A stretch of DNA of 33,540 bases from a virus. Below, one piece after another: positions 1-33,540 of the stretch (position 1 is its first letter; every line of letters begins with the position of its first letter). The notes beneath the pieces were generated by a model, which made no database searches, had not been told where the DNA came from, and saw only the letters and a program-made list of their open reading frames with translations. The stretch covers positions 1 through 33,540 of the IMG/VR virus record IMGVR_UViG_3300040977_000097; one strand, 5' to 3'. The position numbers and the translations under genes were made by a program.

Positions 1-41
1 TAAATAATAATTAGGGCATCTTAAATAAATGGAGTTAACAA

Positions 42-155
42 ATGAATAGAGAGCAACGCAAGAAAGAAGCGAGAGAGATGGCGGCATTGGCTGTGTTTAG
101 CGCTGTGGCCGTTGTGGCTTTTGTAGGGTTTTTTGTATATTACTTTGGCGGCTAG
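42..155 (+). CDS. Small single-span membrane peptide (37 aa)
   Basis: The ATG at 42 has a GGAG Shine-Dalgarno at 31-34. The peptide has a charged, Lys/Arg-rich N-terminus (about residues 1-14) followed by one hydrophobic helix rich in Ala and Val (about 15-35) that ends in Gly-Gly. This fits a small inner-membrane protein with its basic end in the cytoplasm. The next small gene starts 2 bases after the stop, so the two look co-transcribed. The function is not recognised. Tiny membrane proteins are common in phage early operons, but nothing here identifies a target. Confidence 0.55.
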   Translation: MNREQRKKEAREMAALAVFSAVAVVAFVGFFVYYFGG

Positions 156-157
156 TT

Positions 158-265
158 ATGAATGAAGTAATTTTGATTGGTGTGTTTTTCGCGATAATTA
201 TATGCATGGGTTACTTGTTTGAGCGAGACGGCATGAAACAAGATAAGCGTAAGGGGGATGAATGA
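158..265 (+). CDS. Small single-span membrane peptide (35 aa)
   Basis: This short gene lies 2 bases after the previous stop and overlaps the next gene by the usual ATGA arrangement (262-265), which supports translation as part of one operon. The first 20 or so residues are a hydrophobic helix (rich in Ile, Val and Phe). The rest is a charged tail with several Lys and Asp. It is probably a membrane-anchored peptide with a cytoplasmic tail. No family is recognised, and the short length makes any assignment uncertain. Confidence 0.5.
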   Translation: MNEVILIGVFFAIIICMGYLFERDGMKQDKRKGDE

Positions 266-654
266 AGTTAAGAAATTTTTTAGATAAGCATAAGATTAGT
301 TATAAGTCTGCTGCTGAGAATATGGGTTTGCACTATAGCAATATATACCCATTACTTGATAGTAAGGTTTTTAATAATGAATCTTTAATGAGCGCCATTG
401 ATTACCAAGTCACCAGTATGGCAGGTGAGTATAAAATGGTAAGAACTAGCGTGGGCGATGATGGCACTGTGACAATAAAAATAAGTCACTTGCCGGTTGA
501 TAAGATGGATAAGCAAAACAAATCTGCTTTTGAGTGGGTTAATGAGCTAGCTGGCGAGATTAGCGCTGGTGAAATAGCGGTTAAGTCGGGTTATAGCCTG
601 GCAACTATTCATAGTGTAGCTAGTCGGTCTAATATAAGTTTAAGGGTGAAGTAA
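262..654 (+). CDS. Hypothetical protein with possible helix-turn-helix segments (130 aa)
   Basis: The ATG overlaps the previous stop and the stop overlaps the next start, so the gene is embedded in the early operon. Two segments look like helix-turn-helix motifs: residues about 10-34 (the stretch with SYKSAAENMGLHYSNIYPLL) and about 95-125 (with GEIAVKSGYSLATIHSVASR). The middle is a short beta-like region. A DNA-binding or regulatory role is an inference from these segments only; no named family is recognised. Its place at the head of the recombination genes would suit an operon regulator. Confidence 0.6.
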   Translation: MKLRNFLDKHKISYKSAAENMGLHYSNIYPLLDSKVFNNESLMSAIDYQVTSMAGEYKMVRTSVGDDGTVTIKISHLPVDKMDKQNKSAFEWVNELAGEISAGEIAVKSGYSLATIHSVASRSNISLRVK

Positions 655-788
655 TGGAAGGTTATGAAGTAGTAAAAGATTTAATTGAACGTGGTTTAAT
701 TTCTCATAGTGAGTTGGCTGATTTAACTATATTGGCTTATCAGGCTGAAGCTATTGAAGACGCCAGGAGTGATTGCAATGAATGCTGA
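654..788 (+). CDS. Small acidic hypothetical protein (44 aa)
   Basis: The ATG shares one base with the preceding TAA, and the 3' end overlaps the start of the ERF gene at 778. The predicted peptide is mostly helical and acidic (Glu and Asp rich), with a Cys-Asn-Glu-Cys end. No family is recognised. Overlapping start and stop signals on both sides are the main reason to accept it as translated. It may help couple translation into the ERF gene. Confidence 0.5.
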   Translation: MEGYEVVKDLIERGLISHSELADLTILAYQAEAIEDARSDCNEC

Positions 789-1296
789 GTTATCAAGTAA
801 GCTTTGCGCTATACAATCAAAACTAAAAGCGCCAAAGGGTCAGTTCAATAAGTTTGGTAAATATAATTATAGAAATTGCGAGGATATTCTTGAAGCTGTT
901 AAACCTCTGCTTGCTGATGTTGGTATGTCTATTGTTATATCTGATGATGTTAAGCTTGTTGGCGATAGGGTTTATGTTGTCGCTACTGTTACGCTTTACG
1001 ATGGTAAAGACTCGGTTAGCAATACGGCATTTGCTCGCGAAGCGCTCACCAAGAAAGGAATGGACGAATCTCAGATAACTGGCGCGGCTAGCTCATATGC
1101 TCGCAAATACGCGCTTAATGGTATGTTTTGTATTGACGATACCAAGGATGCGGATAGTCAAGATAACTCTACTGGAGCGGCTACAGTGCCGTCAAGTGAC
1201 GATATGTCATGGGTTAACGCAATTAAGGCAGGTAGCGCAAAGCTTGAAGAAATTAACGACCCTAAATACCGCGAATACATAGGTGGCTTATTATGA
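778..1296 (+). CDS. erf: ERF-family single-strand annealing protein (172 aa)
   Basis: ERF proteins anneal complementary single strands during phage recombination and genome circularisation. The family signature is clear: the NKFGKYNYR block at residues 24-32 followed by the ED-LEAVKPLL helix, and the TGAASSYARKYAL block at about 101-113 followed by Asp-rich residues. At 172 aa it is a little shorter than P22 Erf; the variable C-terminal part is short. I chose the ATG at 778, which has GGAG just upstream; a more upstream TTG would sit deep inside the preceding gene. It overlaps the exonuclease gene by four bases and lies upstream of ssb, consistent with a recombination module. Confidence 0.9.
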   Translation: MNAELSSKLCAIQSKLKAPKGQFNKFGKYNYRNCEDILEAVKPLLADVGMSIVISDDVKLVGDRVYVVATVTLYDGKDSVSNTAFAREALTKKGMDESQITGAASSYARKYALNGMFCIDDTKDADSQDNSTGAATVPSSDDMSWVNAIKAGSAKLEEINDPKYREYIGGLL

Positions 1297-2030
1297 ATAT
1301 AACAATGGATTTAGAAACTATACCAGACCAAACACCTGGCGCACTCGAAAATATAATGGAAACTATCACAGTAAAGGCGCCTGACTTAACTAAGCCAAAG
1401 TTAATTGATGCGCTTGGTCTGTGTCAAAAAAATGACAAGTTTAAAACAGTTGCAGAGCTCAAAGAATTTTGGCTTGAACTGCATGGCGAACAGGCAAGGG
1501 AGCAACAGGCAAATGAGCAATGGCTTAAAACGTCATTTGACGGCACTAAAGGTCAAATATGCTGCATTGGCGCGGCTTATGAAGATGGTGAGCCGGTGAG
1601 CTTTGTGGGTACTGAGATTGATATATTAAATCAGTTTAATGAATGGGTTTATAGTATAGGTGCTGTTCGTGCTGTTGAGTCTGCTATTCCACCAAACTTT
1701 ATTGGTCACAACTTAATTAAATTTGATATGCCATTCCTACATAAACGAATGGTTATAAATGGAGTTAAGCCTAAGTTTAAATTAGTACCTCACGCGCGAC
1801 ATGGCTTGACGGCGTTTGACACGATGATTGAGTGGTGCGGCTTTGGCAATAGAATCTCCATGGATAACCTAGCTGACGCGCTTGGGTTAAAAGGCAAAAC
1901 AGCAGGAATGGATGGCTCACAAGTGTGGCCAGAGTACCAAAAGGGTAATATAGATAAAATAGCCAGCTACTGCATTGATGATGTTATATGCACTAGAAAC
2001 ATTTACAACAAACTAACTTTTAAGCGATAG
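1293..2030 (+). CDS. DEDDy 3'-5' exonuclease related to the PolB proofreading domain (245 aa)
   Basis: The protein carries the three exonuclease motifs of the DnaQ-like (DEDDy) fold: Asp6 and Glu8 in MDLETI (Exo I), Asp145 in GHNLIKFDMPFL (Exo II), and Tyr226 with Asp230 in YCIDDV (Exo III). These residues bind two metal ions that hydrolyse 3' nucleotides. It has no polymerase domain, so it resembles the stand-alone predicted PolB-like exonucleases of phages. An inserted, charged segment (about residues 15-85) separates motif I from the core strand. Overlap with erf and closeness to ssb suggest it works in recombination or end processing, possibly exposing ssDNA for the annealing protein, though its polarity would be 3'-5'. 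Confidence 0.85.
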   Translation: MNITMDLETIPDQTPGALENIMETITVKAPDLTKPKLIDALGLCQKNDKFKTVAELKEFWLELHGEQAREQQANEQWLKTSFDGTKGQICCIGAAYEDGEPVSFVGTEIDILNQFNEWVYSIGAVRAVESAIPPNFIGHNLIKFDMPFLHKRMVINGVKPKFKLVPHARHGLTAFDTMIEWCGFGNRISMDNLADALGLKGKTAGMDGSQVWPEYQKGNIDKIASYCIDDVICTRNIYNKLTFKR

Positions 2031-2038
2031 GAATAATC

Positions 2039-2377
2039 ATGGCTACATTTGAGAGTGAGTTTGATGTCAATGATGAGGTGTTTTTTGATTGTCACAGGTT
2101 TAAGGTTAAAGGGGTTTATTTTGTTAATGGTGAAATAAGCTACAGATTAGAATCTGACACAAGAGTAATGTCCGCGGTAAACGAAGACAAACTAAAGTCA
2201 GCGCCAAAAGAAATGTTTGTGGTTGTAGGCGATCAACCCAGTGGCGAGTTGTCAGTTCTTTCAGCAGTAGTGCTAGAACCAGAAATGACTTTGTCTAAAT
2301 GCAAGCATTCAATATTGGTAGAGCAATATAATAATTTAAGAATAATGAAGCTAATAGAAATTGAGGAGCAAGAATAA
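2039..2377 (+). CDS. Hypothetical protein between exonuclease and ssb (112 aa)
   Basis: The gene sits 8 bases after the exonuclease stop and its TAA shares a base with the ssb ATG. The N-terminal 55 residues look like a small beta barrel, with alternating hydrophobic residues around [18 protein letters not shown], much like small SH3-like phage proteins. The C-terminal third is helical and acidic. No family is recognised. Its position suggests co-expression with the recombination proteins but does not prove a shared function. Confidence 0.75.
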
Positions 2378-2919
2378 TGGCTAGCAAAGGCGTAAATAAA
2401 GTAATTCTAGTTGGGAGCTTAGGGCAGGACCCAGAAATTCGCTATCTTCCAAATGGCGGCGCAGTGGCAAATATTAGCGTTGCAACTAGCGAGAGCTGGA
2501 AAGACAAAAACACAAACCAGATGCAGGAAAAGACCGAATGGCATAAAGTCGCTATTTTTGGCAAGTTAGCTGAGATAGCTGGAGAGTATCTCAAGAAAGG
2601 CTCACAGGTTTACCTTGAAGGTCAATTGCAAACTCGCAAATGGCAAGACCAACAAGGGCAAGATAGATACTCAACAGAGATTGTACTACAAGGATTTAAC
2701 GGGGTAATGCAAATGCTTGGCGGTGCAAGTGGTGGCGGGCAGAATCAAGCTAACGCGCAGCAGGCACCACAACAACAAGCGCAGGGATTCCAGCCGCAAC
2801 AGAAAGCGCAAGGCTTTCAACCTCAGCAACAAGCACCACAACAACAAATGCAGCAGGCTACGCAGCAACCAGGGTTTAACCAGCAGCAGCCCAACCCTAA
2901 TCAATGGAATAGCCAGTAA
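2377..2919 (+). CDS. ssb: Single-stranded DNA-binding protein (SSB)
   Basis: Residues 1 to about 110 form a bacterial-type SSB OB fold: an N-terminal [17 protein letters not shown] strand pair, a [14 protein letters not shown] segment, and [19 protein letters not shown]. It would coat ssDNA during replication and recombination. Residues about 115-180 are a low-complexity Gln/Pro/Asn linker with repeats of QGFQPQQ. The end, NPNQWNSQ, lacks the acidic DDDIPF-type tip that host SSBs use to recruit partner proteins. It overlaps both neighbours by single bases and lies in the erf-exonuclease module. Confidence 0.95.
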
Positions 2920-3131
2920 TGAGAAAAGATAACAGATATGTTTTCGAGCTGCCAAGCGGGAAAATCAAAAACCCACAACTTAAGACGGCTGGTGATGATT
3001 TAATGGTTAATGATGTGGTTAGTATTGACGGTGATATTGTTATGCCAATGTTTGACGAGAGCGTGAAAATGTACGGGGTTGTTGCTGCTAATGCAAAAAA
3101 AGGCGATGAGGTTTTGATAGCGGCAGTGTAA
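2919..3131 (+). CDS. Hypothetical protein after ssb (70 aa)
   Basis: The start overlaps the ssb stop. The protein alternates hydrophobic and polar residues and is probably a small beta-rich fold; a central Asp-rich run (about residues 37-48) and a C-terminal GDEVLIAAV strand are visible. It resembles the small beta-barrel proteins that phages often carry, but I do not recognise a family. It is the last gene before the attC-like array; its stop at 3129-3131 is followed three bases later by the first inverted repeat. Confidence 0.7.
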   Translation: MRKDNRYVFELPSGKIKNPQLKTAGDDLMVNDVVSIDGDIVMPMFDESVKMYGVVAANAKKGDEVLIAAV

Positions 3132-3134
3132 TTG

Positions 3135-3188
3135 GCAGCATGATTGGCGGGTGACTCGCCATGTTTTTTAAGTGCATTGTTATGCTGC
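3135..3188 (+). repeat. Atypical attC-like site at the left edge of the array
   Basis: GCAGCAT at 3135-3141 is the exact reverse complement of ATGCTGC at 3182-3188. The right half has the attC-like order TTTTTTAAGTGCATT then GTTATGC (3179-3185). The left half reads GCATGAT where GCATAAC would be expected, and the inner stem TGGCG/CGCCA is short. It begins three bases after a stop codon, as the full sites do. It may be a degraded or divergent site, or simply a terminator-like hairpin. Confidence 0.4.
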
Positions 3189-3215
3189 AACCATCCGGAA
3201 ATTCCGGATGGTTGC
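3187..3215. repeat. Perfect 14-bp palindrome around a single base
   Basis: GCAACCATCCGGAA (3187-3200) is followed by one A and then its exact reverse complement (3202-3215). Allowing a three-base loop, this forms a 13-bp perfect stem. There is no T-run on the + strand after it, so a simple intrinsic terminator is unlikely. It lies between the atypical attC-like site and a right half site. A regulator operator, replication-related hairpin or insertion remnant are all possible. Confidence 0.6.
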
Positions 3216-3225
3216 CACTAGAAAT

Positions 3226-3248
3226 CTTAATTAAACGCCTTGTTATGT
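3226..3248 (+). repeat. attC-like right half site
   Basis: The sequence TTAATTAAACGCC leads into TTGTTATGTG, matching the right arms of the full sites downstream, with GTTATGT at 3242-3248. No matching ACATAAC left arm is found within about 70 bases upstream. It could be the right end of an original attachment point or the remains of a site broken by rearrangement. Confidence 0.5.
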
Positions 3249-3278
3249 GGCGTGAACACAAATGCGGAAGGTTGCGAA

Positions 3279-3488
3279 ATGAGTAGATATAAAAGAGATT
3301 ACAGGGTTGACGGGTGGCCAGTTGTGGACTTAAAGAATAAAAGAGCGCTAAGTAAAGATGACTTGGTAAGGCGGCTTAATAAATATGAAGATACAGTACG
3401 ATCAACTATCAATTGGATTGAAGAAACTAACGCTTTAAAGGATGAAGATGGCGGAGAGTCCTTGAGGCTATTAAGGGGTCTGGATTAG
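3279..3488 (+). CDS. Cassette ORF 1, hypothetical protein (69 aa)
   Basis: The ATG at 3279 is preceded by GGAAGG at about 3266-3271. The protein is small, charged and mostly helical, with basic residues at the N-terminus (MSRYKRDYR) and acidic ones near the end. Residues about 25-50 (LSKDDLVRRLNKYEDTV) look like an amphipathic or coiled-coil helix. No family is recognised. The stop codon abuts the attC-like site at 3489, and a half site lies just upstream, so this gene plus site resembles one mobile cassette. Confidence 0.6.
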   Translation: MSRYKRDYRVDGWPVVDLKNKRALSKDDLVRRLNKYEDTVRSTINWIEETNALKDEDGGESLRLLRGLD

Positions 3489-3551
3489 ACATATAACCAT
3501 TAAATAATAAGCTTGAGGGACGATAAGTCTTTATTAATTGACTTGTTATGT
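3489..3551 (+). repeat. attC-like site A
   Basis: The left end is ACATATAAC (two extra bases compared with its siblings) and the right end GTTATGT (3545-3551). The arms pair imperfectly: AATAATAA plus CTT on the left against AAG plus TTTATTAATT on the right, with unpaired bases on one side, around a central GAGGGACGAT. It starts directly after the stop of cassette ORF 1. Confidence 0.65.
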
Positions 3552-3575
3552 GGACAACGAACAGAAGAGGTGAAT

Positions 3576-3815
3576 ATGAAATTAAGTATTATAGAAAAGT
3601 TAAATCATGTATTAAATATCAATGGTGACGTAATGACGAGCACAGGTAAAGCCTATATTACAGAGGCTATTAATCAGATTGAAATATTACAAGATACAGA
3701 AGCCAAAATAAGACTAGAGCTTAAAGCTTCAAATGCATTAAATAGAAAGCTAAGAGAGGGTATTGATTACAATGCTGAAACAGGTATGCAGGATGATGAA
3801 TTAAAAGAAACATAA
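3576..3815 (+). CDS. Cassette ORF 2, hypothetical protein (79 aa)
   Basis: The start at 3576 follows AGAGGTG at about 3566-3572. The protein is predicted to be largely alpha-helical: residues about 25-62 form a continuous charged helix (around AINQIEILQDTEAKIRLELK) with heptad-like Ile/Leu spacing, then an acidic end. It resembles the short coiled-coil proteins common in phage accessory regions; no family is recognised. The TAA stop (3813-3815) lies inside the ACATAAC end of the following attC-like site, so gene and site are fused in one compact unit. Confidence 0.65.
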   Translation: MKLSIIEKLNHVLNINGDVMTSTGKAYITEAINQIEILQDTEAKIRLELKASNALNRKLREGIDYNAETGMQDDELKET

Positions 3816-3870
3816 CAAGTAGTTAATAGGTTTTGAGGAACGATAAAATCCTTTTAACGTAGTGTTATCG
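3810..3870 (+). repeat. attC-like site B
   Basis: Ends are ACATAAC (3810-3816) and GTTATCG (3864-3870). The left arm TAGTTAATAGGTTTT pairs with the right arm AAAATCCTTTTAACGTA with one extra base on one side and a small internal mismatch; the central loop is GAGGAACGAT. The pairing, extrahelical base and unpaired central segments are exactly the features of a folded attC hairpin. The central loop closely matches that of site A. Confidence 0.75.
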
Positions 3871-3877
3871 CAGGCAT

Positions 3878-3905
3878 AAAAAAAGCCCTCGGGGATGTGA
3901 GGGCT
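3878..3905 (-). terminator. Rho-independent terminator, acting on the minus strand
   Basis: Read on the minus strand, GCCCTC, an 8-base loop and GAGGGC form a 6-7 bp GC-rich stem followed at once by seven T residues. On the plus strand the A-run precedes the stem and only TAAAAG follows, so it would not end plus-strand transcripts efficiently. In this place it would stop antisense read-through from the late minus-strand genes into the early region. Confidence 0.6.
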
Positions 3906-3960
3906 AAAAGGTGCGTAAATGAAGAGTTTACGAGTTAGAGTATAAACTCAATTTTATTTC
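3906..3960 (+). promoter_or_regulatory. Possible leader-peptide attenuator
   Basis: An 8-codon reading frame (3919-3945, peptide MKSLRVRV) follows an AAGGTG-type ribosome site. It overlaps two hairpins that cannot form together: CGTAAA with TTTACG (3914-3932) and GAGTTTA with TAAACTC (3924-3949). The second is followed by ATTTTATTTC, like a weak plus-strand terminator. The arrangement resembles transcription attenuation, but the stems are AT-rich and this is an inference. Confidence 0.3.
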
Positions 3961-3970
3961 ATTGCAAACC

Positions 3971-4001
3971 TTGACGTTTTTATAATTATAAATAATACTA
4001 T
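3971..4001 (+). promoter_or_regulatory. Candidate sigma-70 promoter inside the long cassette
   Basis: TTGACG (3971-3976) matches five of six -35 bases. Possible -10 elements are AATACT at 3994 (17-base spacing) or TACTAT at 3996 (19-base spacing). The stretch between is very AT-rich. It lies after the hairpins at 3885-3949 and about 20 bases before the next ribosome site, so it could drive the group 4024-5005. Unproven. Confidence 0.4.
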
Positions 4002-4023
4002 AGCTAAGTTAATCGGAGGGTTT

Positions 4024-4110
4024 ATGAAAGATTTAATTATAAATATTGGCGGCTCGTTTTTGTTTGGTTTGTTTCTGTTTGGGTGTATGGCTTTAGTGAG
4101 GCTAGTGTAA
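4024..4110 (+). CDS. Tiny membrane peptide (28 aa)
   Basis: A GGAGG ribosome site at 4015-4019 precedes the ATG closely. The peptide is almost entirely hydrophobic, with one membrane span rich in Gly, Phe and Leu. Its TAA shares a base with the ATG of the next gene at 4110, which supports coupled translation. Function is unknown. The strong ribosome site makes it likely to be real despite its size. Confidence 0.5.
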   Translation: MKDLIINIGGSFLFGLFLFGCMALVRLV

Positions 4111-4289
4111 TGGCTTCTATTAAAATGGTTGTTACGCTAAATTATGATGAGCAGTCTATTCATGGCGGCGATTTGGATAAAGAGGATTTTTTTGACTTGC
4201 TAGGTAAGGATGAATTTCAGCTTTACCATGAAGATTTAGAGGTTATTGGCATGTTAAAGGTTGAGTCTTTAGGTGGTTGTGATGAGTGA
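4110..4289 (+). CDS. Hypothetical acidic protein (59 aa)
   Basis: The start overlaps the preceding stop, and the 3' end overlaps the next gene by 8 bases. The protein starts with a beta-like stretch (IKMVVTLNYDE), has an acidic middle (DLDKEDFFDLLGKDEF), and ends with another strand. No family is recognised. The strong net negative charge is of the kind seen in phage inhibitors that bind host enzymes, but that is only a suggestion from composition. It belongs to the 1.16-kb unit with ninB. Confidence 0.6.
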   Translation: MASIKMVVTLNYDEQSIHGGDLDKEDFFDLLGKDEFQLYHEDLEVIGMLKVESLGGCDE

Positions 4290-4596
4290 TTATACAATTG
4301 ACGAATTAATACTAAAGATTGAAACGATACTAATCAAAGAAAACAATGGCTATACGGTTATGGGTAACGCCTTTGATAATCCAGCCATATTATTAAAGTT
4401 AATTCTTGATTTTAAAATTGAGTTTCAGTTTCCAGATAATGAAACGTTATGGGCCTATGCTTATTGTGAAAATGAGTTTGAAAGAGTGGAATATCAAGCC
4501 GAGTGCACAGATAAGAAAACGGAAACTATAGCTGAGGCGGTTTGTGATTTAGTTGTAAGAAAATACGAGTTTGAGCATGCACAAGAAAATCATTAA
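4282..4596 (+). CDS. Hypothetical phage protein (104 aa)
   Basis: I chose the ATG at 4282; a GTG nine bases upstream is possible. The protein mixes helices and strands. The C-terminal AEAVCDLVVRKYEF segment recalls the small phage proteins with a helix ending in an AIC-A motif (the ABA-sandwich type), but the match is weak. It overlaps both the preceding gene (8 bases) and ninB (20 bases), so translation is probably coupled. Function unknown. Confidence 0.65.
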   Translation: MSDYTIDELILKIETILIKENNGYTVMGNAFDNPAILLKLILDFKIEFQFPDNETLWAYAYCENEFERVEYQAECTDKKTETIAEAVCDLVVRKYEFEHAQENH

Positions 4597-5005
4597 TAAA
4601 GGCAATGTTCGTGACGTTGTTTTGTGGTTAGTGCCTCACTTGATGAGTGAGGTGGCACAAGGCAAGGAAATTGGTATTGAGTTCAAAGAGCTTAAGGCTA
4701 AACGTAGCACAGCTCAAAATCGCTTAATGTGGAAGTGGCATGGCGAGCTTCGTGAGCATATAGAGTCGTGTATTGGTCAGGTTCACGATAATAGCACGAT
4801 ACATGAATTGGTTATATCTTACCTTGGTAATAACAGCGTGATTAATACGGCTGGCGAGGATGTCACGGTAAGGGAGCAGACTAGAAAAATGACCATTAAA
4901 CGGTTTGCTGAGTTTTTAAATAACTACGAGAGATGGGCTAGGGAGCGGTTTAATTGCTGCTTTAGCCATCCTGAAGATTTGTATTGGTCGGCAATGGGTA
5001 GGTAA
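4577..5005 (+). CDS. ninB: NinB-like recombination protein (142 aa)
   Basis: NinB proteins of lambdoid phages bind ssDNA and take part in phage recombination. The family hallmark is present as RSTAQNRLMWKWHGEL (residues 43-58), with the later RKMTIKRFAEFLNNYERWA helix and the terminal HPEDLYW segment in the expected order, and the length matches the family. The start at 4577 is preferred over a TTG six bases upstream. It overlaps the preceding gene, and six or so bases after its stop there is a right half attC-like site. It therefore lies within, and may have been built into, the cassette array. Confidence 0.8.
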   Translation: MHKKIINKGNVRDVVLWLVPHLMSEVAQGKEIGIEFKELKAKRSTAQNRLMWKWHGELREHIESCIGQVHDNSTIHELVISYLGNNSVINTAGEDVTVREQTRKMTIKRFAEFLNNYERWARERFNCCFSHPEDLYWSAMGR

Positions 5006-5028
5006 TCTTTTTGATTGCCTTGTTATGT
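5006..5028 (+). repeat. attC-like right half site after ninB
   Basis: The stretch ending in GATTGCCTTGTTATGTG matches the right arm of site E, with GTTATGT at 5022-5028. Upstream, GGCAAT at 4990-4995 can pair with ATTGCC at 5014-5019, but no ACATAAC-type left end exists because ninB coding sequence occupies that place. Confidence 0.5.
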
Positions 5029-5052
5029 GAAAAGCGAATAGGAGAGGTGATT

Positions 5053-5220
5053 ATGGCTAGATACTTGATAGTAAATAGTAGTGAAAACACAATAGAAAAA
5101 CTTAATGAGTTAGATCGTGTGTTTTTAGATAATATTGATGAGATTATTTTAGAGTGTGAAGTTATTGATATTGTTAAAATGAAATTTTACAGGCCTTGCG
5201 GCTGGTTAGATATAAAATAG
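5053..5220 (+). CDS. Cassette ORF, hypothetical protein (55 aa)
   Basis: The ATG at 5053 follows GGAGAGGTG at 5041-5049. The protein begins with a beta-like MARYLIVNSS, then a helix around IEKLNELDRV, and an acidic DNIDEIILECEVIDIV stretch. No family is recognised. It lies between the right half site after ninB and attC-like site D, so it forms a 252-base cassette-sized unit measured from core to core. Confidence 0.6.
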   Translation: MARYLIVNSSENTIEKLNELDRVFLDNIDEIILECEVIDIVKMKFYRPCGWLDIK

Positions 5221-5222
5221 AA

Positions 5223-5280
5223 ACATAACCTTTTACTTAAACGGCAAGCTTTGCTTGTCCTTTTGAAGTTGTTGTTATGT
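5223..5280 (+). repeat. attC-like site D
   Basis: Ends ACATAAC (5223-5229) and GTTATGT (5274-5280) are exact reverse complements. The arms ACTTAAACGGCAAGC and GCTTGTCCTTTTGAAGT pair with extra unpaired bases on the right arm, leaving a short terminal loop. It starts two bases after the stop of the preceding gene. It is one of the best-formed sites. Confidence 0.78.
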
Positions 5281-5310
5281 GTAAGCTAAATTAATAAATA
5301 GAGGATGATT

Positions 5311-5487
5311 ATGAAAAAGGTATTTAATATAAATATGGAAAGAAGCCAATCTGTAACGATTTGGGAAGATGGCTGTTTATCTACTGAGGCTCAGAACGGT
5401 GACAACCCACAAGTAGATCTTAATGAAGATCAAACAAGGAATGTATACGAGGAGCTACATAAAATTTACGGTGAGAAAGACACATAA
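5311..5487 (+). CDS. Cassette ORF, hypothetical protein (58 aa)
   Basis: I chose the ATG at 5311, six bases after GAGG at 5301-5304, rather than the one at 5305 that touches the ribosome site. The sequence has a beta-like start (KVFNINMERSQSVTIW), an acidic centre, and a C-terminal helix around TRNVYEELHKIY. No family is recognised. Its stop codon (5485-5487) lies inside the ACATAAC end of site E, another sign that gene and site travel as one unit. Confidence 0.6.
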   Translation: MKKVFNINMERSQSVTIWEDGCLSTEAQNGDNPQVDLNEDQTRNVYEELHKIYGEKDT

Positions 5488-5544
5488 CCATTGCAATAAT
5501 AATTTACGAGGCACGAGAAATATTAATTTATTGCCTTGTTATGT
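5482..5544 (+). repeat. attC-like site E
   Basis: Ends CACATAAC and GTTATGTG (5481-5545 when the extra pair is counted) are perfect reverse complements. Inner arms TGCAATAATAATTT and ATATTAATTTATTGCC pair imperfectly with unpaired bases, around a GAGGCACGAG centre that resembles those of sites A and B. The stop of the preceding gene is within the left end. Confidence 0.75.
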
Positions 5545-5568
5545 GAACAGCGAATGAGGAATTTAGAA

Positions 5569-5844
5569 ATGGCAAAAAAACTTCTTGAGGGTCTAAGTGA
5601 AAGATTACCTCCTAAGACTTTCCCGTGTTTCTTAACATTAAGAAATAACGAAATTAAAATAGCCAGTAAAGAGCATTATGATTATTTAAATGAGGTTGCT
5701 GATAAACTGTATCAAGAATTTTACGGCTATATATCTAAGCCTAAATTTGATTATTTTTGCTCATCACATCCGCAAGAGTCAAATTGCTTTTGTGTAGCAT
5801 TGATAATGGACGACTGGTGTGATCAGCATGATTTTAACAATTAA
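5569..5844 (+). CDS. Cassette ORF, hypothetical protein (91 aa)
   Basis: The ATG at 5569 follows GAGGA at 5556-5560. The protein opens with a basic helix and a Pro-rich turn (RLPPKTFPCF), then a Tyr-rich helix (around HYDYLNEVADKLYQEFYGY), and ends in a Cys/Asp-rich part with CSS-HPQESNCFC and DDWCDQHD. The four cysteines and two histidines near the end could bind metal, but the spacing does not match a known finger that I recognise. The 362-base unit ends at site F. Confidence 0.62.
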   Translation: MAKKLLEGLSERLPPKTFPCFLTLRNNEIKIASKEHYDYLNEVADKLYQEFYGYISKPKFDYFCSSHPQESNCFCVALIMDDWCDQHDFNN

Positions 5845-5848
5845 CGAA

Positions 5849-5906
5849 ACATAACCTTTGCGCTAAGCGGCAAGCTTGCGCAGTCCGATTAAGTGCGTTG
5901 TTATGT
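5849..5906 (+). repeat. attC-like site F
   Basis: Ends ACATAAC (5849-5855) and GTTATGT (5900-5906) match exactly. The arms GCGCTAAGCGGC and AGTCCGATTAAGTGCG pair with two or three unpaired bases, with an AAGCTTGCGC centre. It has the same length (58 bases) and similar inner sequence as site D (CGGCAAGC and GTCC). Confidence 0.78.
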
Positions 5907-5936
5907 CCGTACTTACGATTAACTAAGGAGTTTATT

Positions 5937-6152
5937 TTGAAAAGATTAACAGCCCAAGGGCAATTAAAGGATGGCGATAAAATAATTATTATTGGAAAGT
6001 CACCAAAAGACGACCAGAAAGCAAAGGTGAAACTAGTTTTTGACAACGAAGGTATAGAAGAAATAATTATTGACAGAAAGAAAAACAGATACTTTATAAC
6101 GCACATGGTTGTTAGTGGTAGTTCATGGGCGCAAACCGTGCTTATTGAGTAA
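5937..6152 (+). CDS. Cassette ORF, hypothetical protein (71 aa)
   Basis: The start is a TTG at 5937, chosen because AAGGAG sits six bases upstream (5925-5930); an earlier TTG lies inside site F. The protein looks all-beta: KDGDKIIIIGKSP, then AKVKLVFDNEGIEEIIID and RYFITHMVVSG strands, typical of a small barrel. No family is recognised. The stop comes four bases before site G, giving a 314-base unit. Confidence 0.62.
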   Translation: MKRLTAQGQLKDGDKIIIIGKSPKDDQKAKVKLVFDNEGIEEIIIDRKKNRYFITHMVVSGSSWAQTVLIE

Positions 6153-6156
6153 GTAC

Positions 6157-6220
6157 ACATAACATGGTAGTTAAACGGCGGCGAGCATTAGCGAGCTGTC
6201 CGATTAACGTAGTGTTATGT
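6157..6220 (+). repeat. attC-like site G
   Basis: Ends ACATAAC (6157-6163) and GTTATGT (6214-6220) match exactly. The arms TAGTTAAACGGCGGCGAGC and GCGAGCTGTCCGATTAACGTA pair with extrahelical bases, leaving a short ATTA loop. The TTAACGTAGTGTTAT right arm is almost identical to that of site B. It is the last site; none follows the next gene. Confidence 0.8.
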
Positions 6221-6240
6221 TAACTCAGAAGGTGATTAAA

Positions 6241-6444
6241 ATGATTATGGAATATGAGAAAGAGTATAGAAAAATTAATAGCCCGATAGTCTTCACAACC
6301 AGAAAAACAGAAAAAGAATTACTAAAAAGTAATATTATTTACGGTGTTGAGTTATTAGGTGTTCTAATGTCGTTTATGTTTGTTGTGTGGGTACTTGGGC
6401 CACGTAGCGGTGATTTTATTAACTGGGTGCAGGCTGTGTTATGA
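6241..6444 (+). CDS. Small membrane protein before ninG (67 aa)
   Basis: The ATG at 6241 follows AGAAGGTG at about 6227-6234. The N-terminal half is charged and cytoplasmic in character. A single membrane helix lies at about residues 33-53 (IIYGVELLGVLMSFMFVVWV), then a short hydrophilic tail. The last bases overlap the ninG start by four. No family is recognised. It follows the last attC-like site but has no site of its own, so it may be a resident phage gene. Confidence 0.65.
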   Translation: MIMEYEKEYRKINSPIVFTTRKTEKELLKSNIIYGVELLGVLMSFMFVVWVLGPRSGDFINWVQAVL

Positions 6445-7019
6445 AGAGTAAGAAGTGTAAGTTTTGCGGCAATGAGTTTAAGCAGGCCAGACCAATGCAA
6501 AACGTTTGCAGCCCAGATTGCGCCTATAAGCTCGTTGAGCAAAAGAATATAAAGAAAGCCGCTAAAGCCATCAAGGATAAAGAGAAGGAGCTTAGAAAGC
6601 ACCTGAAAGAGTCTAAGGAGAAATTAAAGACCAAGGGCCAGTTAGCCAAAGAAGCGCAGGTGGCTTTTAATAAATACGTTAGATTGAGAGATAAAGATTT
6701 GCCATGTATAAGCTGCGGGCGTCATCACCAAGGGCAGTATCACGCGGGGCATTATCGCAGTGTCGGCAGTTCACCGCATTTAAGGTTTAACTTGTGGAAC
6801 GTGCATCTCCAGTGTCAGCCCTGCAATGTGCATTTAAGCGGCAATCTAATAAACTACAGAATGAACTTAATTAAAAAGATAGGGCAAGAAAAAGTTGACT
6901 GGATTGAATCAGCCAGCTTTAGCAATAAATATTCCGAGGAATATTTGAGAAGGGTTAAGCTGGTTTTTGGTGTAAAATTTAATTTATTAAGGCGGCGTTA
7001 TGGATCTGGCGCCGCCTAG
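6441..7019 (+). CDS. ninG: NinG (Rap-like) recombination endonuclease (192 aa)
   Basis: NinG of lambda (Rap) is a structure-specific nuclease that cuts branched recombination intermediates such as D-loops and Holliday junctions. The expected features are present: an N-terminal zinc knuckle (Cys6, Cys9, Cys23, Cys27), a Lys/Glu-rich helical linker (about 35-75), and an HNH-like zinc domain with CISC (89-92), HAGHY (101-105), and CQPCNVH (125-131). Length and domain order match the family. It is the last plus-strand gene, converging with the late genes 18 bases away, and is adjacent to the attC-like array. Confidence 0.9.
   Translation: MKSKKCKFCGNEFKQARPMQNVCSPDCAYKLVEQKNIKKAAKAIKDKEKELRKHLKESKEKLKTKGQLAKEAQVAFNKYVRLRDKDLPCISCGRHHQGQYHAGHYRSVGSSPHLRFNLWNVHLQCQPCNVHLSGNLINYRMNLIKKIGQEKVDWIESASFSNKYSEEYLRRVKLVFGVKFNLLRRRYGSGAA
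6991..7016. terminator. Hairpin at the convergent gene junction
   Basis: GGCGGCG (6991-6997) pairs with CGCCGCC (7010-7016) across a 12-base loop, giving a 7-bp GC stem that contains the end of ninG. There is no T-run on the plus strand; on the minus strand TTAATAAATTAAATTTT follows, weakly U-rich. It could act mainly to end late transcripts entering the early block. Confidence 0.35.
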
Positions 7020-7037
7020 TTGGGCTTAGTAAATAAG

Positions 7038-9269
7038 TTAAATAGGAGTTACTCCGCCATTGAAGTTATTTGTGAAAGTGACGTTGGCGCTACCGGTAAC
7101 ACCGGTAGTTCCTGTGTAGTGATTTCTGTCAGCGAACACATTGGAGCCGACAGTCGCGTTAAAAACAAAAGCTCGACTTGTCGAACTGTTAATTACAATG
7201 TTATCCATTATTCTCGACTCGAAAAATCCCTCAGCAACTCTTATTCCTGATATATTCTCAAAGTTAGTAAACTGATTTCCGTTTATTTTTCCTGTAAAAT
7301 TACCCTCGACTCTAATCAGTGCTGAGTTTCCTGCTGGCCCGTCCATATCGAAAAATTCATTTTCGTTAATTGATAAATTGTACTGCGTCAAAGTCGTTGC
7401 TAGATTTATCAGTGTGAAGCCACCCTCTCCGTCTCGTGTTTTGTTTTTGCAAATAGAGATGCCATTCAGCGCAAAATCGGTATCTATATTTGATAATAAC
7501 AAAGCATTGCCACAATTTTTCATCTCGTTCAAGTTAATATCAATATTGCTAGGGCGGCTAGCTAGTACATGCGCTTGGTTACAGCTTATTATCGTGTTGT
7601 GCGTCGAGCTCATGTTGCGATCTCTTAATTCAACACCGCGATCGCAGTTTTGTATATTATTTCTATAAACGTGCCAGTGTTCAGCGTCATTATGTGTGCT
7701 AACTGCCGCGTGCCAAGTATCAGATATTGTGTTTCTATATATATTTGTATTTCTTACAACACCCAAATACTCTGGCGTTAATGCTGCGGAAAGATGACTA
7801 CTAACTACCGCGTGGCGAGATTTGTTTATATTATTATGACTTATGACACCATGGTTGCATGCTGAAGTCGGTACGATTCCGTAATTTACCGTATCACTAA
7901 CGCCCTTTGCGTCATCTGTTACAGTGTTTCTTGTTGCTGTATAGTTATAGCAACTAACAAACCCGATAGACCTGGCATCGCACAGTTCAACATTGCAATT
8001 CTCTATATTCACATCCCTTCCGTAAAAAATATAAATACCCCAATCACCGCTCCCGCTTGGCTGCTGCCGACCCTGCCCTATTATTTTTAGGTTTTTTATT
8101 TCTACGTCATCAATTGAATTTATTTTATGAACACTAGTGCCGGCTGGGTACGGAAATGACTCCATTACACCATCAGAAATGGATACTCCTGTCGATGACA
8201 GTATCTCATTCACTATTTGTAGCTCGCCAATTCTTACTGCTACACTGCTATCAACCCAGTCACCGTTGATCGCATTATTTGATATTTCAATTAAATCACC
8301 CTCATTAAAAATGGAACTATCTGAAACAGTGATTGTATTATCCCCAATGCCTGTCGCTTGCGTTGTTGTTGTAGTAGAGCCAACAGCTCCGCGATACACA
8401 ATAAGCGGTTCATCTGAAAAAGAACCAATATTAGAGAAGTCAAAAACACAACCTTTGTCAACATTAATGCTTACGTTGCTATAACCTATAATTTGCTGAT
8501 CAACTCGGTATTCTCTCGGTAATGCGCCAATCGTTCCACCAGTGTTTTGCATTGAGTTTATAGCTGCTTGAATTTCAAGATGTTGGCTTGAGTCAGTATC
8601 CGTTGCCCCCATTTGCTCTATTGAAACCTCGTAACTATGAACCAACGACCACTGATTTCCAGCACCATCATTTATAATTGCGTTAGCTAGCTGTGCTGGA
8701 GTTTGGCTTGGTGTTTGAGCTATAACCCCGTTTTGTTTCCACTTTGCCCCACCACCATCACCTGAAGTCGTAAATCCGCTAGTTTCTAAAACATAATCAG
8801 ATGGATAGCCCTGAGTTGAATTAATTAAATCGGTAGTTGTAATTAACCCAGCTTGCGAGCTTGACCAATTAATATCGACGCTAGCCTCTTCCAGCTTTGG
8901 CGTGACGATATTATCAGCAATAGTTACATCAGTTGTAACACCATCAAACGCCACTCCAGAAATAACAGAATAGTCATATTTATTTGCTGTAAACACATCA
9001 TCCGGAGTTAAATCAAATATAGGCTTGTTGCAATTTAAATCTGACTGACCGCTATCAAGCTGAACGCGGCGGCCAATTTGAAAGTCCTCAGTATGATTTC
9101 CCGTCATACTAAATGAGCTAGGTGAATCATAGGACGCTTGAACTGGCGCTGTGAAATGTTCAGGGTTGATTGTTTCAACCTCTGCACCGTCAACCGTTAG
9201 CTTTCTAGCCTTTCTTACGTTTAACTTATCGAGCTGCGTAAAAGCAGCCTCGCACTTTACTTTAGCCAT
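7038..9269 (-). CDS. Tailspike with predicted parallel beta-helix (743 aa)
   Basis: This is the last late gene. The first 30 residues include TQLDKLN, shared with the fibre-like protein at 19933-21201. An intermediate domain with a GRRVQLDSG strand and SGVAFDGVTTDVTI follows. From about residue 230 the pattern of EIQAAINSMQNTGGTI and many Asn-rich turns such as NVEIENCNVEL and ATRNTV suggests a right-handed parallel beta-helix of the pectate-lyase type, as in tailspikes that cut surface polysaccharide. Catalytic residues cannot be assigned by eye. It is directly adjacent to the preceding fibre gene with no gap, and its stop is 18 bases from the ninG stop. Confidence 0.75.
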   Translation of the reverse strand: MAKVKCEAAFTQLDKLNVRKARKLTVDGAEVETINPEHFTAPVQASYDSPSSFSMTGNHTEDFQIGRRVQLDSGQSDLNCNKPIFDLTPDDVFTANKYDYSVISGVAFDGVTTDVTIADNIVTPKLEEASVDINWSSSQAGLITTTDLINSTQGYPSDYVLETSGFTTSGDGGGAKWKQNGVIAQTPSQTPAQLANAIINDGAGNQWSLVHSYEVSIEQMGATDTDSSQHLEIQAAINSMQNTGGTIGALPREYRVDQQIIGYSNVSINVDKGCVFDFSNIGSFSDEPLIVYRGAVGSTTTTTQATGIGDNTITVSDSSIFNEGDLIEISNNAINGDWVDSSVAVRIGELQIVNEILSSTGVSISDGVMESFPYPAGTSVHKINSIDDVEIKNLKIIGQGRQQPSGSGDWGIYIFYGRDVNIENCNVELCDARSIGFVSCYNYTATRNTVTDDAKGVSDTVNYGIVPTSACNHGVISHNNINKSRHAVVSSHLSAALTPEYLGVVRNTNIYRNTISDTWHAAVSTHNDAEHWHVYRNNIQNCDRGVELRDRNMSSTHNTIISCNQAHVLASRPSNIDINLNEMKNCGNALLLSNIDTDFALNGISICKNKTRDGEGGFTLINLATTLTQYNLSINENEFFDMDGPAGNSALIRVEGNFTGKINGNQFTNFENISGIRVAEGFFESRIMDNIVINSSTSRAFVFNATVGSNVFADRNHYTGTTGVTGSANVTFTNNFNGGVTPI

Positions 9270-11159
9270 TTATAAAACCTCACTTGAGAATGCTATATAT
9301 ATATAATTTGCAGTAGTAGAGCCACCATAAACCCTCTCATCACCATTGCCCGTGCCACCAAAACCCTCTACGTTTAAAGTTATATCACTGGCATTAAAAG
9401 CATAATTACTGCCAGTTGGCCCGTCAATTTGCGTTTTCGCGTCCGTGACGTTTGGCTGCAATATACTATCATCAACTGACATATTTCTATCAATTATAGC
9501 CCAGTTATTCAAATTTAAAGCTGTGTTATCATAGTTCTTAACTATAGCAAACTGCGGTGTTGTTAAATTAGTTGCTATTAGTTTATTGCCTAGATTTGAT
9601 GTTTTTGTGTAGCTACCAACCTCAATGCCGTCTGCTGGATTATCTGCGAACAATACAGCTATATAGTTCGCCGCGGCAATATTCAAATCACCAGATACAA
9701 AGAAGTCGGCAGCATTTGGAGTAAGGCTGGCAAACTCAGTAGCAGCAGAAACTAAATCATCAGTGTTTAACAGACACTTTTGATTGTTACCTAAATCCTT
9801 GTGATATACAAACCAATCACCAGCAACGTCCGTCCTCTTAATTAACATAAACGCCGGAGCCACTGACATATCGTGCGGGAACTGACCAACGGGTGCTCCA
9901 TCTCCGGTGTATGTTACGAAGTCGCATAAATTTGTCTTTTTTCTGAATTGCATTAGTGAGTATATTAACCCGTTCGCATTCACTCCAGAGTCATTGCCAA
10001 GCTCAATTCCTATCGAATTGGTTGATAAAACCTTATTGCTTGAGCTTGAGGCGGCTGAGTCGTCGTTGCTGGATACATACAATCCAAGATTAAAAGGAGA
10101 AGCGCTTGTTGTTATTTCATGGTCAGAGGCACTGTGCGATTTTATCCATATTAAAGTTTCATCGCTTGACGTATCAACACCTGTGTTTATTTGTCTGTTA
10201 TTAGCTCCTGTTCCCGCGTAAGTTAGGGTTTTAATGTAAACAAGGCCCACGGGTGTCGAATTGCCGGTTGTAAACTCTGTCGGCTCTGAATATTCAGAAG
10301 CCCTAACATTAGTCGAGGCATATTGAACCCTGAAATAATAAAGAGTGCTATCAAGCAGTGCGTTTGATACCTGGTGTTGAGAATCATCGAGTACCCAAGT
10401 GCTATCATATTCAATTGTGCTAAAGTCGCTATTTAATGACGCCTGCCAGCGTGACATTGTTTGCGTTTCATTACTATTTCGTATTTCAAAATCATCAGCC
10501 GCGAGCAACGGCGGGTTGCTTACGTTTGTTTGGCCGTCAGTCGGAGATTGATTGACTGGCTTCACTATTGGACCACCATTAAAATCAGCCCATATTGCGT
10601 GATTATTTACTTGGTCTGTTGGGTCGTTATTTATATTGCTAGATAGAGCTATATATAAATGGTTGTCACTACCAACAACCCATTCACCGTTATTAAACGT
10701 CTTTCCTTTGGCCCAGTCCTGTAAAAATTGAACTCTGGTCCAGTTGGTGCCGTCATCAACAGTGGGGTCATTTCCTTGATTGTTGTTAATTAGAGACAAA
10801 TAGAAAAAGCCATCACTACCAACGACTATTTGATTCTCTCTATAGTCTGTTCCACTAACCCACATATTAAGCAATTGCTGCTGGTTACTAACTGGGTCAC
10901 GCTCCCATATTTGAACGTCATTAGAATCAAGTAAATGAACATTATAATCACCGCTTAGGAATATCTCACCATCACCCGTGGCAACTCGCCCCTCACCATC
11001 TAAAATAACAGGGTTGGTGTTTGGTGTTGTCAGGTCACTATCTGAGTAAGTGTTTTTTAATGTTGTTGTTCCAGTTTCGTAAAAGAATAATTTACCACTA
11101 GCCAATACATTGCCGGCGTCATCAAAAAACTGTGGGACTGGGTTTACAAATCTAGTCAT
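9270..11159 (-). CDS. Tail fibre/tailspike with virion anchor, carbohydrate-binding repeats and FN3-like domain (629 aa)
   Basis: Residues 1-90 match the common podovirus anchor (PQFFDDAGNVLASGKLFFYETGT ending with NPVILDGEGR), the part that attaches to the tail. Two similar segments at about 98-143 and 149-194, with W-G-x-Y/F-N-Q-x-V-V-G-x-D-G-F/L-Y and a later DGTNW or NHAIW, look like small chitin-binding type modules (CBM5/12). Residues about 200-300 resemble a fibronectin type III domain. The rest (about 300-629) is a beta-rich receptor domain of the type with FPHDMSVAPAFMLIKRTD and WFVYHKDLG found in phage fibres. It overlaps the gene upstream by 8 bases. Confidence 0.75.
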   Translation of the reverse strand: MTRFVNPVPQFFDDAGNVLASGKLFFYETGTTTLKNTYSDSDLTTPNTNPVILDGEGRVATGDGEIFLSGDYNVHLLDSNDVQIWERDPVSNQQQLLNMWVSGTDYRENQIVVGSDGFFYLSLINNNQGNDPTVDDGTNWTRVQFLQDWAKGKTFNNGEWVVGSDNHLYIALSSNINNDPTDQVNNHAIWADFNGGPIVKPVNQSPTDGQTNVSNPPLLAADDFEIRNSNETQTMSRWQASLNSDFSTIEYDSTWVLDDSQHQVSNALLDSTLYYFRVQYASTNVRASEYSEPTEFTTGNSTPVGLVYIKTLTYAGTGANNRQINTGVDTSSDETLIWIKSHSASDHEITTSASPFNLGLYVSSNDDSAASSSSNKVLSTNSIGIELGNDSGVNANGLIYSLMQFRKKTNLCDFVTYTGDGAPVGQFPHDMSVAPAFMLIKRTDVAGDWFVYHKDLGNNQKCLLNTDDLVSAATEFASLTPNAADFFVSGDLNIAAANYIAVLFADNPADGIEVGSYTKTSNLGNKLIATNLTTPQFAIVKNYDNTALNLNNWAIIDRNMSVDDSILQPNVTDAKTQIDGPTGSNYAFNASDITLNVEGFGGTGNGDERVYGGSTTANYIYIAFSSEVL

Positions 11160-13275
11160 TTTTTTCTGTTCCTACTGTTGAGACACTACCCAAAAATAAA
11201 GCCGTTGCAAGTTCAGGGTATTGACTCTTGAACTGCTGAAAGTTTTGTTTTAGCACTGGACTTGCTTGAAGCGCTTTCTTAAGTCTACGCTGTTGTGCTC
11301 GTTTTTTCATCTGTCCAGCTGCACTATCTAAAGCCTGCGCAGCCATCCAACCCTGAACGCCACCCATTGCAGTGAATAATCTATTCATGTCTGGGCTGCT
11401 CTTTAGTGCGTTAAGCATGTCGTCTGCTGTCCCGCTAGCCTGCGCTATCTGGTCAAACGGTATTTTAAGCTCGCCAGCTTCACGTATTTTATTGATGGCC
11501 TTTAGTGCCTTGGGGTTATTTTTAAAAACAACCTGCATTTTTTCATCACCAATCTTATTAAGTCTATTTATAAAATTAGTTCCCGACCAATCACGAACGC
11601 CACCTTCAAGTTTTCCGCTTGTTCTTTTTAAGGCTGAGTTCATTAAATCCATAACCACTGAGGACTGTAAAGAGCCTAATGCTTTTTTACCTGCATCGCC
11701 TGACTTCATTAGCGAGTCAACAACTTTACTAACATCACTAACTGCACCGGCTTTAGAGGACGATAAAAGCGTATTTATAACATGCTCATCAAGTATTAAA
11801 TCACGATCAAAAGTGCCTTTCTTTTTGCTTGTTAGCTTTTGGACTAAATCACCAGCGCTAAACTCGCCTTTAAAGTCTTTGAATTCGTTAATGGCTCTTA
11901 GTGCTGCGTTGGCTGAGTCGAGAGATTTATTACCAAGTGCGCCGCGCTCCGAATTACTCATTGATTCAAGCGAATCTTTAACGGCCTCAACTTCCTTTTT
12001 AACTCCGTCTTTCAATTTACCAACTACCGCACGAATGCCAGGTGGTGAATCAAAGCTAAGCATGGCATTTAAATCTTTTGTTAAGTTGCTGTGATTTAAA
12101 ATGTTTAACGGGGTTATCTCGGATTTGACCGGTAAAAAACTGCCTTCTGCGGTCTTGGCTGCTTTATCCATCCATGCCGCTCTGGCCGCTGGGTCTTGGT
12201 TTACTCCGTATTCAGTCATTAAATCGTTTAGCTGTGTTTTCTCTGCTGTCGTGATTTGCTTCATCATGTCAGCGAATGCTTTATCATTATTAACCGTGTC
12301 GATTAGGTTTTGACCACTAAGCGGAATGCCTTCACCTTCACTTAAAGTGCCAAGCTCCTTGTAAGCCTCGTTTACGCTTTGTTTTGTTTGTTTATACCTA
12401 GACTCTAAAGCATCCTTAATTAAAGCGCCAGACTCTTCAGGTATACCCAATTCATCAGCTAGCTTTTGTGTTGTCTCTCTAAATGATGCTGATTCGTCAG
12501 ATAGTCTTTCGCGCAGCTTGCTAGCAATGTCTGATTCTGCATCTCGGTTTAATCTTCGCTCTGTTAGAAAATCAATGGGCTGTTGAGTTATTCGACTCTC
12601 TACCGTTGGGATGTTTAGTTCTTCAAAAAGCGCCTGCCTTCTTAATTGCTCAACGTCTGAAGCTTCAAAACCCTGCGGTATTGGTTGAGTTGAGTCACCC
12701 GCTAGCTGCTGCCTTTGTGCTGCTTGTTCTTGGCCCCTTCTTGCTGTGCCTGCGCCAACTCTACGAGCGCCGCCAAACCCCATCCTCTCAAGTGCTGCTG
12801 TTGGTAGAGTTGTGGCTAATGCCGCTGCCGTTGGTGAGCCTGTTAAGTCCATTGTTGTATCACCTAAAAACCTTTCGCTTGCCTGAAGTCCTTCCGCTAA
12901 TGGCTGTACAACCTGCTGAGCTCCACGCATAGCGCCTTGCCCTGCTTCTGTTCTTGGTTGGTATGTTAGCATGTCTCTAGTGCCTTGAACCCAATCAGCG
13001 CCTTGACCTTGCTCACCAGGTAGTATTGTTCCGGCCATGCCAGCAAGTCCTGCAAGTGGCTCAGCAACGGCAGAGCTAACAAGCCCTAAACCAGCCTCGC
13101 CAGCGCCTAGTATTGTTTCACCTATACCTTGCTTTGGTTGCGCTTCAGCTAGAAGGTTTGAATAGTCGCTCTCTTGCATTTCTTTTATTTTATTTGCAAA
13201 GAGTTGCGCGGCTTCTTTATCGCCTTTTGCGTCGGCTTGCATTAGTGCTGATTTGTATTGTTCAATGGTAGCCAT
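11152..13275 (-). CDS. P22 gp16-like DNA ejection protein (707 aa)
   Basis: It is the third of three consecutive ejection-type genes, in the position of P22 gene 16. The N-terminus (IEQYKSALMQADAKGDKEAAQLFANKI) is typical of phage internal virion proteins. Next comes a Gly/Ala-rich hydrophobic part (about 50-170) that could insert into the membrane, and then long charged helices. Such proteins leave the capsid with the DNA and help form a channel across the cell envelope. No lytic transglycosylase motif was seen. The function call rests on gene order and composition, not on close sequence identity. Confidence 0.6.
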   Translation of the reverse strand: MATIEQYKSALMQADAKGDKEAAQLFANKIKEMQESDYSNLLAEAQPKQGIGETILGAGEAGLGLVSSAVAEPLAGLAGMAGTILPGEQGQGADWVQGTRDMLTYQPRTEAGQGAMRGAQQVVQPLAEGLQASERFLGDTTMDLTGSPTAAALATTLPTAALERMGFGGARRVGAGTARRGQEQAAQRQQLAGDSTQPIPQGFEASDVEQLRRQALFEELNIPTVESRITQQPIDFLTERRLNRDAESDIASKLRERLSDESASFRETTQKLADELGIPEESGALIKDALESRYKQTKQSVNEAYKELGTLSEGEGIPLSGQNLIDTVNNDKAFADMMKQITTAEKTQLNDLMTEYGVNQDPAARAAWMDKAAKTAEGSFLPVKSEITPLNILNHSNLTKDLNAMLSFDSPPGIRAVVGKLKDGVKKEVEAVKDSLESMSNSERGALGNKSLDSANAALRAINEFKDFKGEFSAGDLVQKLTSKKKGTFDRDLILDEHVINTLLSSSKAGAVSDVSKVVDSLMKSGDAGKKALGSLQSSVVMDLMNSALKRTSGKLEGGVRDWSGTNFINRLNKIGDEKMQVVFKNNPKALKAINKIREAGELKIPFDQIAQASGTADDMLNALKSSPDMNRLFTAMGGVQGWMAAQALDSAAGQMKKRAQQRRLKKALQASPVLKQNFQQFKSQYPELATALFLGSVSTVGTEKND

Positions 13276-14447
13276 TATAGTTTAATCCCATATTCTTTCG
13301 CTACATCCTCAAAGCTTCGTTTGCGTTCTTCCGTTGTCTTTTCGGCTTGGGTGTCGTCGCTATATTCGAAGTTTTCCCAGTCTTCCATGTTTTTAAGTGT
13401 TCTTAAATCACCAGCGGACTGCGCGGCTTCTTTGCCCATTTCGATTCTTTGTTTTATTAAATCTTGGCCCTGCCTAATTAAAGCTCTATTACCTTCGGTT
13501 GATTTGCCAAAATCAGCCTCCATTGATTTGAGCCACTGGCCTTCTGTCACGGTAAATTGAGCGCCAAATATTGGTTTAAGCTGCTCTAAAACTCGCTTGC
13601 CTAGTATGTTTTCAAGTTCGGCCTCGTTTGCGCTTTCCATGCCTAGCATTTTCTTGCCCCATAATAAAGCCTGCTGCGGTTTACCAGTGCTAACAAGGTC
13701 TAGTAATTTATCAGCTCTTTTTAGTGTTGATAGAGACTGTGACGCATCGAGTCCATTTTGTATTCTTGTTGCTTCTTGCTCAACCTGTTTCCCCGCTCTA
13801 GCCTTGGCTTTAGCTGTTTCAACGTCAAGTGCTTTTTCTGCTTTCTTTTGCTCAAGAGTTATCTTGTTTAGTTGCTGTAGGTTTTCAGCGTAAACAGGAT
13901 CAATACTTGCCTCTCCGGTGTTGGGGTTGAATACGAGCCCTTTCTCACCTTTTTGAAATGGCTTGTCAACTGCTGCGCCTTTTGGTTTTTGCAACACACC
14001 TAAATCCTGCCCCATTTGCAACATGCCGCCATAGATTCCTGCTCGCTCATCTGGTGAGGCGTTAATTATGTTATCAATCTGCGCTATTGCATTTGGGTTA
14101 TTTGCGTACTCTTTCTTTTTGTTTTGCCAGAATCCTGTAGCGTCACTGTATGGCATACTTAGCGCAATTGGTACACTAGCAAAAGTATCAACAACTTGAT
14201 TTTTATTTAAAGTTGAGAATAGGTTTTGCATTTGCCCAGCTGCTTGAGGATTGATGGTAGCCATTTGAGCGAATAAAGGTGATTGCTCTAACATGCTAGC
14301 GCCACTATCTACACCCTGCCTTAATTGGGATTGAATAGAGCGCATCCTTGCCGCGTCCTGCCCTTCCTGAAATCGTTGGGGTAAGGTTTCTAAATTCTGC
14401 TGATTACGCAAAAAAGATTGCGCTATAACTTGGTCAATTGCGCTCAT
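13275..14447 (-). CDS. P22 gp20-like DNA ejection protein (390 aa)
   Basis: The ATG at 14447 is chosen because GGGAGG lies nine bases upstream and it overlaps the preceding stop; an ATG 18 bases earlier would cover the ribosome site. The protein is mainly helical, with Gln/Ala-rich stretches at about 20-110 and coiled coil at about 195-240. It is in the place of P22 gene 20 between the gp7-like and gp16-like genes. It is expected to be packed in the virion and released during infection. Support is positional and compositional. Confidence 0.6.
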   Translation of the reverse strand: MSAIDQVIAQSFLRNQQNLETLPQRFQEGQDAARMRSIQSQLRQGVDSGASMLEQSPLFAQMATINPQAAGQMQNLFSTLNKNQVVDTFASVPIALSMPYSDATGFWQNKKKEYANNPNAIAQIDNIINASPDERAGIYGGMLQMGQDLGVLQKPKGAAVDKPFQKGEKGLVFNPNTGEASIDPVYAENLQQLNKITLEQKKAEKALDVETAKAKARAGKQVEQEATRIQNGLDASQSLSTLKRADKLLDLVSTGKPQQALLWGKKMLGMESANEAELENILGKRVLEQLKPIFGAQFTVTEGQWLKSMEADFGKSTEGNRALIRQGQDLIKQRIEMGKEAAQSAGDLRTLKNMEDWENFEYSDDTQAEKTTEERKRSFEDVAKEYGIKL

Positions 14448-16513
14448 TATGGATTGCCTCCCCATTGGTTAGTGCCGCGAATAAATGTCTCGTCGCTTAT
14501 TGCGCTTTGACCTGTTGGTTGCTGTTGCTGGTTGTCGCTGCTACCCATACTACCCCAGTCAACATTAGACGCTAGATTGCCCAAAGCATTAGTTATGCCT
14601 GTCACTTTGTTTGCTTGAGCTATATCTCTCATGCCTGCCGCTTGGGACATTTGGTTTGCAAAGTTTAACGTATTAGTGCCTTGGCCTACACTTATATTAC
14701 CTAGATTAGTACCTAGGCCAGCCTGCAATTGACTTTTATTTGTCATTTGGTTTTGTAATATGTTCGCTATATTTTGTGTTGTTTGGTCGTTTAGGTTTGC
14801 TAGGTTATTACCTAGATTACCAATATTTTGAGATTGTTGCTGCCTAGTTTGACCTATATTGCTAGCTAATTGCTGCCCAACACCCATCCTCATATTACCA
14901 ATAATCCCACCGGATTGCATTTGATTGCCTGCTAATTGGCTAGCTGCGCCAGTTTCAAGGCCTGCAAGATTACCACCTAAAACTTGGTTTATTTGGTTCG
15001 TACTTAGCCCTTGCTGCTGTAGTGATTGGTATAATCTCTCGGCTGTTGCTGCGTCTAGTCCCGCTATCTGTCCCGCTGTTTGCATGTCAATATTTGCTAG
15101 GTTTCCTGCTGTCTCTCTTATTCCTGCAATCCTCTGATCTTGAGTTCCTAGCCTTAGTTGAGATTCAGCACCCATGAATTGCCCCTGCATTGCTGCCAAC
15201 TTCTCACCAAGCCCCCTGCTCAACTGCGATTCACTTAGCCCTGTTCTTTGTGCTAAATCAGCCAGTTTTGATGCTATATTGGCTTGTAGTTGCCCTCTAG
15301 CTATATTGGCTTGCCCTTTTAATTGCGCATTTGCTTGATTCGCCTGTGTTTCTAAAGAGCTTATTTGTCCAGCGGCCTGAAGCCCTCTGCCGGATATAGA
15401 CTGAAGGTTTGCGATTTGCCTTTGCAGGTCTTGTGATGCTATACCCTGCGCTTGCTCTTGTAGTGCGGTTAATACATTTCCACCTTGAAGCCCACCGGTT
15501 GCCGCCGCGTTTCTTAATAGTGATTGCTCTTGCCTTTCGCGCAGGAACTTTTGACCTGCGCTTTCTTGGAAATTAGCGTAAGCCTCTGCTTGCGCTTCGG
15601 GGCCAGCCGCACCAGATAAGGCAAGCTCTAGGGCTGTCGATTTTGCGCCCGCTCTACTGTATGGATTAAGATGACCAACGCTAGCTTTAACTCTAGGAGT
15701 TGATATAGAGCCGCTAAACCTAAGTGCCTCATTTAAATCCTCCCTAGCCTGGTTGTATCCCCCTCTTTCGCTTGCCATTGCGTCGTCATACCCTTGAGTT
15801 AGAGCTTGCCTCATTCCCTGCTGCCCTTCTCGCAACAGGTTTAATTGACTGGCTTGGCCACTTCTTAGTATTTTGTCGGTTTCGGCTTGCGATTGAGTTA
15901 GTCTATCCTGAGCTGTTCCAGCTGCCCTTTCTATGTCTCTGCCACTATCCGCGCTTGAACGCAGCAATTGCTGTCTTGCTTGCTCAAAATTCGATGTTAA
16001 ATCCTGCTCTCCGCGTCTTGCTATGTCTGTTAGAGCGCGTCTTGCTGAGTCTCTGCCTTGCGTTATATCTTGAGCCGCATTAAATCGCGCTTGCTCAATT
16101 GCGGATTCAGCCCCTCTCAATCCATACGTTGGTTCAATCGTTTCCTGCTCGCCGATACTATATATCCGGCTATCGCTACCACTCCTTTCGGGTAAGCCTA
16201 GCAACTCTCTTTTAAAATCATCAGCGCCAAAGTCAAGAATCTTATTCGATGCGTCAGTAAAGTTTGCTAGATAAGATTGAGTTGTTAATTGACCTTGCTT
16301 GAATTGCTCGATTATTTCAGGGGTCATAATATCTATAGTGCCCATTGCGTCACCATAGTATTTTTTTATTTCTTGCTTTCCCTTCTCCGCCTCGGCTCTT
16401 GATTCGGATTGAGAGCGCCTTAACGCCTCCTCCTGCCTTCTTGCTGCCTTGTCTTGCTTGTTGGAACTGTAAATAGTACCAACAAGAGCTATTGCTGCTG
16501 CTGCCCAACCCAT
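14447..16513 (-). CDS. P22 gp7-like ejection protein, enlarged and Gln-rich (688 aa)
   Basis: The N-terminus, MGWAAAAIALVGTIYSSNKQ, is a short hydrophobic helix followed by a basic coiled coil (about 20-55), as in P22 gp7 and related injection proteins. Almost all the rest is helical, Gln/Ala/Asn-rich with many repeated IAxxQ and LQxQAxxA motifs. At 688 residues it is about three times the length of P22 gp7, so it may have absorbed other functions or be an elongated internal protein. It is first of the three ejection genes and overlaps the second by one base. Confidence 0.6.
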   Translation of the reverse strand: MGWAAAAIALVGTIYSSNKQDKAARRQEEALRRSQSESRAEAEKGKQEIKKYYGDAMGTIDIMTPEIIEQFKQGQLTTQSYLANFTDASNKILDFGADDFKRELLGLPERSGSDSRIYSIGEQETIEPTYGLRGAESAIEQARFNAAQDITQGRDSARRALTDIARRGEQDLTSNFEQARQQLLRSSADSGRDIERAAGTAQDRLTQSQAETDKILRSGQASQLNLLREGQQGMRQALTQGYDDAMASERGGYNQAREDLNEALRFSGSISTPRVKASVGHLNPYSRAGAKSTALELALSGAAGPEAQAEAYANFQESAGQKFLRERQEQSLLRNAAATGGLQGGNVLTALQEQAQGIASQDLQRQIANLQSISGRGLQAAGQISSLETQANQANAQLKGQANIARGQLQANIASKLADLAQRTGLSESQLSRGLGEKLAAMQGQFMGAESQLRLGTQDQRIAGIRETAGNLANIDMQTAGQIAGLDAATAERLYQSLQQQGLSTNQINQVLGGNLAGLETGAASQLAGNQMQSGGIIGNMRMGVGQQLASNIGQTRQQQSQNIGNLGNNLANLNDQTTQNIANILQNQMTNKSQLQAGLGTNLGNISVGQGTNTLNFANQMSQAAGMRDIAQANKVTGITNALGNLASNVDWGSMGSSDNQQQQPTGQSAISDETFIRGTNQWGGNP

Positions 16514-16514
16514 T

Positions 16515-16961
16515 CTATAACCCTCTACTTAAAATCATTAAATCATGGGCTTTTTGGTTTTTCTTAAAAGCGCCACTGATAACACCAACTTCATTAAATT
16601 CAAATTCTTTTAGATAATTTATTACGTTTGGGTATATAACAGGAACCTCGGTTATTAACTGCTTGAAAGGCGTGTTTCTCTTTACCCATTCCAATATCTT
16701 AAAGCCTGCGCTTTTACTATATTCTTTTCTGTGTTCTTTTAGTATGTGTATGTGTCCAACGCAAGATAGGGAGGTTTTAACGTGTATACAGCAAACGCCT
16801 ATAACTTTATTGTCAGAAATAATAGATAGCCACCATTCTTTAAAAACATCGGGGTATAAGTCATCAATAACAGCGCCGTCCTCAGTTATTGAGTTTAAAA
16901 TACTATCATCTAGCAATACATCCATTATCAACCCAGAGTTATAAGTTTGTTCTACTATCAC
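16515..16961 (-). CDS. GNAT-like head-assembly accessory protein (P22 gp14-like position, 148 aa)
   Basis: The protein has the strand-helix pattern of an N-acetyltransferase fold: WLSIISDNKVIGVCCIHVKT, then IHILKEHRKEYSKSAGFKILEWVK, then a later strand and YLKEFEFNEVGVISGAF. It sits where P22 has gene 14, between the tail accessory genes and the ejection genes, a place where many podoviruses carry a similar protein. The canonical acetyl-CoA loop is not obvious, so enzymatic activity is uncertain. The GTG start at 16961 overlaps the previous stop; an ATG at 16925 is possible. Confidence 0.55.
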   Translation of the reverse strand: MIVEQTYNSGLIMDVLLDDSILNSITEDGAVIDDLYPDVFKEWWLSIISDNKVIGVCCIHVKTSLSCVGHIHILKEHRKEYSKSAGFKILEWVKRNTPFKQLITEVPVIYPNVINYLKEFEFNEVGVISGAFKKNQKAHDLMILSRGL

Positions 16962-17212
16962 ACCATTACCCAGCCCGTATCATCATCAATGCCCGTCGTC
17001 TTAATATACAGTATACTACCTGTAGTACCGTTTGTATCCATATAGAGTGTTTTGGCTTTTTCTTTAAGCACTCCTTCTGGGCTGCCTTCACCGGCTCTTA
17101 CCTCTAACTGAGACAGGTCGTTTATTATTTGGAAGTGTGATTGTGTTGGGCTGTTGTCGCGCTCAACAATGGGTACATTGACCTCGGTTGGATTTATTAG
17201 TTTATATTCCAT
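16958..17212 (-). CDS. Small beta-rich tail protein in the gp26 position (84 aa)
   Basis: The C-terminal half reads GSPEGVLKEKAKTLYMDTNG and then LYIKTTGIDDDTGWVMV, a repeat unit common in phage fibres and head/tail trimming proteins. It follows the gp10-like gene, the place where P22 carries the gp26 tail needle, but no trimeric coiled coil is visible, so it is not a typical needle. It may be a short plug, decoration or adapter. The start overlaps the gp10-like stop by eleven bases and the stop overlaps the next start. Confidence 0.6.
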   Translation of the reverse strand: MEYKLINPTEVNVPIVERDNSPTQSHFQIINDLSQLEVRAGEGSPEGVLKEKAKTLYMDTNGTTGSILYIKTTGIDDDTGWVMV

Positions 17213-18659
17213 CTAAATCCACCAGTGCTTTTAATAGAACGTATCTATTGTTATCCGTCATTGTTAACTTATAAATCCTGAATCTATTTGACTGGCCCAA
17301 CCTAAACCGCTTAGCTTTGATTGATTCGCCAGTTTTACCCGCACTCATTAATCTGTCACTTGTAAATATACGGCCATCGTTTGAGTACGATAAGGCAATT
17401 TTTGGCTCGGCTGATGGGTCTGGATTTATTCCGCTTTCAATTTCAATCTCGAATGAGTTGTGAAAAACCCTTTTTGATTCGTTGCTGGTAGTTGGTAGTG
17501 CAACCTCTCTAGTTACGAATTCGCCATAATCAGTGTTTGAGTTAAAGTCTAGCTCGCCAATTATTCCGCCCTCACTATCGCCGCATAAGAGCTTGCCGTA
17601 AGCGGTTAGAATGCTCTGTGGGCGCCAACCACTCTTACTACGAAGGTTTTCAGAGCGCCGCTCGCACCATACTTTCTTTTGTGTTAGCTTGCTGGCTTTT
17701 GACTGAAGAACGAAAGTACCCGCGGCAGTTGTCCATCCTATGAAGTCCTCACCCTTCGCTGAGTACGACCAAGTAAAAGCTTCATCTAATTGAATATCAG
17801 TATTCTCTTGAAGCTTTAAATCTATAGCTGTTGTTGATACTGCGGTAAAGTTATTACCACTATGTACATAAACCTGAGGTGATTCATTGTCACCTTGGCC
17901 AATAAATGCAAAGGTATCGTCAAACTCAGCAATGGAAAACTTACTAGCCAGACCTTTTGGTAGTACGTAACCAGTGATTCTTTGAAATGGGAACCCAGCT
18001 CCGCCAACGTTCCTAAATGCCTCGCAGGTCTGAGAGCCAAAAACGTATAATTGGTTTCTGTGCACGTGTAAACCGCGTATATCGTCCGGGTCAGCTTCTG
18101 CCGTGCCAAAATCTAAAGCATTGTAATTAGTACCGTCATTTAAAGCAGATACAAAAAACTTCTTGCCAGCCGTTGAGAAAACAAAATAGCCATCAATAAA
18201 TACAACAATCTCAGCATTACCGTTAGCTGTAAAGTCTAGGTCGGTTATCTGCTGTAATCCGTTTGTTTTTTCATATGTGTAACCAATGCCGGTGCCAGGA
18301 ACCACAATAATCAATTGTATTCCATTATCAGACATTGATACGCGGCCAGTGCCACTTATAGCGCCAAGCTCTTCAAGGTTGAAGCTGAATGATGTGGCGC
18401 TACCTGCAACCCTATTCAGTCTATAAAGCTTATTACCGTTGACAAAATAAGGCTCAGACTTAAACGTGCGCGAACCTCGATTTACTTCAAAGTCACCGCT
18501 ATTTGCAATCTCGGATAGGCCAGGAGTCGGGAATAGTTGGGCCTGTGATATACCCATAGTCTCAGGCACGTTAACATAAAAGTTAAGGCAGCGCTGAGAG
18601 CTGACTGGTAAGGATTCAGATTGATAAAAACCACCGCTTAACGGTATCTCGCTAATCAT
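17202..18659 (-). CDS. P22 gp10-like tail accessory / packaged DNA stabilisation protein (485 aa)
   Basis: P22 gp10 forms the hexameric ring below gp4 that closes the portal after packaging. The length (485 aa) is close to that of gp10. The N-terminus (SGGFYQSESLPVSSQRCLNFYVNVPE) and the FPTPGLSEIANSG segment are hallmarks of the family, followed by many blade-like beta repeats (FSTAGKKFFVSALNDG, LYVFGSQTCEAFRNVGG, FAFIGQGDNESPQVYV). It overlaps the gp4-like gene by four bases. The order gp4-like, gp10-like, small protein, gp14-like, ejection proteins is the P22 order. Confidence 0.82.
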   Translation of the reverse strand: MISEIPLSGGFYQSESLPVSSQRCLNFYVNVPETMGISQAQLFPTPGLSEIANSGDFEVNRGSRTFKSEPYFVNGNKLYRLNRVAGSATSFSFNLEELGAISGTGRVSMSDNGIQLIIVVPGTGIGYTYEKTNGLQQITDLDFTANGNAEIVVFIDGYFVFSTAGKKFFVSALNDGTNYNALDFGTAEADPDDIRGLHVHRNQLYVFGSQTCEAFRNVGGAGFPFQRITGYVLPKGLASKFSIAEFDDTFAFIGQGDNESPQVYVHSGNNFTAVSTTAIDLKLQENTDIQLDEAFTWSYSAKGEDFIGWTTAAGTFVLQSKASKLTQKKVWCERRSENLRSKSGWRPQSILTAYGKLLCGDSEGGIIGELDFNSNTDYGEFVTREVALPTTSNESKRVFHNSFEIEIESGINPDPSAEPKIALSYSNDGRIFTSDRLMSAGKTGESIKAKRFRLGQSNRFRIYKLTMTDNNRYVLLKALVDLDGI

Positions 18660-19588
18660 CGCGTGTGGTCCGGATTCAATTGGATATAAGTGTCTTCATT
18701 ATCAAAACCCTTGGCATTCTCTAGTGATTGCATGGCCTGCATTTGGATCCGTTGAAACTTGCTATCTGTAACCGTGTATTCGTCAGCTAAATACATAGCC
18801 AGGTTATAAGCAAGAGTCAAAAACCATTCACTAGGAAAGTCAGGGTTATCACCGTTTTCAGGTGTTACCTCTGTTGGCCTAACGTATGTGATTCTTAACT
18901 GCTGATTGTTTGATGATGGCGCTTGCCAAACATACAATTCGCCACACGTTAATTGTGGCGTGTAATACCAGCATGTCACGGTGCCTTGACTGGTTTTGTC
19001 TGGCTGTTCAAAGTAATCTGTTCTGGCCCATTCATAAGTTGGAATGTCTTCGCGAGTATTAGACTCTCTAAATCTAGTATCAATGATACTCATCGGCCTA
19101 TCGATATATTCAATATTTAAAAATATATCATTACCACTGCTTACCGTGTCGGTTGGCTCATCTGCAATTAATATAGAGCCAATACCAAAACCCGTAACAG
19201 TGGTTTCAAACTTAACGCCACTATCAAGTGTGATTAATATGGTTTCGCTCATTGTATAAATTGAGCTGTCAGCAACTTCAATTAATAGTGAGGCAGGCAC
19301 ATAATCAGCAGTAACAGAATCCAGTTTGTAGTCGTCCCTAATTGCATTTTTACACCCAGAGCCAAGCTTATACTTTTCCTTGCCTTGCTGAAGAAATAAA
19401 ACGCCCTCAGTGATGGTCCACAAGTGAAATCCTTGTTGCTGCCAGCTTTTAACCATGTCATTGAGTGTTTCAATACCCTGCTCTCTATCAACAGCATTTA
19501 ATGATAACTCAGCATCAATCACACCTAGCAATCTAAGTGCTTTCTTTACTATATCAACAGCCGTTCTTTGTAGTGTAGGTTGATTCAT
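18656..19588 (-). CDS. P22 gp4-like head-to-tail adaptor (310 aa)
   Basis: The start of the protein is helical (VDIVKKALRLLGVIDAELSL, DREQGIETLNDMVKSWQQQGFHLW) as in the gp4 family, which docks beneath the portal. It ends with the FPSEWFLTLAYNLAMYLADEY helix and an RIQMQAMQSLENAK helix. Its 310 residues are longer than P22 gp4, with a beta-rich insertion in the middle (about 80-200). It overlaps the next gene (gp10-like) by four bases and the previous by four, showing tight coupling. Confidence 0.75.
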   Translation of the reverse strand: MNQPTLQRTAVDIVKKALRLLGVIDAELSLNAVDREQGIETLNDMVKSWQQQGFHLWTITEGVLFLQQGKEKYKLGSGCKNAIRDDYKLDSVTADYVPASLLIEVADSSIYTMSETILITLDSGVKFETTVTGFGIGSILIADEPTDTVSSGNDIFLNIEYIDRPMSIIDTRFRESNTREDIPTYEWARTDYFEQPDKTSQGTVTCWYYTPQLTCGELYVWQAPSSNNQQLRITYVRPTEVTPENGDNPDFPSEWFLTLAYNLAMYLADEYTVTDSKFQRIQMQAMQSLENAKGFDNEDTYIQLNPDHTR

Positions 19589-19848
19589 AAGTCGTCTTTA
19601 TTACCCTCGCCAAATGGCAAATTTGCATCATCTTCTGGCGTTGGTCGTGGGTTAGCAACGCTTATTTTATCTTGTCTAGGCTTAACTATTAATTGCGGGT
19701 GCTTCTCGTCGTAAAATTCCTTGGGAGCAAGCTTGTTGTCCCAAGTAAATTTGCATTCTGAGCGCATATAAGTAAAACCGCTTATATCATCCCTGACTTT
19801 ATAATCGCCGGGAACGGCCTTATTCCCATGCTTACGCATCCTGGCCAC
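19585..19848 (-). CDS. Hypothetical structural-region protein (87 aa)
   Basis: The start is a GTG at 19848, chosen because AAGG lies about eight bases upstream; an ATG three codons in has no ribosome site. The protein starts with a basic stretch, and a central DISGFTYMRSECKFTWDNKL motif leads to an acidic C-terminus. Proteins with this type of motif accompany head-completion genes in several phages, but I cannot name a function. It overlaps the gp4-like start by four bases. Confidence 0.6.
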   Translation of the reverse strand: MARMRKHGNKAVPGDYKVRDDISGFTYMRSECKFTWDNKLAPKEFYDEKHPQLIVKPRQDKISVANPRPTPEDDANLPFGEGNKDDL

Positions 19849-19850
19849 AA

Positions 19851-19928
19851 TTAAACCTTGTTACCTTGTTGGTTTGGTGGTAGCTGTGAGCCTTTCTTTT
19901 GCTGCGCTGCTTGTCTTGTTTTACTCAT
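19851..19928 (-). CDS. Tiny basic Gln-rich peptide (25 aa)
   Basis: A short frame, MSKTRQAAQQKKGSQLPPNQ and five further residues, follows GAGGT seven bases upstream. It ends two bases before the GTG of the next gene. The composition (Lys, Gln, Pro) resembles a DNA- or capsid-associated peptide. It is a likely small gene with no recognised function. Confidence 0.45.
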   Translation of the reverse strand: MSKTRQAAQQKKGSQLPPNQQGNKV

Positions 19929-19932
19929 GTTA

Positions 19933-21201
19933 TTACCTCAATCTAAAGTTTGTGAATTTAGCGTTTGTTACAATTATATCGGACGTGCCATCTGTGTTTG
20001 CTACGTAAATAGATACACTATCGCCAGGCTGTAGCGTAAAAATACCAACTAGCGGAACTGATGTGGGCTGACTGTTTTCAGTTCCATTCTCGGTTATCAC
20101 ACTTGCCGCGTCTCCTGGTGTGTCATTCAATACCAATCTAGCAACAATGTAATCCGAACCACCACCGGCCTTCTCCATTGTTACAAAACCAGTAAAGTCT
20201 ATTCTTATTGGTTGCTCACTTACATTTTCAACATCACCATCAACACTTACCGACAGGCGCTCGCTGATAGAGCTTAGCCAGTTTCCTTGATTGATTTTAA
20301 CAAATGTATTTGTAGATACTATTGGGACGGTTGTTTGCGTTACCAGGTACGGGTTGGCGGCAATTATCGAATCCTCTAACCCGCCGTTTGAGCTAAAGTC
20401 AAAGCGTATATCTCCAACAGTAACCCCTCCGGCCAGTGGAGTTATTCCGCCTGAAAAATTCCCGTTTGTGTAACTACATATCTCATTTGGCTGTATATCA
20501 GTATTGCCATTGGAGTTAATGCCAACAGAACCAACTGGTGCGTTCATTACCACTGAGTCAAACTTAGGGTCTGAAAGTACAGCCGCTGAGAAATCCAAGC
20601 CAACAAATGCAGGGTTTGATGATTGCAGGTTAAGCCCATCGGTGCGAGTTGTGTTCCAATTCGCCCCGTTTAGAGTTATGCCTTGTTGAACGTCAATGGA
20701 GCCACTATTAATGATATTTAAATCATCAAGCTCGAAAGTGCCCCACTTGGCAGCAAAGGCAATTAACAACGTGTTACATAGGAAATAATCACCACCACTA
20801 CCTGTTCTAGTCAAATTAAAAACATTAGAGGATGGCGCGACTATTGCTATGTTTCTTATATCTAAATTAGGCCCAGTAAATAAATCATCAGTGCCAAGGT
20901 AAGTTAGCATTGCATACAAAGCGGTTTCAGCCTTAATGACAATACCACCAGCCGATACATCGAATGCGTAAGGGATTGTGATTCCATTTAATGCGCTGAA
21001 ATCATAAACTGTCATGCCGTCTAAAATATACTTTCCGCCAGACTCATAAACATCAAGCTCGCTGACATCGTTAATAATAACAACGTTCTCGGCAAATCGT
21101 CCAGAAGCACCGCCAACAGGAAGGCCTTTAACTAAAAGTTCATCAGTTATATTTAGCTTTTCAAGCTGCGTATAGCCTGGGTTTCCATTTACATCAGCCA
21201 T
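19933..21201 (-). CDS. Fibre-like beta-rich structural protein (422 aa)
   Basis: The N-terminus has the YTQLEKLNITDELLVKG segment that also opens the large tailspike at 7038-9269, so both may attach to the same virion partner. The remainder is beta-rich, with many Ser/Thr/Asn turns and no long helices. A central part (about 90-250) looks like a short beta-helix or shaft, and the last 150 residues like a compact jelly-roll, as in head fibres or short tail fibres. Its place between a capsid-gene partner and the tail adaptor genes is unusual for a tail fibre, so a head fibre is also possible. Confidence 0.6.
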   Translation of the reverse strand: MADVNGNPGYTQLEKLNITDELLVKGLPVGGASGRFAENVVIINDVSELDVYESGGKYILDGMTVYDFSALNGITIPYAFDVSAGGIVIKAETALYAMLTYLGTDDLFTGPNLDIRNIAIVAPSSNVFNLTRTGSGGDYFLCNTLLIAFAAKWGTFELDDLNIINSGSIDVQQGITLNGANWNTTRTDGLNLQSSNPAFVGLDFSAAVLSDPKFDSVVMNAPVGSVGINSNGNTDIQPNEICSYTNGNFSGGITPLAGGVTVGDIRFDFSSNGGLEDSIIAANPYLVTQTTVPIVSTNTFVKINQGNWLSSISERLSVSVDGDVENVSEQPIRIDFTGFVTMEKAGGGSDYIVARLVLNDTPGDAASVITENGTENSQPTSVPLVGIFTLQPGDSVSIYVANTDGTSDIIVTNAKFTNFRLR

Positions 21202-21210
21202 GACGATTCC

Positions 21211-21609
21211 TTATAACTTCGTTTGCTGGTTAACTTCAAGAACCAGAGTTGCATCCAATTCCGCAAAGTCAGCTGAGCCAAGTGTATATGTGATCTCATC
21301 GGCTAAATTGGTTGTTAGTGGAATTGTGGTGCTACCATTGATTCCCGCACCAGAAACACTACCAGCATTGATTAACTCAGTACCAGAACCGCCAGCAATG
21401 CCAACAGATACAGTTTTTACTGCGCCCGTTGTTTCTGGTGTTTTGGTGTAAACCCATGCGCTTATGATTTGGCCGTAAGTTAAGAATACGTTTGTGTTTT
21501 GTGCTGCTGCACTTGCTACGATGTTCAAGTCAATTTCAATAATTGCTTTAACTGTGTCGTATTTTGATTTGTTGCCACTTAAGCCAACCGCGTTTAATCG
21601 TGTAGACAT
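21211..21609 (-). CDS. Hypothetical structural protein after the major capsid gene (132 aa)
   Basis: An AAGGAG ribosome site precedes the ATG, which lies just after the terminator-like hairpin. The protein is beta-rich with Gly/Ser/Thr turns (VSVGIAGGSGTELINAG, GAGINGSTTIPL) and resembles small head decoration or head-fibre base proteins. No family is recognised. It precedes the fibre-like gene at 19933-21201 by ten bases and probably acts with it. Confidence 0.6.
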   Translation of the reverse strand: MSTRLNAVGLSGNKSKYDTVKAIIEIDLNIVASAAAQNTNVFLTYGQIISAWVYTKTPETTGAVKTVSVGIAGGSGTELINAGSVSGAGINGSTTIPLTTNLADEITYTLGSADFAELDATLVLEVNQQTKL

Positions 21610-21630
21610 TTCTTACTCCTTAAGGAAAGG

Positions 21631-21656
21631 AAAAAGCCCCGCTATTGCAGGGCTGT
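21631..21656 (-). terminator. Rho-independent terminator after the major capsid gene
   Basis: On the minus strand, AGCCCTGC, loop AATA and GCGGGGCT form an 8-bp stem with one G-T pair, followed by TTTTTCC. It begins about seven bases after the capsid stop and lies before the ribosome site of the next gene. Partial termination here would raise capsid transcript relative to downstream genes. Confidence 0.75.
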
Positions 21657-21662
21657 TTTTTG

Positions 21663-22583
21663 CTACGAACCTGCGTTACCGTATAAGCCGCGAGGGTCTG
21701 CCCAGCCTTTAGAGTAACGCTGGCGAGCTTTAAAGCGCAGGTTGCCAGTTGTAAAACTGTTATCCTGACCAAAGCTCAGAGGCACACGGTTGAAGCTACA
21801 TAAGCCGTCCATTGCATCAGTCTTGATAAACCATGCGTCACCGATTAAGTAAGGAGTTGTAATCCAACCGTTACGAACCGCGCCTAGTGATTTGGCAGCA
21901 TTAACAGCGTTGTTAGCTGTGTTATTCTGCAACACTGAACCCATAACACGCTCGAACTCGTAGCGGTTTTCACTTGCGCCCACTAATAGCTCAGGTGTTA
22001 GTGAGATTGGCAAGCCGCGAGCATCTTCAGCTCGGTCGATTTGGATCAACATATCTTCAAGCGCTGCCTCAGAGAATGCTGCCGATACCGCTGCTGCATT
22101 TGAGTAAGTACCCGTATTTGTTGGGCCTAATTGGTGGTCTGTTGCAATTAAGCTCTTACCATCACCGCCCGGCATTGTGTGTGCTGCATCGAATGCGCGG
22201 TTAAGGATATTAAAACTAACCGTCTCCTCTGTTACACGCATAGAGCGAGCTAATGACATAGCGTCACGCTGAGCTTGGCTATACAAGTCATCTTCCTGCG
22301 CTTCTTCCGTAACTACGTAGCCTTTAGCAATAGTTGTTGCAATAAACTTAGGAATAAAACCTTGACGGCGTGTATCAAATTGAACCTCTTGGCCTTCAGT
22401 CTTTTCAGACGCTAAACCAAAACCTTCAACCTGTGCTAACACCTCATAAGCTTTTGATGATGATTTATCCTCAAAAACTCGACGCCATAGCATCTCGCGC
22501 TCGGCGTATTCACTGCCAAAAATAGACTCCAAGCCCTCAAGCAAGAGTCGTGGTGCGTTACCTGTAGTAATAGTACCTGACAT
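21663..22583 (-). CDS. Major capsid protein, HK97-like fold (306 aa)
   Basis: Length and position after the scaffold and decoration-like genes fit a major capsid protein. Features include an N-terminal helix (PRLLLEGLESIFGSEYAERE), an E-loop-like region, the long spine helix (EEAQEDDLYSQAQRDAMSLARSM), an A-domain segment around ELLVGASENRYEFERVMGS, and a C-terminal KARQRYSKGWADPRGLYGN. The sequence is of the mid-size family found in many podo- and siphoviruses. A terminator follows directly, typical of a highly expressed gene. Confidence 0.85.
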   Translation of the reverse strand: MSGTITTGNAPRLLLEGLESIFGSEYAEREMLWRRVFEDKSSSKAYEVLAQVEGFGLASEKTEGQEVQFDTRRQGFIPKFIATTIAKGYVVTEEAQEDDLYSQAQRDAMSLARSMRVTEETVSFNILNRAFDAAHTMPGGDGKSLIATDHQLGPTNTGTYSNAAAVSAAFSEAALEDMLIQIDRAEDARGLPISLTPELLVGASENRYEFERVMGSVLQNNTANNAVNAAKSLGAVRNGWITTPYLIGDAWFIKTDAMDGLCSFNRVPLSFGQDNSFTTGNLRFKARQRYSKGWADPRGLYGNAGS

Positions 22584-22585
22584 AA

Positions 22586-23143
22586 TTATACTCCTGCCGC
22601 GCCACTACGGATTGTAGTGTTATTTAAACGTACACGAGCCTTTAAGCCCGTAGGGACACCATCAACACCGTCTGGCTCTAAGCCTACAATGCGGAATTGT
22701 AATGTTGATGTGGTTGCTTTAGTGCCTGAATCAACAGCCATGTTTGAGACTGTTAAGCCGCCGCTTTTAGTTGCGGCAGTCGCGTCAATATCAACATTTA
22801 AACCAACATCAGCAGCAACAAGAGCTCCACCGGTCACATCAGCAATAAAGTTTAGGTTAGGGTCAACGTGAACCATTAAATTGCCTTCAGTAGATGCAGG
22901 CAAGCCAGTCTCTACAAGGTTTTCAGTTTTTAGTTGAGGTGAGATTCCAGCAATAACGCCTGTGATTGCTGCGCCGGGTGCTGCTGCGTCTGCTTCAGCT
23001 CGGCCTTTTGTATCTGATTCGCCAGTAACAACAACAACGTCGCCTGGGGCTAATAAAGTAGCGTGGGTATCAGCAACAGAGTATGACTCTAGTTTGCCGT
23101 TATGGTCAGCGCTACTTTGGCTCATAGCTAGTACGAAAGCCAT
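22586..23143 (-). CDS. Probable capsid decoration/stabilisation protein (185 aa)
   Basis: The gene is two bases upstream of the capsid gene. The protein is rich in Gly, Ala, Val and Thr with beta-type alternation (DVVVVTGESDTKGRAEADAA, ITGVIAGISPQL), the style of capsid-decorating proteins. There are few aromatic residues. It is likely a structural protein bound to the capsid surface; identity is inferred from position and composition. GGAG precedes the ATG. Confidence 0.6.
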   Translation of the reverse strand: MAFVLAMSQSSADHNGKLESYSVADTHATLLAPGDVVVVTGESDTKGRAEADAAAPGAAITGVIAGISPQLKTENLVETGLPASTEGNLMVHVDPNLNFIADVTGGALVAADVGLNVDIDATAATKSGGLTVSNMAVDSGTKATTSTLQFRIVGLEPDGVDGVPTGLKARVRLNNTTIRSGAAGV

Positions 23144-23221
23144 AGTAATTCTCCAATAGTAAATAAAAGTAAGTGTTATTTTCTATTAGTTTAATAACCG
23201 TAACGGCAAACTAAACAGCGA

Positions 23222-23707
23222 TTAATCCATTAGTGGGTTAAATTCGCTTTGTGTCTCTTGCTCTTGTGTAACGCCTTTGCCGCTTTCATCAGCAGCGTAT
23301 TGATTCTTTTCTAGGTCACGTAAACCGACTTCTGTCCTATTTACTGCCTGTCTTAATTCTTTGAGTAATTCTTCGCGGTCTGTTTTAAGAATCCTCATAG
23401 CATATAGTGTAGTGCTTTTAGTGCGATTCTGCAACACCTCGCCACGATGCGCTCCCACTTCATGCCTAACGAACTGATAGCCCTGCTCAAGCTTATCTTG
23501 CACGTTACCGGTTGACTGAGGATTATCGCTAGCAAAAAAGTAATGATAATCTGGATCCATATTGGGTATTTTAAGTTTAACGCCACGCATTGAAGACTTA
23601 CGCCCGTTAGCTTTAATTCGTTTTTGTGCGTCACGTTCCATTTCGTCAAATGAATCAACCGCTTCACGCTCGCCTTGGTCTTTCTCTAATCTCTTTCTTG
23701 TAGTCAT
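23222..23707 (-). CDS. Hypothetical head-region protein (161 aa)
   Basis: The protein is charged, with a basic N-terminal third, a central segment (MDPDYHYFFASDNPQSTGNVQDKLEQGYQFV) that resembles small capsid-associated proteins found beside scaffolds in other podoviruses, and a helical C-terminus around KTDREELLKELRQAVNRTEVG. It comes between scaffold and decoration genes. A role in capsid assembly is likely; the precise function is not recognised. Confidence 0.6.
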   Translation of the reverse strand: MTTRKRLEKDQGEREAVDSFDEMERDAQKRIKANGRKSSMRGVKLKIPNMDPDYHYFFASDNPQSTGNVQDKLEQGYQFVRHEVGAHRGEVLQNRTKSTTLYAMRILKTDREELLKELRQAVNRTEVGLRDLEKNQYAADESGKGVTQEQETQSEFNPLMD

Positions 23708-23710
23708 TTC

Positions 23711-24529
23711 TTATACACCCTTTCTTGAGTTTTCTACCATTTTTAAAATTTCCGCGTTAGTCATCTTTTTCATGTGCTTATTTGTCTTAAACACGCTAAC
23801 CATCTGGCGCTCTTCTGATGTTAGAGAATCCATTGTAAGCTTCTCGCTCTTAACTGCTCTCGGCGATGCCTTATCAGTCATTGCTGGCCTGTCGCGGTTT
23901 GGATTTGTTGGTGGGAATGCTGAATTGACTTGCGCTTCGATAGCATCAACAAAATCTTGACCGGTTAAGTGCAAGCTTCTGTTTGCAACATCGCGAGCGT
24001 AAACAGCTTTCGGGTCATTGCCTTTTAGCCATTGGTTTTCTGACTCCCAAGCAGCTTCGATTTGCTGGTCTGCTTCGCTAACAGATGGCTGAGCTTGGTT
24101 TTGTATTTGCGCCTGTTGCTTTTGCAGCTCCTCAATCTCAATTTGAGCCCCCTTTACAGCCTCACTGTCGGCCATTTCAGCGGCCTCAACCTGCTTATTC
24201 TTTAGCTCTTCAATTCTGCTATCTAGTTGCAGCTTGTGAAATTGATTTAAATTTTGTATTTCTTCTTGGTGCTTTCGCTCACTTGCGTATTTCTGCGCTA
24301 ATATTGAGCCGTTCTTATTAAATGCTCTATAGCCACCCCAGTCGGCAGGGTCTTTACCTTGTTCTTGCCACTCTTCTAAGTTTACCCACCCTTTCTCTCG
24401 GGCTTGTTTTTCTTCTGCTGATACTTCAACGGGCTCTTGCTCTACCGCTTCAGCTCCATTTTGCTCTTGCTCTACCGCCTCAATTTCTGGCGCTTCTTGC
24501 TCTTGCACTTCTTCTCTTAGTGTATCCAT
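23711..24529 (-). CDS. Scaffolding protein (272 aa)
   Basis: The protein has a very acidic, Glu/Gln-rich N-terminus (about 1-60), a long helical coiled-coil middle (about 75-145), and a basic, helical C-terminus (about 225-272, with MKKMTNAEILKMVENSRKG) suited to binding coat protein. It sits between portal and capsid genes as scaffolds do. No protease domain is visible, so processing, if any, would be by another factor. The assignment is from position and composition. Confidence 0.72.
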   Translation of the reverse strand: MDTLREEVQEQEAPEIEAVEQEQNGAEAVEQEPVEVSAEEKQAREKGWVNLEEWQEQGKDPADWGGYRAFNKNGSILAQKYASERKHQEEIQNLNQFHKLQLDSRIEELKNKQVEAAEMADSEAVKGAQIEIEELQKQQAQIQNQAQPSVSEADQQIEAAWESENQWLKGNDPKAVYARDVANRSLHLTGQDFVDAIEAQVNSAFPPTNPNRDRPAMTDKASPRAVKSEKLTMDSLTSEERQMVSVFKTNKHMKKMTNAEILKMVENSRKGV

Positions 24530-24531
24530 TT

Positions 24532-24903
24532 TTATTCCTCAGTCTCTAATGTAACTACGGCTTTAATCTCTTGGTCTGTAACGATTCGACGTAAATCTTT
24601 AGGGTCGCTAGTTACCTTACGCCCGCAATATGAATCAAATAATACATATCTGCCAACCTCAACACCCCAGTCTGACGGAGTATTGCAGCCACACTCAAGT
24701 TTTGAGTAAGCAAATGGACCAATCGCGACTACCTTAGCAATCTGTACCGATTCATTCTCTTTCTTGGCAACTGATTGTTGCAGAGCTATACCGCCTTTTG
24801 ATTTTAAAATACCATCATCATCGGCGTCGTTAACTCTATGTAATTCAACTAATACGGAATATCCCGCGGGTGCTACGTCTTTTACTTTAAGATTAATCAT
24901 CAT
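24532..24903 (-). CDS. GroES-like co-chaperonin (123 aa)
   Basis: GroES caps the host GroEL chamber; some phages encode their own, for example T4 gp31 for capsid folding. Here the fold is readable: VKDVAPAGYSVLVELHRV (first strand), SKGGIALQQSVAKKENES (mobile loop, residues 35-52, with GGIAL where GroES has GGIVL), VQIAKVVAIGP, then WGVEVGRYVLFDSYCGRKV and a terminal DLRRIVTDQEIKAVV strand. It is about 25 residues longer than bacterial GroES, mainly through an insert around a CGC motif (about 66-78). It lies between portal and scaffold genes, so capsid folding is the natural role. The start overlaps the previous stop. Confidence 0.82.
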   Translation of the reverse strand: MMINLKVKDVAPAGYSVLVELHRVNDADDDGILKSKGGIALQQSVAKKENESVQIAKVVAIGPFAYSKLECGCNTPSDWGVEVGRYVLFDSYCGRKVTSDPKDLRRIVTDQEIKAVVTLETEE

Positions 24904-25153
24904 CTCTCTCTGTTTGTGTTAATTCTGTTATTACATCTTCTAAAATCTGTATCTTTCCTCTAATTCGCTCGGCAGTGTAGCCGCTTTCAGTTCCAGCTAA
25001 ACTAAGCAATAGTTCTGAGTGTTTTTGAATTAGGCTTAACGTGTGTAGTTTAGTTTCATTTAGCGCTAGCCACTCTGCTCTTTCATCTTCAGTGACATCA
25101 AGAACGCTTTCGGCCCGCTTGATATCCTCTGCAATATCTCTAATTGTTTTCAC
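24893..25153 (-). CDS. Small helical protein after portal (86 aa)
   Basis: The start is a GTG that overlaps the portal stop by 14 bases. The protein is predicted to be all-helical with two or three amphipathic helices (IRDIAEDIKRAESVLDV, ETKLHTLSLIQKHSELLLSL, RIRGKIQILEDVITELTQT), probably a coiled coil or bundle. It ends in four acidic/basic residues that overlap the GroES-like start. No family is recognised. Confidence 0.65.
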   Translation of the reverse strand: MKTIRDIAEDIKRAESVLDVTEDERAEWLALNETKLHTLSLIQKHSELLLSLAGTESGYTAERIRGKIQILEDVITELTQTERDDD

Positions 25154-27242
25154 TGTTATCTCTACTATCTAATGCCGCCATTGATTCCGCGACTGTCTTT
25201 AGTTGTTGCGCTTCTGTTGCTTGCGTTTCTGCGTTTATCTTTTCAGCTTCTTGGATTGTCTTGATGTTACCGACTTCCATCTGCTGAATTTTAGCTTCAA
25301 GCTCTGCCATTTTAGCCTGCGCTTCAATGTCTTTCCTTTCTTGCTCTGCCTGCATTGTAGCAACTTTAGCCGCTGATTCTGACTCTTTTATTTCTAGCTC
25401 TTTGTTTCTTAATTGTAGCTCAGCCTCAATCATTTGGTTTTGTTTTTGTAGTAATTGATTTTGCTGCTCTTGAGCTGCCTGCATCTGCTCCATTCGCGCC
25501 TGCTCTTCGGGTGATGGCTGCTTATTAAATACAGCGTCATACTTATCAGAGTCAATCGCATTAAAGTAACCTTCGATTATAGGTAATACATTACCACCAG
25601 CTTGCATGATCATTGGTATCTGATCCATTTCAGCTGTTGCTTGCTGTATTCTTTGTGACTGATTACTAAATTTAGCATTTGCAGTTGGTTTTATAAACAA
25701 CTCTTCCGAATAATCATCATCATAGTTAGCGCCGTCATTTAGCTTTTGGTACTGAACGGGGTCGGTATATCTCGCGTTCAGCTCATACATGATACGAAAC
25801 TCTTCACTCATTGAGTTAAGGGTTCGGAATAATAACGCTGATGTTGGAATTGCGCCCTCTTGTAGCATGCCAAGAACCGATGCCGCTGGAATGTTAGGAC
25901 TCATCATTTCACTAATATCTGTCTTGTTACCAATGGAGTTGGTTTCCGCTTTCAATTGCTCGTTAAGCTGAAGTAAGACAGTGCTAGGCTCTTTTGTTGG
26001 CAATGGGATAACACTATTTCTTAACTCTTCCGATGATAAGTTAGTATCACGCCACTGACCAGGCTTGAAATCTATACTGCCTTTTTTCTTCTGGCGGTGC
26101 TCTTTAGACAAAAAACCACTCTGTAAATTAGCTAAATCGCCAGCATTAAACAGTGAGTTAGTAGCCTTGTTGATAGCCTTCATTGAACTAGCCATTAAAT
26201 GCTGAAAGCCGTAGCCAAGTAAAGAGCAGTTGCCAGAATCCATGAATCTATAATGAGTCACCGCTTTAATAGGGTTAATGCAGATGACTTTGGCTTTCTT
26301 GTTTAGCTGCTTTATCTCGCTGTCAATAAATTCCATGTGTTCTTCTGGGCTAGTATACGGGGCCGGCTCTTGATTAACAATCTGCTGAACTATGTCATCA
26401 TAAGATGATATGCGGTCATTGTATTTAATCGTTAAACTGTCGTTATCCCACATCGCCATAACTCGAACAACCTTGCCGCTCTGCTCATGCACTGTAACAA
26501 GTACCGGCTCAGAATAGCCATCATCATTAATATCAAACTCAGTTATTTGCTCTAGGAATCTGTAGTTTTCATTATCAATTGTGTTTTCAATTTCATCGGT
26601 AAACATTGAATCTATATCTAGCCACAACTCGGAATTGATGCGCTCTGTTATTTCGTTGCGCGTGTAGTATCTGATGTGTGTAAAAAAGTGAGGCTCATCT
26701 AATGTTTGGCACTTGTTGTTAATAGAGAAATCAGGATAGCTAACTAACTCAGAGCAGTTATGACCTAGGCCCGAATCAAAGTAAGTCTTTTTAAACACTG
26801 AGCCCTGAGCAGCCAAGCGATAGAATAAACGCTCCTGCTGTGGTCGCCAGCTCTTATCCTCAAAATTAACCTGCCAATTCATGTGCTTTTTAACGCGGTC
26901 GGATGCGTCTTTTATTTGCTCGTTATCTTCATCCTCGAATTCAATGTTGATTAAATCAGGATTGGCTAGTATTTCCATTACGGCCTTGTCACCGAAGTCA
27001 GCTATAGCTTGGTTTGCTATCTGTGATTTATAGTTAGATGCACCGTCCCATGGTTTATCCTGTGCTTTTGAATCTGGCTCACATAGTTTTATGCCATCCT
27101 CTAGCACAACGCACCAGTCGCCCATTGAGGCCTCATTGTCGTTATGTGCCTCGATAACTCTAGCGCCTAGCTTGTTTAGTTCTTCATCGCTCATGTCATC
27201 AGCAAGATTCTTGTTTTTAATTGCGTCTAGTAGCTTTTTCAT
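25140..27242 (-). CDS. Portal protein (700 aa)
   Basis: The portal dodecamer is the DNA entry and exit channel of the head. The protein starts directly after terL and matches portal proteins of large podoviruses in length and layout: an N-terminal clip/wing part (about 1-250), a stem region, a crown-like helical part, and a C-terminal Gln/Glu-rich coiled coil (about 565-690) as in P22 gp1-type portals. The KPWDGASNYKSQIANQAI stretch is typical of portals in this group. It precedes the scaffold and capsid genes in the normal order. Confidence 0.82.
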   Translation of the reverse strand: MKKLLDAIKNKNLADDMSDEELNKLGARVIEAHNDNEASMGDWCVVLEDGIKLCEPDSKAQDKPWDGASNYKSQIANQAIADFGDKAVMEILANPDLINIEFEDEDNEQIKDASDRVKKHMNWQVNFEDKSWRPQQERLFYRLAAQGSVFKKTYFDSGLGHNCSELVSYPDFSINNKCQTLDEPHFFTHIRYYTRNEITERINSELWLDIDSMFTDEIENTIDNENYRFLEQITEFDINDDGYSEPVLVTVHEQSGKVVRVMAMWDNDSLTIKYNDRISSYDDIVQQIVNQEPAPYTSPEEHMEFIDSEIKQLNKKAKVICINPIKAVTHYRFMDSGNCSLLGYGFQHLMASSMKAINKATNSLFNAGDLANLQSGFLSKEHRQKKKGSIDFKPGQWRDTNLSSEELRNSVIPLPTKEPSTVLLQLNEQLKAETNSIGNKTDISEMMSPNIPAASVLGMLQEGAIPTSALLFRTLNSMSEEFRIMYELNARYTDPVQYQKLNDGANYDDDYSEELFIKPTANAKFSNQSQRIQQATAEMDQIPMIMQAGGNVLPIIEGYFNAIDSDKYDAVFNKQPSPEEQARMEQMQAAQEQQNQLLQKQNQMIEAELQLRNKELEIKESESAAKVATMQAEQERKDIEAQAKMAELEAKIQQMEVGNIKTIQEAEKINAETQATEAQQLKTVAESMAALDSRDNSENN

Positions 27243-28754
27243 TTACCAATATTCCCGTGAGTTCTGGTTTTGATACTCGTCTTCATCATCTGCGTGTATT
27301 ATATCATACTTGCTTTTGGCGTGGCGTCTCATCATATAAGCATAGCGTAAAGCGTCGAGTAAATCGTCACCAACTTTTACAATCTTCCCATTGTCGTCGC
27401 GGTGGTAGTTTGTGAACTCTTCTAGCAATTCCATTACACCGGAGGACTTAATAAACATTAGCTTTTTGTTTTTAATTAAGTTGTAAAGCTCAATTATTCC
27501 AGCCTCAACACCGTTACCACCATTGGGCCATGTCGCTTGCTTAAACAGCATATCCCAGCCGCGCGACTTGTAATATTCTTTTTGCTCTCTGCCTGAACCC
27601 TTCTCAGACTGAAACCCATCATGTGGCCATGCGGTGGGTACACCATTGACCCAGCTTTTTATGACTTCCCAAACCTCGTAAGGCTGTTTTTTTGATGCCT
27701 TGTAAGCATTGGCCACATAAATAATATCAGTGTCCTTATCTATCCACAGTTGTATATGTGCTTGTGGATGGTCCCAGCCAAAATCCATGCCGTTTATAAT
27801 AAACCAGTGGCTAGGGCATTTCATTGGGTCAACTATGTTGTCATGTATATCTAAATCAAATATCAGGCCAGCGCCAAGTAGTGGTAAACCCTTGGTTCTC
27901 ATGTCACGTTGATATGGCGGGAATTGAGAAAGCAAAGCCTCTTTAGTTTCTTCTGTTAAATGCTCGGCATCATCCCACGTTGCCCTCTGCATATACTGAG
28001 ATTTGCCAGGTTTATCCATAAAATTAATGACAAGCTCAGTTCGACCGTTCTCAGGTGTAAAGGTTAATATTCCTCTACCACCTCTGCCCTTGTCACCCGT
28101 CGCTGTCCTTGTGATAACCTGTGGATAAATTGTGGAATCTTTTGGTTCTTCATCTATGTGATACCAATCAAGGCTATCACCCATCAAAGCATGCTGCCCT
28201 TGAGTGTATGACCAGAACTGCAAGCGAGATATACCACCGGACTTATGACGAACCCTAACCTCACGACAACATCGAGGTGTGCCCATCATTGGCAGGGCAT
28301 CAACAATTCTATCCTTGGCTATCAATCCGCCAGTTAACTCACCGCCAGAGTAAGTGCCCACGATTGGCATCTGTAGCAAGTCACGAATCTTTTCACCTGA
28401 GTAACCAAGCACCCAGATTAGCGGGGCGTGCTCGAACTTATGGCCAGTCCAGTCGTCGGGGTAATCACCTGTAGCGTGAATGGCATCAACCAAGCATCCG
28501 GTGTAAGTCTTTCCTACCCTGTTGGCAGCCATGAGCATTGATGACCTATGACTTAGCGTACTACCAATAAACTTATGCTGCCAAGTGTACAAAGACTCGA
28601 AAACTTTCGAGATAGTTGTTAAACCTCGGCGCCTCTCTCTTTCTTTTAGTAACAACAAAAGCCGCTCTTTATCTGGGCGGCTTAACTTGCTTACCTTGGC
28701 TTTGTTGGCTAGTGACTCTATTTGCGAGTCACTGACTTTGTTTTCGTCTATCAT
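27243..28754 (-). CDS. terL: Terminase large subunit (503 aa)
   Basis: TerL packages DNA with an ATPase and cuts it with a nuclease. Walker A is AANRVGKT (residues 76-83), Walker B with the catalytic Glu is LDWYHIDEEP (Asp201, Glu202), and a coupling TFTPENG motif follows at about 231-237. The C-terminal RNase H-like nuclease has Asp324 in NGMDFGWDHP and the final acidic cluster DDLLDALRY at 463-471. Length and layout are standard. No obvious small terminase subunit is seen; the 98-aa and 134-aa proteins upstream do not look like one. Confidence 0.95.
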   Translation of the reverse strand: MIDENKVSDSQIESLANKAKVSKLSRPDKERLLLLLKERERRRGLTTISKVFESLYTWQHKFIGSTLSHRSSMLMAANRVGKTYTGCLVDAIHATGDYPDDWTGHKFEHAPLIWVLGYSGEKIRDLLQMPIVGTYSGGELTGGLIAKDRIVDALPMMGTPRCCREVRVRHKSGGISRLQFWSYTQGQHALMGDSLDWYHIDEEPKDSTIYPQVITRTATGDKGRGGRGILTFTPENGRTELVINFMDKPGKSQYMQRATWDDAEHLTEETKEALLSQFPPYQRDMRTKGLPLLGAGLIFDLDIHDNIVDPMKCPSHWFIINGMDFGWDHPQAHIQLWIDKDTDIIYVANAYKASKKQPYEVWEVIKSWVNGVPTAWPHDGFQSEKGSGREQKEYYKSRGWDMLFKQATWPNGGNGVEAGIIELYNLIKNKKLMFIKSSGVMELLEEFTNYHRDDNGKIVKVGDDLLDALRYAYMMRRHAKSKYDIIHADDEDEYQNQNSREYW

Positions 28755-29050
28755 TAAGTGTCAGACTTTTGGTCTGAGCCAATTATTTTCAATGTCGTGC
28801 CGTCGACTGATCCGGTAACCCTAATATCATCCAAAAAGGCAAATTCAACCCTATTAAAATCAGTTACCGCTGTTTCAAATGAAATCCAATCATCGCCTAT
28901 TTTAACGTCAATAGCTATATTACTGTCACTGTAAAAATCATGTGTTGATGAGCGAGGGATTGCTCTATTGCTAGTAGTGTCAAGCCCTGACAGAACTATA
29001 ACCTCACCGCTATCTATCTTTGTATCTAGTTTATATCTTTGAATGCTCAT
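28754..29050 (-). CDS. Hypothetical beta-rich protein upstream of terL (98 aa)
   Basis: The protein is beta-rich (YKLDTKIDSGEVIVLSGLD, IAIDVKIGDDWISFETAV, IRVTGSVDGTTLKII), with no helix-turn-helix typical of a small terminase. Stop and terL start share a base. It resembles the small beta proteins near phage fibres or head completion. Function unknown. Confidence 0.65.
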   Translation of the reverse strand: MSIQRYKLDTKIDSGEVIVLSGLDTTSNRAIPRSSTHDFYSDSNIAIDVKIGDDWISFETAVTDFNRVEFAFLDDIRVTGSVDGTTLKIIGSDQKSDT

Positions 29051-29059
29051 TGTGTTTCC

Positions 29060-29464
29060 TTATTTGCTTATAGCTTTAATTGGCTTGGCGTTGATTGCTA
29101 TTGATGTTATCTGGCTTGCACCTATGCTTGATATGAACTTATTGTCATCACCGAATGAGGGCGTTTTAAGCATGAAGTCATCCATTGTTGCATTTAACGT
29201 TCCGATTGCAGGATAATCAAGCGCGCCACTAGCTGACATTGTAAAATCATCCATAACAACATTAATAACACCAATGGCGTCGTTCGTGGCGCTACCACTA
29301 GCGATCATTGTGAAATTATTCATTGCCACCAATACAGAGCCAGAAACATCCTCACCAACCTGTCCTGCTGCTAACATTGTGAAATCATCCATTGTTACGC
29401 TTAGCGCTCCACCCTCAGATGCCCAGATGTTAGGAGCAACCCCCCATGCATTAACTGCACTCAT
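29060..29464 (-). CDS. 23-residue tandem-repeat protein (134 aa)
   Basis: Four tandem units of 23 residues (about residues 19-110) share the core hydrophobic-x-x-MDDFTM: SVTMDDFTMLAAG, LVAMNNFTMIASG, NVVMDDFTMSASG and NATMDDFMLKT. The repeats are also visible in the DNA with a 69-base period. Such regular beta-turn repeats suggest a shaft or short fibre. The ends are non-repetitive. No family is recognised. It lies between the esterase-like fibre gene and the 98-aa gene. Confidence 0.75.
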   Translation of the reverse strand: MSAVNAWGVAPNIWASEGGALSVTMDDFTMLAAGQVGEDVSGSVLVAMNNFTMIASGSATNDAIGVINVVMDDFTMSASGALDYPAIGTLNATMDDFMLKTPSFGDDNKFISSIGASQITSIAINAKPIKAISK

Positions 29465-31143
29465 TATAATACCCCTTCAATCCTCATACCATCCTCAGGT
29501 AATCCAGCTGCATCATAGACATTACCTCGGATAGTATCACCGAGTGTTGCTTGGACAGCGATTTGTAATATATCATTCTCAACATTAACTAAACCGTTAT
29601 GCACTATAACTTTGGCGTTATCCCACATCACCGAATCATAAGTTCCATCTGGCACTCCAGCAGTACTTATAGTCAATACCTCCCCCGTGAAAGCATCGTA
29701 GCGTATTCCTGCAGCCGTATCTATATCAGCGTCTTGTTTTATATGCAAGCCATCGTTACCAGAGGTACCAGTATCTATATCAATAACAGATAAGTCACCG
29801 CCATATTTTACATTCACATTTGATGCTATAACGTCTGTAAATGCTTGGCGTATATCCGCTATATCCTGCGGCGTTGCTGCTAAATTATTACCAACTGGGA
29901 AATATGTCAGGTAGTGTGTAGTACCGAAATCGGAGTTTAAATCATCACAAAACTGATTTAATAGTGTTGTCATTGTCACTGTTCCCGTCCCATCTTCAGA
30001 GTCGTTCTCACCCCCGACACCTGTCGTGAACTCGAAACCCCCTACAATCGAATGGAATGTTTCAATCTTGCCATAGTTGCCCGTACCTTTTTGCCATGCG
30101 TCAATTTTTGACCCACCTACAGCAATATTATTAATGCATAAGACTATACCCTGTTTTGCATACTCATTAGCAAGCCAAGGCCACATCGAGCCAGCAGAAC
30201 CAGCACCCGCTCCAGTTGGGTCAACGAGGGGTTGGAAAGTATTTGAACGATACATGATTGGCTGTATGCCGTTTATTTCAGGGTAAGACTGGTTGTTAAT
30301 ACCCAATCCTTGCTCATTAGATTGCCACATAGGACACACGCATGCCGCTGCTGATATATGAGTTACAGCATCAGTAGTACCAACATCATCACTGTATCTA
30401 ACAGAGATTGTCTGCTGTCCTGTTACTGTCACTGTTCCTGTAAATGAACTTAACCCTGGCGTTGCATCTAAAACTTGCCATGTTGTACCATCTAAGCTGT
30501 ACTCAATACTAACCGCCTGTGTCCCTGTAGTCCCAGATACCGTGAAAACCGCTTGGTTGCTGCCATTACGCTGCTTACAATCGTATTGTTCAGGTGTTGT
30601 AATAGATATGCTATTTGTTTCGCCAGTGCCATCAAACCCGCCTCCTGTTAGATCCCCAGTCAGCAAACCGTCTTGTGAAGACGTGGTATCAGGTAACACT
30701 GTCTCGCCTATATCCTGGTTGAAATTGTAGGTTCTCGTGGCAAAACCAGCACCGGATATTGTGAATATATTGTAGATCTTATCTTCAAATCTAAACCCGT
30801 TATTGCCTTGACCGAACACATTGAACTCAACCACTCCAGCGTAAGTCCCTTGCGCTTGTACACCGTCAACCTCACATGTTATTGTGCTTCCAACCCTAGT
30901 CACTGTAAACAAGTATGGGGTGTCTTGCAGGTAAGACGAGGTGACGTTTATACTATTTCCACCGAACCTGAACTGAAACCTATTGCCACTTGCACTAGCT
31001 ATATAGTTGTCTGTATTGGCCGTATTACCTAGCGCTATCAAAGTCGATGGGAACCACTCAATAGTTCCCACTATTGAGAAATCACCTGCTAGCGTGATGG
31101 TGGGTATATCCACCTGTAGCGCACCGTTGAATTGTAAAGCCAT
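29464..31143 (-). CDS. Fibre with LamG-like and SGNH/SASA esterase-like domains (559 aa)
   Basis: Residues about 1-140 look like a concanavalin-type beta sandwich. Residues about 190-265 form an Ig-like domain. From about 265 an SGNH hydrolase of the sialic-acid O-acetylesterase (SASA) type is suggested: the nucleophile block WQSNEQG with Ser275 (where GQSNMxG is usual), AVGGSKIDAW (341-350), GVGGENDSE (375-383), and DGLHIK (464-469, Asp and His). All four blocks are in family order. It would remove acetyl groups from surface glycans during adsorption. The first glycine of the nucleophile motif is replaced by Trp, so activity is not certain. Confidence 0.7.
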   Translation of the reverse strand: MALQFNGALQVDIPTITLAGDFSIVGTIEWFPSTLIALGNTANTDNYIASASGNRFQFRFGGNSINVTSSYLQDTPYLFTVTRVGSTITCEVDGVQAQGTYAGVVEFNVFGQGNNGFRFEDKIYNIFTISGAGFATRTYNFNQDIGETVLPDTTSSQDGLLTGDLTGGGFDGTGETNSISITTPEQYDCKQRNGSNQAVFTVSGTTGTQAVSIEYSLDGTTWQVLDATPGLSSFTGTVTVTGQQTISVRYSDDVGTTDAVTHISAAACVCPMWQSNEQGLGINNQSYPEINGIQPIMYRSNTFQPLVDPTGAGAGSAGSMWPWLANEYAKQGIVLCINNIAVGGSKIDAWQKGTGNYGKIETFHSIVGGFEFTTGVGGENDSEDGTGTVTMTTLLNQFCDDLNSDFGTTHYLTYFPVGNNLAATPQDIADIRQAFTDVIASNVNVKYGGDLSVIDIDTGTSGNDGLHIKQDADIDTAAGIRYDAFTGEVLTISTAGVPDGTYDSVMWDNAKVIVHNGLVNVENDILQIAVQATLGDTIRGNVYDAAGLPEDGMRIEGVL

Positions 31144-31152
31144 ATCTAACCC

Positions 31153-31551
31153 CTACAAATTACCGCCATTAAGCACATAAGACGAAATAGAGACAGGAAC
31201 ACCAGAAACCAAATCAACAGTATTAAGATTTAAATCACTTCCCGATAATCCAACGTCACCGTCCAGTACAAAATTACCATTACCGTCTACCTCGCGGAAC
31301 CATGTTGCTGTACCAGTAACTAAAGCATTAGCACTTGTGATTGCGTTGGCTGTTAATACACCCCCGCTAGCCGCTGGGCTTGATGGGTCACTAAACACCG
31401 GTTCAGCTAAAAGAGTAGTCGCCGCACCACCAGTTGCAGGTCTAACGCCATTGTAGACTCTGATTGAACCAGGGCCGACACCAGCATCCCTTGCAACTGT
31501 AACTTGGTCTAGTCTTGCGTTTGCTAGTGATTCATTGATTTTAATTGTCAT
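31153..31551 (-). CDS. Hypothetical structural protein (132 aa)
   Basis: The protein is Gly/Ala/Thr/Val-rich and beta-like (ARLDQVTVARDAGVGPGSIRVYNG, ATWFREVDGNGNFVLDG). The N-terminal INESLANARLDQVT segment is typical of small phage structural proteins linked to fibres. It lies between the coiled-coil membrane protein and the esterase-like fibre. No family is recognised. Confidence 0.6.
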   Translation of the reverse strand: MTIKINESLANARLDQVTVARDAGVGPGSIRVYNGVRPATGGAATTLLAEPVFSDPSSPAASGGVLTANAITSANALVTGTATWFREVDGNGNFVLDGDVGLSGSDLNLNTVDLVSGVPVSISSYVLNGGNL

Positions 31552-31967
31552 TATTTCCCGCCTTTTGATTGCTTTATATACTCAGCTATTACTTGCTCAG
31601 CAGTTTGATTTGATTTGTTATATTGTGATGTGTAAAACATGATGATAGCGCCAACCGCGCCAATAGTTAGAACTCTGTTTATATACTTCTTTACGTCATT
31701 AATGCTTGAGAATACAGATTGATGCGCGATAGCTTCGTCTTGCAGGTTGCGAACATCAGCCCTGATTTGTGGAAGTTCTTGCAATGCGCTTGTTACTTCA
31801 ACAAGTCTAGCTTGCCCGTCTTTAATCTCGACTATCGCCGCCGCCATTGTTTCCATCGTCTGCTGAAGATGCTCGTTCGTCCTCGCCTGCATCTCTACTA
31901 TATGTTCCACTTTCTGGTTCATCAGCGCTAAGTCTGTTGACCATGGTTTCGCCTGCCCGTCGCTCAT
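31551..31967 (-). CDS. Coiled-coil protein with a membrane helix, XhlA-like (138 aa)
   Basis: Residues about 14-95 are a continuous coiled coil. A membrane helix at about 98-114 (LTIGAVGAIIMFYTS) is followed by a short basic tail. This layout recalls XhlA-type hemolysin/holin partner proteins. It lies in the lysis cluster, so a role in lysis is plausible but not proven. The start has a GGTGATA ribosome site and overlaps the end of the preceding gene by four bases. Confidence 0.65.
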   Translation of the reverse strand: MSDGQAKPWSTDLALMNQKVEHIVEMQARTNEHLQQTMETMAAAIVEIKDGQARLVEVTSALQELPQIRADVRNLQDEAIAHQSVFSSINDVKKYINRVLTIGAVGAIIMFYTSQYNKSNQTAEQVIAEYIKQSKGGK

Positions 31968-32061
31968 ACTTTATCACCCACACGAATACTTCGGCTAGCT
32001 TTATCGCTATGACGGCGAGAACTGGGTACAGCAGCACTAGAAAACAGAACACGAATAGCAT
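31822..32061 (-). CDS. Possible overlapping membrane-anchored ORF (about 79 aa)
   Basis: This frame lies in a third reading frame across the end of the four-helix gene and the start of the coiled-coil gene. It has an N-terminal membrane helix followed by a hydrophilic Asp/Ser/Gly-rich tail. Nested membrane genes occur in lysis clusters (spanins), but it has no strong ribosome site and no lipobox, so it may be chance. It is kept only as a candidate. Confidence 0.2.
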   Translation of the reverse strand: MLFVFCFLVLLYPVLAVIAIKLAEVFVWVIKYERRAGETMVNRLSADEPESGTYSRDAGEDERASSADDGNNGGGDSRD

Positions 32062-32425
32062 CAAATAAAATACTCACAATACAAACAACCTCAATAGCCC
32101 GGTAAACATCGCTAAAAATCTCACTAATATTAAATAATATAGCATACATACTATTATTTAAAAACAGAGTGATTAAGAAGCAGTCAAACAGGGCGCACAT
32201 AGCAAGCAGTATAACAAGTAGATTTGATTTTGTTTTTGATATGTCAATGCATGCACATACAACAACAAGTTTCACAAGCGCAACTATTGCCGTGGTTATT
32301 ATAGCAGATTGCGGGAGAGGCAGCCCGAAGGCAAAGCTTATGTTATTTGATACGAAGTTGATTGAGTGGTGATATGTTAGAGCCTCAAAGGTGAGACTCA
32401 CACATAATGCAAAGGCTAGTTTCAT
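31964..32425 (-). CDS. Four-helix membrane protein in the lysis cluster (153 aa)
   Basis: Up to four membrane helices are visible (about 3-18, 41-62, 68-89 and 107-129), followed by a Ser/Arg-rich tail. It starts on the stop of the tiny basic peptide gene and overlaps the next gene by four bases. It could be a second holin or antiholin, but no family is recognised. Another reading frame overlaps its 3' end (see 31822-32061). Confidence 0.6.
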   Translation of the reverse strand: MKLAFALCVSLTFEALTYHHSINFVSNNISFAFGLPLPQSAIITTAIVALVKLVVVCACIDISKTKSNLLVILLAMCALFDCFLITLFLNNSMYAILFNISEIFSDVYRAIEVVCIVSILFDAIRVLFSSAAVPSSRRHSDKASRSIRVGDKV

Positions 32426-32478
32426 TACTTGCGCTTCGTTGGTTTCTTTGGCTTAGGCGGTGTTTTAGATTTACCCAT
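32425..32478 (-). CDS. Tiny Lys/Pro-rich peptide (17 aa)
   Basis: The frame MGKSKTPPKPKKPTKRK is preceded by GGAGA with good spacing, and its TAA shares a base with the ATG of the next gene. Small basic peptides of this type occur next to holins in several phages. Function unknown; very short, so tentative. Confidence 0.45.
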   Translation of the reverse strand: MGKSKTPPKPKKPTKRK

Positions 32479-32517
32479 TATCATCTCCGGTTAGTTGACG
32501 GTTTAATCAGTATAGCA

Positions 32518-32916
32518 TTACTTTGCTACGCCTTTAATCTTTTCAACTGTTCTTAATCCAGCAAGACCGAGCATTGCCAACGTGAGCTCCATCATTACAT
32601 CAATTGGCAGTTCTGGCGCCCCAATCTCTGGCATTATCCAAGCCAATACAGGATTAATGACAAAGGCAAACAGAAAACCGAGTCCACAAACCCACATTAA
32701 GAAAGGTCGAGCCCCTGCCACAAATGTTGACCGATGCTGGGCTTGCACTTTATTTATCTCAGCTTGAACTAGAGCAGGGTGTTGCTCAATCTTCTTAAGC
32801 ATTACCTTGGCTTGCTCTCTCTCTTCATCGCTTGTGAATAATGAATCGAATATATTGCCAACTGCTTTAATTGGCTCGGCTGCACCCACACTAAACAACT
32901 TACTAAAGAAACTCAT
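32518..32916 (-). CDS. Holin of the three-TM type (132 aa)
   Basis: Holins make the inner-membrane hole for lysis. The protein matches the three-TM (GTA-like) family: an N-terminal amphipathic SFFSKLFSVG stretch, an acidic helix around EEREQAKVMLKKIEQHP, then RPFLMWVCGLGFLFAFVINPVLAWI and a final LTLAMLGLAGLRTVEKI helix. The ATG at 32916 is chosen over a GTG four codons earlier. It starts one base after the lysozyme stop. Confidence 0.8.
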   Translation of the reverse strand: MSFFSKLFSVGAAEPIKAVGNIFDSLFTSDEEREQAKVMLKKIEQHPALVQAEINKVQAQHRSTFVAGARPFLMWVCGLGFLFAFVINPVLAWIMPEIGAPELPIDVMMELTLAMLGLAGLRTVEKIKGVAK

Positions 32917-32917
32917 A

Positions 32918-33373
32918 TCACGCCTCACAATAATCTAAGTATGCATTAAAATAATCATTGGCATCAGCCTTTCCATGTACGGTATTCCAATGCCTCTTGC
33001 AGTAATCAGCCATAGCCCGCACATCGCGACTACAAGGCAAAGCCTCTGGCTTCATGAATAACCTTTGCCTAGCCATGAACATTTGATACTGCAAATCATA
33101 CTCAAGCCCATCACTGTGCTCCAAGTTATAACCGAGCAAGCAGGCATTATGGATGCAACTATCACCATTATCCCACACGTCATCGTGGGTTGCTGGCTCC
33201 ATCTGGAATATACCGAGAGCTGGCCCGTTATCACCCTGCCTCAAGTACGTGCCAAGGTGTGACTCATGCGCCGCTATCATCATTAGTAACTCAACAGCAT
33301 CGTTACTGTATCCGCTTGGTATTTGCTTCAGTGTGCGAGTTATTAGGTCGCGTAGTTGGGCTGGGTTAATCAC
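32918..33373 (-). CDS. SLT-type lysozyme/transglycosylase, endolysin (151 aa)
   Basis: The protein has the soluble lytic transglycosylase hallmark: a helix ending in AAHESHLG with the catalytic Glu37, then GPALGIFQMEPATHDD (residues 50-65). It would cleave the glycan of peptidoglycan at the end of infection. No signal peptide is apparent, so release would depend on the holin next to it. The start is a GTG that overlaps the upstream stop, and the holin follows directly. Confidence 0.82.
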   Translation of the reverse strand: MINPAQLRDLITRTLKQIPSGYSNDAVELLMMIAAHESHLGTYLRQGDNGPALGIFQMEPATHDDVWDNGDSCIHNACLLGYNLEHSDGLEYDLQYQMFMARQRLFMKPEALPCSRDVRAMADYCKRHWNTVHGKADANDYFNAYLDYCEA

Positions 33374-33540
33374 ACTTCACCTCTCAATATCATATCTATT
33401 TTATACATATCATTGTCATACTCATCACAGCCGAGCACCATTTGATTCGTGACACATTGGCCAGGGATGAATGGCGCATCATCAATACTGCCACACTCCC
33501 TGTTATCTAGCTTAAACATATCCTCTACATCCCATATTAA
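33370..33540 (-). CDS. Partial gene at the right window edge (3' end, 56 codons)
   Basis: An open frame enters at the right edge on the minus strand and ends at 33370, overlapping the lysozyme start by four bases. The visible end includes CGSIDDAPFIPGQCVTNQMV and DNDMYKIDMILRGEV. The 5' end lies outside the window. It is likely a real late gene, as it overlaps its neighbour in the usual way, but I do not recognise the family. Confidence 0.6.
   Translation of the reverse strand, partial: LIWDVEDMFKLDNRECGSIDDAPFIPGQCVTNQMVLGCDEYDNDMYKIDMILRGEV

Follow-up and report, generated by a model that had tools for sequence, protein, structure and literature searches.

Does the early region of this phage hold a genuine array of integron gene cassettes and, if so, how could its units be exchanged in the absence of an integrase of its own? 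The record under study is an IMG/VR virus entry of 33,540 bases, analysed over its whole length (hereafter the window), from a phage described as marine. Its terminase is nearest to those of F116-like Pseudomonas podoviruses (61-62% identity), and Erf, Ssb, NinB and NinG are encoded in its left part. An earlier note, made from the sequence alone, had described a cassette array flanked by the phage genes ssb and ninG, and homology searches bear out both flanks (Table 1). Taken as a whole, the region probably consists of two short phage gene cassette arrays, with genuine but inverted attC sites between the units and with exchange taking place through the host. Close relatives of the window, baited with NinB and the exonuclease, amounted to none or to a single contig without an array.

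Between positions 3120 and 6220, six full attC-like sites (C, D, F, G, H and I) and two or three half-sites lie among small plus-strand genes without known family. All six of the imperfect inverted repeats with ACATAAC- and GTTATGT-type ends that had been claimed were thereby located. The sites fall into two groups, at 3150-3871 and 5008-6220, with an ordinary block of 1.1 kb containing NinB between them; the cassette-like spacing described earlier holds inside the groups, where sites are 259-367 nt apart, but the NinB block splits the sites and they do not form one array. At half-site B, window positions 3217-3263 are 94% identical to the same portion of a complete site in contig G012, and site D is 92% identical to a site of that contig. 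Degeneracy affects sites D and I as well as the half-sites, and the window array may be partly fossil. The deviation of the boxes from the strict consensus, raised earlier as a caveat, loses its force, as the attC of Vibrio integrons also carry ACATAAC, ATATAAC and GCATAAC.

Table 1. Sites, cassette genes and flanking phage genes in the window.
Feature	Position	Strand	Evidence
ssb (phage core, left flank)	2377..2919	+	blastn vs Vibrio phage ssb genes, 72-76% identity
Half-site A, degenerate left arm, GTTATGC box in right arm	3150..3186	-	sequence, D1 repeat family
Terminator-like hairpin (14-bp perfect inverted repeat) between half-sites A and B	3187..3215	.	repeat I8
Half-site B, right arm only	3216..3249	-	repeat comparison
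Cassette-type gene 1, 69 aa, no PHROGs family	3279..3488	+	ORF
attC site C, canonical polarity on minus	3491..3551	-	R1 23.7 bits, E 2.5e-4; R2 53.1 bits
Cassette gene 2, 79 aa, stop = TAA of next ACATAA box	3576..3815	+	ORF
attC-like site D, polarity ambiguous	3810..3871	.	R2 + 18.1, - 10.7 bits
NinB/Orf recombination mediator, non-cassette block between site groups	4571..5005	+	PHROG 72, E 4.2e-22
Half-site E, opens second group, right arm only	5008..5029	-	sequence, D2 repeat
Cassette-type gene 3, 55 aa	5053..5220	+	ORF, PHROGs search
attC site F, extrahelical base and unpaired spacers	5223..5280	-	R1 23.4 bits, E 3.1e-4
Cassette gene 4, 58 aa, stop within next box	5311..5487	+	ORF
attC site G	5482..5544	-	R1 19.9 bits, E 3.4e-3; R2 47.8 bits
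Cassette gene 5, 91 aa	5569..5844	+	ORF, PHROGs search
attC site H	5849..5906	-	R1 26.0 bits, E 5.6e-5; R2 50.0 bits
Cassette gene 6, 71 aa	5937..6152	+	homologues found
attC site I, weak, nearly symmetric	6157..6220	-	R2 - 24.7, + 19.1 bits
Last small gene, 75 aa, no further site closing it	6217..6444	+	ORF
NinG/Rap junction endonuclease (phage core, right flank)	6441..7019	+	PHROG 171, E 1.2e-85

The window sites are genuine integron attC sites. They are imperfect inverted repeats with R''/R' boxes (AAC ... GTT), inner L''/L' arms and strand-specifying unpaired features, their extra arm bases being placed as in class 1 sites. A scanner for complementary boxes with complementary inner arms returned five matches within 3000-6500, where shuffled sequence gave 0.22 on average (maximum 1), and none in the remaining 30 kb. 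A covariance model built from bacterial integron attC only (R1; the Vibrio anguillarum piece MK672802 and the Shewanella integrons MZ568829) and run with filters off recognised H, C, F and G, in that order, at E <= 3.4e-3, its next-best match anywhere in the 33.5 kb standing at E 1.1, although E-values of this model and of R2 are rough. R2 was trained on the viral sites that R1 found and gave 44-53 bits for C, F, G and H and 24.7 for I; the first four are members of its training set, so that only the R1 scores are independent for them. R2 also had matches in 28 of 299 Pseudomonadota genomes: long chromosomal arrays were among the 17 regions fetched around its bacterial matches, and an integron integrase scored above the curated cut-off in 11 of the 14 R2-matching genomes checked. 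As a negative control, ten related phage and phage-like plasmid regions (167 kb) contained no R2 match. Base pairing covaries in both the bacterial and the viral site sets and is lost when the pairing is slid, the viral alignment having been fitted to the structure and hence leaning towards it. Arm alignments and the strand difference in R1 scores agree with the paired arms, with unpaired bases on one side, that had been read as attC hairpins, and the DNA fold of site F has a z of -4.0. Together, R1, the covariation and the recovery of chromosomal integrons by R2 uphold the earlier claim of an attC cassette array without integrase in a phage early region. The class of bacterial genome met first carries IntI and few sites near the window type.

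The repeats could instead be intercistronic RNA hairpins, acting in processing, stability or translation and attC-like by convergence, which would suit their fixed direction relative to transcription and their place in an early operon, after a stop codon and ahead of a Shine-Dalgarno sequence. However, a model of bacterial integron sites recognises their layout of box, spacer and extrahelical base, R2 recognises chromosomal integrons in return, sites of Pseudoalteromonas phage PH101 are functional with IntI1 (PMC9892861), and an Rfam scan gave no match; we consider such convergence extremely improbable. Two search patterns were set aside. The pattern ACATAAC...TTGTTATGTG was dominated by a recurrent, conserved 62-nt stretch, present in many contigs, apparently coding and without the attC arm pattern, and ACATAACAACGC...GGTTATGT had seven matches without arrays across 84,980 bacterial and archaeal species, which were taken as chance.

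The arms of attC are asymmetric, and the extra (extrahelical) bases in one of them determine the strand that undergoes recombination. Class 1 integrons have the longer arm beside the stop codon of the upstream gene, as do the Vibrio and Shewanella controls; the window has it on the opposite side. Scored by R1, sites C, F, G and H reach 20-26 bits on minus and no more than about 8 on plus, the strand of the genes, and none of these four is an attC of canonical polarity downstream of a stop codon. The shared direction claimed for the sites is real for C, F, G and H, all on minus, but it is opposed to that of the genes, and D and I (one ambiguous, the other weak) are too degenerate for a firm polarity.

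Arrays of this reversed polarity were found in the window and in some twenty other viral sequences. In viral arrays attC runs against the gene in 64 of 67 cassettes and with it in three, whereas in bacterial (chromosomal) arrays it runs with the gene in 135 of 144 and against it in nine (Fisher p 4e-40, with cassettes of one array counted as independent, and with gene strands in metagenomic contigs computed by a simple, uncurated ORF and Shine-Dalgarno caller). One and the same caller read the gene strand between adjacent sites in both kinds of array. Since the cassettes of one array are not independent, the contig-level count also matters: all gene-called viral contigs except Tetrasphaera phage TJE1 lean opposite, and the bacterial regions, taken region by region, all lean towards sites that point with their genes. 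The three viral exceptions are TJE1, which is truly ordinary, an interval of PH101 in which the annotated gene is actually opposite, and one near tie. A second viral sample, seeded with other boxes (GCCTAAC, ATATAAC), had 17 cassettes against and two with. The pattern scans span both strands and are blind to genes, and the viral polarity is therefore not an ascertainment effect. The inversion recurs in H101/PH101, a phage that has been isolated.

Integrase-less attC clusters in phages have been reported before (Qi et al., 2023; PMC9892861), and the cluster is in this respect less unusual than the earlier note had supposed. The virulent-phage CALINs described in that report, in PH101/H101, TJE1 and Polaribacter phage P12002L, resemble the window in being attC clusters without integrase in phage genomes, and they share a cargo of small genes of no known kind and DNA methyltransferases; PH101 sites of this kind are usable by IntI1. 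The window array differs in belonging to an F116-like podovirus and coming from a metagenomic record; and whereas the text of that paper is silent on how the sites point with respect to the genes, nearly all viral arrays examined here, PH101 included, have them reversed, so that the unit would be an attC with its downstream gene. This reversal appears to be what is new, no report of reversed attC polarity having been found in the literature searched, to which subscription papers, preprints and supplements did not belong.

With phage CALINs and integron pieces already known (PMC9892861), and with normal polarity in L294 and L295, the array could be thought an ordinary phage CALIN, that is, normal-polarity bacterial cassettes acquired from the integron of a host, like those in prophages of Vibrio anguillarum and Shewanella. 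The reversal in both viral samples contradicts this for the present set, and none of 66 phage cassette proteins was matched in 39 bacterial loci around integrons, a small sample; an ordinary CALIN is accordingly very unlikely. Compared with the sedentary chromosomal integrons of Vibrio and Shewanella, the viral arrays have the same attC family, boxes, short spacers and extrahelical bases, and the two kinds of site are cross-recognised by R1 and R2, but the viral arrays lack intI and attI, are short, have sites of mostly 55-90 nt and are of opposite polarity.

Because attC is inverted relative to the gene, the recombinogenic 'bottom' strand is the coding strand, and each movable unit would consist of an attC and the gene downstream of it, about 250-370 bp in all. 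Such a unit would be cut at ACATAA|C, the upstream edge of attC in gene sense; read on the other strand, this box is the canonical R' box, G|TTATGT. Related viral arrays contain whole units that are shared, or look inserted, with edges at the core box. Contigs G003 and G004, otherwise different phages, share 298 bp at 92% identity from box to box, comprising one attC and one 73-aa gene, with unrelated upstream flanks. In G363 a site-plus-gene unit of 349 bp separates a methyltransferase gene from the next site, whereas in G003 the methyltransferase gene directly precedes that same site; the unit looks inserted at the box. Three phages have a common methyltransferase gene end through the box ACATAACC (ATATAACC in one of them), followed by three different sites. 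Where near-identical sites occur in different places, the upstream flank in gene sense is never common over 90 nt (identity 0.43-0.55), whereas some pairs have the downstream flank in common, with an identity of 0.91 for G003 and G004, 0.78 within PH101 and 0.61 for G003 and G361. Of 66 viral cassette genes, 46 end in the TAA of the box. As read from these sequences, the flanks, unit edges and stop codons fit a putative cut at ACATAA|C, the R' position of an inverted attC. Whole gene-plus-site units, the kind of exchange that the earlier note envisaged, are thus shared or apparently inserted in related viral arrays outside the window; close relatives of G003 and PH101 with recent gain or loss were sought and none was found.

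About half of 22 near-identical site pairs have the site in common and neither flank, which simple unit transfer does not predict. Homologous exchange via the sites is a plausible second route. The phage encodes Erf, NinG and NinB, and in a stronger form of this idea the sites would be homologous-recombination linkers only, conserved patches for phage annealing recombinases which have inherited the attC fold and on which no integrase acts. Linkers need sequence identity, however, and sites within an array mostly differ in sequence yet preserve, with covariation, their hairpin and its unpaired positions; the clean edges of single units at the attC cut position likewise speak against it, and we regard linkers as the sole explanation as unlikely. 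The exchange of small accessory genes one at a time in early regions is familiar from phage moron and linker mosaicism, as in lambdoid boundary sequences. Unlike in such mosaicism, the joints here are structured attC with a defined cut position.

The window record encodes no tyrosine recombinase (PF00589 is absent), in agreement with the earlier statement that no integron integrase is present. Of 19 records with arrays, some of which may be fragments, as viral contigs can be, 18 yielded no such recombinase, and none of the 12 tested yielded an integron integrase. The window has no identified attI, half-site E being only a right arm, and thus differs from an integron (intI, attI); it has the composition of a CALIN, two or more attC in a stretch of a few kb and no intI. 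The lack of a recombinase in array-bearing records makes supply in trans by a host integron the simplest explanation, and mobilisation by a putative host integron integrase is likely; the phage, without a recombinase, would have its units exchanged during infection of an integron-carrying host. In E. coli, two PH101 attC were among the sites on which IntI1 acted, with better recombination from the bottom strand than from the top, the sites tested having been called by model-based predictors (PMC9892861).

The choice of attC strand is held to ensure the orientation of captured genes towards the promoter of the integron (PMC8946536), and a viral cassette pool that systematically reverses this rule was not found in the literature searched. 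Phages of marine gammaproteobacterial integron hosts may keep their own inverted cassette pool, shuffled by host integrases and functionally separate, a proposal for which we see the balance as even. If it is true, the reversal of attC relative to the gene would keep the phage pool functionally apart from the bacterial integron pool. The arrays also suggest that phages draw on the integrase of the host to exchange genes as modules, while carrying no integrase gene themselves. Placement of the recombinogenic strand on the lagging-strand template favours the folding of attC (PMC5371416; PMC8946536), and the viral inversion could conceivably serve such folding. Such a pool allows a direct test of what attC orientation means for selection with respect to gene, transcription and replication.

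The GC skew of the array is positive on the plus strand; GC skew tracks gene direction and so gives no indication of replication direction. The viral cassette proteins are mostly of no known kind, the exceptions being two N6/N4 methyltransferases and one ASCH domain. With DNA methyltransferases among them, the cassette genes would be a source of accessory, possibly anti-restriction functions. Cassette gene 6 has homologues in two plasmids, one from Aeromonas and the other a phage-like plasmid of Vibrio.

Different phages carry attC sites that are 95-100% identical (three site pairs), yet the genes adjacent to these sites differ; the pairs, all on viral contigs, are listed in the table below together with the hairpins found at the borders of the window's own array. 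For cassette gene 6 of the window (5937-6152), homologues at 54-57% identity were found in a phage-like plasmid of Vibrio alginolyticus and in an Aeromonas plasmid, and no attC site was detected in the vicinity of either.

Near-identical attC pairs on viral contigs and terminator-like hairpins at the array borders of the window
Feature	Location	Remark
Near-identical attC pair	G001 15152 / G360 3186	Flanking genes not common to both
Near-identical attC pair	G003 34377 / G011 34375	Flanking genes not common to both
Near-identical attC pair	G003 30021 / G361 9577	Flanking genes not common to both
Terminator-like hairpin, perfect 14-bp inverted repeat	Window 3187-3215	Between half-sites A and B, array border
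Terminator-like hairpin GCCCTC...GAGGGC	Window 3875-3904	Directly after attC-like site D, array border

In the isolated phage PH101/H101 (L199, record 75919-77987), the annotated surrounding genes lie on the - strand and the attC sites point in the + direction, so the published attC cluster without integrase (CALIN) of this phage is inverted as well, with its attC polarity against the direction of the genes.

Window-type attC sites or arrays were also located on bacterial chromosomes (L329, L330, L340 and L342, in genomes G523, G617 and G394), and none of these three genomes, as far as their sequence covered, held an above-cut-off integron integrase. Such integrases were found in 105 of the 346 genomes in the class of genome G014, several of which had more than one copy. 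Among array-bearing viral contigs, only G364 (locus L284) encodes tyrosine recombinases, two in number (235-729 and 12388-12858).
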